Shown: positions 1-64,000 of the stretch, in pieces
How positions within the stretch are numbered: the first letter of the stretch is position 1
Layout: every line of letters begins with the position of its first letter
DNA from: Chitinophaga pinensis
GTDB taxonomy: Bacteria > Bacteroidota > Bacteroidia > Chitinophagales > Chitinophagaceae
NCBI GenBank assembly: GCA_945874755.1
Contig: CAMCHR010000002.1
Location: forward strand, 1-64,000
Length of the DNA stretch: 64,000 nt
Reading direction: 5' to 3'
Notes under the pieces: model-generated
Seen by the model: the letters and a program-made list of their open reading frames with translations, nothing else
Told to the model about the DNA's origin: nothing
The model's database searches: none
Made by a program: the position numbers and the translations under genes

Positions 1-63
1 GAGTGTGGAGACCATGATCACAATGAAGGTCTTAACACTATTTACGAATCTCAAAAAAACTAA
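1..63 (+). CDS. C-terminal end of an upstream CDS (partial), probably another amidohydrolase-type protein
   Basis: Open frame from base 1 ending ...GDHDHNEGLNTIYESQKN* at 61-63, 3 nt before the next ATG; product type inferred from context. Confidence 0.5.
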   Translation, partial: ECGDHDHNEGLNTIYESQKN

Positions 64-66
64 ACC

Positions 67-1374
67 ATGCAAAAGAAATATTTAAGCATTTTTGCTCTTG
101 CGTTGTTAGGTTTAACTGCAAGTGCACAAGACAATGTGTATCCAGCTGCTGCACAAAAAGGTGTTACCGTGATTACACATACTACAGTTCATATAGGAAA
201 CGGAACCACCTTGACAGACGCAACTGTTGCGTTTGAAAATGGAAAAATTATTGGCGTAGGCAATGTAGCTATACCGGCTGGTGCCACAGTCATTGACGGA
301 ACAGGTAAACAAGTTTATCCAGGCTTGATTTTACCAAGCTCTGATTTAGGACTAAGAGAAATTAGCTCTGGCGTACGTGGTAGCAATGATCATACAGAAA
401 TTGGTGAAAACAACGCAAACATCAGATCTATCGTGGCATACAATACGGATTCAAAGATTATTGGCGTATTGCGTGAGAACGGTATTTTATTAGCAGGCGT
501 TGCACCAGAAGGTGAGCTGATTGAGGGCCAAGCAAGTGTGGTACAATTGGATGCTTGGAATTATGAAGACGCTGCTTATAAAATGGATAATGGATTGTAT
601 ATCATTATGCCAAGCTTGATGCCACGTCGTGGCGGACGTATGGCTTTTATGCGTCCAGGTGGTCCTGGAGGCGATCCAGTGAAAGCGGCGATGGAAAAGA
701 TAGAAACCATCAAAACATTTTTTACGGATGCTAAAGCCTACTATCAAGAAAAAACACATGCTGCAAACAATTTAAAACTAGAAGCGGTACGTGGCTTGTT
801 TGAAGGCAAGCAAAAATTATTTGTTCGCGCAAATGAAGTAAAGCAAATGTTATTGGCGATGGACCTTGCAACATCTTTTGGATTTAAATTGGTGATTGTC
901 GGTGGCACAGAAGCTTATCAGATTGCAGACCTATTGGCCGAAAATAATGTACCAGTGATCTTAGATCGTCAGCACTCCTTGCCTTCTATGGAAGATGACG
1001 ATGTGGACCAACCTTACAAAACACCAGCCGCTTTACAAAAAGCGGGTGTATTGTTTTGCTTAAATGATACGCACGATCAAAGTCGTTTCCGTAACCTTGC
1101 TTTTAACGCTGGAACAGCTGCTACCTATGGTTTAACTAAAGAACAAGCACTTTCAGCGGTAACCTTAAATCCTGCTAAAATTTTGGGCATCGATGACAAG
1201 GCCGGCACCATTGAAGCGGGAAAAGACGCGAACCTTTTAATTGTGAATGGCGATTTATTAGACATGAAGTCTAGTGTGATTGCCCATGCTTTTATCCAAG
1301 GTCGTAAAGTATCATTAGATAATAAAGGCAAACAATTATACGAACGCTATAAGCATAAGTATCAATTGAAATAA
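67..1374 (+). CDS. Amidohydrolase family protein (imidazolonepropionase-like), secreted
   Basis: Signal peptide MQKKYLSIFALALLGLTASAQ; amidohydrolase C-terminal pattern NAGTAATYGLTKEQALSAVTLNPAKILGIDDKAGTIEAGKDANLLIVNGDLL. Confidence 0.85.
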   Translation: MQKKYLSIFALALLGLTASAQDNVYPAAAQKGVTVITHTTVHIGNGTTLTDATVAFENGKIIGVGNVAIPAGATVIDGTGKQVYPGLILPSSDLGLREISSGVRGSNDHTEIGENNANIRSIVAYNTDSKIIGVLRENGILLAGVAPEGELIEGQASVVQLDAWNYEDAAYKMDNGLYIIMPSLMPRRGGRMAFMRPGGPGGDPVKAAMEKIETIKTFFTDAKAYYQEKTHAANNLKLEAVRGLFEGKQKLFVRANEVKQMLLAMDLATSFGFKLVIVGGTEAYQIADLLAENNVPVILDRQHSLPSMEDDDVDQPYKTPAALQKAGVLFCLNDTHDQSRFRNLAFNAGTAATYGLTKEQALSAVTLNPAKILGIDDKAGTIEAGKDANLLIVNGDLLDMKSSVIAHAFIQGRKVSLDNKGKQLYERYKHKYQLK

Positions 1375-1437
1375 CCTCAAATCCAATCGTTCATAATGCT
1401 CATTTAAATAGCATTGTAAACCTGGAAAAATAAGTTT

Positions 1438-1477
1438 CCTCCCAGCTCGGTAAATCTGAACTGGGAGGATTTTTTTT
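1438..1477 (+). terminator. Rho-independent terminator
   Basis: CCTCCCAG ... CTGGGAGG stem followed by T8. Confidence 0.8.
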
Positions 1478-1492
1478 GGCTAACTTAGCGTC

Positions 1493-4435
1493 ATGTCTAA
1501 AAAACTCTATCTACTAGATGCACTGGCCTTGATTTATAGGGCCTATTATGCACTCATCCGCACCCCAAGAATCACAAGCACCGGCATCAATACCAACGCT
1601 CAATTTGGTTTTACCAATACCTTATTAGAGATTATAAAAAAGGAAAATCCTTCTCATATTGCCGTATGCTTTGATACGCATGCACCCACCGAAAGACATA
1701 CTGACTTTACAGATTATAAAGCCAACAGAGAAGCCGCTCCCGAAGATTTATTAAGTTCATTACCTCATATTAAAGCCATCATTGAAGGGTTTAATATTCC
1801 TGTAGTAGAATGCGATGGGTATGAGGCAGACGACGTAATTGGAACATTGGCCTGGCAGGCTGCAGACTTGGGCTACGAAGTGTATATGGTAACACCCGAT
1901 AAAGACTACGGTCAGTTATTGGTGAAAGAGAATGTGTATATGTGGAAGCCGCCTGCATTTGGAAATGAAAGAGAAATATTAGACGCAGAAAAAATTAAAG
2001 CAAAATGGGATATTGCTCGTGTAGATCAAGTGATAGACATGTTGGGCTTAATGGGTGATGCAGCAGATAATATTCCAGGTATTCCAGGTGTGGGTGAAAA
2101 AACGGCTGCGAAATTATTAAAAGAATATGACACACTTGAAGGCGTGTTAGCGAATGCAGATAAGATTAAAGGCGCGATGGGTGAAAAAGTGAGAGCAGGA
2201 AAAGCATCTGCTATCATGAGTAAAAAATTAGCTACCATCATTACCAATGTGCCAGTTCAGTTTCACGAAGAAGACTATCAATTATCAGAAAAAAATATTC
2301 CTGCCTTAACAGAAATTTTTAATTTACTTGAATTCAAGACCCTTGGCAAACGCATACTGGGTGGTGATTTTGAGGAGAAGACGCGAACAGCGTCTGATGA
2401 AAAAAAGAAAATTGATAACGACGAAGTGCAAACAGATTTATTTGGCAACGAAGTTAAATCTAAAAAGACCATTGTAAAAACAAAAACAATTGTGCTTGAT
2501 TCAGAAGCCGGTACGCAGTCTGTGTTAGAACCTAATGACGAGCCTGGTAATCCGGGTTACGATGACGATGAAGAAGCTGCATCAGACTTGCCAAAATTAA
2601 TTGCCAATAAAAATATTGAGAATACGCCACATGTATACGAAACGATTGTGGGCGATAAAGCGATTGAGGCTTTCATAAAAAAGATTATTACTAAAAAGGA
2701 AATCTGTATCGATACTGAAACAACGGGTATTGACGCCAACAATGTACAGTTGGTTGGATTAAGTTTTTCAAACACGACACATACTGGATACTATTTACCT
2801 GTGGCAAACGATGGCGACGGCACTGATGGGGCAAAACATATTTTAAATCAACTCAAGCCCTTATTTGAAGACGAAACCATTACATGGATTGGACAAAATT
2901 TAAAATATGACTTCCTAGTCTTAAAATGGTATGGGGTACTATTAAAAGGAAAGACTTTTGATACCATGCTGGCGCACTATGTGATTGAGCCAGAAGGCAG
3001 ACGTAGTATGGATATCCTGAGCGAGCAGTTTTTAGGATATGCGCCCGTAGGTATTGAAACCCTAATAGGTAAAAAAGGAAAAAATCAAGGCACGATGCGT
3101 GATGTTCCTTTGGATCAAATCACAGAGTACGCTGCAGAAGATGCGGATATCACTTTTCAATTAAAAGAATGCTTTGAACCCTTATTGACAAAGCGCGAAG
3201 TAAAACGTGTTTTTGAAGAAGTTGAAAATCCTTTAATGCAGGTATTGGTAGATATGGAATTTGAGGGCATTAAAGTAGATGAACAATTTTTGAATGAGTA
3301 TAGCAAGGTATTAGAAGCGGATATTAAAATTAGCGAAGAGCGTGTTTTTGAACAAGCGGGTGTCCGTTTTAATCTTGCATCTCCAAAACAATTAGGGGAA
3401 GTGTTGTTTGATATTTTAAAAATTGATCCAAAAGCAAAGAAAACAAAAACTGGTCAATATGCTACAGGAGAAGATGTGCTAGCTAAGTTAGCAGCAAAAC
3501 ATAAAATTGTAGACGACATTTTAAACTTTAGAGAACTAAGCAAATTAAAATCTACTTATGTGGATGCCTTACCTGCCATCGTCAATTCTAAAACTGGAAG
3601 AATCCATACTAGCTATGCACAAGCAGTTGCTGTGACAGGAAGGTTAAGTAGCACGAATCCAAATTTGCAAAATATACCCATTCGTTCGGAGCGCGGAAGA
3701 GAAGTTCGAAAAGCATTTATTCCAAGAGACCCTGCTCGTATTTTAGTGAGTGCAGATTATTCTCAAATTGAATTAAGGGTGGTTGCTGCCATTAGCGGTG
3801 ATCCAAATATGTGCGACGCTTTTAAACAAGGGAAAGACATCCACACGGCAACAGCTGCAAAAGTTTATGGGATAGCAGAATCCGAAGTGACTAAAGAACA
3901 ACGCTATAAAGCAAAGAGTGTCAACTTTGGTATTATCTACGGACAGGGCGCATTTGGTTTAGCCGAAAACCTAGGTATTTCAAGAACAGAAGCAAAAGAG
4001 ATCATTGATAATTATAAAAAAGAATTTCCAAATATTCAATTGTACATGGACCAGCAAATCAATAAGGCGAAAGAACAAGGCTTTGTTGAAACCTTAATGG
4101 GACGAAAACGTTGGTTAAGAGATATCAATTCTTCTAATTTTACAGTGCGTGGATTTGCAGAGCGCAACGCCATCAACTCCCCTATTCAAGGTTCTGCGGC
4201 AGATATGATTAAGCTAGCCATGATCAAGATCCATCATGAAATGAAAAAGCAACACTGGGAATCTAAAATGATTTTACAAGTACACGACGAATTGGTATTT
4301 GATGCAGTGGAATCCGAATTACCTGCACTAAAAGAATTGATTTTAGCTTGTATGACGACCGCAATGGAATTACCAAACGGCGTTCCGGTAGAAGCCGAAA
4401 TTGGTCAAGGAAAAAATTGGTTAGAAGCGCATTAG
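1493..4435 (+). CDS. polA: DNA polymerase I with 5'-3' exo, 3'-5' exo and polymerase domains
   Basis: DGYEADDVIGTLA, IPGVGEKTAAKLL, ICIDTETTG (exo I), SADYSQIELRV, NFGIIYGQGAFGLA, LQVHDELVFD motifs. Confidence 0.97.
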   Translation: MSKKLYLLDALALIYRAYYALIRTPRITSTGINTNAQFGFTNTLLEIIKKENPSHIAVCFDTHAPTERHTDFTDYKANREAAPEDLLSSLPHIKAIIEGFNIPVVECDGYEADDVIGTLAWQAADLGYEVYMVTPDKDYGQLLVKENVYMWKPPAFGNEREILDAEKIKAKWDIARVDQVIDMLGLMGDAADNIPGIPGVGEKTAAKLLKEYDTLEGVLANADKIKGAMGEKVRAGKASAIMSKKLATIITNVPVQFHEEDYQLSEKNIPALTEIFNLLEFKTLGKRILGGDFEEKTRTASDEKKKIDNDEVQTDLFGNEVKSKKTIVKTKTIVLDSEAGTQSVLEPNDEPGNPGYDDDEEAASDLPKLIANKNIENTPHVYETIVGDKAIEAFIKKIITKKEICIDTETTGIDANNVQLVGLSFSNTTHTGYYLPVANDGDGTDGAKHILNQLKPLFEDETITWIGQNLKYDFLVLKWYGVLLKGKTFDTMLAHYVIEPEGRRSMDILSEQFLGYAPVGIETLIGKKGKNQGTMRDVPLDQITEYAAEDADITFQLKECFEPLLTKREVKRVFEEVENPLMQVLVDMEFEGIKVDEQFLNEYSKVLEADIKISEERVFEQAGVRFNLASPKQLGEVLFDILKIDPKAKKTKTGQYATGEDVLAKLAAKHKIVDDILNFRELSKLKSTYVDALPAIVNSKTGRIHTSYAQAVAVTGRLSSTNPNLQNIPIRSERGREVRKAFIPRDPARILVSADYSQIELRVVAAISGDPNMCDAFKQGKDIHTATAAKVYGIAESEVTKEQRYKAKSVNFGIIYGQGAFGLAENLGISRTEAKEIIDNYKKEFPNIQLYMDQQINKAKEQGFVETLMGRKRWLRDINSSNFTVRGFAERNAINSPIQGSAADMIKLAMIKIHHEMKKQHWESKMILQVHDELVFDAVESELPALKELILACMTTAMELPNGVPVEAEIGQGKNWLEAH

Positions 4436-4481
4436 GTAATCGCTTCTTTTCCATAGTAATATTTAGATGAAAAAGATTTCG

Positions 4482-4515
4482 TAAAAAAATCGGCAGCCTC
4501 GTTTATGGGCTGCCG
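4482..4515 (-). terminator. Intrinsic terminator downstream of rho (minus strand)
   Basis: CGGCAGCC/GGCTGCCG stem; T-run on the minus strand (plus AAAAAAAT at 4483-4490). Confidence 0.6.
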
Positions 4516-4541
4516 AAAAATCATAAGAGTATAAATAAAAT

Positions 4542-4571
4542 AGCCCTTACATTTTATGAAGGGCTTTTTTA
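4542..4571. terminator. Bidirectional terminator between convergent polA and rho
   Basis: AGCCCTT...AAGGGCT stem with T-run and flanking A-run. Confidence 0.65.
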
Positions 4572-4577
4572 TAAAAC

Positions 4578-6104
4578 CTAACGATTCATGCTGGCCAAAA
4601 ACTCTTCGTTGTCTAAGGTCCCGCGCATGCGTTTTAATAATTCGTTCATTGCTTCGTCGATGTTCATATCGTTCAAGAATAAGCGAAGGATATTCATTCT
4701 TTGTAATACATCTTTATCTAATAACAAATCATCACGACGCGTACTTGATCCTGTTAAATCAATCGCAGGGAAGATACGCTTGTTTGCCAAACGACGATCT
4801 AATACCAATTCCATATTACCAGTTCCTTTGAATTCTTCAAAGATCACTTCATCCATTTTAGAACCAGTATCTACAAGCGCAGTTGCAATGATGGTCAATG
4901 ATCCGCCGTTTTCAATTTTACGCGCAGCACCAAAAAATTGTTTTGGTTTTTGCATTGCGTTGGCTTCCACACCACCTGATAATACTTTACCAGAGCTTGG
5001 TGCTACTGTATTATGTGCACGTGCTAAACGTGTAATTGAATCTAATAATATGACTACATCATGTCCACATTCTACTAAACGCTTTGCTTTTTGTAAAGCC
5101 ATGGTAGAAACTTTAACGTGTTTTTCTGCAGGCTCATCAAATGTAGATGCAATCACTTCTGCTTTTACAGAACGCTCTACATCGGTTACTTCCTCTGGAC
5201 GCTCATCTACCAAGACCACCATCAAATAACATTCTGGGTGATTGGCTGCAATCGCATTGGCAATCTCTTTCAACAACATGGTCTTACCTACTTTTGGTTG
5301 TGCAACCAGTAATCCACGTTGACCCTTACCAATAGGTGTAAATAAATCCATGATACGCGTACTATAATTATTAGCCGTGGTATATAAATTTAATTTCTGG
5401 AACGGGAACAAAGGTGTTAAATAATCAAAAGGAATACGATCACGAATTTCATCTGGTTTTTTACCATTGACAAAATCCACTTTCGTTAATGCAAAATACT
5501 TCTCCCCTTCTTTTGGAGGACGCACTGTTCCTTGAACTGTGTCTCCTGTTTTTAAACCAAATAATTTTATTTGTGAAGGAGAAACATATACGTCATCAGG
5601 AGAAGACAAATAATTATAATCAGAACTTCTTAAAAAGCCATATCCATCTGGCATCATTTCTAAGACACCTTCTGAAGCAATGGCGCCGTCGAATTCAACA
5701 TTGAATACGGGTTCTTTTTTAGGTTGATGTCTATTTTGGTGTGGGTGTTGTCCTTGACCTGGGCCTCTTTGTCCACGGGGATCGCCACCTTGTGCAAATT
5801 GATTGGATTGACCAGCTTCTGTGTCTTGACCTGTTTGATCGCCCTGAGCGGCAGATGCTGCTTCAGGATTTTCTGCTGGTGCAGGCGCTTGGCTTGCAGC
5901 AGATTCGTCTCCAAATAAAGCAGCTGCAATTTTAGAAGCCTTATCGTCCTCGGTAGGGTCTTTCTCCACTTTTACCGGAGCGGCTGTTTTTTTTGCAATA
6001 GGTTTGCGTAGGGGTTTAGATGCGGATGCATCTGCTTTAGCTGTTGGAGTAGGCGCAGCGGCGGGCTTGCGTCGGCTCTTTGGTTTGTCGTCTTTTTCTT
6101 GCAC
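4578..6104 (-). CDS. rho: Transcription termination factor Rho with long disordered N-terminal region
   Basis: [111 protein letters not shown] start at 6104. Confidence 0.95.
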
Positions 6105-6282
6105 TGTAAATGAAGGGTTTATTTAAATCGAATCGAAATCGTGGGATGGTTGAAAAAATCTAGTTGAATTTGGTCAAGATTTGACCGGTAATGAAAGCAG
6201 CTCGAAAAAAGCATCTGAGCGTTTCGCTCGTTTCTACCACAAAGTAAAGCAGTTTTGCATAAAAAAACAATTTTTTATGGGT

Positions 6283-6290
6283 TATCTTTG
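6283..6290 (+). promoter_or_regulatory. Bacteroidota-type -7 promoter element upstream of asnS
   Basis: TATCTTTG matches TAnnTTTG, 18 nt before the likely ATG at 6309. Confidence 0.5.
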
Positions 6291-6308
6291 AACCTCGAAA
6301 TAACTAAT

Positions 6309-7769
6309 ATGTTCAACCAAAGAGTCAAAATCAAGCAATTGTTAAGCGGAACCGATGCTAATTCAGCTGTCGGGGCCGAAGTAGTCGTTATGGGATGGGT
6401 GCGCACCTTCCGAAACAACCAGTTTATCGCATTGAACGACGGTAGTACCAATAACAATGTGCAGGTAGTGGCTAGTTTGGGAGCATTTGATGAAGCTTTA
6501 TTAAAACGCATCACCACGGGCGCTTCTTTAAAAGTAAAAGGTGTGGTAGTAGAAAGCCAAGGAAAAGGTCAAACAGTGGAGGTAAAAGCAACAACGATTG
6601 AAATACTAGGAGATAGTGATGCAGAAAAATATCCTTTACAACCCAAAAAACACTCATTAGAATTTTTAAGAGAAAAAGCACATTTACGTTTTAGAACCAA
6701 TACGTTCGGATCCGTATTTCGCATTCGTCATGCCTTGGCATTTGCGGTACACCAGTTTTTTAATGATCGCGGATTTTTATATTTAAACACCCCCATCATT
6801 ACTTCAAGTGATGCCGAAGGTGCTGGTGAAATGTTTCGTGTGACCACACTTCCAATGGAAGGTGCTCCAAAAAACGAAGCAGGCGAAATTGATTTTACCG
6901 AAGACTTTTTTGGTAAGAGCACAAACTTAACTGTGAGTGGTCAACTTGAAGGAGAACTAGGTGCCATGGCGTTTTCAGACATTTACACTTTCGGTCCAAC
7001 CTTCCGTGCTGAGAACTCTAACACGACAAGACATTTGGCAGAGTTTTGGATGATCGAACCAGAAGTGGCATTCAATGACCTCGAAGACAATATGAATTTA
7101 GCAGAAGATTTCATGAAGCATTTAATTGCTTATGTGATGGAACACAATGCAGATGATTTAGCATTTTTAGATACACGTTTAGCAGAAGAAGAAAAACAAT
7201 TGCCTACAGAAAAAAGATCTGGCTTGGGATTAATTGAAAAATTAAAATTAGTGGTAGAAAATAGTTTTGAAAGAATTACCTATACCGAGGCCATTGATAT
7301 TCTATTAAATAGCAATCACTATAAGAAAAAGAAATTTACCTACGATGTAAAATGGGGTATTGACTTACAAAGTGAGCACGAAAGGTTCTTGGTAGAGCAA
7401 CATTTTAAAAAGCCAGTGATTGTTACGGGATATCCAGCGGCAATCAAAGCATTTTATATGCGTATGAATGATGGATGCGAACCAGGCAAAGAGACAGTGG
7501 CAGCCATGGATATTTTAGCACCAGGTATTGGAGAGATTGTGGGTGGATCACAAAGAGAAGAGCGTTTGGAGAAACTAGAAGCCAGAATGAACGATATGCA
7601 TATTCCTTTAGCCGAGATGAGCTATTACTTAGATACAAGACGTTTTGGTACGGTGCCACACGCTGGATTTGGATTAGGATTTGAGCGTATGGTGCAGTTT
7701 GTTACAGGCATGACCAATATTAGAGATGTCATTCCTTTTGCAAGAACACCAAAAAACTGCGAATATTAA
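6309..7769 (+). CDS. asnS: Asparagine--tRNA ligase
   Basis: Class II aa[86 protein letters not shown] track start at 6255 is probably too far upstream. Confidence 0.95.
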
Positions 7770-7848
7770 AAAATTTGGAAGAGCATTATCAAGCTCTTTT
7801 ATTAAATGCATCATTCAAAAGTGCAGGGGTTAAATTCAAAAAGTTTGT

Positions 7849-8733
7849 ATGGGAATTATTTATGTTTTAATTGGTGCGCTTTGTTTTGCAATTAGTAATG
7901 CGTATTGGAAAAAAGTAACAACGACGATTCCGTATCAAATTGGTATGTTTTATCGGGGTATTTTTGCTACTATTATTTTTTCTATTTTATATTTTGGATT
8001 TCGCCAAGCCGATTTTTTCAAATACTGGGTGGTGCGTGATATTGTATTAGACAAGGAATTTATTTTATCGATTGCACTGAGTGTATTTAATATTTTTGGA
8101 CTTGTATTTTTTTTACAAGGCATTCAAAAAGCGCCTGTAAGTGTTGTGGTGCCTGTGTCTTCACTTAAAGTATTTACAATTATTACAGCCGTATTTATCA
8201 TGGGTGAAGTCTGGTATAATAATTATTTGATTGCTTTTATATTAAGTACTGTTGGTTTATTTTTATTGTATTTTAAAAGAGCCGAAGTACAAGAAGCTAA
8301 TACATTTAAAAAAGGTATTTTATATGGGGTTGCTTCAAGTTTTTTCTGGGGCAGCTCTTTTGCGTTGTATAAATTTCCGATTGCATGGTGGGGTCCACTT
8401 GGTTTTAGTTTGATCATTGAATCCGTGGCCATGTTATTTGGCTTGGTCTTAGTGATTAAAGACGGACTACTCAATCGGTTAACTACTTATTTAAAACTGA
8501 TTCATATAAGGGCGTACTTGATTTTAGGCGCCTTGCTTGTCATTGGAGGATTGGCTATTAATATGAGCTATGGCTATCTGCCAGTGGTGGTAATCAATAT
8601 TTTAATTATTGGCAGTCAAATCATCTCTGTATTGATTGGTTATTTTATCTATAAAGAGCGTTTGAGCATCCAACAATGGATTGGTCTAGCTTTAATTATT
8701 GCAAGCTTTTTTGTAGTGGCAGTGGTTGCGTAG
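7849..8733 (+). CDS. DMT/EamA-type transporter, about 10 TM
   Basis: Repeated hydrophobic segments, PVSVVVPVSSLKVFTIITAVFIMGE, terminal GLALIIASFFVVAVV. Confidence 0.75.
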   Translation: MGIIYVLIGALCFAISNAYWKKVTTTIPYQIGMFYRGIFATIIFSILYFGFRQADFFKYWVVRDIVLDKEFILSIALSVFNIFGLVFFLQGIQKAPVSVVVPVSSLKVFTIITAVFIMGEVWYNNYLIAFILSTVGLFLLYFKRAEVQEANTFKKGILYGVASSFFWGSSFALYKFPIAWWGPLGFSLIIESVAMLFGLVLVIKDGLLNRLTTYLKLIHIRAYLILGALLVIGGLAINMSYGYLPVVVINILIIGSQIISVLIGYFIYKERLSIQQWIGLALIIASFFVVAVVA

Positions 8734-8850
8734 CCTTCTCGTTTTCCATTGATTTTCAATAAACAAGGCTTATTTTTTGCTATTTAAACGTGGTCTGCTT
8801 ATATTTGCTCCCCGAACAAAGCAATTTGTTTGGATGGATGTAAATCCGAT

Positions 8851-8923
8851 GGCGCTGTAGCTCAGTTGGTAGAGCAAAGGACTGAAAATCCTTGTGTCCC
8901 CGGTTCGAGCCCGGGTGGTGCCA
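8851..8923 (+). tRNA. tRNA-Phe (anticodon GAA)
   Basis: Cloverleaf GGCGCTG-TA-GCTC..GAGC-AAGGA-CTGAAAA-TCCTT-..CCCGG-TTCGAGC-CCGGG-TGGTGCC-A; CCA not encoded. Confidence 0.95.
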
Positions 8924-8935
8924 CAATTATACATC

Positions 8936-8965
8936 AGCCCTCAACGAAAGTTGGGGGCTTTTTTA
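8936..8965 (+). terminator. Intrinsic terminator after tRNA-Phe
   Basis: AGCCCTCAAC-gaaa-GTTGGGGGCT then T-run. Confidence 0.8.
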
Positions 8966-9184
8966 TTTGATTTGAATTTTTTTCCGCTGCACTGTATGTG
9001 CCGAAAAAAGACCTAATGCGCCACCAACAATATTAGAAGGAGGATTAGATGGGGTGGTTCCTCCACCTGGACCTGCACCCCTTATTTGACGCAGGGCATT
9101 GTAATATAAATAAGTTGAACTTGATATACATTGCATTTCCACTGAAACAATATCATCCAGGAATATAACTTTTAATTCCTCCAT
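8963..9184 (-). CDS. Possible small protein with Gly/Pro-rich tail (73 aa)
   Basis: ORF MEELKVIFLDDIVSVEMQCISSSTYLYYNALRQIRGAGPGGGTTPSNPPSNIVGGALGLF... in an otherwise empty gap; no clear promoter. Confidence 0.3.
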   Translation of the reverse strand: MEELKVIFLDDIVSVEMQCISSSTYLYYNALRQIRGAGPGGGTTPSNPPSNIVGGALGLFSAHTVQRKKIQIK

Positions 9185-9227
9185 GGAATTGAAGGGTAGT
9201 TCTAATCATTTTGAATTTGTTACAAAC

Positions 9228-9261
9228 AAAAAAGCCCTCAATATTTATTGAGGGCTTTTTT
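9228..9261. terminator. Bidirectional intrinsic terminator
   Basis: AAGCCCTCAATA-TT-TATTGAGGGCTT with A-run and T-run. Confidence 0.75.
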
Positions 9262-9275
9262 ATAATTAATTGTAA

Positions 9276-9509
9276 TTATTGCTTTGATCTTCTTCTAGCT
9301 TCTTCGGCATCTTTGTAGATTCTGATCCAAGTTAATGAGATATCAATGATGGCCAATAAAGGGCCTAGTATAATTACCATCACCACTTCTAAGCCTGGTG
9401 AATAACCAATCACACCATCTAGAGATATGTTTTTAGAGCGCTTAAAGAGCTTGTACACACAGTAAATGGCCGATACGACCCAGATACCAAAAAGAATATT
9501 TCTGTCCAT
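9276..9509 (-). CDS. Small two-TM membrane protein of unknown function
   Basis: 77 aa, two hydrophobic segments; followed by a terminator. Confidence 0.6.
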   Translation of the reverse strand: MDRNILFGIWVVSAIYCVYKLFKRSKNISLDGVIGYSPGLEVVMVIILGPLLAIIDISLTWIRIYKDAEEARRRSKQ

Positions 9510-9571
9510 AATTTTATTTTAGTGAATATAATATATTTTGTTTTATTTGCAATATATCAATGAGGTCTATC

Positions 9572-10864
9572 ATGAAAAAAAGTCTATTTTATTGCAGCTT
9601 ACTGCTTTTAGTAAAAGCCAATTCTATCCATGGGCAGTTGCCAGTCCCTTTCAATGCCATTTTACCAACCATTCAAGATAGCGTTGCTAAAAAAGTACTA
9701 GCAAGTCCCAATGCATTCAGACTTCAGATTGTTTATACACAAATTGATAGAGATCAAAATGGCATACCCCATTTTACAAACCATGCATTGTATGCGGATG
9801 CAGAAAATTATTTTAATCCAGCTTCGATGGTAAAAATGCCCCTTGCATTTTTGGCAATAGAAAAATTATATGAACTGAACCATCCTGGTGTTAACAAATA
9901 CACCAGGATGCAATTTGATAGCAATTATCAAAGACAAGTGGCCATGTATGCCGATTCAAGTGCACAAAACAAAAAACCATCTATTGCACATTTTATCAAG
10001 CGCGCATTTTTAATATCCGAGAACGATCCCTACAACCGATTGTATCAATTTGTGGGTCAGGGTCCAACCAATCAAAAACTAATTGCAAAAGGGTATACCA
10101 GTACAAAAATCACCAGACAGTTTATGGGTTATACAGAAGATCAAAATAGACATACCAATGGAATCAATTTTATGGATGAAAAAGGGTTGCCTATTTTAAA
10201 GCTTGACCCTCAATACAATAAAGACAGCTTTCAATTTGGAGCGCCTACTTTAATTGGTGATGCGCATTGGAATAGTAAGGACGAAGTAGTGAATGCGCCT
10301 TTTGATTTTACACGCCATAATAATATTTCATTAGTTGATATGCAAAAAATGTTGCAGGCAGTTTTGTTTCCAGCCTCGGTCCCAAAACAAAATAGATTCA
10401 ATATGAGCGAAGCGGACAGGTTATTTTTATTACAATACCTATCACAGTATCCATCGGAAACAGACTATCCAAAATATGACAGCACACATTTTTATGATAG
10501 CTATGTGAAATTCTTTTTTCAAGACAGCTCCCATTCCATGCCAAAGCATATCAGGGTTTTTAATAAAGTAGGATGGGCTTATGGATTCTTAACAGATGTG
10601 TCTTATGTGTTGGATACTAAAAACAATATTGACTATATGCTCTCCGCTACCATTTATGTGAATAGTGATGGTGTGGTAAACGATTCAAAATATGACGAGG
10701 AAACTGTAGGCTTCCCTTTTTTAAATCAAATTGGCACTGCTTTTTATGAATATGAATTGAAACGTCCAAGACAATATCAACCGAAATTGATCAATCAAGT
10801 GAAGCAATACGAAAAACGCAACCCAAAAGATACTAGGCCTAGCATTTTAAATGCCGACAACTAA
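9572..10864 (+). CDS. Secreted serine hydrolase, class A beta-lactamase-like
   Basis: Signal peptide; SMVK (SxxK), SEND (SDN-like), KVGWAYG (KTG-like) in the expected order; likely start at 9572. Confidence 0.75.
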   Translation: MKKSLFYCSLLLLVKANSIHGQLPVPFNAILPTIQDSVAKKVLASPNAFRLQIVYTQIDRDQNGIPHFTNHALYADAENYFNPASMVKMPLAFLAIEKLYELNHPGVNKYTRMQFDSNYQRQVAMYADSSAQNKKPSIAHFIKRAFLISENDPYNRLYQFVGQGPTNQKLIAKGYTSTKITRQFMGYTEDQNRHTNGINFMDEKGLPILKLDPQYNKDSFQFGAPTLIGDAHWNSKDEVVNAPFDFTRHNNISLVDMQKMLQAVLFPASVPKQNRFNMSEADRLFLLQYLSQYPSETDYPKYDSTHFYDSYVKFFFQDSSHSMPKHIRVFNKVGWAYGFLTDVSYVLDTKNNIDYMLSATIYVNSDGVVNDSKYDEETVGFPFLNQIGTAFYEYELKRPRQYQPKLINQVKQYEKRNPKDTRPSILNADN

Positions 10865-10905
10865 GCCTCTTGGATTGCGTCTTTATTATAAAGTTCCAAT
10901 AGGTT

Positions 10906-13900
10906 CTACCAAATAGCACCCATCCCTAAATCCCACAATTGCTTGTTGAATGCAGGAATAGCTTCATTTTTTAATTTTTTTCCTCTTGCTTTTAATTTAT
11001 CCCACTCAGCAGTATATTCTTTCAATAAATCTAAGTTCGGTTGATTCACTTGTGGAATATCGCTCTCTGTTTGATTCAGTAAGAACATATAGTTGGCTGT
11101 GAATTTATTAGGGAAGTTTTCTACATCATCATAAGAAGTTGATTTTCTTTGAATCATATCCTCGTCCCATGCTTTTAAATTTGCAATTAAGTCAGCTGCA
11201 TTTTGTTTCAAGCTAGCATATTGTGTACCGCTGTAATTGGCGTCAGACTTTAATTTTTTAACCAATGCTTCTAAATGACTACTATTGTCTTTTAGTTCGT
11301 TGACCATTTGATGCATTTCAGTGACTGTACCTTCCATTAAACGCATCAAATCATCATACGCTTGGTATTCACTTGCAGTCGTTCCAAAATTTGGATTGGC
11401 TTGTATCACACCTGTTGTAATGCCAATCAATTTGCCTCCCGCCATTAAACGAATGGTATAATTACCAGGAATCGCTTTGTGTCCATTAAAACTACTTTCA
11501 ATATATACATTTGGTATAGCCGTAGTTGTTGCGTGACGAAGATTCCAAACAAAACGATTCAATCCTTTTTCTTTGCTTAGTGTTGGATCTTTTCTTGGAG
11601 CGCCGTCGTAACGCTTATAATTTTCGTCCGCCTTTGAACTAAAGCGACGTACTAATTTTCCAGCTGCATCACTGATTTCCATACTCAACTCAACAGAGTC
11701 TGCCATACTAGGCAATTGATAATACAACACCAAGCCTGTTGCAGGATTAACCCCTGCTTTTGCCTTAGCGCCTGTAAAATCTGCATCGTTGTCATCCATT
11801 TCGCTGTTGCCAGTTACCAATACGGCGGCGTCTGGCGTATATATTTTTACATTCGTTGTGTCTGCTTTATATGCTCGAATTAAATTCAAATCATCCAATA
11901 TCCAAAAAGATCTACCAGAAGTTGCCGCAATTAAATTGTTTTGATGCACGCGTAAATCTGTGATAGGGGTAATGGGTAAATTTAATTGGAATGGACTCCA
12001 GCTTTTACCACCATTATTAGATATATACACGCCTAATTCTGTACCCGCATACAATACATCTTTTACGACATTGTCCTCGCGTACCACTCTTGTGAAAGCA
12101 TTGTTTGCAATACCTGTATTTATTTTAGTCCAAGTGGTTCCATAGTCTGTTGATTTATATAAACCAGGTGTATGGTCATTGAATTTATACCTAGTGGTTG
12201 CAATGTATACAGTTGCTTTATCATGTGGAGATACTTCAATCGCATTGATTAAACACTCAGCTAATCCTGCAGGTGTAATATTATTCCAACTAGCGCCACC
12301 ATCTTTTGTTAAGTACACATAACCATCATCGCTACCTGTATAAATCACCCCTTTTTCGTGCACCGACTCCATCACATAAGCTAGCGTACCATAATTTTCT
12401 GCACCCACTGCTTCGTTTGTATAGGGTACACCGGGTTTTCCTTGTTTAGATTTTTCGTTGCGCGTTAAATCTGGCGAAACTTCTTTCCATGTTTTTCCCA
12501 TGTCGGAAGTTTTCAATAAAAATTGTGATCCATGATAATAGGTATTTGGTTCATGCTTACTCCAAATAATTGGCGCGTTCCAGTTATACCTATACTTAAT
12601 ATCTTTTGCATCTCTGCCTAAGTATTGAATTGGTGCAGCCATGATATTGGTGCTCCCTTTTGTTTTTGTATCTAATACTTCTATCGTTCCTTGATAAGAT
12701 CCACCTAAAACATATCTTGGATTGTTTGGATCAAATGCCAAGAAGGCACTCTCGCCACCTGCAGATGCAGACCAATTTCTTTCGTCTATGCCACCAGCAC
12801 CAACGGCACGACTCGCAATTTTAACTGAACTATTGTCTTGTTGACCAGCATAAATATTATAAGGCACTTCGTTGTCTACATTGATTCTATAAAACTGTGC
12901 AGTGGGCATATTGTTTTGACTGCTCCAAGACTTACCGCCATCATGTGTTACAGCGGCACCACCATCATCTGCAATGACCATATTTTTTCCATTACTAGGA
13001 TGAATCCATAAATCATGGTAATCACCATGTGTGCGTGCAAAGTCTGTAAAAGTTTTACCACCATCAATTGATTTTAAAGAAGGGGCGCTCATCACATACA
13101 CCGTGTTTTCGTTGGTAGGATCTGGAAACAATTCGATATAATACCATGCACGCTGAATTAAGCGATGGCTCTTATTAATTTGTGACCAATTGGCACCTGC
13201 GTCATCAGACACATATAAACCACCTGCATCTTTACTAAAATCACTTTCAATTAATGCATATACTTTTTCTGAATTTGCTCTTGATACTGCGATAGACATT
13301 TTACCCATTTCTTTTGGTAATCCCTTTTCCATTTTCACCCAATTATTTCCTCCGTCAGTTGATTTATACAAACCACTTCCCGGTCCGCCACTAATTACCT
13401 GCCATGGCAAACGTCCATGTTCCCACATGGCAGCATACATAATAGATGGATTATGCATGTCCATTGATACTTCTGCACAACCTGTTTTATCATCTACATA
13501 CAATACTTTTTTCCAACTGGTACCACCATCAACAGATTTATAAATACCACGCTCTGTTGACTTGCTATACAATGCACCTTGAGCTGCCACAAAAACGATG
13601 TTTGGATTTTTTGGATCAATCGCAATTCTTGAAATATGTTGTGTCGCATCCAGTCCCATTTTTTTCCATGTCTTGCCAGCATCTGTACTTTTATACACCC
13701 CATCTCCATGATGTGTCATCACACCTCTTATGGCGTGCTCGCCCATGCCCACATAAACAATATTGGCATCACTTTCTGCAACTGCCACCGCACCCACAGA
13801 ACCTGTTTTAAAAAATCCGTCAGAAATATTATCCCAGTTCATCCCACTGTTTTCCGTTTTCCATAAACCACCACCAGTAGTGCCCATATAATATACATCT

Positions 13901-14058
13901 CTGTTATTTAACACGCCAGATGCCATATTGGACCTACCTCCTCTAAAGGGACCAATGCTTCTCCATTTTAGTGGAGATAGTTCTTTGTTTAGATCCTGCG
14001 CAATGCCCAACTCGGCACATACGATTAAGCTTAATAAAGCAATTATTTTTTTCATCAT
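10906..14058 (-). CDS. Secreted VPS10/sortilin-like BNR-repeat protein
   Basis: Many Asp-box repeats ([32 protein letters not shown]); N-term [14 protein letters not shown]. Confidence 0.88.
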
Positions 14059-14094
14059 AAAATAGTTTTAGATGCTTTAAATTTAAGCAAAAAA

Positions 14095-14120
14095 ATAGAC
14101 CCATTGTGCAATGGGTCTAT
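14095..14120 (-). terminator. Intrinsic terminator downstream of the DUF6526-like gene
   Basis: ATAGACCCATT-GTGC-AATGGGTCTAT; T-run on the minus strand. Confidence 0.7.
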
Positions 14121-14143
14121 ATATCTTTTTTAGAGTTGGTGGA

Positions 14144-14572
14144 TTATACGCGGTAAAAATCTGCTTTCCAGTTTTGAATAGATTGCTTGATCTCTTTTCC
14201 TGATAAATTGCCTGTTGCAGCTTTTTCTACTAGTGCAGGAAATTCAGCATCTGGCGCAAAACGCAATGCAACTACTTGACCTACGCTTAAACTAGATGGC
14301 AGTAATTTACCTGTTAAAACAAAATGACGTAAATTTTCTTCTGCACGGATGGCTCTATCCTGTGCCTTTAATGCAAATGTTCTTGCAAAAGCAAAAAGCA
14401 TCACCAAAATAAAGCTGGTTAACACTAATAAAAATGCAAGGTATTTATTTTCTGGACTTGCTTTTAATGCATAGTTGATTGAGCCACCAAGAAGTGCAAG
14501 GATGGCAGGCGCAGTAATATAGTGATACCCTGTAACCATTTGCGCGTGATTACTAAAATTTTGTTCTTTCAT
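14144..14572 (-). CDS. DUF6526-like membrane protein
   Basis: MKEQNFSNHAQMVTGYHYITAPAILALLGGSINY..., two TM segments. Confidence 0.65.
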   Translation of the reverse strand: MKEQNFSNHAQMVTGYHYITAPAILALLGGSINYALKASPENKYLAFLLVLTSFILVMLFAFARTFALKAQDRAIRAEENLRHFVLTGKLLPSSLSVGQVVALRFAPDAEFPALVEKAATGNLSGKEIKQSIQNWKADFYRV

Positions 14573-14622
14573 ATTTTGTATTTTGTGAGGACAAGATAAT
14601 TACTTTGTTTAGTTTTAGCTTC

Positions 14623-15390
14623 ATGAATTTTCAGTACGCATCCGATTTACACCTAGAATTTGCACAAAATAAAAAAGCAATTTTTAAAAAACCATTTTTG
14701 CCTGCTGCAGAAATTTTAATCTTAGCGGGGGATATCCTACCAATTTGCGATTTAGACCAGCATCAAGATTTTTTGAATTACCTATCCGATCACTTTAAAA
14801 TGACCTACTGGCTACCTGGCAACCATGAATTTTATGGGTCAGACTTGTCGACGATGCAAAATAGCTTTGAGAAGACAATTAGACCTAATGTCCTGCTGCT
14901 CAATAATATTGTAAAGGAAATACCAGATGCTGCTGGTCCTATTGAGCTTATTTTTTCGACTTTATGGTCGCATATTCCCGCTCATTTGACCGAAATAGCG
15001 GCAAAAAGAGTTCAAGACTTTAACCAGATTCAATGGAAGGGAAGCAACTTGACGCCCCAGGTATATAATCAGCTTCATCAAGAAGCCCTTGATTTTTTAG
15101 CACCTGCACTGGAATCAAACAACGCTCGAAAAATGGTCATTACCCACCATGTACCCAGCTTTTTGAATTATCCCAAAAAACACCAAAATGACCCAATAAA
15201 TGCCTGTTTTGCCTCAAATTTGGACGATTTTATGCAAAAAACGACCCAAAACGCCTGGATTTATGGGCATCATCATGTCAATATCCCCCCCTTTTTGATA
15301 GGTCAAACTAGTCTTTACACCAACCAATTGGGGTATGTAAAATTTAAGGAAGGAGCAGGTTTTGATCGCAGCGCAAGTATAATGGTTTGA
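14623..15390 (+). CDS. Calcineurin-like metallophosphoesterase
   Basis: ASDLHLEFA, LAGDILPI, WLPGNHEFYGSD, VITHHVPS, WIYGHHHVN motifs. Confidence 0.88.
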   Translation: MNFQYASDLHLEFAQNKKAIFKKPFLPAAEILILAGDILPICDLDQHQDFLNYLSDHFKMTYWLPGNHEFYGSDLSTMQNSFEKTIRPNVLLLNNIVKEIPDAAGPIELIFSTLWSHIPAHLTEIAAKRVQDFNQIQWKGSNLTPQVYNQLHQEALDFLAPALESNNARKMVITHHVPSFLNYPKKHQNDPINACFASNLDDFMQKTTQNAWIYGHHHVNIPPFLIGQTSLYTNQLGYVKFKEGAGFDRSASIMV

Positions 15391-15416
15391 TGCTTGCTAG
15401 TAAAAATGTATCTTTG
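15386..15416 (+). promoter_or_regulatory. Bacteroidota-type promoter TTTG-N19-TATCTTTG
   Basis: TTTG at 15386-15389, TATCTTTG at 15409-15416, 19-nt spacer, continuing TATCTTTGCCC. Confidence 0.6.
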
Positions 15417-15599
15417 CCCATCATCAAGAAGCCTTCAATGGCTGCCAACCGAGAGAGTCGAACTCCGCGGTGGTAAAATCGATGAGGACTTACCGTCAAA
15501 GCCAAAACGTAATCTCCTTTATCTTTTTTCTTGGTTTGATTTATTGAATTTAAAATCAATCATGCCATGTCTGTATCTAAGCAAAATGTAGAAAAATAA

Positions 15600-16169
15600 T
15601 TGAATAAGCCTAATAAAATCAATAGTAGCAAAGTCAAAAGCAGTACTTCTAATGACATGCAATTGTTTATTGACTCAATTACCCCATTGAAAACAAAAGG
15701 CAAATTGCAATTGACTTATTTAAATGAGCAGTTTGAAGGAAGCTTTATAGCAACTCCCAATTTAATCAAATTAAAAACCATTCAACCATTCAAGGGCATG
15801 GTAGCTGCAGTTGTATTAGAGACAGGTAGTTTAAGTCCATTTTTACAAAATAATGGTGGCTTGAGTAAAGTGGGTCAGCAGCAAATGTATTTTCTAGTAT
15901 TTGATATTTTCCATTTATATAATTTATTTCGCCTAAAGCCACAAGCATTGCTGGCATTGTATCAGGAAGCATTAGGAATTTTAAATACAAAAGATCAAGC
16001 AGTTGAATTCGGTAAAATAGATCCTAATTCAGACTTAGGTAACACCCTAGCAACCTGGTTACATACTCAAGTGAAGCAAAAATTTAAACACAGTTATTGT
16101 TCACCTAAGGGCCTGCTTTACAGCTTTCAAAATTTGTTGAGCTTGTTTCCAGAAGACTTCATCCTATAA
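15600..16169 (+). CDS. Hypothetical protein (189 aa)
   Basis: Long ORF in a gene-sized gap; TTG start at 15600 or ATG at 15657; no family recognised. Confidence 0.6.
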   Translation: MNKPNKINSSKVKSSTSNDMQLFIDSITPLKTKGKLQLTYLNEQFEGSFIATPNLIKLKTIQPFKGMVAAVVLETGSLSPFLQNNGGLSKVGQQQMYFLVFDIFHLYNLFRLKPQALLALYQEALGILNTKDQAVEFGKIDPNSDLGNTLATWLHTQVKQKFKHSYCSPKGLLYSFQNLLSLFPEDFIL

Positions 16170-16262
16170 TTTACTAGACGTTCAGTTAGCGTAAAAATTA
16201 GCTTTAAAAATTAACTCAAATCGTAATCATATTTATTGCTTATTCGCTATTTTGTATGCGCT

Positions 16263-17360
16263 ATGAAAGGATTTCAATTTACCCCATTTAAGGAAGGCGA
16301 AAATAAAAAAAGCATGTTTGAGCAAATGCTTGACCTGTTTACAGAACTATTGAATTATACCAATGGAGATGCCACAGAAGCCTTAGATTGGCTCAATCAA
16401 TTAGATAATAAGCACAAATTCACTAATAACGATTACGGGATGGGTGATTTTATCGAAGATTTAAAGGAAAACGGCTACTTAAAGGAAAATGGACCAGACG
16501 GAACATTTAAAATTACCTCTAAAACGGAGCAAACCATTCGTAAAAAGAGCTTAGAGGACATTTTTGGGAAGCTTAAAAAAGGCAGTAAGGGCAACCACCA
16601 GACCAATAAAACTGGACCCAGTGCAGAACTTAGTCCGGACACCAGGGCCTATCAATTTGGTGACAATATAGACCAGGTTGATTTTACAGAGAGTATCCGC
16701 AATGCACAAATCAATCATGGAGTGGATAATTTCAGGATGGAAGAAAACGATTTGCTTATTCGCGAAAGTGATTTTAAAACACAGACTTCTACAGTGCTCA
16801 TGATTGATATTTCGCACTCTATGATATTATATGGCGAGGATCGTATCACCCCTGCAAAAAAAGTGGCGATGGCTTTGTGTGAATTAATCACCACTAAATA
16901 CCCTAAAGACACAATAGACATTGTTGTTTTTGGAAATGATGCATGGAGTATTGAAATTAAAGATCTTCCCTATTTACAAGTAGGACCTTATCATACCAAT
17001 ACGGTGGCAGGACTAGAATTGGCAATGGATTTATTGCGTCGTCGTAAAAATCCAAACAAACAGATTTTTATGATTACCGACGGCAAGCCAACTTGTTTAA
17101 AGATTGGTTCTAAATACTATAAGAATAGTTTTGGATTGGACAGAAAAGTAGTGAATCGTTGTTTAAATTTGGCGGCGCAGTGTAAGAAGTTAAAAATTCC
17201 AGTAACCACTTTTATGATTGCATCCGACCCTTATTTACAAAAATTTGTGGAAGAGTTTACCGAGATGAATCATGGTAAAGCGTTCTTTGCATCTTTAGAT
17301 AAACTAGGTAGTTTTATATTTAATGATTTTGAAAGTGGAAAGCGAAAAACAGTATACTAA
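16263..17360 (+). CDS. VWA-domain protein (CoxE/BchD-like)
   Basis: MIDISHSMILYGEDRITPAKKVAMAL (MIDAS DxSxS), FMITDGKPT; likely start at 16263. Confidence 0.85.
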   Translation: MKGFQFTPFKEGENKKSMFEQMLDLFTELLNYTNGDATEALDWLNQLDNKHKFTNNDYGMGDFIEDLKENGYLKENGPDGTFKITSKTEQTIRKKSLEDIFGKLKKGSKGNHQTNKTGPSAELSPDTRAYQFGDNIDQVDFTESIRNAQINHGVDNFRMEENDLLIRESDFKTQTSTVLMIDISHSMILYGEDRITPAKKVAMALCELITTKYPKDTIDIVVFGNDAWSIEIKDLPYLQVGPYHTNTVAGLELAMDLLRRRKNPNKQIFMITDGKPTCLKIGSKYYKNSFGLDRKVVNRCLNLAAQCKKLKIPVTTFMIASDPYLQKFVEEFTEMNHGKAFFASLDKLGSFIFNDFESGKRKTVY

Positions 17361-17361
17361 A

Positions 17362-18942
17362 ATGAAAAAAGAAGTGGCGAATAAAACAGCAGAAAGCAAG
17401 AAAGTAGCAGGTATTGAAAAAATCAACACCCTTGGACAACTGGTTCAATCTGGTTATCAGTCCAAGTCCATTAAGGAAGAAGTGCGTGACAATCTAGTGA
17501 CCTGTTTACAGAATAAAGAAAATCCTTTCACAGGAATTTTAGGTTATGAAGACACAGTGATACCAGACACGGAGCGTGCGCTATTGAGTAGACATAATAT
17601 TTTGTTTTTAGGATTACGTGGACAAGCTAAAACAAGAATGGCACGTCAGATGACAGACTTACTAGATGAATACATTCCAGTCATTATGGGTAGCGAAGTC
17701 AATGACGATCCATTGAAACCATTAAGTAAGTTTGCAAAAGATTTAATTGCAGAACATGGTGATGAAACGCCAATACAATGGCTTCATCGTTCTGAGCGTT
17801 ATGGAGAAAAATTAGCTACACCCGATGTAAGTGTCGCAGATTTAATTGGGGACATTGATCCTATTAAAGCTGCGAATTTGAAATTGAGTTTTTCTGATGA
17901 AAAAGTGATTCACTACGGTATTATTCCAAGAAGTAATCGTTGCATATTTGTGATCAATGAATTACCAGATTTACAAGCAAGAATCCAGGTGTCTTTATTT
18001 AATATTTTACAAGAAGGCGATATTCAAATACGTGGCTTTAAATTACGTATGCCATTGGATATTTTATTTGTCTTTACTGCGAATCCAGAAGATTATACCA
18101 ACAGAGGCAGTATTGTTACGCCATTAAAAGACAGGATTGAGAGTCAAATTTTAACGCACTATCCAAAAACCTTAGAAACCTCTTTGGCCATTACGGAACA
18201 AGAGGCAGATATTTTAGAAGTACAAAAACAAAGAGTGGATATAAGTGATTTAATCAAGCGATTGATTGAACAAGTTTCTTTTGAAGCAAGATCCAATGAA
18301 TTTGTAGATAAGAAAAGTGGTGTGAGTGCACGTTTAACCATTGCAGCATTTGAAAATGCCATTAGTTCTGCCGAGCGTCGTGCGATTATCCACAACGAAA
18401 AACATACTTATGTTTGGATCAGTGATTTAATGGGGATCATTCCTTCTATTACTGGAAAAATTGAATTGGTTTATGAGGGCGAGCAAGAAGGTCCATATGA
18501 AGTTGCTTTAAATTTATTGAACAAGTCTATTCGTACTCAGTTTATTGAATACTTCCCTAATCCAGAATTGTTGAAGAAGAAAAAAATGGTCAATAAAAAG
18601 GGAGAGGAAAAGGCGCTAGACAATCCTTATAAGGCCATTACAAGCTGGTTTGACGGAGGAAACCATTTGAACCTACTTTTAGACATGAAGGATGCAGATA
18701 AAGTAATTGCTTTATATAAGGTGGATGGCTTATTTGGTTTAGTAAAAAAATACTATCCTCAAGCCAATGAAAAAGAAAGCGCTTTATTAATGGAATTTGT
18801 ATTGCATGGCCTTGCTGCTTTTTCATTGATCAATAAAAAAATGATTGATGGTAAAATTGAATTCAATGATTTAATGGGAAGCATGATGAACTTGGGCAGT
18901 TTTGGCGAAGAGGATGATTACACTGAATCTGATTACCAATAA
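17362..18942 (+). CDS. Mg-chelatase ChlI/MoxR-like AAA+ ATPase
   Basis: GLRGQAKTRMARQM (Walker A-like), IFVINELPDL (Walker B), LFVFTANPEDYTNRGSIVTPLKDRIESQILTHYP; 1 nt after the VWA stop. Confidence 0.85.
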   Translation: MKKEVANKTAESKKVAGIEKINTLGQLVQSGYQSKSIKEEVRDNLVTCLQNKENPFTGILGYEDTVIPDTERALLSRHNILFLGLRGQAKTRMARQMTDLLDEYIPVIMGSEVNDDPLKPLSKFAKDLIAEHGDETPIQWLHRSERYGEKLATPDVSVADLIGDIDPIKAANLKLSFSDEKVIHYGIIPRSNRCIFVINELPDLQARIQVSLFNILQEGDIQIRGFKLRMPLDILFVFTANPEDYTNRGSIVTPLKDRIESQILTHYPKTLETSLAITEQEADILEVQKQRVDISDLIKRLIEQVSFEARSNEFVDKKSGVSARLTIAAFENAISSAERRAIIHNEKHTYVWISDLMGIIPSITGKIELVYEGEQEGPYEVALNLLNKSIRTQFIEYFPNPELLKKKKMVNKKGEEKALDNPYKAITSWFDGGNHLNLLLDMKDADKVIALYKVDGLFGLVKKYYPQANEKESALLMEFVLHGLAAFSLINKKMIDGKIEFNDLMGSMMNLGSFGEEDDYTESDYQ

Positions 18943-18975
18943 ATAGCAGGCATTCGCTTAAAAGAGACAGTTCAA

Positions 18976-19896
18976 CTATTCAGATTTATCTAATTTAATT
19001 TTAGTAAACACCTGTAAGTGCGGTAGGGCAAGCACTGCAATGCCTATAAATAAAAGCGGCATGACTTCTTTGATACTCCATGCTTCTAATGAAAAATAAA
19101 TAAATATAATAATGCCAGTCCACGCTACAACTGCATAGGGTATGGCTTTGGTGAGTAATTTTTTCCATCCAAGGAAACTGTTTTCCATTTCAAATTCTTG
19201 CCTTATTTTATCAAAAGATAAAATAGAATGCCATAGTCCAAAATAAAAACTAAAACATAGCCAAAGTGGCAATAGCATATTTAAAATAGTTAAGCAGCCA
19301 ATTTGCATGACTGCAAAAAATAATTGCTTGGTGTCTGAAAAAAAATATTTATGGGCAAAGAACAAAATGATATGAATCCCTACAAGCGTAGCCTGAGAAA
19401 TGGGTAATGCGATATTTGCATAATGGATATACTCGTTTGCCTGCATTTTGGATTGTCCTAATAATACAAATACATCAATTGCTGTATGGATATTTTTACT
19501 GAGTAGAAACAAAATCCAGCTAAGCCCTAAAATACTATAGCATAATTTATGAATTCCGTTATAGCTCTTCCCCAACCAGTCTATTTCCCCAAAATGGAAT
19601 GCTGTTAATCCAATGAATATGAGGATGGCGATGGTTGGCAAAAAATACCAAACCAAACCATAGACCAACATATTCAAAAGGTATTTGAATAAAAAGAGAT
19701 AGCCGTGTTTTTTATCGGCTCCATTATAAAGTCTTTGATCTATATAAAAATCTAATGCCCCGTGGGGGATGCCCAATGTAAATAAGGTAACAAATAAAAC
19801 CCCTAATTGCTGGTTCGTTGATAATGGAAAATAGGCATGTAATAAGGCTAAACCGAATCCGATGACCAAAAGTATTTGTCTGAGCTTTATCTGCAT
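18976..19896 (-). CDS. blh: Brp/Blh family beta-carotene 15,15'-dioxygenase (retinal synthesis)
   Basis: Polytopic; GIPHGALDFYIDQRL, TAFHFGEIDW, FGLWHSILSFDKI, ALPHLQVF His motifs; directly downstream of the rhodopsin gene. Start placed at 19896 because 19929 falls inside a terminator hairpin. Confidence 0.9.
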   Translation of the reverse strand: MQIKLRQILLVIGFGLALLHAYFPLSTNQQLGVLFVTLFTLGIPHGALDFYIDQRLYNGADKKHGYLFLFKYLLNMLVYGLVWYFLPTIAILIFIGLTAFHFGEIDWLGKSYNGIHKLCYSILGLSWILFLLSKNIHTAIDVFVLLGQSKMQANEYIHYANIALPISQATLVGIHIILFFAHKYFFSDTKQLFFAVMQIGCLTILNMLLPLWLCFSFYFGLWHSILSFDKIRQEFEMENSFLGWKKLLTKAIPYAVVAWTGIIIFIYFSLEAWSIKEVMPLLFIGIAVLALPHLQVFTKIKLDKSE

Positions 19897-19907
19897 ATAG
19901 TAGGCAT

Positions 19908-19936
19908 AAAAAAAGGGGCGAGTTTGCACTCGCCCC
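19908..19936 (-). terminator. Intrinsic terminator/attenuator between rhodopsin and blh
   Basis: Minus strand GGGGCGAGT-GCAA-ACTCGCCCC (9-bp perfect stem, 4-nt loop) followed by T7. Confidence 0.85.
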
Positions 19937-19952
19937 TTAAAGATAGTATGAA

Positions 19953-20675
19953 TTAAGCAGCTTTTCTGCTCAATGCATATATAACAAGACCGAATCCAAT
20001 TTTATTTACAGCATCACCGATGTTGTAAATAATATCCATATTCAAGCCAATATTTGCAAATCCTGCATACCATTGTCCTTCAGCTGTTCCGATTAAATAT
20101 CCTAGAGGATAGATAGCCCAACCAACTAAAATGAACCAACCTAATGCTTTGTTTGCAGATGCAACAGCAGTACCAGCACTTGTAGCTAATTTCTTAACAT
20201 CGCCTAACCATACTTCATACACGATGTAGAAGTAAGCAAGCGCACTAATTGTACCAAACACTGTAGCACTTCCTAATCCAGCTTCACCTACGTAACCTGT
20301 TACCAGCATTACAACAGAAGCTAAAATCATTTTCCATAATAAACCTGTTGTACCACCAGCTTTTTTTGTGATCAAGTAGAACTCAACACACATCAAAGGC
20401 ACAGTTAACAACCAATCTACGTAACGGAAGAAGGTTGGAGAATCTTGCGTTTCTGCATAATAGCTACGCATGTAGTAGTAGTGAACTGCAGCAATAAAAG
20501 TGATCAACCCCGATACTAATACCGAAGTGCGCCACTCTTGACTTGTGTTGCTCAATTCAAAAAAGAAAAAAACCGAAGCGGCCATCATAGCCATTGTGCC
20601 TACAAAGAAAGTAAACGAAACGTAGTCCGTTTTTGCAATCACTGTAGCAGCATCTAGTAAAAATAAAGAATCCAT
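19953..20675 (-). CDS. Proton-pumping rhodopsin (proteorhodopsin-like, DTE motif)
   Basis: 7 TM; RYVDWLLTVPLMCVEFYL (D87/T91/M95/E98), AAVHYYYMRSYY (H65), NIGDAVNKIGFGLVIY (Schiff-base K225). Confidence 0.97.
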   Translation of the reverse strand: MDSLFLLDAATVIAKTDYVSFTFFVGTMAMMAASVFFFFELSNTSQEWRTSVLVSGLITFIAAVHYYYMRSYYAETQDSPTFFRYVDWLLTVPLMCVEFYLITKKAGGTTGLLWKMILASVVMLVTGYVGEAGLGSATVFGTISALAYFYIVYEVWLGDVKKLATSAGTAVASANKALGWFILVGWAIYPLGYLIGTAEGQWYAGFANIGLNMDIIYNIGDAVNKIGFGLVIYALSRKAA

Positions 20676-20721
20676 ATTGTGGAGATTTGGTGAACGTGGT
20701 TATAACAATTGTTAGTGAATG

Positions 20722-20753
20722 TGAATTTATAATAAATGTTTGTTAAACTCAAA
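20722..20753 (-). promoter_or_regulatory. Candidate rhodopsin promoter
   Basis: Minus strand TTTG (20753-20750) - N20 - TAAATTCA (20729-20722), a partial match to TTTG-N19/21-TAnnTTTG. Confidence 0.35.
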
Positions 20754-20767
20754 AAAATTTTGTTAAA
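20739..20767 (-). repeat. Direct repeat TTTAACAAA x2 (20-bp spacing) around the candidate rhodopsin -33
   Basis: Plus-strand TTTGTTAAA at 20739-20747 and 20759-20767; an 8-mer copy TTGTTAAA at 20886-20893. Confidence 0.55.
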
Positions 20768-20930
20768 ATAGGCCTATCCTTGATCCATATTTTATCGATT
20801 GTTTTTCACAAAAACATTCATTTTCAATAAGTTAGGTATTTTTTATATATTTTTTCATGAAGTTTTTTAATGATTATTTATTTAATTGTTAAACAAGTAT
20901 TTAAATTATGTATTAACATTTTGCACTTTT

Positions 20931-22499
20931 TTACAGTGATTTTCTGATGGATTTACCCTTTTTTACTGGCACTTGAACAGCCTGGTCCATACTTAATTCG
21001 CCATTTACCCAGATGTATTTGAATCCTTTTGCATATTGATGCGCGTCTTCAAATGTAGCCATGTCTAAAACCTCGTCCGCATCAAATAAAACGATGTCTG
21101 CATAATAACCTTCTTGTAGGATGCCTCTTTTTTCGATATTGAATTTATTCGCAGGCAGAGAGGTCATTCTTCTAATCGCTTCTTCTAAACTCAATACGCC
21201 CATTGTTCTTACATATCTTCCTAATACGCGCGAATTCGTGCCGTAAGCTCTTGGATGCGGCTTGCCGTAACCCTTCATTGCGATGCCGGCATCACTTGCA
21301 AACATGTTAAAAGGATATTGCATAATTGCTTTGACATCGGATTCAGTCATACCATGGTAAATCATTTGTGCACCACCTTGTTCCATCATTTGTATAATTG
21401 TTTCTGCTTCATCTAATGCATTGTTTTTATTGCCTCTTAAAAGATTAATCGCTTCGATATCTTTTCCATTATAACTACTGTCTGCTTTGTAATTGGCGAC
21501 TACGGCGTAGGTGAAATGCTTGATCCCTCTCTTTTTTAAAATTCCAATTATTTCATTGGCTACTTTTTTTCGAATGGTTGGTTCTTTCAATCTTGCAAAG
21601 ATGGAGTCCTGCCCATCTGATAAAACCCAATCTGGTAATAGTACACTTAACTGTGTACTACTCGCTGTATAAGGATATTGGTCAATGGTCACATCAATGC
21701 CCTCTATTCTCGCATTAATTACCAAAGGGATAGTTTCATTACTTCGGCCCCAATTATTTTGTCCACTTATTTTAAAATGTGAAATCTCAACAGGAATCTT
21801 TGCGGCTCTTCCAATTTGGATCGCTTCGTTCACAGCATCCACTACTTGATTTTCTTCGTTTCGAATATGAGATGCATAGACCCCTCCTTTTGATGCAATC
21901 ACTTTTGCCAGTCTTACGATTTCTTCTGTAGGTGCATAAGTGCCAGGGATATAAATTAATCCAGTGGACATGCCCACAGCACCATCTTGCATGGCTTGTG
22001 CAGCAATTTTTTCCATTTGTTGCATTTCGGCTTCTGTAGCATGTCTGTTTGCAGTGCCCATCACCTGCTTACGAATGTTATTGTGTCCTATTAAGGATGC
22101 AATATTGATGGACATGCCTATGGAGTCCAGTTTATTAAAATAGGTATTTAAGTTATCAGCTGATCCGCCACAATTCCCTGTCACCACTGTTGTTACGCCA
22201 TCGTATAAAAAATTACTAGCCAATGGATTTCTTAATTCGCCACCCTCTAAATGTCCATGCACATCAATAAAACCTGGAGCAACAATCAATCCTTTAGCAT
22301 CAATTTCTCTAGTTGCTTTCCAATTTTTTAAATTCCCAATGGCAATAATTTGGTTGCCTTTGATAGCCACATCTTTATATTGCCATTGATTCCCAGTGCC
22401 ATCGATTAGTTTTCCGTTTCGGATAATATAATCAGCAGTTTGCGCTTTTGTTTGCAGCAATGTAAAAACGAAGCCAAGGAGTAGAAGGGTTTTTTTCAT
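20931..22499 (-). CDS. N-acyl-D-amino-acid deacylase (D-aminoacylase) family amidohydrolase, secreted
   Basis: GLIVAPGFIDVHGHLEGGELRNP, YASHIRNEENQVVDAVNEAI, ISHFKISGQNNWG, FASDAGIAM; signal peptide from 22499. Confidence 0.88.
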   Translation of the reverse strand: MKKTLLLLGFVFTLLQTKAQTADYIIRNGKLIDGTGNQWQYKDVAIKGNQIIAIGNLKNWKATREIDAKGLIVAPGFIDVHGHLEGGELRNPLASNFLYDGVTTVVTGNCGGSADNLNTYFNKLDSIGMSINIASLIGHNNIRKQVMGTANRHATEAEMQQMEKIAAQAMQDGAVGMSTGLIYIPGTYAPTEEIVRLAKVIASKGGVYASHIRNEENQVVDAVNEAIQIGRAAKIPVEISHFKISGQNNWGRSNETIPLVINARIEGIDVTIDQYPYTASSTQLSVLLPDWVLSDGQDSIFARLKEPTIRKKVANEIIGILKKRGIKHFTYAVVANYKADSSYNGKDIEAINLLRGNKNNALDEAETIIQMMEQGGAQMIYHGMTESDVKAIMQYPFNMFASDAGIAMKGYGKPHPRAYGTNSRVLGRYVRTMGVLSLEEAIRRMTSLPANKFNIEKRGILQEGYYADIVLFDADEVLDMATFEDAHQYAKGFKYIWVNGELSMDQAVQVPVKKGKSIRKSL

Positions 22500-22603
22500 A
22501 AAGCTATTTTGTGTACTCAATTTACTAAATCCTAATCCATTTGTCATTCATTTTTATTTATATAACCTAAAAAATGTATTTTCATTGGATCAATTATGAT
22601 TCT

Positions 22604-24526
22604 ATGAAAAAGTATATTCTACTCCTTGTTGTAACATTAGTTTGTTCGACAAATCTAAAAGCACAGCAAACTCAAAAACCGCCATTGCATGGCAAAGATT
22701 GGGTAGCGATCACGGGTAAACCTTTGGCTGCAACTGCAGGATCAATGGTGTTTCAAAAAGGCGGTAATGCCGTAGATGCTGCATGTGCTATGCTTGCTGC
22801 AACATGTACCATGTGGGACGTGTTAAGTTGGGGTGGCGAAACACAAGCCTTGATTTATAATCCCAATACAAAAAAAGTGATAGCCATTAGCGCCATGGGC
22901 TTTGCCCCAACTGGTGCTACACCAGAATTTTTTAAAGGGAAGGGGTTTAGTTACCCACCAGAATATGGACCCTTAGCGGCAACTACGCCTGGTACACCGG
23001 GAGGCATATGTTTGATGTTGGCGAATTATGGATCTATGAGTTTAAAAGAAGTATTAGCACCTGCTATGGACTTAGCTGCAGGTTATGCAATTGATGCACA
23101 AACTGCAAATGGTATTGAACGTGGTAAAGCCATGATTAAAACCTGGCCTTATAGCAAGAAAGTATTGTTACCACATTTAGGAGAAAAAAGAGAAGCGCCA
23201 GAAGCCGGTGAAATATTTGTTCAAAAAGATTTATTGAACACTTTACAAAAAATGGTAGATGCCGAGCAGGATGCATTGAAACAAGGCAAGACTCGTAAAG
23301 AAGCTATCTGGGCTGCATATGATCGTTTTTATAAAGGAGATATTGCAGATGAATTTGTAAGAGGCGTGCAAGAGCAAGGCGGATTAATTACCAAAGAAGA
23401 TTTAAAAAACTGGAGACCTACGGAAGAAGCGCCTTCGATGGTGAACTATAAAGGCATTGATGTCTATAAATTACAAGCATGGACGCAGGGACCATCTTTA
23501 TTACAAGCATTAAATATTGTTGAAAATTTTGACTTGAAAAAAATGGGCTATAATTCTGCGGATTATATGCACATCATTTATCAAGCAATGAATTTAAGTT
23601 TTGCAGATCGTGATTTTTATTATGGTGATCCTAAGTTTGCAACCAACCAACCAATGACTGGTTTGCTAAGTAAAGCTTATGCAAAACAAAGAGCAGGAGA
23701 AATTAATATGGCAAAGAACAATGCCAATGCAGGCCCTGGAGATCCTTATCCTTTTGAAGGAAAAATAAATCCTTTTATGGATTTAATAAAAGCAAAAGGT
23801 TTTCAACCTTCAACAGATACTGCAAAAAATAAAACAGGATTTGCCCCAGCGCACGATTTAAGAATAGTAGCGTCTTTGAATACGAATGAAAAATTGCCAG
23901 TTGATGCAGATTATATGGATCGTTTATGGAGGGGCACCACCACTGTTGAAGCAGCAGATAAAGAAGGATGGATTGTCTCTATCACGCCAAGTGGTGGATG
24001 GTTGCCTGCAACCATTGCGGGTAACACGGGCGTGGGTATGAGTCAACGCATGCAAAGCTTTGTATTGGATTCTGCACAAAGTCCTTTCAATGTGGTTGCA
24101 CCAGGTAAAAGACCAAGAGTCACTTTAACACCAAGTTTGGCAATCAAAGATGGTAAGCCTTATATGGCATTTGGTGTGCAGGGTGGTGATACACAGGATC
24201 AAAATTTATTACAATTCTTTTTAAATATGGTGGAGTTTGGCATGACTGTTCAAGAAGCAACTGAAGCTGCGAATATTAATTCAAATCAACTTTGGCTTTC
24301 TTTAGGAGGCACTAAAATTGCAGATAGAAAACCAAGACCAGGTAGCATATTGTTACATGATAATGTTTCTGAGTGGGTTCGAAAAGATTTAAGAGCTAGA
24401 GGGTATAATTTAACTTTCGATGATCGTACGAGCGGTCCTATCAATGCCATTTTATTTGATTGGAAACATGGATCCATGTGGGGTGGTAGTTCTAATCATG
24501 GTGAAGATTATGGCATTGCATGGTAA
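22604..24526 (+). CDS. Gamma-glutamyltransferase family protein, secreted
   Basis: GGNAVDAACAMLAATCTM, GTTTVEAADKEGWIVS (nucleophile region), APGKRPRVTLTPSLAIKDGKP; signal peptide from 22604. Confidence 0.88.
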   Translation: MKKYILLLVVTLVCSTNLKAQQTQKPPLHGKDWVAITGKPLAATAGSMVFQKGGNAVDAACAMLAATCTMWDVLSWGGETQALIYNPNTKKVIAISAMGFAPTGATPEFFKGKGFSYPPEYGPLAATTPGTPGGICLMLANYGSMSLKEVLAPAMDLAAGYAIDAQTANGIERGKAMIKTWPYSKKVLLPHLGEKREAPEAGEIFVQKDLLNTLQKMVDAEQDALKQGKTRKEAIWAAYDRFYKGDIADEFVRGVQEQGGLITKEDLKNWRPTEEAPSMVNYKGIDVYKLQAWTQGPSLLQALNIVENFDLKKMGYNSADYMHIIYQAMNLSFADRDFYYGDPKFATNQPMTGLLSKAYAKQRAGEINMAKNNANAGPGDPYPFEGKINPFMDLIKAKGFQPSTDTAKNKTGFAPAHDLRIVASLNTNEKLPVDADYMDRLWRGTTTVEAADKEGWIVSITPSGGWLPATIAGNTGVGMSQRMQSFVLDSAQSPFNVVAPGKRPRVTLTPSLAIKDGKPYMAFGVQGGDTQDQNLLQFFLNMVEFGMTVQEATEAANINSNQLWLSLGGTKIADRKPRPGSILLHDNVSEWVRKDLRARGYNLTFDDRTSGPINAILFDWKHGSMWGGSSNHGEDYGIAW

Positions 24527-24583
24527 GATGCAAAAAAGAGCATTAAAACAGGATTAAATTGACATCGAATAAATAAAAACAAA

Positions 24584-25873
24584 ATGGCACAGAATAGAAG
24601 AAATTTTTTAAGCACTGCATTGTTGACTGCAGGCACATTAGGATTAGGTGGTAAGGTTTTAGCAAGTAATTCGGTAAATCAATACGATATCAATTTGCCT
24701 AAATCAATTGAGGACTTAACGCCAATGAAAGAAGGTGTTGTGCCCATTACTGTTGAAGAGCGCAAACAAAGAATTGCGAAGGCACAGGCCATCATGGAGC
24801 AAGAAAAAATAGATGCTATTTTTTTAGAGGGCACGGCGTCTTGTTTTTATTTTACTGGCATGCGATGGGGACAAAGTGAAAGAACTTTTGGTGTCGTTAT
24901 CCCAGCAAAAGGGCCGATTGCCTATGTCTGTCCAAAGTTCGAAGAAGACAGGGCCATGGAATTATTGAATCCTGTTTTTGGTGATGAAGTAAGATGTTGG
25001 GAAGAACATGAAAGTCCGTATGCTTTGATTTTTAACATTATTAAAGACAGAGGAACAAAGTATAAAAAAATTGGGATGGAAGAGCGTGTTCGTTTTTTCA
25101 TTGCGGATGGTGTTAAAAAATTAGCAACAGGTTTTGAGATTGTAGATGCTACACCAGTTACAGCTGGTTGTAGAATGTATAAAACAAAATCAGAACTAGC
25201 TTTGATGCAGTATTCAAGCGATGTGACGATTAAAGCATACCAAGCAGCATTTGCAACCATACGTCCAGATATGTCTCAGTCTGAATTTAGCGGCAATATC
25301 AGTGCGGCTTTTAGAAAGCTAGGCTATAGTGGTGGCGCTTCGGTTCAAGTGGGTAAATATTCCGCATTGCCTCATGGAAGTATCACACCTCAAGTAATTC
25401 GCGAAGGTGATATTGTGATGGTAGATGGTGGCACAAGTGTAGAAGGTTATGCTTCTGATATCACAAGAACAATTGTAGTGGGTAAACCAAGCCAAAGACA
25501 AATAGAGGTTTGGAATATAGAATTGGAAGCACAGAACGCAGCCTTTGCAGCAATTAAAATTGGTGCACCATGTGAAGTGGTAGACGCAGCTGCAAGAGCA
25601 GTGATTGAAAAAGCAGGATTTAAAACTAATTATAAATTACCAGGGCTACCGCACAGAACTGGACACGGTATTGGCTTAGAAGGGCACGAGTGGACCAACT
25701 TTGTAAAAGGTAATAAAACTCCTCTAGCAGTTGGGATGTGCTTTAGCAATGAACCAACTATTTCTATTCCGGGTGAATTTGGTATTCGATTAGAAGATTG
25801 TTTATACATCGCTGAAGATGGACCACATTATTTTTCTAAGCAAAGTATTTCTATCGAAAAACCATTCGGGTAA
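24584..25873 (+). CDS. M24 family Xaa-Pro peptidase with Tat-like leader
   Basis: N-term MAQNRRNFLSTALLTAGTLGLGG; VMVDGGTSVEGYASDITRT, HRTGHGIGLEGHE, FSNEPTISIPGEFGIRLED metal-site motifs. Confidence 0.9.
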   Translation: MAQNRRNFLSTALLTAGTLGLGGKVLASNSVNQYDINLPKSIEDLTPMKEGVVPITVEERKQRIAKAQAIMEQEKIDAIFLEGTASCFYFTGMRWGQSERTFGVVIPAKGPIAYVCPKFEEDRAMELLNPVFGDEVRCWEEHESPYALIFNIIKDRGTKYKKIGMEERVRFFIADGVKKLATGFEIVDATPVTAGCRMYKTKSELALMQYSSDVTIKAYQAAFATIRPDMSQSEFSGNISAAFRKLGYSGGASVQVGKYSALPHGSITPQVIREGDIVMVDGGTSVEGYASDITRTIVVGKPSQRQIEVWNIELEAQNAAFAAIKIGAPCEVVDAAARAVIEKAGFKTNYKLPGLPHRTGHGIGLEGHEWTNFVKGNKTPLAVGMCFSNEPTISIPGEFGIRLEDCLYIAEDGPHYFSKQSISIEKPFG

Positions 25874-25932
25874 TTGATCACTGGCAATTATTTGATACAC
25901 ATTAAAGAATCAAATAACTAAGTGGATAAAAT

Positions 25933-25967
25933 AAAAAAAGGAGCTACAATTTGTAGCTCCTTTTTTT
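25933..25967. terminator. Bidirectional intrinsic terminator between convergent genes
   Basis: GGAGCTACAA-T-TTGTAGCTCC with flanking A7 and T7. Confidence 0.85.
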
Positions 25968-26003
25968 ATACCTCTTCACAAGGGACTTGTTTTGTATAAT
26001 CAA

Positions 26004-28688
26004 CTATTGATACAACTGATTGAACAACATTTTATAAGTGGAATGTGTTTGCCCTCTAAATGTAATTTCAGGTCCATACACATATACTTTTCCTTTTCCC
26101 AATTTTGCTTCAAAAGCAGCAACACCATCTTGCAAGTAAGCTTGTCCAAATGCCCAGCCGCTTCTCAAAGTTTTGTCTGATGCAAACCATGCAAGTGGTG
26201 TGATGGTGCCATTTGCGATGGCATCTGGCTGCACTTTAAATACAGGGCTATTGTTAAAGTACACATCTGCATTATTTTTCATGCCCCAGTTGGCTTTTAG
26301 TGCAGGCGCAACAGCAACTTGTAAGATACTTCCTGGAATATAAAATTTCTCCCCTGGAAGCGTGCGCTCTTTTCCGTTATTCATTTCGGTAATAGCATTT
26401 TTAACAGGTAGTTTTAAATGGTATGCAAGGTTTGCACTTGATCCTATTGTAATCACGGTTCCTCCTGCTTCTATAAAAGTCTTTAGTGCAGGAATAGATT
26501 TTTCGGCAGTAATTTTTCCAATCATCGCATGAAATTCTGCAGGGATTTCGTCTAAGTTGGGTTCTTTCTCCTCATAAGGAGAAGCTGGTCCTTCAACCAT
26601 TGCAGGGATGGCGCCGTCAACAAAAACAATGGCATCAAACTTATCTTTTAAATTACCTGCATTGATTTCCTTAGGGTACAATAATTTAAAATCAAAATGA
26701 TGTTGCTCCAAAATCCATCTTACCCAACCAGAAGGCATAGACCCACCATAACGATCCCATAAGCCAATTTTTAATGTAGTAATTTTAATGGCATCTGCAG
26801 GAAGACTTTCTACTGCAATGAAATTTAAACCTGCTTTTGCAATGGTCTCTTTATCTTTTGATTCATCTGCCATTTCGAAATAAAATCCTTGTTGATTTTT
26901 ATACACTGATTTACCCGCTTTTAATAAATCATTGATTTTTACAAAACTATTGTTGTCATTAGACTGGATCGCATAATATTTATTGACACTATTAGCTGTG
27001 TTAAATACAGTCGTTTTTGCATATTGTAATTGACCATAAGGAATCGCTTCAAATGGGCCATTAAAATCATCTAAGATTCTGTCAAACTCCACACCCATCG
27101 TATATGCCGGTGTCCATCCTGCTGCATCATAAGGTCTTACAGGAGGACCTCCTGGGTATAAAAAATCATTAGGATGATCCTGTGGATCAAACATATCCAA
27201 TACATGCGCTCTAAATGCTTGGTTCGTTCTTACCACATAAGACCCAGCAGCATAATTTTTTCCATTCACAACAAAATCGTTTGTTGCGTGATGCACTTTG
27301 ATACCACTTTGAATTAAAATATTCACAAAGGCAACTGCGCTACTTGTTTGAACTGCAGGAATGATATACCCTCTAGGATCTCTTAATGCAGGCGCCTTAT
27401 ACACTTTTGCGAAATTTTGTATTGCAACACTATCTACACGCGTATCTCTTTTCTCTGTTTTTAATTGCTCAGTCAAGAGCTCCACTTTATTTGGAGAAAG
27501 GGTCCAGTTGTCTCTGTTACCAGATTCAATCGCTGCTTTACCCATTCGATACATATTCATTAACACTTCATCTTTATGTCTTGCTGCATAGTTGAGTACG
27601 GCATAATTTAATGAAATAGAATAGTCGATTGAGTTTTTGAAATACCATTTTTGTGGGGCAATTGGAAAAGGCAAGCCGCTATTTGGAATCAATCTTTGAG
27701 GTACTAAAGGAATATTCATTGGTGTTGGACTTCCAATGATCTCTGTTAAAATACCAACAATATTATGATAGTATGCTGTGGTTCTTAATCCACCATTCCA
27801 CCAGGTAGAATACACCGAGCCACCCTTCATCGTGTAACCAGGTTTTTGCTCTGCATTTAAACGGCTACTCATAGCGGCACCCATCGCATCCAAACTTGTA
27901 ATCAATAATGGACTATACACATAATTAAACGGATCTCTGTAAGGAGGGCCCGCAACAACAGTTCCAGCTGGGCCTGTTTGATGGTGGTTGTACAAAATTT
28001 GAGGCATCCACTCGATATATTGTTGACGACTCATATTTTTTGACTCACTCATGTTCGTCATAAAAAAATCACGATTGTTATCGTGTCCAATATATTTTTG
28101 ATACAAGCGTGGCAATGCAGCAGTCGATCTTTTTAAAGTATCTGTATTACGCATATACCAATTTGAAACCAATTCTTGTCCATCAGGATTGGCGTGTACA
28201 AATAAGATGATGGTATTTTTTAAAATATTTTTTGTTTCATCGTCTTGTCTCGTGATAATTTGATACATGGATTCAATCCACTGATGAATTCCCACCACTT
28301 CGGTTGCGTGTAAGCCACCATCTATCCATACCACGGCTTTTCCATCATTGGCCAATTGCTTCGCATCTTCCTCTGATAATGCTTCCGCTCTTGCTAGCTT
28401 TTGAGAAATCGATTTGTATTTTTGTATTAGCTTGATATTTTCGGGACTCGACACAATCATCATATAATGATTACGACCTTCCTCTGTTTTACCAATTGTT
28501 ACTAATTTAACTTTGTTAGAACCCGCTTCTACTTTTTTTAAATAAGCTTCTGTAGCAGTAAATGTGGTTAACTTATAGTTATCACCAATATTAAATCCAA
28601 AATGACTTTTTGGACTAGGAACAGATTGCGCAATAAGTTGAACACTTAATAATAGCACAATACTGAGCAGAGATACAATTCGACGCAT
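26004..28688 (-). CDS. M14 family zinc carboxypeptidase, secreted
   Basis: VWIDGGLHATEVVGIHQ (HxxE), NPDGQE, YNHHQTGPAGT; C-terminal extension. Confidence 0.87.
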   Translation of the reverse strand: MRRIVSLLSIVLLLSVQLIAQSVPSPKSHFGFNIGDNYKLTTFTATEAYLKKVEAGSNKVKLVTIGKTEEGRNHYMMIVSSPENIKLIQKYKSISQKLARAEALSEEDAKQLANDGKAVVWIDGGLHATEVVGIHQWIESMYQIITRQDDETKNILKNTIILFVHANPDGQELVSNWYMRNTDTLKRSTAALPRLYQKYIGHDNNRDFFMTNMSESKNMSRQQYIEWMPQILYNHHQTGPAGTVVAGPPYRDPFNYVYSPLLITSLDAMGAAMSSRLNAEQKPGYTMKGGSVYSTWWNGGLRTTAYYHNIVGILTEIIGSPTPMNIPLVPQRLIPNSGLPFPIAPQKWYFKNSIDYSISLNYAVLNYAARHKDEVLMNMYRMGKAAIESGNRDNWTLSPNKVELLTEQLKTEKRDTRVDSVAIQNFAKVYKAPALRDPRGYIIPAVQTSSAVAFVNILIQSGIKVHHATNDFVVNGKNYAAGSYVVRTNQAFRAHVLDMFDPQDHPNDFLYPGGPPVRPYDAAGWTPAYTMGVEFDRILDDFNGPFEAIPYGQLQYAKTTVFNTANSVNKYYAIQSNDNNSFVKINDLLKAGKSVYKNQQGFYFEMADESKDKETIAKAGLNFIAVESLPADAIKITTLKIGLWDRYGGSMPSGWVRWILEQHHFDFKLLYPKEINAGNLKDKFDAIVFVDGAIPAMVEGPASPYEEKEPNLDEIPAEFHAMIGKITAEKSIPALKTFIEAGGTVITIGSSANLAYHLKLPVKNAITEMNNGKERTLPGEKFYIPGSILQVAVAPALKANWGMKNNADVYFNNSPVFKVQPDAIANGTITPLAWFASDKTLRSGWAFGQAYLQDGVAAFEAKLGKGKVYVYGPEITFRGQTHSTYKMLFNQLYQ

Positions 28689-28769
28689 AATGTAGTTTTT
28701 TGTTCAAACTAAAGTTAACTAGGTAGATTTAAATTTTAAAACAAATTTTACGAATGGATGAAGGTCACC

Positions 28770-29921
28770 TTATTGTATTCTGAAAAGCATGATTTGAGCA
28801 CTTGGGGTGGCGGGTCTAGAAGGATTTATTAAAGTACTTGTTTTAAATATTTGTGTTTGATTGTGTTTAACACTAAAAAACAATTCTAGATAATCATCCT
28901 CGCCAAAGACCACCATAGATTGTCCCGAAAAAATATTTTTGATGCCTACGGCGCCAGTGAAAAATTGCCTTAGACTATTAGGGTATGCAGATCCATTGCG
29001 TCTCATCCATACACTAATTTCGTCATTGGCTATTTGCGTATTGCCAACTTGAAGACTATACTGAACCATGTAAGTACCCGCTTTCACAACAAGCAACCGG
29101 GTTGGATCTAGGCTGGAGTTAAGCCCGATAGCAACCTGATTTTGACCAATGGTATCCCTCCACTTTACCGCGGTGGCTGTATTCGCTATGGCCACTTGCC
29201 TTGCAGTATCTGTAAATGCGCCAAAATGAGTTTCAAAAGGTATATAGCCTAAGCTCAAAGCTATTTCTGAAGCATTGATTTCCCCCTTATTTATTTTTAG
29301 GTTTATTCTATTGCTTAAGCTCACTGTATCTTTTTTATCTAATTTTAAAGCCAATGCTTGGATGGATGCCTTACTTAAAATTTTAAGACTATCAGGGACA
29401 TTATTGACTTTGTCCATTTGTAATGTCAATTTAAACGCAGGAATATTATTTACGCCAGTGCCACCCTGCGGTATACTTAAAGTACCTTCTACATTTTCTG
29501 CTAAGACATGGTCTGCCGAAAAAGCGTAAGCGGCATATTGAATTTGTTGTTGTCCAATCCGAATAAATTGTAAATGATTGTCCACATCAATTTCTACTCG
29601 CATAAAATAAGTAGCAGCCGTCCAATTTATTTTTTCAAATGCGCCAATGGTAATTATTTTAGCAGGCTCGGTTGCGCCAATTAAAATGGTAAACAATCCC
29701 AATGGACTAGTGGTAACGGATTTTAATTCTTGATAAAGTAACTCCTCGGCCAATGTATCTTTTAAAATACTAATTCGAATTTGTATTTGTTTATTGGGCA
29801 TAATCACGCCATAGCTTGTTCTAGCGACTGCCTGAAAAGCAATTCCCTTTTGGCTTTGACTCAAACCCATTTGACAATAAAATAGCAATACAATGATTAT
29901 AATTAGGGTAATAGACCTCAT
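28770..29921 (-). CDS. Secreted hypothetical protein with phage-tail-fibre-like motif
   Basis: Signal peptide; NVEGTLSIPQGGTGVNNIPAFKLTL; 4-nt ATGA overlap with the upstream gene if it starts at 29921. Confidence 0.6.
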   Translation of the reverse strand: MRSITLIIIIVLLFYCQMGLSQSQKGIAFQAVARTSYGVIMPNKQIQIRISILKDTLAEELLYQELKSVTTSPLGLFTILIGATEPAKIITIGAFEKINWTAATYFMRVEIDVDNHLQFIRIGQQQIQYAAYAFSADHVLAENVEGTLSIPQGGTGVNNIPAFKLTLQMDKVNNVPDSLKILSKASIQALALKLDKKDTVSLSNRINLKINKGEINASEIALSLGYIPFETHFGAFTDTARQVAIANTATAVKWRDTIGQNQVAIGLNSSLDPTRLLVVKAGTYMVQYSLQVGNTQIANDEISVWMRRNGSAYPNSLRQFFTGAVGIKNIFSGQSMVVFGEDDYLELFFSVKHNQTQIFKTSTLINPSRPATPSAQIMLFRIQ

Positions 29922-30475
29922 GGTTTTATAAATTTTAAATACTTGACCCAATAATTTTTTTTGACATCCATTGTCATATACTCAGGTAAATACAATACCT
30001 GCATCATGTATACGCCGCCAGGCATTGCGCTGATATCAATGGATTTTCCTACATAACCGCTCCTATATGTTGTTTGATCACTTGCAATGACTTGCCCATG
30101 TATATTCATAATCTTGTATCCAAATAAAATCAGATCTGGCTCTTTTGAAAACAGTACAATAGCATCTCCAGAAAATGTATTTTTTAGTTCTATACTAGGA
30201 TTGTACTTTCCCCAAATCCCATCATTGGCAAAACGATTCATAGTTGGTTGTAAAAAACCTGCAGTAAAATGATAGCTATTGGATTGATCGAGCAACATAT
30301 TGGTCAGTCCAAGATCAAGCCGCCAATCCATCTGCAAGCCATCCACATTAGAAGACATAAAACTATAACCAGCAAGACTAAATGTCTTTAAAGGTAGTTG
30401 CTGTCCATACAATTGAGTAACAAGTAATTGTAATAGGATGAGGAAGTAAAATAAGATTGATTTAAGATGACCCAT
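29918..30475 (-). CDS. Secreted protein with T9SS type A-like C-terminal domain
   Basis: Signal peptide; NPSIELKNTFSGDAIVLF...YKIMNIHGQVIASDQT...IDISAMPGGVYMMQV. Confidence 0.6.
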   Translation of the reverse strand: MGHLKSILFYFLILLQLLVTQLYGQQLPLKTFSLAGYSFMSSNVDGLQMDWRLDLGLTNMLLDQSNSYHFTAGFLQPTMNRFANDGIWGKYNPSIELKNTFSGDAIVLFSKEPDLILFGYKIMNIHGQVIASDQTTYRSGYVGKSIDISAMPGGVYMMQVLYLPEYMTMDVKKNYWVKYLKFIKP

Positions 30476-30650
30476 TGGTTAAACCTAGTCATTCTTGATA
30501 CTTATTTTTAGCGTATTTATACTTTCAATAAATGGCATCAAAATAATCCGGCCATTTATAAAAATATTGGTCCCTTATCTTTTTAGATAGGAGATTTTTT
30601 TTGTATCTTATGTCTTCAAATTTATTGTATCATCATTATAAAAATTTACT

Positions 30651-32267
30651 ATGCCAATTCATTTTATAAGACGCATTGTAGTATGTGTTTGTTTATTAAG
30701 TTTTTCTTTGCCCATTTTTGCGCAAAAAAAATACACCGAAAAAGATTTAGCTGCATTAAAGCAAACCCTTATGCAGACTGTTGCGGGGAAGTCCAAAGAA
30801 GTACAAGTGATGGTAGATCAAATATTTAGTTTTGCTGAATTAGGATTTCAAGAAGTTGAAACCTCTAAATATATTACATCTATTTTGATAAAAAATGGGT
30901 TTACGGTAGAAAATGGTATTGCGAATGTGCCTACTGCGTGGATGGCTAAGTGGGGAACTGGTTCACCAGTGATTGCATTGGGAAGTGATGTGGATTGTAT
31001 TCCTAAAGCCTCCCAAAAACCAGGCGTAGCTTACAAAGCACCAATTGTGGAAGGCGCACCCGGTCATGGCGAGGGCCATAATTCTGGACAAGCTGTGATC
31101 ATTTATGCAGCGATTGCAATGAAAGAATTAATGGAGCGAGAAAAATTACCAGGTACTATTTTAATTTGGCCTGGTATTGCCGAAGAATTAGTTGGAACAA
31201 AAGCATGGTATGTGCGTGATGGTTATTTTAAAGATGTGGATGCTTGTATTTTCACGCATGTGAGTGGTGATTTTACTTCTAGCTATGGTGATAATGGTGG
31301 CAATGGTTTAGTGAGTGTGCGTTTTGATTTTGAAGGAGAAGCCGCTCATGCTGCAGGTCAACCATGGAGAGCAAAAAGCGCCTTGGACGCGGTAGAATTA
31401 ATGAATGTGGGATGGAATTTTAAAAGAGAACATCTTAAGCCAACCAATAGATCGCACTATGTTATTGTAGACGGAGGTGACCAGCCGAATGTGGTACCAA
31501 GTAAAGCAAGTGTATGGTATTATTTTAGAGAGCGTACCTATGAGGATATTAAAATGAATTATGAATCAGGTATCAAAATTGCAGAAGGTGCAGCGATGAT
31601 GACGAATACAAAAATGACACATCAAATGCTAGGCACTGCATGGCCTGGTCATTTTAATAAACCACTTGCAGAAGCGATGTATGCGAATATAAAAAAAGTA
31701 GGTATGCCTACTTGGGATGAAAAAGACATTGCATTGGCGAAGGGCGTACAAGCCTTGGTAGAAGCGCCAAAGAAAGACCAACAAGGCAATCCCATTGATG
31801 GATTAAAAACGAGTATTGATACTTTGAAAGGTTCGGTTGCTTTTTCATGGGGTGGAGGATCTGATGATATTGCAGATATCTCTTGGAACCTGCCAACCAT
31901 TGTTTTAAGGTATCCAGCGAATATTCCAGGCACAAAAGGACACCATTGGGCAGATGCGATTGCCATGGCAACACCTATTGCGCACAAGGGCTCCTTGGTG
32001 GGTGCAGAAGCTACAGCCATGACTTTATTGGATTTGTTTACCAAGCCTAGTCTAGTGGCAGATGCTAAAAAATATTTTAAAGAAGTACAAACTAAAGAGG
32101 TGCAGTATATTCCTTTCATTACTAAAGACGACCCTCCTGCAATTCATTTGAATAAAGAAATTCAAGGCACTTATAGAAGCCAACTTGAAAAATTCTATTA
32201 CGATCCAAGTAAGTTTGGAACTTATTTAGAACAATTGGGTATTGTTTATCCTACTTTGAAGCAATAA
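30651..32267 (+). CDS. M20 family amidohydrolase (AbgB-like), secreted
   Basis: FAELGFQEVETSKYI, GHGEGHNSGQAVIIYAA, GEAAHAAGQPWRAKSALDAVELM. Confidence 0.88.
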   Translation: MPIHFIRRIVVCVCLLSFSLPIFAQKKYTEKDLAALKQTLMQTVAGKSKEVQVMVDQIFSFAELGFQEVETSKYITSILIKNGFTVENGIANVPTAWMAKWGTGSPVIALGSDVDCIPKASQKPGVAYKAPIVEGAPGHGEGHNSGQAVIIYAAIAMKELMEREKLPGTILIWPGIAEELVGTKAWYVRDGYFKDVDACIFTHVSGDFTSSYGDNGGNGLVSVRFDFEGEAAHAAGQPWRAKSALDAVELMNVGWNFKREHLKPTNRSHYVIVDGGDQPNVVPSKASVWYYFRERTYEDIKMNYESGIKIAEGAAMMTNTKMTHQMLGTAWPGHFNKPLAEAMYANIKKVGMPTWDEKDIALAKGVQALVEAPKKDQQGNPIDGLKTSIDTLKGSVAFSWGGGSDDIADISWNLPTIVLRYPANIPGTKGHHWADAIAMATPIAHKGSLVGAEATAMTLLDLFTKPSLVADAKKYFKEVQTKEVQYIPFITKDDPPAIHLNKEIQGTYRSQLEKFYYDPSKFGTYLEQLGIVYPTLKQ

Positions 32268-32277
32268 ATTGACTTTA

Positions 32278-32305
32278 AAAGGCGGTATTTCTATACCGCC
32301 TTTCT
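32278..32305 (+). terminator. Intrinsic terminator
   Basis: GGCGGTAT-TTCT-ATACCGCC then T-rich. Confidence 0.75.
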
Positions 32306-32373
32306 TTTTCTTGCTATCTGCAAGGATTTATTTAGTAAATTAGACTCTTACTAAAATTTAAATTTTGCCAGCT

Positions 32374-34332
32374 ATGAAAAAGCAAATCTTATTCCCACTA
32401 ATTTTCGGTTTTATTTCCACTTTGGCAATCGCACAAGTGCCAACTGATGTCTATAAAATGGAAGCAGTTTCAAGACCTAAAATTTCTCCAGAAGGAAGTT
32501 GGATTTTGTATAGCCAATCAAAAATTGATGCTGCAAAAGATAGATCAGTGTCAAAATTATACATGATGTCGTCTGATGGAAAAGAGACCATCACATTAAC
32601 TGAACAAACCAAGGGCGTTGGCAATTACCAATGGAGCCCTGACGGAAAATACATTTCTTATTTAACGAAGGGAAAAGAGGAGGACTATGGTTCACAAGTA
32701 TTTCTAATGGATCGTCGTGGCGGAGAAGGCGTTCAGCTAACTAATATTAAAGGAGAGATTAATGATTATGTTTGGTTTAATAACGGTAAAAAAATGATTG
32801 TAGTCGTGAAAGATTTTAACTACGCGGATACTGCAAAGTCTAAAATTAGAACACCATATGAAATGACTAGGTACAAATTCAAACAAGACAACGAGGGTTA
32901 TTTAGATAATCGTAAAACACATATCTATTTATTTGATATGGCAACAAAAAAATTAGATACATTAACAAGCGGTAATTACAATGAGTCGAGTGTTGCTATT
33001 AGTGCAGACGATTCTATGATTGCTTACGTGAGCAATGTTTCAGAAAATCCTGACAAGAATTCTAATACGGATTTGTTTTTATTAAAACTTACAAAAGGCG
33101 CTACACCATTGCAGTTAACGAATTATAAAGGCGCTAACACTAGTCCAGTATTTAGCCCAGATAATTCTAAAATTGCATTTATACAATCTAGTTCAGAAAG
33201 AAATTTTGATATGTATGACATTACACAATTAGGTATTTATGATCTTAAATCGAAAACTATATCAATTGTTTCAAAAAATTATGATCGTTCATTCTCTTCT
33301 ATTGCTTGGTCCATAGATGGTCAGTCCATTTTGTCTTTAATTGAAGATGACAGAAAACAAAATTTGGTACAATTTAATATTCAAACACAACAGCCAACTT
33401 TATTAACTAATGAAATGGGGGTGTATAGTTCGATGGATATGAATGACAAGGGCGATATGGTTTTGCTATTTGCTAATTTAGAAACACCGAATGAAATTTA
33501 TAGCTATCAAAATAAAACGACTAAAAGGTTAACCCACTTGCAAGATGCTTTTGTAGCAAGTTTAAAAAAAGGATACCATAAAGGATTTCAATCTACTTCA
33601 TCTGATGGAACAGTCGTATCAAGTATTTTACATTTACCAGATAGCGGAGCAAAAAATTTACCATTGATTTTGTTTATCCATGGAGGTCCTGTGGCACAAG
33701 ATGATTATGCATTTGATATGACATCTAGAATCTACGCTGCTGCAGGTTATGCTGTAGCAACAGTTAATTACAGAGGAAGTAGCGGAAGAGGTGTGGCATT
33801 TACAAGTGCTATTTATGCAGATTGGGGCAATAAGGAAGTGAAAGACATTGTTGGTGCAGCAGATTATTTAATTAAAGAAGGTATTGTGGATCCAAATAGA
33901 CTTGGAATTGCAGGTTGGAGCTATGGTGGCATCTTGACTAATTATACTATTGCTACAGATAAGCGTTTTAAAGCTGGCGTAAGTGGTGCAGGAAGTTCAC
34001 TCATGATGTCTGTGTATGGATCTGATCAATACATTTCTCAATATGAAGATGAATTAGGTAAGCCTTGGGAGAATCCTAAAAAATATGAGGCGTTGTCCTA
34101 TCCATTCTATAAAGTAAAGGAGATTAAAGCACCTGTTTTATTCATGGCAAGTCAAGCAGATTTTAATGTGCCCGTAATTGGTGCAGAACAAATGTATCAA
34201 GCATTTAAATCAGAAGGGATTCCTACTGAATTGATCATCTATCCAAATCAAAACCACGGCATACGCGTGCCAAGTTATATTGTACATCGTCATAATGCAC
34301 ATATCAATTGGTTTAACAAGTATTTAAAATGA
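32374..34332 (+). CDS. S9 family prolyl oligopeptidase, secreted
   Basis: Beta-propeller then FIHGGPVAQDDYAFD, NYRGSSGRGVAFTSAIYADWG, GIAGWSYGGILTNY, NQNHGI. Confidence 0.92.
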   Translation: MKKQILFPLIFGFISTLAIAQVPTDVYKMEAVSRPKISPEGSWILYSQSKIDAAKDRSVSKLYMMSSDGKETITLTEQTKGVGNYQWSPDGKYISYLTKGKEEDYGSQVFLMDRRGGEGVQLTNIKGEINDYVWFNNGKKMIVVVKDFNYADTAKSKIRTPYEMTRYKFKQDNEGYLDNRKTHIYLFDMATKKLDTLTSGNYNESSVAISADDSMIAYVSNVSENPDKNSNTDLFLLKLTKGATPLQLTNYKGANTSPVFSPDNSKIAFIQSSSERNFDMYDITQLGIYDLKSKTISIVSKNYDRSFSSIAWSIDGQSILSLIEDDRKQNLVQFNIQTQQPTLLTNEMGVYSSMDMNDKGDMVLLFANLETPNEIYSYQNKTTKRLTHLQDAFVASLKKGYHKGFQSTSSDGTVVSSILHLPDSGAKNLPLILFIHGGPVAQDDYAFDMTSRIYAAAGYAVATVNYRGSSGRGVAFTSAIYADWGNKEVKDIVGAADYLIKEGIVDPNRLGIAGWSYGGILTNYTIATDKRFKAGVSGAGSSLMMSVYGSDQYISQYEDELGKPWENPKKYEALSYPFYKVKEIKAPVLFMASQADFNVPVIGAEQMYQAFKSEGIPTELIIYPNQNHGIRVPSYIVHRHNAHINWFNKYLK

Positions 34333-35099
34333 AAATAATTGTCACCTGGCTTCTTTTTGCTGGTGTGATTGCAGTGAATGCACTGGCCAATATTCTACCC
34401 ATCAATGGATATAATACTGGCCAGATTTCTGCATTTTATCCCAATGCGTTTGTGCCAGCCGGATTTACCTTTTCTATTTGGGGTATCATTTATTTATTGT
34501 TATTATCTTATACTATTGGCTATACTTACTATACGTTTAAGCGCCGACAATATCCGAAAGCGTATTTATTTATTGAGCGCATCAATACTTATTTTTTATT
34601 GACTTGCTTATTCAATATGGCGTGGATTGTTGCTTGGCATTATTTACAAATTGAATTATCTGTGCTGATTATGTTGTTATTTTTAAGCACGCTCATTCAA
34701 TTATTTTTGAAAAGTAAAACAATGGCGCATGATTTAACTACAACTCAAAAATTTATTTTACAAACACCTTTTATTGTATACTTAGGTTGGATCTCTGTTG
34801 CCACCATCGCTAATATCACGGCTTTATTGGTTGCTTATAAATGGACTGCATTGAATATTGCGCCCGTTTATTGGAGTGCAGTCATGATTTTAATTGCAAT
34901 TGTACTTGCAGCAGTGATGTTAATAAAATTTCAAGTAGTATCTTTTACTTTAGTAGTTGCATGGGCTTTATGGGGTATTTATAACGCACAAGGCCCTGCA
35001 GCACCAATACTTGCTAGAATAACTGCAATTGGAATTGGCGTATTAATTTCTGCTGTATTGTTTACTTTTTTTAAAAGTAAAATTCAATTGGTTAATTAG
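34329..35099 (+). CDS. TspO/MBR-like membrane protein
   Basis: ANILPINGYNTGQISAFYPNAFVPAGFTFSIWGIIYLLLL, five or more TM; ATGA overlap with the preceding gene. Confidence 0.7.
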   Translation: MKIIVTWLLFAGVIAVNALANILPINGYNTGQISAFYPNAFVPAGFTFSIWGIIYLLLLSYTIGYTYYTFKRRQYPKAYLFIERINTYFLLTCLFNMAWIVAWHYLQIELSVLIMLLFLSTLIQLFLKSKTMAHDLTTTQKFILQTPFIVYLGWISVATIANITALLVAYKWTALNIAPVYWSAVMILIAIVLAAVMLIKFQVVSFTLVVAWALWGIYNAQGPAAPILARITAIGIGVLISAVLFTFFKSKIQLVN

Positions 35100-35908
35100 T
35101 GAATGCCCGCTATTGGGAAAAGCAACTGTTGAATTATGATGTACAGACCCATCAATAAAACAAACCAGCCAAATCCTCTTTTTAGTTGATCACCGTCTAT
35201 GCGCTTACTTAATTTGTCGCCAATAAAAATGCCTGCAATAGCAAGTGCAGTAACACTTAATAATAAGGTCCAATTGATTGTGCTATTGCCAAGATCACCA
35301 GTAAACCCAATCAAAGATTTAGCAGCAATGATAAGCAAAGATGTGCCCACTGCTTGTTTCATTGGGAGTTTACTCAACATCACTAGTGCTGGGATAATTA
35401 AAAATCCTCCGCCTGCACCCACTAAACCAGTTAGCAAGCCCACTAAAGCACCTTCTATTAAGATCAAAGGGTAATTAAATTTTTGTTCACCTTCTGTAAA
35501 AGTCTCTTTGCTTGATTTAGAGTTAATCATAGAGAAGGATGCTGCGATCATTAAAATAGCAAACAGTAACATCAACATTAATGATTTTGTGACTATCAGA
35601 CCTCCATATTCACCCAAGTTAGTTGGTATTGCAGGCACTAAAATTTTTCTAGTGGTATAGACAGAAATTATAGAAGGAATCCCAAAGATGACGGCTGTTT
35701 TTAGATGTACAAATCCTTGCTTGTACTTGGGCCAAGCACCAACAAGGCTACTTGATCCAACTATGAATAAAGAATAAGCAGTTGCTTGTACCGGGTCAAC
35801 ATGAAAAAGATACACTAAAACAGGAACAGTTAAAATACTACCGCCTCCGCCAATTAAGCCAAGAAAGATACCAATAAAAATTGAAGCTAAATAGCCAATT
35901 ATTTCCAT
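35096..35908 (-). CDS. Sulfite exporter TauE/SafE family protein
   Basis: GIFLGLIGGGGSILTVPVLVYLF and GLLTGLVGAGGGFLIIPALVML repeats. Confidence 0.9.
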   Translation of the reverse strand: MEIIGYLASIFIGIFLGLIGGGGSILTVPVLVYLFHVDPVQATAYSLFIVGSSSLVGAWPKYKQGFVHLKTAVIFGIPSIISVYTTRKILVPAIPTNLGEYGGLIVTKSLMLMLLFAILMIAASFSMINSKSSKETFTEGEQKFNYPLILIEGALVGLLTGLVGAGGGFLIIPALVMLSKLPMKQAVGTSLLIIAAKSLIGFTGDLGNSTINWTLLLSVTALAIAGIFIGDKLSKRIDGDQLKRGFGWFVLLMGLYIIIQQLLFPIAGIH

Positions 35909-35952
35909 GTTGTATTATTTAACACAAATATGCTTGTATAAAAATAAAAGAT

Positions 35953-35970
35953 AGGTGATAAATCTCACCT
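35953..35970. promoter_or_regulatory. Crp/Fnr-like palindrome upstream of the TauE gene
   Basis: AGGTGA-TAAATC-TCACCT; centre 33 nt upstream of the centre of a CATATTTG -7 box (35925-35932, minus). Confidence 0.6.
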
Positions 35971-36215
35971 GCCCAATTTTTTAGCAAAAATATGGGTAGA
36001 ATTAAATGATCATAAAAGTAAAGAATCTATTATGGTCCAAGAACTATCTTATAAATGTTGTAAATTGAGTGGATACTATTCATCAAAAAATGATTGAACT
36101 ACCATGAGAAATCTTTATCTAATTACATTGTGTTTTTTATTAAGCTCCAGGTAGCAATCATGACAAAGCTTGGGATTTTTTAAAAACAGGATTTTAGATA
36201 AATAGGATTGTTTAA

Positions 36216-36237
36216 ATTTGTGATATATATCACAAAT
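36216..36237. promoter_or_regulatory. Crp/Fnr-like 22-bp perfect palindrome upstream of MBL-rhodanese gene
   Basis: ATTTGTGATAT|ATATCACAAAT (TGTGA-N6-TCACA); centre 33 nt upstream of the centre of a CATCTTTG -7 box (36256-36263). Confidence 0.7.
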
Positions 36238-36285
36238 AATAGTATTAATAATGCGCATCTTTGTGGTCAATAAAAAATTACCAAT

Positions 36286-37677
36286 ATGTTTTTTCAACAC
36301 GTATACGACAAAACCTTAGCTCAAGCTAGTTATTTTATTGGCTGTCAAAAAGCAGGCGTAGCAGCAGTCATCGATCCCAAGCGTGATATTGATACCTATA
36401 TAGAAATTGCGAAACAAAATAATATGCAAATCACGCATATTTTTGAAACGCATATCCATGCCGATTTTTTAACAGGTTCTCGTGAACTTGCTGCTGTAAC
36501 AGGGGCTAAAATGTACTTATCAGATGAAGGTGGAATGGGATGGGAATACGAATTTGCGCATGAAGGGTTAAAGCATGGCACAGAAGTCATGATTGGAAAT
36601 TTAAAAATCGATGTGCTGCATACACCTGGACATACGCCAGAGAGTATTAGTTTTTTATTAACGGATACACCTGCTAGTAAAGAGCCAGTGATGTTATTTA
36701 CAGGTGACTTTGTATTTGTAGGAGACATCGGTCGTCCAGATTTATTAGAAAAAGCAGCAGGATTAATAGGTACACAAGAGATTGGAGCAGAACAAATGTA
36801 TAATTCAATTCATTTGTTTACAGACCTACCAGACTTTATACAAGTATGGCCTGGCCATGGTGCGGGATCTGCTTGTGGCAAGGCTTTGGGCGCAGTACCA
36901 AGCACTACAATTGGATATGAGAAAAAAAGAAACTGGGCATTTCAGTATGGTGCAGACAAAGCAGGTTTTATACAATTTTTATTGTCTGACCAACCTGAAC
37001 CGCCTAAGTACTTTGCTAAAATGAAGGAATTGAATAAAGTCAATCGTCCTTTATTAACCGAAGTGCCAACCATTAAAGAGTTATTGAATGCGGATTTAAA
37101 ATCTGCTATGGATAAGGGTATCAAAGTGATTGATACAAGAAATAAATTAGAGTTTCAAAATGGCTTCATTCCAGGAAGCATCAATATTCAAGGTAATAAT
37201 GCATTTGCTACTTGGATGGGTTGGTTTATATCTTATGAAGAACAATTTATTTTAGTGGCAGAGCCAAATCAAATGGACGATCTAACTAGAAAATTAATGC
37301 GTATTGGCCTAGATAATATTTTTGGATTTGTAGATGCTTCAAAAATTAGCCAAGTGTATTCTGGAGCTCTAGCAAAATCTAATATGGTTTCGATTGATAC
37401 AGTAAAAACGAATAATGATGCTGAAATCATTGATATTAGAGGTGTTGCTGAATTCAATAGCGGACATATTGCAGGCGCAAAAAATGTATTTGTTGGAACC
37501 TTATTGCAAAATTTAGATCAAGTGCCAAAAGACAAGCCAGTGATTATGCATTGTCAAGGTGGCGATAGGGCTGCCATAGGCTATTCTTTATTGGTTAAAG
37601 AAGGATACACCAATATTGTAAATTATAGCGGAGGCATCAATGAATGGGTAAAAGAACAGCAGCCGATTGTGAGCTAG
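36286..37677 (+). CDS. MBL-fold hydrolase with two rhodanese domains (persulfide dioxygenase-like)
   Basis: ETHIHADFLTG, LHTPGHTPES, TGDFVFVGDIGRPDL; first rhodanese lacks an obvious catalytic Cys; second has IMHCQGGDRA. Confidence 0.9.
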   Translation: MFFQHVYDKTLAQASYFIGCQKAGVAAVIDPKRDIDTYIEIAKQNNMQITHIFETHIHADFLTGSRELAAVTGAKMYLSDEGGMGWEYEFAHEGLKHGTEVMIGNLKIDVLHTPGHTPESISFLLTDTPASKEPVMLFTGDFVFVGDIGRPDLLEKAAGLIGTQEIGAEQMYNSIHLFTDLPDFIQVWPGHGAGSACGKALGAVPSTTIGYEKKRNWAFQYGADKAGFIQFLLSDQPEPPKYFAKMKELNKVNRPLLTEVPTIKELLNADLKSAMDKGIKVIDTRNKLEFQNGFIPGSINIQGNNAFATWMGWFISYEEQFILVAEPNQMDDLTRKLMRIGLDNIFGFVDASKISQVYSGALAKSNMVSIDTVKTNNDAEIIDIRGVAEFNSGHIAGAKNVFVGTLLQNLDQVPKDKPVIMHCQGGDRAAIGYSLLVKEGYTNIVNYSGGINEWVKEQQPIVS

Positions 37678-37734
37678 GAGATTAATAATTAGCATCAATC
37701 TTCAACAATTTATAAGGGGAATTGTTATCATTAT

Positions 37735-37881
37735 ATGAAAGGTGTAAAAAAAGAAAATTTACCAGAAAAAATTTGCAAAGCCTGTGGACGCCCATTTAGT
37801 TGGCGTAAAAAATGGGAAAGGTGTTGGGACGAAGTGCAGTATTGTAGTGAGGGGTGTAAGAAAATAAAATCTAAAAAATAA
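37735..37881 (+). CDS. DUF2256 domain zinc-finger-like protein (48 aa)
   Basis: [48 protein letters not shown], CxxC...CxxxC; below the ORF track cutoff. Confidence 0.85.
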
Positions 37882-37900
37882 GGATTGAAAACTTAATAAA

Positions 37901-37935
37901 AAAGATAGCGCGATGATTCATCGCGCTATCTTTTT
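37901..37935. terminator. Bidirectional terminator between DUF2256 and TIGR03643-like genes
   Basis: AAAGATAGCGCGATGA/TCATCGCGCTATCTTT near-perfect hairpin, T-run; overlaps the TIGR03643-like stop codon. Confidence 0.8.
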
Positions 37936-38246
37936 GAAATTTTATTTCCACTCGTTTTTTGACGACTACATTTAAATCTTATCACATCCGTATTTCTTAA
38001 TACAGCATGTTTGGTTTTTCTGGAAGCCATGCGTTTTCGCCACATTCTAAAACTAGAAGGCTTTGAGTTGGCGCGCATAAACTCAATCACTTCTTTTTCA
38101 CTCAATCCAAATTGAAATTGAATCGCTTCAAAAGGTGTACGGTCCTCCCAGGCCATTTCAATAATGCGGTCTCTATCTTTTTCGACCCATTCAGATCTTA
38201 AAATAGGCTCTGCTGGTCTTGTATGGATTAAATCTGTTTTTTCCAT
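37926..38246 (-). CDS. TIGR03643 family protein
   Basis: DRIIEMAWEDRTPFEAIQFQFGLSEKEVIEFMRANSKPSSFRMWRKRMASRKTKH. Confidence 0.8.
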   Translation of the reverse strand: MEKTDLIHTRPAEPILRSEWVEKDRDRIIEMAWEDRTPFEAIQFQFGLSEKEVIEFMRANSKPSSFRMWRKRMASRKTKHAVLRNTDVIRFKCSRQKTSGNKISKR

Positions 38247-38259
38247 TGCGCTATTTCTT

Positions 38260-39756
38260 TTACTTTAATGTTTTTAAAAACTTTTCTGCGTTGTTTAAAT
38301 GTGTCGCTCTTTTTTCTTCTGGCATTTTATCCCAAGTGCTTAATAACATTGCCCACCTTGGATTTTTTGAAAATACAACACGCTGCTTGGATAAAAAGCG
38401 CCAAAATAAGCCATCCCAAGTTGCTTGCCATGCCCCTTTAGGAAAATCACCCATCTTCATTAAATAATTAGACCCACAAATATAGGGCTTGGTGGTGATC
38501 ATGCCACCATCTGCAAACTGAGACATACCATAGACATTGGGTACCATCACCCAGTCATAAGCATCAATATACATTTCCATAAACCATTGGTATACATCGT
38601 CTGGTGCAATTTCACAGAGCAACATAAAATTCCCTAAAACCATCAATCTTTCTATATGATGATTATAACCTGATTCAAGTAATTTTTTGATGCTGATATC
38701 TATCGGATCAATTCCGGTTGTGCCATCGTAAAAAGAGGAGGGCATTTTTTTAGTAAAGCCCCAGAAATTTTTTGTTCTTTGTTGACTACCAATTTTACGA
38801 TAGGTTAATTGTACAAATTCTCTCCATCCAATGATTTGTCGCACAATGCCTTCGATACTATTGATAGGGGCTTTTGCTTTTCGATAAGCTTCTAATAAAG
38901 CATGTAAAAATTCAGCAGGCTGAATCAATCCCACATTGATTAAAGGACTTAGCACACTATGAAATAAGGTCTTTTCTGTCACAACCATGGCATCTTCATA
39001 TATGCCAAAATGCTCAATTTTTTCTGTAATGAATAAATCCATTGCTTTTTTTGCATCAGCATGTGTCACTGGATAATACAAGTCCTTTTTTGAAGTATTA
39101 AATGGCGCTTCAGACTTTCCTGGATTATTTTTAAAATTTGCTTTTACATAGACTGTTGCTTCTTCTATGAATTGATTGGACTCAAAAAAATGAATCGCTG
39201 GTATCGCTGTATTCTTTGGAATTTTTTTTCTGTTCTCGACATCAAAACTCCATTGTCCGCCAACAGGGCTTCCATCTTTTTCAATTAAAATATTTCTTTG
39301 TTTACGCTGCTCTGTATAAAAACTTGTTTGAAAATAGGTTTTCTTATTCCCAAGCAACTCAATGCTTGCTGGTAGATTATTTAAAAAATTGGGACTAGGT
39401 AAGTAGATTAATTCAATACCACAATGCGAAGCAGCTTTTTTTAATTGTTGATCTAACAAGTAATCACAAGGCTCATATAATTTAATTTTTTGAACACCCT
39501 TAGATTTAAGCATCTTTACCAATTCAGCAATCTTTGAATTTTGGTCTTTGGCTTCTATATAATGACAATCGTATCCTTTTTGAGCAAGTTGTGCTGCATA
39601 ATATTTCATAGTTGCCCTATGAAATAAAATTTTCTGTTGATGAAATTGATATTGTAAAAAAAACAGATCAGATTCAATGAGGTAAATAGCGCCACCATCA
39701 GGTCCTAATTCAGACTGATCAAAAAGTTGATGTGGAAATACGAGCTGTACCTGCAT
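38260..39756 (-). CDS. Deoxyribodipyrimidine photolyase-related protein (DPRP; FeS-BCP / 6-4 photolyase-like)
   Basis: QLVFPHQLFDQ...YLIESDLFFLQYQFHQQKILFHRATMKYYA; C-terminal RQIIGWREFVQLTYRKIG, NHHIERLMVLGNFMLL, WVMVPNVYGMSQFADGGMITTKPYICGSNYLMKMGDF. Confidence 0.88.
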   Translation of the reverse strand: MQVQLVFPHQLFDQSELGPDGGAIYLIESDLFFLQYQFHQQKILFHRATMKYYAAQLAQKGYDCHYIEAKDQNSKIAELVKMLKSKGVQKIKLYEPCDYLLDQQLKKAASHCGIELIYLPSPNFLNNLPASIELLGNKKTYFQTSFYTEQRKQRNILIEKDGSPVGGQWSFDVENRKKIPKNTAIPAIHFFESNQFIEEATVYVKANFKNNPGKSEAPFNTSKKDLYYPVTHADAKKAMDLFITEKIEHFGIYEDAMVVTEKTLFHSVLSPLINVGLIQPAEFLHALLEAYRKAKAPINSIEGIVRQIIGWREFVQLTYRKIGSQQRTKNFWGFTKKMPSSFYDGTTGIDPIDISIKKLLESGYNHHIERLMVLGNFMLLCEIAPDDVYQWFMEMYIDAYDWVMVPNVYGMSQFADGGMITTKPYICGSNYLMKMGDFPKGAWQATWDGLFWRFLSKQRVVFSKNPRWAMLLSTWDKMPEEKRATHLNNAEKFLKTLK

Positions 39757-39815
39757 ATATTTTAAACATTTTACAGCTAAAATTGTTCATTGTTTAGTAC
39801 AATTAATGCCTATCA

Positions 39816-41024
39816 ATGAATATCAGTTACACTGCGCTTTTACAGCAGGTCAAAGCTTATCAACCCGGTAAATACCATGCCACAAGGAATTATATCAATG
39901 GTGCAGTGACTAGCTGGTCGCCCTATATCTCTAGGGGGTTCCTGAGTCCGGTATTGGTGATGGCGCAGCTTAAAGAGCAGCACAGTTATCAAGAATGGAT
40001 TGGCTTTATGCAACAAATGGCATGGCGTGAGTACTTTCAAAGAGTTTGGCAGCATCAAGGGGATTTGATTTTACAAGACCTAAAGTCAGCTCAAACAGAC
40101 GTTATTTTAGAACAATTGCCGGCACCTATGCACAATGCAAATACGGGCATCCATGCGCTTGATCATGCAATTACTCAATTGTATGATACAGGTTATTTGC
40201 ACAATCATCTAAGAATGTATCTTTCCATGTTGCATTCAAATATTTTTAAAGCAGCTTGGCTGCCTGGTGCAAAGTGGATGTATGCCCATTTATTAGACCA
40301 TGATCCTGCTGCGAATTTTTTAAGTTGGCAATGGGTAGCAGGTACATTCAGTAGTAAAAAATACATCGCCAATCAAGACAATATCAATAAGTACACCAAT
40401 ACAAAACAGGAGGGTAGTTTTTTAGATACTGAATATGAAAATTTAACAGAAGCTATTTATAACGTAGATGGTCAAATTAAACCAAATCATGCTGCAAAAT
40501 GGTCAGATCCGTTAGCGCAAAATTTTGATATCGACACCAATACTATTTTAAAAAACATTCAAGAGATAAACCTACCTCAAATATTTGATATCAATCAAGT
40601 ATTGCTCAGTCAGCCTTTTTGCATTTATAATAGTTTTAATCTAGATCCGCTCTGGCATGCAGAGGTTTCAGTGAATCGAATTTTATTACTTGAACCCAAT
40701 CATTTTAATCAATTTCCTATTACAGAAAAAGTGTTACAATTTGTAATTGATTTAGCGAAGACCAATATTTCGGGCATACAAATTTTCATCGGAAACTTTG
40801 AAGATCTAAATCAAGTATTACAAACAAATTCAATGTGTACAAATGCATCAGTTGAAGATACACAATCCGAAAAAAGCAAACCTATTATATATTTTAAAGA
40901 ACACCCTACAACCAAGCATTATCAAGGCATACGCGAAGAACGTGATTGGTTGTTTCCTCAAGTCAATGGCTATTATCCTAGCTTTTTTGGCTATTGGAAA
41001 AAATGTGAAAAATTATTGAAATAA
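39816..41024 (+). CDS. FAD-binding photolyase/cryptochrome-like protein lacking the N-terminal alpha/beta domain
   Basis: Starts in the FAD domain: YHATRNYINGAVTSWSPYISRGFLSP, MAWREYFQRVW, HNHLRMYLSMLHSNIFKAAWLPGAKWMYAHLLDHDPAANFLSWQWVAGTFSSKKYIANQDNINKYT; extra C-terminal about 150 aa. Confidence 0.82.
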   Translation: MNISYTALLQQVKAYQPGKYHATRNYINGAVTSWSPYISRGFLSPVLVMAQLKEQHSYQEWIGFMQQMAWREYFQRVWQHQGDLILQDLKSAQTDVILEQLPAPMHNANTGIHALDHAITQLYDTGYLHNHLRMYLSMLHSNIFKAAWLPGAKWMYAHLLDHDPAANFLSWQWVAGTFSSKKYIANQDNINKYTNTKQEGSFLDTEYENLTEAIYNVDGQIKPNHAAKWSDPLAQNFDIDTNTILKNIQEINLPQIFDINQVLLSQPFCIYNSFNLDPLWHAEVSVNRILLLEPNHFNQFPITEKVLQFVIDLAKTNISGIQIFIGNFEDLNQVLQTNSMCTNASVEDTQSEKSKPIIYFKEHPTTKHYQGIREERDWLFPQVNGYYPSFFGYWKKCEKLLK

Positions 41025-41027
41025 AAA

Positions 41028-41055
41028 AACGCCCCGAATTCGGGGCGTTTTTTTA
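41028..41055. terminator. Bidirectional intrinsic terminator
   Basis: AACGCCCCGAATTCGGGGCGTT with flanking A7 and T7. Confidence 0.85.
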
Positions 41056-41111
41056 TCGCTAATCTGTTTTATGAAACTATCAATTTAATTGGATAGTTAT
41101 AATTAAGCTTT

Positions 41112-43577
41112 TTATTTCTTGCGCTCTACATCTCTATTTAATTCGTCAATATCTACAGAACGCTCTGTGTTATCTCCTAATAAATATTTAGAGAAATAGT
41201 CGGCAGTTCTCCAGAACCAGTATTCATTCATGTCTCCAAATCCGTGTCTTTGCGTTGGTAAAATCAACATATCAAAGCGCTTATTGGCCTTAATCAAAGC
41301 ATTCACCACTCTTAAGGTATTGGCTGGGTGTACATTGTTATCAATCTCACCATGAATTAATAATAATTTTCCTTTTAAGTTTTTAGCTAAGTCTTGATTT
41401 TTATCAATCATATAACTAAAACTGGTATCGCTTTTCTCAGAGATATTTTCTTTCACGCCATGATGCTTTTCACTCCACCATCTATTGTACACACTATTGT
41501 CATGGTTACCTGCATTACTAACCGCTACTTTAAAGACATCTGGATAAACCAACATAGCTGCAGTGCTCATAAATCCACCTCCGCTATGACCATGAATACC
41601 CGCTTTGTTTCTATCGATGAAGCTAAATCGATCCGCTAATTGTTCGATAGTCGCTTTTTTATCGGCAAGTCCATAATCTCTTAAATTACCGTAGCCATAA
41701 TTATGGTACCATTTGCTTCTTGCAGGATGGCCACCTCTGTTACCCATTGTTACCACTACAAATCCTAGTTGAGCCAATCTATCAATACGATCCATGCCTT
41801 TGCTGAAAGACTTGTTTACAGACTCTGTTTGAGGACCAGGATATACATACTCAATAATTGGATACTTTTTAGTGCTATCAAAATCATAAGGCTTATACAT
41901 TACACCATATAAATCGGTGATACCATCGTCTGCTTTAATCTTAAATGTTTCAGGAAATTTATAACCTGTAGCCATTAGATTTCTTAAATCTGCAGTTTCC
42001 AAATCCATTAATTTCTTTCCGTCAGCGCTATGTAAGCTAGATACTGGAGTGGTATTCACTCTAGAAGCGGTATTGACGAAATAGGTATTGTTATCATTCA
42101 CACTAAAACTATGATCAAAATTTCCTGCATTTAATAATTGCAGGCCAGAGCCATCCAAATTGATCTTATACAAATGCATATAGTAAGGGTCTTCTTTACC
42201 ACCACCAGTCATTGATTCTTTTCCATTTGCAGAAAAATAAACCACTCTTTTAGCTTCATCTACACCAATCACCGCCTCTACATGCCATGCACCTTGTGTA
42301 ATTTGATTTTTTAAATTTCCTTGACCATCATATAAATACAAATGTGCCCATCCATCACGCTCACTCCATTCAATTAGTTCAGCGCCATTTTTAATTAATT
42401 CTGGCTTCTTAATTTCTATAGAAGTATTCAATGATTCAGCTACCACTACTTTTACTTCTCCAGTGGTTGTATTCACCACACATTGGTCAATCTTTTTTAA
42501 ATCACGACTTGTTCTAGCAAGGTATAATTGCTCATTGGTTCCTAACCAAATCATTGGCCTGAATTCATCATCTCTAGCATTTGTAGCAGCTGACTTATTC
42601 CACATATCAATCTCTTGATCTTTATAAAGCGATACATTGATTTCTTTATTGGTATAGTTCACCATGTCTACCAACATTAAATGATCTACCGGTGCTTCTT
42701 TCTCACCTGGCATCCAGTACTTATAGGTTTCAAGCGTTGGTCTTGGATCTGCAATGCTATTGATTACCCATAAATCTTTTACTTTTCTGTTGTCTACTTT
42801 TACAATTGCAAACTGCTTGCTATTTTCACTCCAATAACCACCAACAGGCTTTCTTTTGTTTTTGTTTTTCTCTGCATCTACATTTGTTTCGCCACCTTCG
42901 CTATGCCATCCAAAATTTTGTATACCGTCTTTTGTAATAGCGGTTTCAACAATGGTACTATCCTCTTCGTTGAGCAAAGCTTTTTCATAATTTGCTTTGT
43001 CCATCATATAAAGATTATAGTTACGTCCAAAAACAACTTTAGATTGATCAGGTGCCATATTGGCCCAGCTTGGTTTTCTCTTTGGCTTAGCAAATCCAAC
43101 TAATTCGTTTAATTGTGCCGTATTCAGGTTGTATTCAAAGTAAAATACTTTTTTAACTTTTTCTGCCTTCGCATCTTTTTTAGCACCTGGCTTATCTATT
43201 TCAAGGCTACTTTTTACTTCAAACTGAATCCAGTTCTCATCCTTAATAAACTTTAAAGAGTCAATAGGAAGATGTTGTGCATCAAATGGATCTTTGATAA
43301 TTTTTGTTAATGCAGCAGCAATTTGATCTTTATCAAACATAGACTTCTTTTCATTTTTTACTGGGTCTACAATCATCCATTGTTTTCCTTCACTTGTTTC
43401 GTAGGTATACCAAAATTTATTAGATTGTTTTAACCAATGAGGATCAACAGATAAGGAGAAAATCATCTTGTCCAATTTCTTTGGAGAAAATCTTGCGGCT
43501 AGATCATAATTTGCTTTTTGTTGACCAAAAATCAAAAGAGGCAAGGCTAGTAATGCTAAAAAAAGTTGTTTGCGCAT
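41112..43577 (-). CDS. S9 family peptidase (DPP IV-like), secreted
   Basis: EYVYPGPQTESVNKSF, GNRGGHPARSKWYHNYGYGNLRDYGLADKKATIEQLA, GIHGHSGGGFMSTAAML, HGEIDNNVHPANTLRV. Confidence 0.92.
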   Translation of the reverse strand: MRKQLFLALLALPLLIFGQQKANYDLAARFSPKKLDKMIFSLSVDPHWLKQSNKFWYTYETSEGKQWMIVDPVKNEKKSMFDKDQIAAALTKIIKDPFDAQHLPIDSLKFIKDENWIQFEVKSSLEIDKPGAKKDAKAEKVKKVFYFEYNLNTAQLNELVGFAKPKRKPSWANMAPDQSKVVFGRNYNLYMMDKANYEKALLNEEDSTIVETAITKDGIQNFGWHSEGGETNVDAEKNKNKRKPVGGYWSENSKQFAIVKVDNRKVKDLWVINSIADPRPTLETYKYWMPGEKEAPVDHLMLVDMVNYTNKEINVSLYKDQEIDMWNKSAATNARDDEFRPMIWLGTNEQLYLARTSRDLKKIDQCVVNTTTGEVKVVVAESLNTSIEIKKPELIKNGAELIEWSERDGWAHLYLYDGQGNLKNQITQGAWHVEAVIGVDEAKRVVYFSANGKESMTGGGKEDPYYMHLYKINLDGSGLQLLNAGNFDHSFSVNDNNTYFVNTASRVNTTPVSSLHSADGKKLMDLETADLRNLMATGYKFPETFKIKADDGITDLYGVMYKPYDFDSTKKYPIIEYVYPGPQTESVNKSFSKGMDRIDRLAQLGFVVVTMGNRGGHPARSKWYHNYGYGNLRDYGLADKKATIEQLADRFSFIDRNKAGIHGHSGGGFMSTAAMLVYPDVFKVAVSNAGNHDNSVYNRWWSEKHHGVKENISEKSDTSFSYMIDKNQDLAKNLKGKLLLIHGEIDNNVHPANTLRVVNALIKANKRFDMLILPTQRHGFGDMNEYWFWRTADYFSKYLLGDNTERSVDIDELNRDVERKK

Positions 43578-43650
43578 AATGTATATATTGAGTGTAGAAA
43601 ATTAATATATTTTTTTGAATTTTAACCTAATTTGTGATGAATACATGATT

Positions 43651-45183
43651 ATGAAAACAGCCCTATTTACAACTTTATTGTTTGCTCCATTGATGTTCAT
43701 CAATGGATATGCTCAAACCACCAATCAGTTTAAACCTGCTGTATTTGCAGATGAAAATAGAAAGGCAAAACTAGAAGCCGCGATGCCAATAGTGGCTGAT
43801 TTATATCAAGCTTATGCCCTTAAGCACCATTTCCCGGCGTATGCTTTTGCCATTGTGTTAGATGGAGAATTGTTATTTAAAAAAGCAGATGGATGGGCGA
43901 ATATTGAAGATAAAATTCCTGCAAATGACCAGACCATGTTCCGGATTGCATCTATGTCCAAGAGCTTTACCACTATGGCAATCCTGCAATTAAGAGATGC
44001 TGGAAAATTAAAGTTGGATGATCCCATTGAACAATATATTCCTGCTATGAAGGGTCAGGTATTGACTAAGGATGGTGCACCTATTACTATTCGTCATTTA
44101 ATGTCACATCAGGCTGGCTTCCCCGAAGACAATCCATGGGGAGATAGACAATTAGATGATTCAGAAGCAGATCTGATTGCTTTGATTGCAAAAGGGCTTT
44201 CATTTTCAAATACAACAGGGACCTATTATGAATATAGTAATCTTGGTTTTGCGATGCTGGGTTATATCATACATCAGGTATCAGGTTTAACTTACGATGC
44301 CTACATTAAGCAATCTATTTTGGATCCTTTAGGCATGAAGCATACCACGTACGAATACAGGACCATCTCCAAAGAAAATTTAGCCAAAGGCTATCGTACC
44401 ATCAAAGGCAATTGGGTGAATGTGCCTTTATTAAAAGACGGTATTTATGGCGCCATGGGCGGAATGATTACTTCTATAGATGATTTTGCAAAATATGTTG
44501 CACTGCATCAAGCTGCATGGCCAGAGCGTAACGAAACAGAAAACAAAGTGATTAAGAGAAGCACCGTGAGAGAAATGCATCAGCCTTATACTTTCATTGA
44601 TCTAAATCCAAATTATCAATTTCCATCTGGAAAAAAACTCGCAACTACATCTAGTTATAGTTATGGATTAAATTGGATGCATGATGCAGAAGCAAAAACA
44701 AGTATTGGGCATAGTGGAGGCCTTCCAGGTTTTGGCAGCAATTGGCGTTTTTTACCAGAATATGGATTGGGTGTGATCTTTTTTGCCAACCATACCTATG
44801 CACCAACTTCCAAAATGAACTTGATTGTTTTAGATACCTTAGTTAAAATCGCAAAGCTTCGACCAAGAATGGTTTCAGTTTCTCCAATACTTGAACAACG
44901 CCAAAAAGAGTTGCTACAAATTATCCCTAGCTGGGAAAATATACCAGCTATTTTTGCAGAAAACTTTTTTGACGACTATTTATTGGATGAGTTAAAAGCG
45001 GAAGCCAAACAATTATTTGAACGTGCAGGAACCATCAAATCATTTGGAAAAATGATTGCAGAGAATCAATTAAGAGGCTATTGTATTTTGGAAGGCGTTA
45101 GACAAAGTTTAAAATTAAGTTTTACTTTAAGTCCGGAAAATCCTGCATTGATTCAAGAATACCATCTAGAACTTGTAAAATAA
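43651..45183 (+). CDS. Serine hydrolase, class C beta-lactamase-like, secreted
   Basis: RIASMSKSFTTMAIL (SxxK), YEYSNLGFAMLG (YxN), GHSGGLPGFGSNWR. Confidence 0.88.
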   Translation: MKTALFTTLLFAPLMFINGYAQTTNQFKPAVFADENRKAKLEAAMPIVADLYQAYALKHHFPAYAFAIVLDGELLFKKADGWANIEDKIPANDQTMFRIASMSKSFTTMAILQLRDAGKLKLDDPIEQYIPAMKGQVLTKDGAPITIRHLMSHQAGFPEDNPWGDRQLDDSEADLIALIAKGLSFSNTTGTYYEYSNLGFAMLGYIIHQVSGLTYDAYIKQSILDPLGMKHTTYEYRTISKENLAKGYRTIKGNWVNVPLLKDGIYGAMGGMITSIDDFAKYVALHQAAWPERNETENKVIKRSTVREMHQPYTFIDLNPNYQFPSGKKLATTSSYSYGLNWMHDAEAKTSIGHSGGLPGFGSNWRFLPEYGLGVIFFANHTYAPTSKMNLIVLDTLVKIAKLRPRMVSVSPILEQRQKELLQIIPSWENIPAIFAENFFDDYLLDELKAEAKQLFERAGTIKSFGKMIAENQLRGYCILEGVRQSLKLSFTLSPENPALIQEYHLELVK

Positions 45184-45238
45184 AAAAGAGCACCAGCCCC
45201 CCGGCTAGTGCTCTCAAATCCAAACAAAAATAAACTAA

Positions 45239-45700
45239 TTACATTGGTCTTTTTCTGCGCATCATTTCGTTGCGCATTTTATTTAAAAGCTCTCTGTCTA
45301 CTTTTAAAGCCAGGTTCACTCTTTCTTCTGTTTTTAAAATTGGCATTAAGTCTTTTTTAAACTTCTTTCTTATTGTAAGCATTGCTTCTTGAAATGCGAT
45401 CTCGTCTTCTTTTGCTGTTTGCATCAAACTTTGGCTCGCATCTTTTTGTTCATTGTACAGCGGCCAAAATTTTTCTGCTTCTGCAGGAGTCAGGTCCAAT
45501 TTTTTTGTGACGAATTGAATTTTAAATAATTCTAATTTTTCTCTTTGTTGTTTTGTCATTGGTCTTTGAGGTGGTGGTGGCATCTCCATACCTTGTCTAT
45601 CACGCATAGGTGGTCTGTTTTGACCATTCATTGGTCGACCTTGTGCTTGTGCAACAAAAACAGTTACAATAAAACTAAAGAGGCATAATATTTTTTTCAT
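45239..45700 (-). CDS. Periplasmic Spy/CpxP-like protein
   Basis: Signal peptide; KLDLTPAEAEKFWPLYNEQKD; helical, positively charged. Confidence 0.6.
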   Translation of the reverse strand: MKKILCLFSFIVTVFVAQAQGRPMNGQNRPPMRDRQGMEMPPPPQRPMTKQQREKLELFKIQFVTKKLDLTPAEAEKFWPLYNEQKDASQSLMQTAKEDEIAFQEAMLTIRKKFKKDLMPILKTEERVNLALKVDRELLNKMRNEMMRRKRPM

Positions 45701-45777
45701 AAAATGGTTATTTGAAATTTAGACGAATTTATTTTGGAATAGTTTAAAATAATTTGGTAATTATTTTTTAAATTTTT

Positions 45778-46215
45778 TTAATTATTGATTGATATCAAAT
45801 TAGTTCCAGTAGCTTCAATGGCGCTATTCCATTCTACTTCAGCTACAAGTTCATTGTTGTTAACGTAAGCTTCGATCAATTCATCAGGTAGAGTTTCAAT
45901 GTTAATTATTTCCACTTTAGCTATTGGAGTTGTTGTATTTTCTGCTTTATTAAAAAATAAGTATCCAGTTGCAATGGCAAAAACTAAACTTGCAGCAACC
46001 AAATACTTTTTTTGATTTGAAAATAAAGAAATAATACGCGCTTTTTGTGGCGCTTGTCCTTCTGCTTTAATTTTTTGCATTAAGTCCAGTTCAAATTGAT
46101 CAAAATACCCCGCAGGCACCTGCATGGTTCTTGATTCAAAGCTTTTAAGGGCTTCTTTTAAATTTTTTGAAATTGATTCGTTTTCCATATCGTTCATATC
46201 GTTAATTAGACCCAT
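45778..46215 (-). CDS. Single-TM protein, probable anti-sigma-like partner of the ECF sigma factor
   Basis: Cytoplasmic N-term, TM YLVAASLVFAIATGYLFF; immediately downstream of the sigma gene. Confidence 0.55.
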   Translation of the reverse strand: MGLINDMNDMENESISKNLKEALKSFESRTMQVPAGYFDQFELDLMQKIKAEGQAPQKARIISLFSNQKKYLVAASLVFAIATGYLFFNKAENTTTPIAKVEIINIETLPDELIEAYVNNNELVAEVEWNSAIEATGTNLISINN

Positions 46216-46230
46216 TGTTTGGTCAAAGGT

Positions 46231-46770
46231 TTAAGCCTGTTGGAGCAATTCGGTCATTTTTTTTACAGCTTGGTGATAATTAGCCTTAGCTCCACCGACG
46301 GTTGTACCAGTAATAGAGGCTATTTTTTCGTAGTCAAAGGCCTCATAATACCTTAACATAAATACAAATCGCTGTTTTTCAGGCAATTCTGCAATAGCAC
46401 GTTCTAATTTAATCTGGATGGCAGTTTCTTTTAAGGCATTTTGGGTAGATGGGTGTTCTAAACTATGGTCCATCTCATTTTGTGTACTGTTCGTTTTCAA
46501 ACGTTTTTTCTGGGCTATAAAATTTAAGGTCTCATTATAGGCTACCCTAAAAAGCCATGTGCTAAAGGCACTTTCTTGCTTAAATCCATCCAGCTTGTTC
46601 CAAACTTTAATCCAAACAGCTTGTGCAATATCATCTGCATCTGCATGCTCGAGCACCATTTTCTTAATTTGAAAAAATACAGTTTCGCGATGCCTCTTTA
46701 ATAGTTGCGTAAATGCGGGCTCTTTTGCATCGCCGTTTTGAAATTGTATGATGAGTGCTTGGTCTGTCAT
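46231..46770 (-). CDS. ECF RNA polymerase sigma factor
   Basis: ADDIAQAVWIKVWNKLDGFKQESAFSTWLFRVAYNETLNFI; AIAELPEKQRFVFMLRYYEAFDYEKIASITGTTVGGAKANYHQAVKKM. Confidence 0.92.
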   Translation of the reverse strand: MTDQALIIQFQNGDAKEPAFTQLLKRHRETVFFQIKKMVLEHADADDIAQAVWIKVWNKLDGFKQESAFSTWLFRVAYNETLNFIAQKKRLKTNSTQNEMDHSLEHPSTQNALKETAIQIKLERAIAELPEKQRFVFMLRYYEAFDYEKIASITGTTVGGAKANYHQAVKKMTELLQQA

Positions 46771-46828
46771 GCGTGTTGAAGTTAGACCAAAAAGAATTCA
46801 TAAAGTTTAAAACAATTCGACTTTCACT

Positions 46829-48397
46829 TTATAGCTTAATGATGGTCTTAACATATTGATGTATTCCATTTTGAATTCTAATGTAATACACACCTGACTT
46901 TAAATCGCTACCAATCAATGTGACGCTATTTATGCCAGCATAGCTATATGTTGCATCTACCAGTAATTTAATGACCGTGCCAGAAGTATCAAGTAATTGA
47001 ACTAAAGTGTGTCCTCCCTCCGTTTTAAATTCTATTCTTGATTGATTTGAAAACGGATTTGGATAAGCAATAATCATTGTGTTTTTTTCAAATACAGGAC
47101 TTTTTATTTCTGCTGCACAACTTGCATTGATTAAGTTTAAAGTTCCAAAAGGCTTGAGCATGATTTCTTGATTGTCCGCTTCTTTAACACAAAACCAGTT
47201 TTTTAAAATGGAGTTATAAATGGTTCTAAAATCATATTGATAAGGTACATTATCACCCACTGTTACATTTGCAGGTATCGTTGGATTTTCACCAAAAACA
47301 CCACCTCTTACATTTTTACCAAATAAGAATAATGGGGCTGCGGCACCATGATCTGTTCCACCACTCGCATTTGATTTAATCCTTCTTCCAAATTCTGAAT
47401 AGGTCATGCCTATGACTCTATCTTCAATCTCTTGATTTTTAATATCATTCTGAAAAGCACCGATGGCCTCAGATACTGCACCTAATAAATTCGCATGTGA
47501 ACCAGTGGTTGTATCTGTTGTCACAGCTTGACCAGCGTGCGTATCAAATCCACCATAATTCACTAAATAAATTTTTGTTTTCAATCCTCCTTTAATGAGT
47601 CTTGATACAATTTTTAATTGATTGGCAAGACTTGAGTTGGGATAAGTGACTTGTTGCTTCACAGCGTCAGATGCTGCTTTAATGCGTGTAGCATATTTAT
47701 TAGTCTGCTTTGAAATTCTTCTGATAAAACTTAATTCATACCCCGCATTGGTATTGGGAACGGCTTGATCACTCGCATCAAATAAATTATAAAATGCGCT
47801 TGGATCAGAAATACTCATACCCATATTGACGATTGGGCCCTGACAAGTGAGTGAAGTAATTGAACCAATTTGAATGGCTAAAGGATCTGTATCTACTTCA
47901 TTTGGGTAATTGTCTGGGAAGCCAGGATAATTGTTATCTAAAAAACGCCCAACCCATCCAGTATTTAAATATTGGGTGCTATCAGAGCCACTCATCCAAA
48001 TATCGGTTGCTCTAAAATGTGAAAAATTTGGCTGAGGATAGCCTACTGCTTGAACAACATCAAGCTGTCCGTCATTGAATAATCTTTGCATGGCAGTCAT
48101 GGATGGATGTAATCCGGTTCCATCAAATCCATTTAAACCCAGTATCTTTTTTTCGGGGATGGCAATATTAGTCCTTGCATTATAGTAGGCTCCATATTGA
48201 TTGATTGGTAATACGGTATTTAGTCCATCATTCCCTCCATTCAATTGAATAATCACTAGCACCCTATCATTGTTTACATTCGCTAATACTTCTGGTTCAA
48301 CCATGCTGTGGTTGTTTAACACATGTATTGGATTACCACTAATGACTGTAGGCGTTAATACTGCAAGACTATTGCGTAAAAAAGTGCTTCTTTTCAT
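46829..48397 (-). CDS. DUF1501 family protein with T9SS type A sorting domain
   Basis: VIIQLNGGNDGLNTVLPI, NFSHFRATDIWMSG, MTYSEFGRRIKSNASGGTDHGAAAPLFLFG; C-term YPNPFSNQSRIEF...GVYYIRIQNG. Confidence 0.9.
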   Translation of the reverse strand: MKRSTFLRNSLAVLTPTVISGNPIHVLNNHSMVEPEVLANVNNDRVLVIIQLNGGNDGLNTVLPINQYGAYYNARTNIAIPEKKILGLNGFDGTGLHPSMTAMQRLFNDGQLDVVQAVGYPQPNFSHFRATDIWMSGSDSTQYLNTGWVGRFLDNNYPGFPDNYPNEVDTDPLAIQIGSITSLTCQGPIVNMGMSISDPSAFYNLFDASDQAVPNTNAGYELSFIRRISKQTNKYATRIKAASDAVKQQVTYPNSSLANQLKIVSRLIKGGLKTKIYLVNYGGFDTHAGQAVTTDTTTGSHANLLGAVSEAIGAFQNDIKNQEIEDRVIGMTYSEFGRRIKSNASGGTDHGAAAPLFLFGKNVRGGVFGENPTIPANVTVGDNVPYQYDFRTIYNSILKNWFCVKEADNQEIMLKPFGTLNLINASCAAEIKSPVFEKNTMIIAYPNPFSNQSRIEFKTEGGHTLVQLLDTSGTVIKLLVDATYSYAGINSVTLIGSDLKSGVYYIRIQNGIHQYVKTIIKL

Positions 48398-50002
48398 TTA
48401 ACTTAATTGATAGTCTGGCAGGTTCATAATATATTTTACAAGTGCTTTTAATCGGGTATTTACCAAATTAAAGTTAACTGTGCTTTGATTAGACTGATAG
48501 CTATTCCAAGCTTCTGTCCAGTAGTAATCAGAAGTTTGCCCGCTTAATAAAATTTGTTTTTTTAAATTGTCTTTGATCGTTTGATCTATTTCGGTTGAAA
48601 TTAAAAGATCAAATAAATCTTGAATCAATTGATTGGGATTAGATGGACTGCTGGAAACAGCTTTTGCAAAAGGGATTAAATCTATGATGACCTTTTTACC
48701 GTTCCTGGTATAGCCTGTCTCAATCATCAAGTCGGTAAATTTATTTCGCTTTGGAAGTGTATCAGCATTGATCCATAATTCACCAAATTCAGGTGATTGA
48801 TAATAGGCTGGCCATCCAGCCACATTAGGCGGGTCTACAAGGTTTTGTCCAAAACTGGTTAATTGACCAACCATATTATTAAAGTGCAAGTAGGCGTCTG
48901 CATAATCTGTAACTGCATTTGGAAAAACGACATTGGTTTTACGCAAAGTGCCAATGACATGGTCAATCGGACTTTTGATTTGACATCCAATGTACAAGGG
49001 GTCATAAAAATGCGCACTATTAAAAAGCGCAGTCAATACTGGCTTAATTTCAAAATTGTTATTTTTAAAAATAGTAGCTAAAGGCGTAATGATATTTTTT
49101 TCTACTGTGGCATCAATATAATAAAATACGAACCATCTGTAAATTCTTCTGCAGATATATTTTGCCATGTCTTCTTTTGCAAACAACATGTCTATCAATT
49201 CGTCAGTTTCGCCAGCCCCTGCAGCACCTGACTTTCCTGTAATTACTTTATTATTATAGTAGCTAGAAAATTGCTTACTGCCTGTATCATGTCTTGTTGA
49301 ATCAAAATAAGTATTGAAGCTAGCATTGATACGCCATCCAGTTAATACTCTTGCAGCTGCTTTCACGTCTGATTCAGTAAATTGAACTGCATTGTCCTTT
49401 CCAACAGTATACAGTTCTTGTAATTCTCTGCCATAGTTTTCGTCTGGTGCATTTGCAGAATTAAGAAAACCATTCAAGTACCTCAACATACCAGGATCAA
49501 TGGTCACTGCTTTCACCATTGTTTTGTAATTCCCAAGTGCATTTTTTCTTAAAATATCATGATGTTGATATACATAATTGCCAAATGAAATGGTATCCGC
49601 TTCTGTTCCAAAATGATTACCCCAAAACAAGGTCATTTTTTCTCTAACACTTATGTCTTGATGAATCATCACCCCAGTAAGCCATTTTTTTAAGCTAGAC
49701 CTTCTATAGCTGTTGATGGTGCCGTCATTGGTTGGTTGGTTGACCCAAGTAGTTCCTGGAGGAACAGTTGGATCAATGACAGTGGCTGTATTGTATTCAT
49801 TGAGGGGAGGACTAGGAAGAGGATCTGTTGGGTTGAGTAAAGCTGTTACGGAAGCATTCAGTCCCTTTGCTAAAAATTGTTGTATTTCCGCATGCTTAGC
49901 GCCAAAAAGCACTCTATTTAATAAATGAGTCGTCGTTTGCTTAGTCCAAGGACCTTTGTAGACTTCAAGTCCTAAACTGCTAGAAATTGGGCTTAGCGGC
50001 AT
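48398..50002 (-). CDS. DUF1800 family protein
   Basis: HLLNRVLFGAKHAEIQQFLAKG, REKMTLFWGNHFGTE, NYGRELQELYTVG, VAGWPAYYQSPEFGELWINADTLPKRNKF; stop abuts the DUF1501 start. Confidence 0.9.
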   Translation of the reverse strand: MPLSPISSSLGLEVYKGPWTKQTTTHLLNRVLFGAKHAEIQQFLAKGLNASVTALLNPTDPLPSPPLNEYNTATVIDPTVPPGTTWVNQPTNDGTINSYRRSSLKKWLTGVMIHQDISVREKMTLFWGNHFGTEADTISFGNYVYQHHDILRKNALGNYKTMVKAVTIDPGMLRYLNGFLNSANAPDENYGRELQELYTVGKDNAVQFTESDVKAAARVLTGWRINASFNTYFDSTRHDTGSKQFSSYYNNKVITGKSGAAGAGETDELIDMLFAKEDMAKYICRRIYRWFVFYYIDATVEKNIITPLATIFKNNNFEIKPVLTALFNSAHFYDPLYIGCQIKSPIDHVIGTLRKTNVVFPNAVTDYADAYLHFNNMVGQLTSFGQNLVDPPNVAGWPAYYQSPEFGELWINADTLPKRNKFTDLMIETGYTRNGKKVIIDLIPFAKAVSSSPSNPNQLIQDLFDLLISTEIDQTIKDNLKKQILLSGQTSDYYWTEAWNSYQSNQSTVNFNLVNTRLKALVKYIMNLPDYQLS

Positions 50003-50136
50003 GCAAATTATTTGTTAGCAATTTAGACAATTATCAAATTCAAAAGTTTAAAAGGTTTACTTTTTTCTCTGTCCACATTTTTTTTATTTGCATTGAAAAT
50101 GAAATTATCTTTAAAGCAATTCTAATAATATACAAT

Positions 50137-51426
50137 ATGAAAATGATTAAATTAATATGTATCACATTGATAATCCCATGTTTAGGAATAAGTCAATCTA
50201 TTGATAAAGTAATCACCAAGTCAGAAACAGAAAGGATAGAGCGTGTTTTAGCTTCGGACGAAATGGAAGGTCGAAGAACTTTTAGTCCAAGCATTGATAA
50301 AGCTGCTGCGTTTATAGCCAAAGAGTTTGAAGCCTCAGGACTAAAGTCTTTAAAAGGAGATAATAATTTCTTACAATCATTTTCTATCAATAGACCAAAA
50401 TTCATCAGCTTGTCTGCAAGTATCAATGGCGCCAATATTGATACCAAGCAAGTGATTGTAGTTACTATAGAACCAGAAATCAACATTACGGAAGCTTCTG
50501 GATATGCTGTATCAAAAATAGCAGCAGGAGAAAATTTAAATCAGGCAGCAGCAAAAATGATTGGCGCAAACCAAAAAACGATTGTACTAGTAGACGAGTC
50601 ACACACACAAAACTTTGCAAGATTAGTCCGCTTTAAAAATAATTTAGCTTCCAATCAAGCTTCCATCATTTTTATTTTGACCAATACAATCCCAGTGAAA
50701 TATGAGCTACAAGCGAGTCATCAAATTGAGTCTATGAAATTAGCAAATGTGGTGGCCATGATTCCAGGAAAAACTTTGCCAAATAAATATGTAATATTCT
50801 CTGGTCATTATGATCATATAGGTGTTAATTCAAAAAATATGATTAATGGAGATTCTATTTACAATGGTGCCAACGACGATGCTGCAGGAACAACTGCCAT
50901 GATTATGTTATCAAAATATTATAAAGCACTTAACAACAATGCACGCACTATTTTATTCGCAGCTTTTACAGCAGAGGAAGTAGGCGGATATGGTGCACAA
51001 TATTTTTCAAAGCAATTGGATCCAGCTAATGTGGTTGCGATGTTCAACATTGAAATGATTGGCACAGAAAGTAAGTGGGGCAAGAATAGTGCCTATATCA
51101 CTGGGTTTGACAAGACCAATATGGGGGCTATTTTACAAAAAAACTTAGAGGGGTCCAGCTTTAAATTTTATCCAGATCCTTATACAGAACAAAATTTATT
51201 TTACCGTTCAGACAATGCAACACTTGCTAGATTGGGTGTAGCGGCGCATACCATCTCTACTTCAAAAATGGATTCAGAACCAAATTACCACAAAGCATCC
51301 GATCAAATAGAGACTTTAGACTTAGACAATATGAATGAAATTATCAAAGCAATTGCTTTAAGTGCTGGTTCCATTGTTGCAGGAAAAGACACCCCAACTA
51401 GAGTGGATACCTCGCAACTAAAATAA
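50137..51426 (+). CDS. M28 family zinc peptidase, secreted
   Basis: VIFSGHYDHIGVN, GANDDAAGTTAMIML, FAAFTAEEVGGYGAQYF; signal peptide at 50137 (track start 49987 overlaps the DUF1800 gene). Confidence 0.9.
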   Translation: MKMIKLICITLIIPCLGISQSIDKVITKSETERIERVLASDEMEGRRTFSPSIDKAAAFIAKEFEASGLKSLKGDNNFLQSFSINRPKFISLSASINGANIDTKQVIVVTIEPEINITEASGYAVSKIAAGENLNQAAAKMIGANQKTIVLVDESHTQNFARLVRFKNNLASNQASIIFILTNTIPVKYELQASHQIESMKLANVVAMIPGKTLPNKYVIFSGHYDHIGVNSKNMINGDSIYNGANDDAAGTTAMIMLSKYYKALNNNARTILFAAFTAEEVGGYGAQYFSKQLDPANVVAMFNIEMIGTESKWGKNSAYITGFDKTNMGAILQKNLEGSSFKFYPDPYTEQNLFYRSDNATLARLGVAAHTISTSKMDSEPNYHKASDQIETLDLDNMNEIIKAIALSAGSIVAGKDTPTRVDTSQLK

Positions 51427-51445
51427 TTAAAAGACTTCTGATTAT

Positions 51446-52654
51446 ATGAAAAAGCAATTTGTACTTTTTTTACTTTGTATTGGTGTCACTGCAAGTGCAC
51501 AAATACAAACTTATTTTCCTCCTGCAGACAATTGGGAAAGAAAAACACTCACTAGTTTACGCATAGATAGTAATTTGATCCATCAAGCGATTCAATATGC
51601 ATTAACGCATGAAACAAAATTTCCAAAAAATTTAATGCTTTCACAAGCCATGCAATTTGGGAAAGAACCTTTTTCAGATCCTATTGGGCCAATGGCAAGC
51701 CGTGGTCCTGCTGCGGGTATCATTGTGTACAAAGGATATATTATTGCAGAATGGGGTGATCTACATGCGGTGGAGATGGTGAACAGTGTTACTAAAAGCA
51801 TGTTGTCTACTGTGGTTGGTTTAGCTGTAGAAAAAGGGTTGATTCGTTCAATCGAAGATAAAGTAGCCACTTATATGCCACCCATTGAATTGACAAATGT
51901 GACTACTACGATAGATCAAAATCCCATCACTCAAACTTCATTTATATACCCATTTGATACCGAACACAACAGAAAAATAAATTGGAATCATTTATTAAGA
52001 CAAACAAGCGATTGGGAAGGTGTTTTATGGGGCAAGCCAGATTGGGCAGATAGACCTTCTGATAAACCAGACGAGTGGACTACAAGAAAACGTTTTGAAC
52101 CAGGCACGGTGTATAAATACAATGACACTAGGGTCAACGCTTTGGCATTAGCTGCTACCACAGTTTGGAGAAAGCCTTTGCCAGAAGTACTCAGAGAACA
52201 AATAATGCAACCTATTGGTGCATCCAATACATGGGCATGGACTGGCTATAAAAATGCATGGATTGTATTAGATGGCAAAATGATTCAGTCAGTGAGTGGT
52301 GGTGGGCATTTTGGTGGTGGTTTGTTTATCAATGCGTATGATATGGCTAGATTTGGATTGCTTACTTTGAGAAAAGGCAATTGGAATGGCAAACAAATTA
52401 TCGCAGAGGATTGGATCAAAAAATCACAGACACCAACTACAGCAAATACGGGCTATGGCTTTATGAATTATTTTTTAAACACGGATAAAAAAATGTATCC
52501 CTCTGCGCCAGCAACTGCCTTTGCGCATATTGGTAATGGCACCAATGCAATTTATGTTGATAAGGAGAACGATATTGTTGCAGTCATCAAATGGATGGAT
52601 GACAAATCAATTGACGGATTCTTAAAATTAGTATTGACGGCTTTGCCGAAATAA
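51446..52654 (+). CDS. Serine hydrolase, beta-lactamase class C-like, secreted
   Basis: NSVTKSMLSTVVGLAVEKG (SxxK), YKYNDTRVNALAL (YxN), FAHIGNGTN. Confidence 0.87.
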   Translation: MKKQFVLFLLCIGVTASAQIQTYFPPADNWERKTLTSLRIDSNLIHQAIQYALTHETKFPKNLMLSQAMQFGKEPFSDPIGPMASRGPAAGIIVYKGYIIAEWGDLHAVEMVNSVTKSMLSTVVGLAVEKGLIRSIEDKVATYMPPIELTNVTTTIDQNPITQTSFIYPFDTEHNRKINWNHLLRQTSDWEGVLWGKPDWADRPSDKPDEWTTRKRFEPGTVYKYNDTRVNALALAATTVWRKPLPEVLREQIMQPIGASNTWAWTGYKNAWIVLDGKMIQSVSGGGHFGGGLFINAYDMARFGLLTLRKGNWNGKQIIAEDWIKKSQTPTTANTGYGFMNYFLNTDKKMYPSAPATAFAHIGNGTNAIYVDKENDIVAVIKWMDDKSIDGFLKLVLTALPK

Positions 52655-52683
52655 CATGCACTTAACTTTCAAAAACTTTAAAT

Positions 52684-53151
52684 ATGAAAAAATCAATCCT
52701 ATATATTATTTGTATACTGTTTACAACGCAAACTACTTTAATTGCACAAACTACAAATGCAACTGGATCTGATGCTTCTGAAAAGGAAGTCAAAAAAGTG
52801 ATTCAAAATATGTTTCATGCCATGCTACAAGCAGATACAAGTTTTTTAAAAACTTGTTTTTCAGATAAAGTTATTTTTCAAACAATTGTTAATAAACCAG
52901 AAGGTGCAACCATTAAAACGGAGTCTATCAATGATTTTATTCAAAGTGTTGGTAAACAAACACCCAATGCATTAGATGAAAGAATTGAATTTGGCGCAAT
53001 ACAAATTGACCCCTTAATGGCTACAGTATGGACGCCTTATACCTTTTATTATAAGGGGCAATATTCACACAAGGGCGTCAATAGTTTTCAGCTAGTTAAA
53101 TTAAAAGAAGGCTGGAAGATCCAATACCTGATTGATACGAGGTATAAATAA
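52684..53151 (+). CDS. Nuclear transport factor 2 (SnoaL-like) family protein, secreted
   Basis: VIQNMFHAMLQADTSFLKTCFSDKVIFQTI...GVNSFQLVKLKEGWKIQYLIDTRYK. Confidence 0.75.
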   Translation: MKKSILYIICILFTTQTTLIAQTTNATGSDASEKEVKKVIQNMFHAMLQADTSFLKTCFSDKVIFQTIVNKPEGATIKTESINDFIQSVGKQTPNALDERIEFGAIQIDPLMATVWTPYTFYYKGQYSHKGVNSFQLVKLKEGWKIQYLIDTRYK

Positions 53152-53173
53152 TCCAATTTTGCTTTTAATTTAT

Positions 53174-53947
53174 TTATTGCTTGACTACCTTTAATTGTTT
53201 TTGAAATTGTTGAGGTTGATTGGTTGTAATCCATTCTACACCTTGTTCTTGTAAGATAGCTAAATCGGATAATTCATTCACAGTCCAGCTACCAATTTTC
53301 AATCCTGCATTTTTAGCAGTTGCACTTAACTGACTATTCATTTTAAACGAGGTATAATGTAGATTAATACCATCAAATTTATTTTGTACTACAGCATCAA
53401 TGGTCATGTCAGACTCCAGGTACAATACTGTAGCTTTTGGCTGTTTTTCTTTTATCCATAAAAGAATGTCTTTGCTAAAACTAATATAGACAATGCGCTT
53501 TTCGATGTTTAATTTTTTTGCTAAGGCTAAGGTTTCAATAGTTGCTAAATAGTCTTGTTCTTTATCTTTAATTGCTGCTTTGATTTCACAAATCATTAAG
53601 GTTTTGTGCTTGTCTTGCGTGCCCTTTAAAAAATAATCTTCTAATGTGGGCAAGGACTCTCCATTCGACAACTTGTTTCTATTTAAAAAAGCGTAAGTAT
53701 TGGTTTGAATGGTATCACCATAGTAAACAGGGTCATGGTTCACAACTAGCACGCCATCTGCTGTTCTTCTCACATCAAATTCTGCACCATCACATTTAAG
53801 TGCAATCGCTTTTTCTAAAGAAGCAATTGAATTTTCTGGTAAGTTAAACTCTTGCCATGCACCACGATGTGCAATAATTTTTGTTTCTTGTGCGTTGGAT
53901 ATGTTCATGAGCAGGATGAATAAAAGGCTAGATATTATTTTAAACAT
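53174..53947 (-). CDS. Glycerophosphodiester phosphodiesterase, secreted
   Basis: IAHRGAWQEFNLPENSIASLEKAIALKCDGAEFDVRRTADGVLVVNHD. Confidence 0.92.
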   Translation of the reverse strand: MFKIISSLLFILLMNISNAQETKIIAHRGAWQEFNLPENSIASLEKAIALKCDGAEFDVRRTADGVLVVNHDPVYYGDTIQTNTYAFLNRNKLSNGESLPTLEDYFLKGTQDKHKTLMICEIKAAIKDKEQDYLATIETLALAKKLNIEKRIVYISFSKDILLWIKEKQPKATVLYLESDMTIDAVVQNKFDGINLHYTSFKMNSQLSATAKNAGLKIGSWTVNELSDLAILQEQGVEWITTNQPQQFQKQLKVVKQ

Positions 53948-54062
53948 ACAATTTATTTTACAGGATTTGACTTAATAAAAGATACGCTCATTGGATGGTA
54001 GCATACCCTTTTTGTTATTAGTTTAAGTATTAAGGTACTAAAATAATATTGGTTAAACAGCA

Positions 54063-54093
54063 TTTGCTATATTTTCATATTTACTTAACTTTG
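54063..54093 (+). promoter_or_regulatory. Bacteroidota-type promoter upstream of the DUF3050 gene
   Basis: TTTG (54063-54066) - N19 - TAACTTTG (54086-54093), 18 nt before the ATG at 54112. Confidence 0.65.
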
Positions 54094-54111
54094 CGCTCTT
54101 CAAAACCCTGT

Positions 54112-54870
54112 ATGAATCAACATATCCAGCAATTAAAAATAGCCATAGAGCCAAGTAGAGCAAAGTTATTACAACATCCTGTCTACCATCAGATACAAAC
54201 ATTGGCTCAATTGCAAAAATTTGCAGAAGTACATGTGTTTGCAGTATGGGATTTTATGAGTTTACTAAAATCCTTACAACAAAAATTAACCTGCGTGCAA
54301 ACGCCTTGGGTGCCGTTTGGATCTGCGAATACAAGGTATTTAATCAATGAAATCGTGTTGGGAGAAGAATCCGATGTAGATGCTTTTGATAATCGTATCA
54401 GTCATTTTGAATTATATCAACAAGCGATGCGTCAAATGGGGGCGTCTACAAGTGGCATAGAAAGCTTGATGCTTGCGCTTCAGTCAGGTAAGACTATAGA
54501 AGCGGCCATTCAACAATTGAATTGCGCCGATTCTGTAAAAGAATTTTTGAATTTTACATTTAAAATAGTGAATCATGCACCAGCGCATGTGCAAGCGGCT
54601 GTGTTTACTTTTGGGAGAGAGGATTTAATTCCAGATATGTTTACACGCTTACTAGAAAAGTTAGTAGCTGAAGCACCAGATAAAGTATCCATTTTTAAAT
54701 ATTATATCGAGCGACATATAGAAGTGGATGGCGGTCATCATAGCCATCTTGCATTAGAGATGGTTTCAGAGCTTTGCGGAGACGACGCTGTAAAGTGGAA
54801 GGAAGCAGAACTAGCATCTATTGAAGCCTTACAAATACGCGCTAAACTTTGGGACGCAGTCACTGCATAA
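54112..54870 (+). CDS. DUF3050 family protein
   Basis: HPVYHQIQTLAQLQKFAEVHVFAVWDFMSLLKSLQQKLTC...HIEVDGGHHSHLALEMVSELCG. Confidence 0.85.
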   Translation: MNQHIQQLKIAIEPSRAKLLQHPVYHQIQTLAQLQKFAEVHVFAVWDFMSLLKSLQQKLTCVQTPWVPFGSANTRYLINEIVLGEESDVDAFDNRISHFELYQQAMRQMGASTSGIESLMLALQSGKTIEAAIQQLNCADSVKEFLNFTFKIVNHAPAHVQAAVFTFGREDLIPDMFTRLLEKLVAEAPDKVSIFKYYIERHIEVDGGHHSHLALEMVSELCGDDAVKWKEAELASIEALQIRAKLWDAVTA

Positions 54871-54904
54871 ACAAACTATCTTTAGGAGAATAACTAAGCA
54901 ATTT

Positions 54905-55396
54905 TTATATTGCTTCAAACTCACCCTTCTCTGTATTTTTTTTGACTTTAGCTGCTTCAAAATATTTGCCATTCATGGCAATATAAACCCCTGTTTGAAG
55001 TACTTGCGTGAAGGCAAGTGCGCTACCCAAATTAAATAATCCATCAGAACTTCCAAATTTATAAGGAATCATTGCACCTGTAAGCACAATTGTTTTGTTT
55101 GGGCAATGTTTTTGTAAATAAAGCGCGGTAATAGTCATTGTATCTGTACCGTGCGTAATCAAAATTCTTTCTGTATTTGTCGCATTACATGCCGATGCGA
55201 TGATTGCGCGATCTGCTTCTGTAAAGTCTAGACTATCTTTCATCATCAAAGTTGAAATCGATAAATCTAAATTGCTTCTGCCTAAATGAAGCATTTCATG
55301 TAAATGGGTTTCTTTGAAATAAAGATTACCGTTTAATTCATTGTAGGCTTTATCAAAAGTGCCGCCAGTTACAAAAACTTGTATATTTAATTTCAT
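54905..55396 (-). CDS. Short asparaginase-domain protein (N-terminal half only, 163 aa)
   Basis: VFVTGGTFDKAYNE and ITHGTDTMTITA catalytic motifs, VLTGAMIPYKFGSSDG; no C-terminal domain. Confidence 0.8.
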   Translation of the reverse strand: MKLNIQVFVTGGTFDKAYNELNGNLYFKETHLHEMLHLGRSNLDLSISTLMMKDSLDFTEADRAIIASACNATNTERILITHGTDTMTITALYLQKHCPNKTIVLTGAMIPYKFGSSDGLFNLGSALAFTQVLQTGVYIAMNGKYFEAAKVKKNTEKGEFEAI

Positions 55397-55403
55397 GCAT
55401 TCA

Positions 55404-56810
55404 TTATTTTGGATCTATCCACATGTCCTTTCTGTCTAACCATTTGTTATCAGAAAAAGATTCCTTACTCGCCAAAGTTCGTGTATATTTTGGACTACGC
55501 TCGGTAGAATTTGGTTGATATCCAACATAACCCATAATGCTTAAGGCCTTGCTTAAATAGGTTTCACCTGGATTACCTAAAGTTTTATAAGGTAGCACAT
55601 TGTCTTCTAAAATATAATTTGGCGTAAATCCACTTACTGTGCCATAATTGGATTCTCCAATTGCATTGGCTGTAAGAAACGTGATTGGCTGCAGTCCATA
55701 GTCCCATCTTTTATTAGGGTCGGTGATGGTAAAAGAGCCTACATTTTTTCCGTAGGTATTCTCTCCAATTAAAATCACTTCCATAAATGGCTTTAGATTA
55801 TTAATGACCAATTCACTTGCAGAAGCAGTATTTCCAGCAGTTAACACAAAGACACGATTGAGTGTACCGAGGTTATTGGCTTCTGTTTTGAATAAGGTTT
55901 CAAAAGCACTCGAAGTAGAATTTTTTTCCAAATAAGCAGTATAAGTTGCATTGTATACTTTTTTATTCATCAACTTGCCCACCTTTGCTGCTGCATCTTT
56001 CACCGTTAAGTTGGTAATCAAATCCGAAGAGACCACATATCCACCACCATTGTATCTAAAGTCTAAAACTAATTCATTTACCCCTGCAGTTTTAAAGCGA
56101 CCAAAGATCGCTCTCAAGCTATCATCAAAGCTTGTTAAAAATTGACTATAAGCAAGGTAGCCCACTTTTTTACCAGACCATGCAATAATCGTATCTGCTA
56201 AAATTGGATTCGTTTGTAATTCAACTTTCGTGACGGTAACAGATTTTCCATTAGAGACAAATGCACCATTGATGAAATTGCCAAGACTAAGTTTTAAAGT
56301 TTGATTGGATAAAATATTATTATAGTTTGCATTTGTAATAGTTTGATCATCTACTTTTAAAATGATATCACCTCTTTTTAATCCAGCTTTTTCTGCAGGG
56401 CTTCCTTTTAGTACATAAGCAAGTACAAATGCAAGGCTAGTATTTGTATTGTCTGTATAAAATGCATTGTTTTTAACACCTAATACAGTACTCACACCAT
56501 TTAGTTGATTTTGTAAATTGGTAACACTTTCGTCGATCCAAGAAAAGCGATCTGTTTTTTTATAATCATGTAAAAGCGTATAAAAATAATCAGTTGGTTT
56601 AGCGGAAGTATTTGTGCTCGTTAGGCTTGGCATTTTATCATTCCATAAATAATAATAACTCATCACTTCGTGAATCCACTTATTTGCTGCAATATTTGGA
56701 TCAGTGGTTGTTGTTGGAGGGTTAGTAGTGGTAACTTTTGACGCTTCTGTTTCTTTTTTACAAGCAAAGAAAAAAGCAGAAATACACAGAATAAATAGTA
56801 TTTTTTTCAT
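55404..56810 (-). CDS. S41 family peptidase (C-terminal processing protease type) with PDZ domain, lipoprotein
   Basis: Lipobox-like ISAFFFACKK; GSPAEKAGLKRGDIILKVDDQ (PDZ); ELVLDFRYNGGGYV, VLTAGNTASASELVINNLKP. Confidence 0.9.
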   Translation of the reverse strand: MKKILFILCISAFFFACKKETEASKVTTTNPPTTTTDPNIAANKWIHEVMSYYYLWNDKMPSLTSTNTSAKPTDYFYTLLHDYKKTDRFSWIDESVTNLQNQLNGVSTVLGVKNNAFYTDNTNTSLAFVLAYVLKGSPAEKAGLKRGDIILKVDDQTITNANYNNILSNQTLKLSLGNFINGAFVSNGKSVTVTKVELQTNPILADTIIAWSGKKVGYLAYSQFLTSFDDSLRAIFGRFKTAGVNELVLDFRYNGGGYVVSSDLITNLTVKDAAAKVGKLMNKKVYNATYTAYLEKNSTSSAFETLFKTEANNLGTLNRVFVLTAGNTASASELVINNLKPFMEVILIGENTYGKNVGSFTITDPNKRWDYGLQPITFLTANAIGESNYGTVSGFTPNYILEDNVLPYKTLGNPGETYLSKALSIMGYVGYQPNSTERSPKYTRTLASKESFSDNKWLDRKDMWIDPK

Positions 56811-56979
56811 AGGATTAAAATGTTTCAGTATAAATTTAATAAAACTATTGTTAATACAAAGAAAAAGAGTCTCTACAAATTAGATAGCCAGATATAATTG
56901 TCTAATTTTGCCTACTTATACTAGCTATAAAAGCCAATAAATTTACCCCAGTGCTTAGTAACCAAATAATCCACCTAAA

Positions 56980-57876
56980 ATGAGAAAATTCTCTATTATA
57001 ACTATTTTAACATTGCTTTCCTTCACCAATTTTGCACAAACCAATACTTATTTTGGAGAAGTGGAAGCGTGGAATGACGAAAGAATAGCTGCATTAAAGC
57101 AAGCGGATGGCTGGCTGAATTTAGAAGGATTATTTTGGTTAAAAAAAGGGGTGAACAGTTTTGGTTCGGCCTCAACAAATGATTTGGTATATGACAATGC
57201 TGCTTTCCCAAAACATCTAGGAGATTTTATCTATGAAAATGGAAAAGTGTATTGGAAGGATGCTAGTAAAGAAAAAATTACAATTAAAGACAATGCTGGT
57301 CTAGTGCTTGCAAATTCCGGAACACTTAATTTATTAACTCAAACAGAAGGCAGCTATAATAGTCGGTGGAAAGATTTTGTTTGGGTAGTGATTCAGAGAG
57401 AAGATAAAGTGGGCGTGAGATTTAGAAATTTAAAAGCAAAAACCTTACTGGAATTTAAAGGGATTGAAAGATTTCCTGTAGACGTAAAATGGCGTATTAA
57501 AGCAAAAGTGATTCCTCAGGACCAAAATCCTTTGATGATTATGAATGTGCTAGGACAAAATACTGCCCAGAAACATGGGGGCCAATTGGTATTTGATATA
57601 GAGGGTACAACCTATCGACTAGATGCCATAGACGAGGGAGGAATTAGGTTATTCGTAACTTTTGCTGACGCAACTTCTGGAAAAACAACTTATGGATCGG
57701 GTAGATTTATAGAACTAGAAAGACCGGATGCAAATGGATTTACTTATATCGACTTTAACAAGGCCTATAATCCTCCCTGTGCATTTACTGAATTTGCGAC
57801 CTGTCCGCTTCCACCTCCACAAAACAGATTAACTATTGCCATTCCTGCTGGCGAAAAAAAATATGGACAGCATTAA
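56980..57876 (+). CDS. DUF1684 family protein, secreted
   Basis: DGWLNLEGLFWLKKGVNSFGSA...YTYIDFNKAYNPPCAFTEFATCPLPPPQNRLTIAIPAGEKKY-type pattern. Confidence 0.88.
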   Translation: MRKFSIITILTLLSFTNFAQTNTYFGEVEAWNDERIAALKQADGWLNLEGLFWLKKGVNSFGSASTNDLVYDNAAFPKHLGDFIYENGKVYWKDASKEKITIKDNAGLVLANSGTLNLLTQTEGSYNSRWKDFVWVVIQREDKVGVRFRNLKAKTLLEFKGIERFPVDVKWRIKAKVIPQDQNPLMIMNVLGQNTAQKHGGQLVFDIEGTTYRLDAIDEGGIRLFVTFADATSGKTTYGSGRFIELERPDANGFTYIDFNKAYNPPCAFTEFATCPLPPPQNRLTIAIPAGEKKYGQH

Positions 57877-57900
57877 GCGCTCCATTAACTTTGGTGGCAA

Positions 57901-59175
57901 ATGCAACAGTTGACACCATCCAATCCTCCTGTGATTGCCGTTATCGGTTTAGGTTACGTGGGTTTCCCCTTGGCTTTGGCATTTTCTAAGCAATATCAAG
58001 TCATTGGATATGACTTGGACAATGCAAGGGTGGATGCGCTTAAAAGAGGTGAGGATAACACATTAGAAACTGCAGTTGAGGACCTTCATGCGGCTAATAA
58101 TTTAATTCTAACCAATGATCTTGCATTGATTGCCAATGCGACGATATTTATTGTTACAGTGCCTACCCCGGTGCATGCAGATAAAAGTCCTGACCTATCC
58201 TTCTTATTATTTGCCACATCTCAAATTGCCACTGTATTAAAGCGAGGCGATATCGTGATTTATGAAAGTACCGTGTATCCAGGATGTACCGAAGAAGATT
58301 GTGTTCCGGTGCTTGAAAAAATAGCGGGCTTACAATTTAATGTAGATTTTTACTGTGGTTATTCTCCCGAAAGAATTAATCCAGGAGATAAGGTGAATAC
58401 ATTAACTAAGATTCAAAAGATTACTTCAGGTTCTACACCCGAAATTGCAAAGTTGATAGATCAACTCTATGCAAGTATTATTACAGCAGGCACTTATGCT
58501 GCACCCTCTATAAAAGTTGCAGAAGCAGCTAAATCTATTGAAAATGCACAAAGGGATATTAATATTTCTTTTGTCAATGAACTAGCATTGATTTTTGATC
58601 GGATGGGCATTGACACGCATGAAGTGTTAGCGGCTGCAAGTACTAAATGGAATTTTTTACCATTTAAGCCAGGCTTAGTTGGAGGACATTGCATTGGCGT
58701 AGATCCTTATTATTTAGCACATAAAGCAAAAGCGGTTGGCTATGATCCAAGAGTGATTTTGTCTGGGCGTGATGTCAATGATCAGATGAGTGCTTTTGTA
58801 TGTAATAAACTGATACAATTGTTGGCGCAAATAGGTAAAAAAATGCAGGACGTAAAAGTCCTAGTGCTTGGTGTCACCTTCAAAGAAAATTGTCCTGATT
58901 TCAGAAACTCAAAAGTGTTTGAAATCATCCATCAACTTAAAGCAGAAGGCGCAGATGTATCGGCTTTTGATCCTTATGCCAATGCGATAGAAGTATTTCA
59001 AAAACAGCAAGTACAATTGATTACGACACTCGAAAAATATGATGTTATTTTATTAGCAGTAGCGCATGATTTTTTTAAAGCATTGGATTATACTTCTTTG
59101 AAAACAAGCCCGAATGCTATTGTATATGATACCAAGGCGTTCTTAGATCGATCCATCGTCACAGCAAGATTATAA
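57901..59175 (+). CDS. Nucleotide sugar dehydrogenase (UDP-HexNAc 6-dehydrogenase, TviB/WbpO-like)
   Basis: VIGLGYVGFPLALAFSKQYQVIGYD, YESTVYPGCTEEDCVP, GYSPERINPGDK, KPGLVGGHCIGVDPYYLAHKA, GVTFKENCPDFRNSKVFE. Confidence 0.93.
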   Translation: MQQLTPSNPPVIAVIGLGYVGFPLALAFSKQYQVIGYDLDNARVDALKRGEDNTLETAVEDLHAANNLILTNDLALIANATIFIVTVPTPVHADKSPDLSFLLFATSQIATVLKRGDIVIYESTVYPGCTEEDCVPVLEKIAGLQFNVDFYCGYSPERINPGDKVNTLTKIQKITSGSTPEIAKLIDQLYASIITAGTYAAPSIKVAEAAKSIENAQRDINISFVNELALIFDRMGIDTHEVLAAASTKWNFLPFKPGLVGGHCIGVDPYYLAHKAKAVGYDPRVILSGRDVNDQMSAFVCNKLIQLLAQIGKKMQDVKVLVLGVTFKENCPDFRNSKVFEIIHQLKAEGADVSAFDPYANAIEVFQKQQVQLITTLEKYDVILLAVAHDFFKALDYTSLKTSPNAIVYDTKAFLDRSIVTARL

Positions 59176-59193
59176 AAAATAAAAAAAATTTAT

Positions 59194-59535
59194 ATGATAG
59201 AGTCAAAAAGATTCGGTTCTAAAAAAGCATTAATTGATATCGATGAAACCATTTGTTTTTATTCCGATAAACGAGTGTACGAATTAGCAGAACCTAATTT
59301 CGAAAATATTGCAAAAATCAATCAACTTTATGATGAAGGTTGGCATATAACCTATTGGACAGGAAGAGGAGAAACTTCAAAAAGAGATTTAAGACCATTG
59401 ACCTTAGCGCAATTGACAAAATGGGGCTGTAAGTTCAATGATTTGATTACAGGATTCTGTCCGAATGGCGGCGCAGTCAAACCAAATTTTGATTTGGTAA
59501 TAGATGATAAAGCAAAAAGGATAGAAGAATTATAA
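59194..59535 (+). CDS. HAD-like phosphatase, capsule/polysaccharide-associated type
   Basis: KALIDIDETICFYSD (DxDxT), ITYWTGRGETSKRDLRPLT, LVIDDKAKRIEEL. Confidence 0.7.
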   Translation: MIESKRFGSKKALIDIDETICFYSDKRVYELAEPNFENIAKINQLYDEGWHITYWTGRGETSKRDLRPLTLAQLTKWGCKFNDLITGFCPNGGAVKPNFDLVIDDKAKRIEEL

Positions 59536-59578
59536 AAGCATTTTTATAAATGAACTAAATAGCTTTTTATCATTCATA

Positions 59579-60289
59579 TTAAGAAAGGGCTGAGTTTGCT
59601 ATTTTTCTTTTTCTTGCAAAGGGCAAATAGAATAACCAAAAATGTGCGATAGCTGCAATTTCAAAACAAATGAGGTAAAATGGCCATGCCCCAATGATGA
59701 ATGGATTATTGGCAGAAGGAGGCTCCCTTAAAAACATATAATTGGTTCCAATGGCATAGTTGAGGATGCCTACAGAAAGTACCACTATTTGAGAGTAGCC
59801 AAAAATAACCAACCAAGATTTTGGTCGAGGTATGAATCCATTGTGTATAATGATATAGAGCACTACCAATAATAATCCAGCATGCTCAATAAAATAACTG
59901 TAAAAATTATAGCCCTTAATACCATTGTTAAATTCTGGTGTTAGTAGCGCATGAATGCCACCTAATAATCCCCAGTAGTAAACAAATTCTCCTAATAATT
60001 GATTCTTATTGAATAAGTAGATGATGCATAAAAAAGTGCTAATACTGCATAAATGCGCAGGTATATTTTGTTGAATATTCCAATAGCCATTATAGAAATT
60101 GTAGAATTGCTCAATACAAAGATTCGCTATTAATAAAATTGCGATAAAAAAATCATATTGTTTGATCTTGATACTTTTAAGGTATTTAGGCACCTGAATC
60201 AATAAGAAGATGCTTCCTCCAATCCATAAAATACTCTCCCACCATAGCGGGGAGAAAGTGGCAAGTGTAATAGATTTTTCAAATTGCAT
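59579..60289 (-). CDS. TIGR02206/YwaF family membrane protein
   Basis: Polytopic; IPAHLCSISTFLCIIYLF, YYWGLLGGIHALLTPE, GTNYMFLREPPSANNPFIIGAWPFYLI. Confidence 0.82.
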   Translation of the reverse strand: MQFEKSITLATFSPLWWESILWIGGSIFLLIQVPKYLKSIKIKQYDFFIAILLIANLCIEQFYNFYNGYWNIQQNIPAHLCSISTFLCIIYLFNKNQLLGEFVYYWGLLGGIHALLTPEFNNGIKGYNFYSYFIEHAGLLLVVLYIIIHNGFIPRPKSWLVIFGYSQIVVLSVGILNYAIGTNYMFLREPPSANNPFIIGAWPFYLICFEIAAIAHFWLFYLPFARKRKIANSALS

Positions 60290-60449
60290 GCTGCAATTTA
60301 CGCCAATCTGAGTAGATTCTATCGACTATGGTATTAAACTATATTGTTAGATTATTTTTGAATGGGTTGAATGCCTTTAAAAAATGGACCACTAATATAA
60401 ATTCAATTCAATTCAAACTGCTTGTGCTTGATCTTTTGTTTTTTTATAG

Positions 60450-61184
60450 ATGGAAAAAAAATATTCAAACCAACCAGAGCAAAGACAGGTTTTCATATGT
60501 GACCAACAAGCAATTTATGCAATGGGCTGTGGCCAATTAGCAAAAGCACATCCAATGTGTAATGGCTATAGAATGTTGACCTCACTAGACGAAATCAATA
60601 ATTTTAATATTGGCTTATCTGATGGATTGTTGATCATTGATTGTGCCATATTTGATTTTGATTCTTCAGCGGTAGTCAATAAAATCAATACACTACAACA
60701 GCTATTTCCACTCATTATTTTGCTGAATAAGGATACACCAGATTTTGTATTATATCAATTAATAGGGCTTGAAGTAGATGTGATTGTTTCTAGAAACATG
60801 TCCAGTATGGAGTGGAATAAAGCGATTGAAATGGCTTGTCAGCGAAAGGTTTATTTTTGTCAACATACCGCCGAACGCGTTTTACAACTCACCCAGGTTA
60901 TGGAAAAAATCAATTTAATAGAGCGTGTAAATGCGTTAAGCCTCTATGATAAATATATTTTAATTCGCATTTGCGAAGAAGCGTCTAGTAAACAAATTGC
61001 TGCAGAAATGAAGCATAGCAAGCGAACCATCGAAGGTCATAGAACTAGGCTTATGCAAACACTTGGCGTAAAAAATCTAGCAGGGCTAGTTAAAATTGCC
61101 TTAATCACTAAACTTTATGAACACTATCTTTCCAATCCAGGATGGTATGCTAGTTTTTTGTTGGCTAAAACATCTTCTTTATAG
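60450..61184 (+). CDS. NarL/LuxR-type response regulator with divergent receiver domain
   Basis: Receiver-like GLLIIDCAIFDFDSS; HTH SLYDKYILIRICEEASSKQIAAEMKHSKRTIEGHRTRLMQTLGVKNLAGLVKIALI. Confidence 0.82.
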   Translation: MEKKYSNQPEQRQVFICDQQAIYAMGCGQLAKAHPMCNGYRMLTSLDEINNFNIGLSDGLLIIDCAIFDFDSSAVVNKINTLQQLFPLIILLNKDTPDFVLYQLIGLEVDVIVSRNMSSMEWNKAIEMACQRKVYFCQHTAERVLQLTQVMEKINLIERVNALSLYDKYILIRICEEASSKQIAAEMKHSKRTIEGHRTRLMQTLGVKNLAGLVKIALITKLYEHYLSNPGWYASFLLAKTSSL

Positions 61185-63355
61185 TAATGAATAGTTTTAA
61201 ACTGTCCATTGATAAATCCAGACGCTTGGTCTGTAAAATTTTTGCTTTCAGCAAACCTGCTTTGCCCACCAGTAATAATGGTTTTTGCATTCAGTCTTTT
61301 TCCAAATTCTACTGCTGCAACAAAACTATTACCAGAGTATCCGTATCGCTTGTTGGTGTTTGGATAGCGTCTACTTTCAAAAGAAGGAAGTGAACCCCAT
61401 TTAGAAGATGCTTGATTAACACCTAAGCTTGGTTGGTTGTCGTCAAAATTGGCACCTGGTGCAACTCTTTGAAAACGATTCATTGCGCCCCATGTAATTT
61501 CCCAACCACCGTACCATTTTTCAAATTGGTCTAAGGTGGTTTCTAATAATTTGATTTTAGTTTCAAAAGCAACATCTTGGTCCATACGGTTGTATTTTAA
61601 AACGATTGCTGTTGCAGCTTCTTCTGTGTTTGCAGGTGGAATGGCATTACTCCATTTTGTAGCCCATTCAATAGCGATACTTGTTGCAATTGAATTACTA
61701 TCTGCTATATGATCCCAATTGGCTAAATGGTCAATTGCTTTTTTCGTTCTTGGTGCAAGCGCTGCTGTTTTAGCGGATTGTAAAAAACCAGGTAATAAAA
61801 TATCAAATGCGCTTAATTTTTTATTATATCCTAAAGCGATGAGTTCGTCCAAATTGATTTTATCTATTTTTGATAATAGTGCAACTGCAGTGAGACCTCT
61901 TCCATTTTCACCATCTGGTGCCATATAGCTAGGGTAATTTTGGGCTTTAGGACTACTGTTACCAGCTACTGTAAATGGCGTAGCATTGCAATTTTGTAAC
62001 CATCCATTTGCAGGATTGATACTTTGTACAATTTCATTTAAAGGATGCGCGCCCTGCCAGTCAGTTGCTTTAGTGGAACCATCTACGTACATGGTGTAAT
62101 CAAAACTTGGATTGCGTTTTGGCATAAAATTACCATGCCAGTAAGCAATGTTGCCTGCAGCATCCGCATAGACGGTGTTATTGCTATTATTGGATACTAG
62201 TTCCATTGCTTTTGTATAGTCTGCTAAGTTTTTTGATTTTGTTCTTGTCCAACATTCTATCAAAGCGTCTAAAGAACGATTGTTTTCTTGCAAGCTCAAC
62301 CATTTACCTTTCTCCATACCCATGATCGGACCATGGTGTGTAAAATAGGTATCAAATGATTTTGTTTTTAAAATATCGTTGTCAACGTAATGAATATTGA
62401 TATTGCGTTGTCCAACTTTCTTTTTTTCTTTTTCGTAGGTATAAAATAATTCGTTCTTAATTTTTTCAGTCTGTTCTTCATACACATCTGCTACATCTGC
62501 ATAACCACTTGTATGCATCCATCCGCATTGTTCGTTAAATCCTTGATAAATAAAGAACTGTCCCCAGGTTACTGCACCATATGCGTTTAAACCTTCTTCG
62601 CTTACCATATGCATTTCGGATCTAAAATAAAAAGGCACATGCGGATTGATATACAACATGGCATTCCCTGTTTTGCTATGCTTTGGAGCAATCGCAAATC
62701 CATTGGATCCTTTTAAGGTTTTATCCTCCATGTCAAAGTTGGGTTGTTCAAAAATGGTTTGCTGAGTTGGCAGATACTTATAAAAACTTACTGCATTTTG
62801 ATTTGAATAGAGCTGTTGACCATAAAAAGCCTCGACATGTCTTTCGGTGATGCCTGCAGACCTTGTTGGAGAGACGCTTCCGTCAGTCCACATTAAATGA
62901 TACCATGGCTTAAACTTTTTCAGCACCGCCGGTTTTACCTCTGGGTGTTTTGATAAGTAGTAGTTGATGCCATCTGCATGTGCAATTAACAATTGCTTAA
63001 ACCAAATTGGACTTCTTTCAAAATCTTTCATTGCTTCTGCACTATCTTGAATGAGTTGCATCATTAAATCTTCGTAAATCAACTTTGGCCCTTCCATTTC
63101 GGCACGACGCCCAAGCATTTCTAAAAAATTCTTTTCTATCTGTGGGAAATTTTCTTCGCATTGTGCATACATCAATCCAAACACTGCATCGGCATCCGTC
63201 TTTCCATAAATATGTGGAATATCCCACTCGTCACGTATGATGGTGGTTTGTTTAGCGTGTTGATTCCATCTTGCAAGTTCTGCACTCGTTGGTTTTTGAG
63301 CAACTGCAACAATAGCTATCCATACCAAGCAACTTAGTAATAATATTTTTTTCAT
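61124..63355 (-). CDS. Penicillin acylase (Ntn-hydrolase) family protein, secreted
   Basis: IIRDEWDIPHIYGKTDADAVFGLMYAQCEENFPQIE, KGSNGFAIAPKHSKTGNAMLYINPH, GQSRFAESKNFTDQASGFINGQFKTIHYYKEDVLANKKLAYHPG. Confidence 0.93.
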   Translation of the reverse strand: MKKILLLSCLVWIAIVAVAQKPTSAELARWNQHAKQTTIIRDEWDIPHIYGKTDADAVFGLMYAQCEENFPQIEKNFLEMLGRRAEMEGPKLIYEDLMMQLIQDSAEAMKDFERSPIWFKQLLIAHADGINYYLSKHPEVKPAVLKKFKPWYHLMWTDGSVSPTRSAGITERHVEAFYGQQLYSNQNAVSFYKYLPTQQTIFEQPNFDMEDKTLKGSNGFAIAPKHSKTGNAMLYINPHVPFYFRSEMHMVSEEGLNAYGAVTWGQFFIYQGFNEQCGWMHTSGYADVADVYEEQTEKIKNELFYTYEKEKKKVGQRNINIHYVDNDILKTKSFDTYFTHHGPIMGMEKGKWLSLQENNRSLDALIECWTRTKSKNLADYTKAMELVSNNSNNTVYADAAGNIAYWHGNFMPKRNPSFDYTMYVDGSTKATDWQGAHPLNEIVQSINPANGWLQNCNATPFTVAGNSSPKAQNYPSYMAPDGENGRGLTAVALLSKIDKINLDELIALGYNKKLSAFDILLPGFLQSAKTAALAPRTKKAIDHLANWDHIADSNSIATSIAIEWATKWSNAIPPANTEEAATAIVLKYNRMDQDVAFETKIKLLETTLDQFEKWYGGWEITWGAMNRFQRVAPGANFDDNQPSLGVNQASSKWGSLPSFESRRYPNTNKRYGYSGNSFVAAVEFGKRLNAKTIITGGQSRFAESKNFTDQASGFINGQFKTIHYYKEDVLANKKLAYHPGLER

Positions 63356-63370
63356 ACAACGAATTTTAAA

Positions 63371-64000
63371 TTATACCAATCCCCATGTTTTAATTCTTTC
63401 TAAATTTATTCTTGCACATTCAAGTGGCGCAATGCCTTGATAAGATTCTTGTTCTATGATAAAATGCTTTGTACCACCTATCGCCTTAGCTAGTAAACAC
63501 ACCGCTTTTGGGTCTACCAATCCATTGCCAAGAATGGTACTATCATGCTGGTCATTCATTTCACCTATCGGCACTTTAATTTCATCTTTCACATGCACTG
63601 AAACAAAACGTCCTGGATATTTTTTGATCCAATCCATCCCTCTTGCGCCAATGCCAAACATATTGCCAAAATCCAATTGATGGATCACTAGCTCTGGATC
63701 GGTTTCTTTTAAGATAATATCATAGATCAATTGACCATTCACTTTTGTTATAAATTCAAAATTGTGGTTATGGTATCCAAATTGCATGCCTGATTCCAAA
63801 CACAATTCACCAGATAAATTAAATAGCTCTAACTGATGCATTAGGGCATCATAAGAAGTTCTAACTTTTTCATCTATCCAAGCACTAATGACATAGTCTT
63901 GTCCAAGTGTCACTGCATCGTCGATGGTGTATTTCCAAGCATCTGTAAATTCCTTTTTGGTAGCATCCCAATGATTTGCAGTCAATGAAGTATGACCACT
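63371..64000 (-). CDS. Sugar phosphate isomerase/epimerase (TIM barrel), partial at the window edge
   Basis: FGYHNHNFEF, VIHQLDFGNMFGIG, FVSVHVKDE, HFIIEQESYQG; the frame continues to base 64000 (SGHTSLTANHWD...) with no start in the window. Confidence 0.88.
   Translation of the reverse strand, partial: SGHTSLTANHWDATKKEFTDAWKYTIDDAVTLGQDYVISAWIDEKVRTSYDALMHQLELFNLSGELCLESGMQFGYHNHNFEFITKVNGQLIYDIILKETDPELVIHQLDFGNMFGIGARGMDWIKKYPGRFVSVHVKDEIKVPIGEMNDQHDSTILGNGLVDPKAVCLLAKAIGGTKHFIIEQESYQGIAPLECARINLERIKTWGLV

Follow-up and report, generated by a model that had tools for sequence, protein, structure and literature searches.

The window, by which we mean the whole 64,000-nucleotide stretch of DNA that was analysed, carries a rhodopsin gene on the minus strand (19953..20675). 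The gene raises the question of what kind of pump it encodes, whether that pump holds a carotenoid beside its retinal, and how the retinal is supplied. The original prediction had proposed a green-absorbing DTE proton pump that may bind a hydroxylated carotenoid antenna, and had singled out the glycine at its fenestration as notable. The 240-residue open reading frame matches the Pfam family Bac_rhodopsin (PF01036) with an E value of 9.8e-40, and we annotate it as a predicted DTE-type proton pump of the proteorhodopsin family, similar to NM-R1.

Retinal site and family placement of the rhodopsin

We aligned the window protein using MAFFT with seven solved references (GPR, NM-R1, XR, Kin4B8, GR, psXR, and TR). 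All of the functional residues named in the original prediction fall at the positions claimed for them. D87 occupies the position of the Schiff-base counterion and proton acceptor (codon 20415..20417, minus strand as for every codon given here, with coordinates computed from the coding sequence), followed by T91 (20403..20405) and by E98 at the proton donor position (20382..20384), which together form the DTE set. M95 (20391..20393) lies at the spectral tuning position equivalent to GPR 105, and K225 (20001..20003) is the retinal Schiff-base lysine. G141 (20253..20255) aligns with the fenestration glycine of XR (G156), GR, Kin4B8 (G153; PMC12308411), psXR, TR, and NM-R1; GPR carries Phe at this position. 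A second alignment, taken from the PDB search with NM-R1 (chain 9jov), places G141 in the identical register.

These alignments support a green-type (Met) DTE proton pump whose fenestration is open, and we infer that the protein is a light-driven proton pump of a freshwater Bacteroidota, of an ordinary type. The photocycle roles of K225, D87, and E98 are taken to be those known for the family. Light would isomerise the retinal on K225, D87 would take up a proton, and E98 would give one back.

The placement of the protein relative to the proteorhodopsin and xanthorhodopsin clades, for which the original prediction had pointed to a tree, is clear. In a phylogeny that included five XR-type references, the window protein lies inside a group that comprises 97 mostly Bacteroidota sequences plus NM-R1 and is separate from the xanthorhodopsins (support 100/100). 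The fenestration glycine and a following serine are common to the window protein, XR, GR, and Kin4B8, and these shared residues favor membership in the xanthorhodopsin family. However, the tree splits the window protein from all five XR-type references, and its sequence identity is 26-29% to XR, GR, and Kin4B8, compared with 62% to NM-R1 and 45% to GPR. The tree rules out membership in the XR/GR/Kin4B8 clade, and we regard a xanthorhodopsin assignment as extremely improbable.

The structural model leads to the same relative. An AlphaFold model built on a 64-sequence alignment reached a mean pLDDT of 83.4, compared with 43.6 for single-sequence input, and its best PDB match is the zeaxanthin-bound NM-R1 structure 9jou (TM 0.88/0.92, 62% identity). 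NM-R1 (PDB 9jou and 9jov) is therefore the closest solved structure by both sequence and fold. The two proteins have in common the DTE residues, the Met tuning residue, the fenestration glycine, and the Tyr and Thr of helix F. They differ in that the window protein has F140 (20256..20258), adjoining the fenestration glycine, in place of Trp, and Ala198 where NM-R1 has Pro. Their hosts also differ, the window coming from a freshwater Chitinophagaceae-type genome and NM-R1 from what we take to be a marine strain. Green proteorhodopsin (7b03) belongs to the same family and carries the DTE residues, but has Phe at the fenestration position and Leu at the tuning position. Kin4B8 (8i2z, 7ytb), a xanthorhodopsin, resembles the window protein in its DTE residues, in Gly153 and Tyr204 (equivalent to G141 and Y193), and in a polar residue (Ser or Thr) at 208. 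It nevertheless belongs to another clade, with 26-27% identity, and has Trp before its glycine where the window protein has Phe.

With respect to conservation, relatives were gathered from the same genus, the same order, and public genomes, giving 97 distinct sequences with the window protein included. The DTE residues, Met95, Gly141, Ser144, Tyr193, Thr197, and Lys225 are invariant in all 97, so the pattern is not due to chance, yet it is not special to the window gene either. Throughout the clade to which the window protein belongs, the fenestration glycine is thus fixed, and the emphasis originally placed on it does not hold. The same glycine had already been published in 2026 for all Bacteroidota proteorhodopsins of one subtree (subtree I; PMC13043013). 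Because it is invariant among these relatives, a glycine at the Gly156 position cannot by itself flag special antenna cases. The one local oddity of the window protein is the residue directly before this glycine: position 140 is Trp in 95 of the 97 sequences, and Phe is found only in the window protein and in a 99%-identical relative (L007).

Probable carotenoid pocket and pigment supply

Several proteins of known behavior bear on the fenestration. KR1 (from Dokdonia eikasta) and EinA29G6, both of the proteorhodopsin family, bind lutein and zeaxanthin (PMC12308411). In Kin4B8, Y204 has been proposed to stabilize the carotenoid, and Thr at the Kin4B8 208 position is also found in KR1 and EinA29G6 (PMC12308411). 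In our alignment the window protein has Gly at XR 156 and, as the equivalent of Kin4B8 Y204, the invariant Y193 (20097..20099; PMC12308411). T197 (20085..20087), the equivalent of Kin4B8 S208 (PMC12308411), is polar and a candidate for interaction with the ring of a 3-hydroxy carotenoid. KR1 and EinA29G6 likewise have Tyr and Thr at the 204 and 208 positions. At the position of Kin4B8 Y209 the window protein has Ala198, in contrast to Pro in the zeaxanthin-binding NM-R1 and to Asp or Glu in KR1 and EinA29G6, the last two having been compared by their published pocket residues rather than by full sequences.

Pigment and retinal supply were traced through the genes of the window and of the genome. 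Contrary to the original prediction, the window is not devoid of carotenoid genes. Directly downstream of the rhodopsin gene, on the same minus strand, lies blh (18976..19896; 306 aa from its likely ATG), which matches TIGR03753 (E 1.6e-39) and PF15461 and encodes a predicted beta-carotene 15,15'-dioxygenase. The Blh enzyme would make retinal from beta-carotene. The two genes adjoin each other both in the window and in close relatives. In a sample of 91 genomes from the genus, counted by hand, blh is present in 59 of 59 genomes with rhodopsin and in 1 of 32 without. This single genome (G017) is the only case in the sample of a blh match without a rhodopsin match.

The genome also holds a crtZ-like hydroxylase gene, for which the original prediction had proposed a search. 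It lies on another contig (G000:C7), where crtI, crtB, the CrtZ-like hydroxylase gene, and crtY stand side by side. The pathway genes were located by family searches, with the exception that CrtZ had no family-model match and was assigned by its four His motifs and by 42% identity to a sequence taken to be that of Pantoea CrtZ. Matches to PF04116 on contigs C5 and C41 were rejected as CrtZ, being larger proteins that are not CrtZ-like in size. Two matches to PF00487 (365 and 353 aa) were rejected as CrtW ketolases on the grounds of size and sequence character. Family searches of this genome, which is 83% complete, found neither a ketolase candidate nor a CruF candidate. Taken together with the crtI-crtB-crtZ-crtY cluster, this makes zeaxanthin the likely hydroxylated carotenoid, although at this level of completeness the absence of other carotenoid genes carries little weight. 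A zeaxanthin route from the genome's own cluster is therefore plausible from its gene content. CrtI also scores above the cut-off for the NCBIfam model of bifunctional phytoene/3,4-desaturase, which suggests that a carotenoid other than zeaxanthin may make up part of the pigment. Across the genus sample, crtZ is found in 58 of 59 genomes with rhodopsin and in 28 of 32 others (hand count). Since it is nearly genus-wide, its co-occurrence with rhodopsin is uninformative as support; the pigment would be available, yet service to the rhodopsin is not implied.

Our main reading, to which we assign a probability of roughly three in four, is that the window protein is an outward light-driven proton pump with retinal made by Blh, and that the opening at Gly141 takes up a 3-hydroxylated carotenoid, most likely zeaxanthin. 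By analogy with close relatives, for which this arrangement has been shown, a hydroxylated carotenoid such as zeaxanthin probably sits beside the retinal. Its ring would occupy the space that G141 opens, close to Y193 and T197, as judged from NM-R1, KR1, EinA29G6, and Kin4B8. Hydroxylated-carotenoid binding, as originally proposed, thus stands as likely, given that NM-R1 was solved with zeaxanthin and that a crtZ-type hydroxylase is encoded in the genome's cluster. Once bound, the carotenoid could either speed the photocycle or hand light energy to the retinal.

A true antenna would require the second of these roles, with the bound hydroxylated carotenoid absorbing blue light and passing the energy to the retinal, as in Kin4B8. 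The Gly, Tyr, and polar Thr of the pocket speak for such a role, as do the lutein and zeaxanthin binders of the proteorhodopsin family. However, carotenoid binding alone does not imply energy transfer, and a binding-only case is documented, in that Kin4B8 binds salinixanthin without energy transfer (PMC12308411). F140 and A198 are, moreover, unlike the residues of the known antenna cases. For marine Bacteroidota, a 2025 paper cited in PMC13043013 and PMC13093654 reportedly describes bound carotenoids, in the words of its title, as photocycle-accelerating pigments. We hold the antenna role to be a tentative proposal, somewhat on the doubtful side. It is also conceivable that retinal works alone in the cell, with the glycine kept as clade inheritance and no carotenoid bound in vivo. 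The glycine is invariant across relatives whatever their gene neighborhood and is also present in the thermophilic rhodopsin 5azd; the crtI-crtB-crtZ-crtY cluster is unlinked to the rhodopsin gene, and crtZ occurs widely in the genus whether or not a rhodopsin is present. On the other hand, the nearest solved relative, NM-R1, does bind zeaxanthin, and an invariant glycine where a bulky residue is possible suggests that it has been kept for a reason, which makes a pump with retinal alone unlikely. With regard to our preferred reading of a bound hydroxylated carotenoid, the replacement by F140 of a near-universal Trp beside the fenestration counts against full confidence, as does Ala198 at the position where KR1 and EinA29G6 have Asp or Glu.

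Earlier work has reported both the glycine of Bacteroidota proteorhodopsins (PMC13043013) and the ability of KR1 and EinA29G6 to bind carotenoids (PMC12308411). With this rhodopsin, a freshwater Chitinophagaceae-type genome that encodes a carotenoid pathway of its own joins the sources of fenestrated Bacteroidota proteorhodopsins, a useful and expected addition.

Terminator-like hairpin between rhodopsin and blh

The less expected part of the locus is a conserved, putative terminator that separates the pump gene from the retinal-making gene. An intrinsic-terminator-like hairpin lies at 19913..19938 on the minus strand, with a perfect 11-pair stem and a loop of 4, followed by a T tract. Its predicted folding energy is -21.3 kcal/mol (z -5.25). 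The GTG at 19929 that opens the blh reading frame sits inside this hairpin, which makes the in-frame ATG at 19896 the more probable start of blh. The resulting length of 306 aa is also that of the blh open frame in several relatives. In the window this ATG follows the hairpin at a distance of only about 16 bases, leaving no space for a normal promoter between the two.

To place these features in a wider context, we scored the regions downstream of rhodopsin in the relatives. By a scoring rule and cut-off of our own devising, set after the first examples had been seen, a terminator-like structure is present within 120 nt in 88 of 99 distinct downstream regions, the relatives not being independent of each other, compared with 0 of 990 dinucleotide shuffles. 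The structure is found in 53 of the 56 distinct relatives in which blh is adjacent to rhodopsin. From species to species the stem sequence varies, and its two arms change in concert. When same-strand junctions of 0-150 nt in these loci are compared, 64 of the 73 that come after rhodopsin carry the structure, in contrast to 8 of 191 other junctions of this kind; among convergent junctions it occurs in 13 of 106.

Judged from its conservation, the hairpin probably stops most transcripts once the pump gene has been copied, giving much pump and little enzyme. Read-through would then yield the small amount of Blh that is made. Extending this to the Bacteroidota as a whole, we lean slightly towards the view that the terminator inside the rhodopsin-(crtY)-blh set is an attenuator and keeps the pump-to-enzyme ratio high, with blh expression in the window dependent on read-through. 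A conserved terminator offers a simple and testable idea for how opsin is balanced against retinal supply. A limited literature search on proteorhodopsin, blh, and terminator returned no description of such a terminator, which does not in itself prove novelty.

The arrangement of the genes varies with distance from the window genome. In more distant Bacteroidota (L061, L063, L069, L093, L100, L103, and others), rhodopsin and blh are often separated by a crtY-like lycopene cyclase gene. Some Flavobacteriaceae (L101, L107, L112, and L114) instead have blh upstream on the opposite strand, in a divergent orientation. These four loci nonetheless have the hairpin downstream of rhodopsin, where it would serve only to end the transcript.
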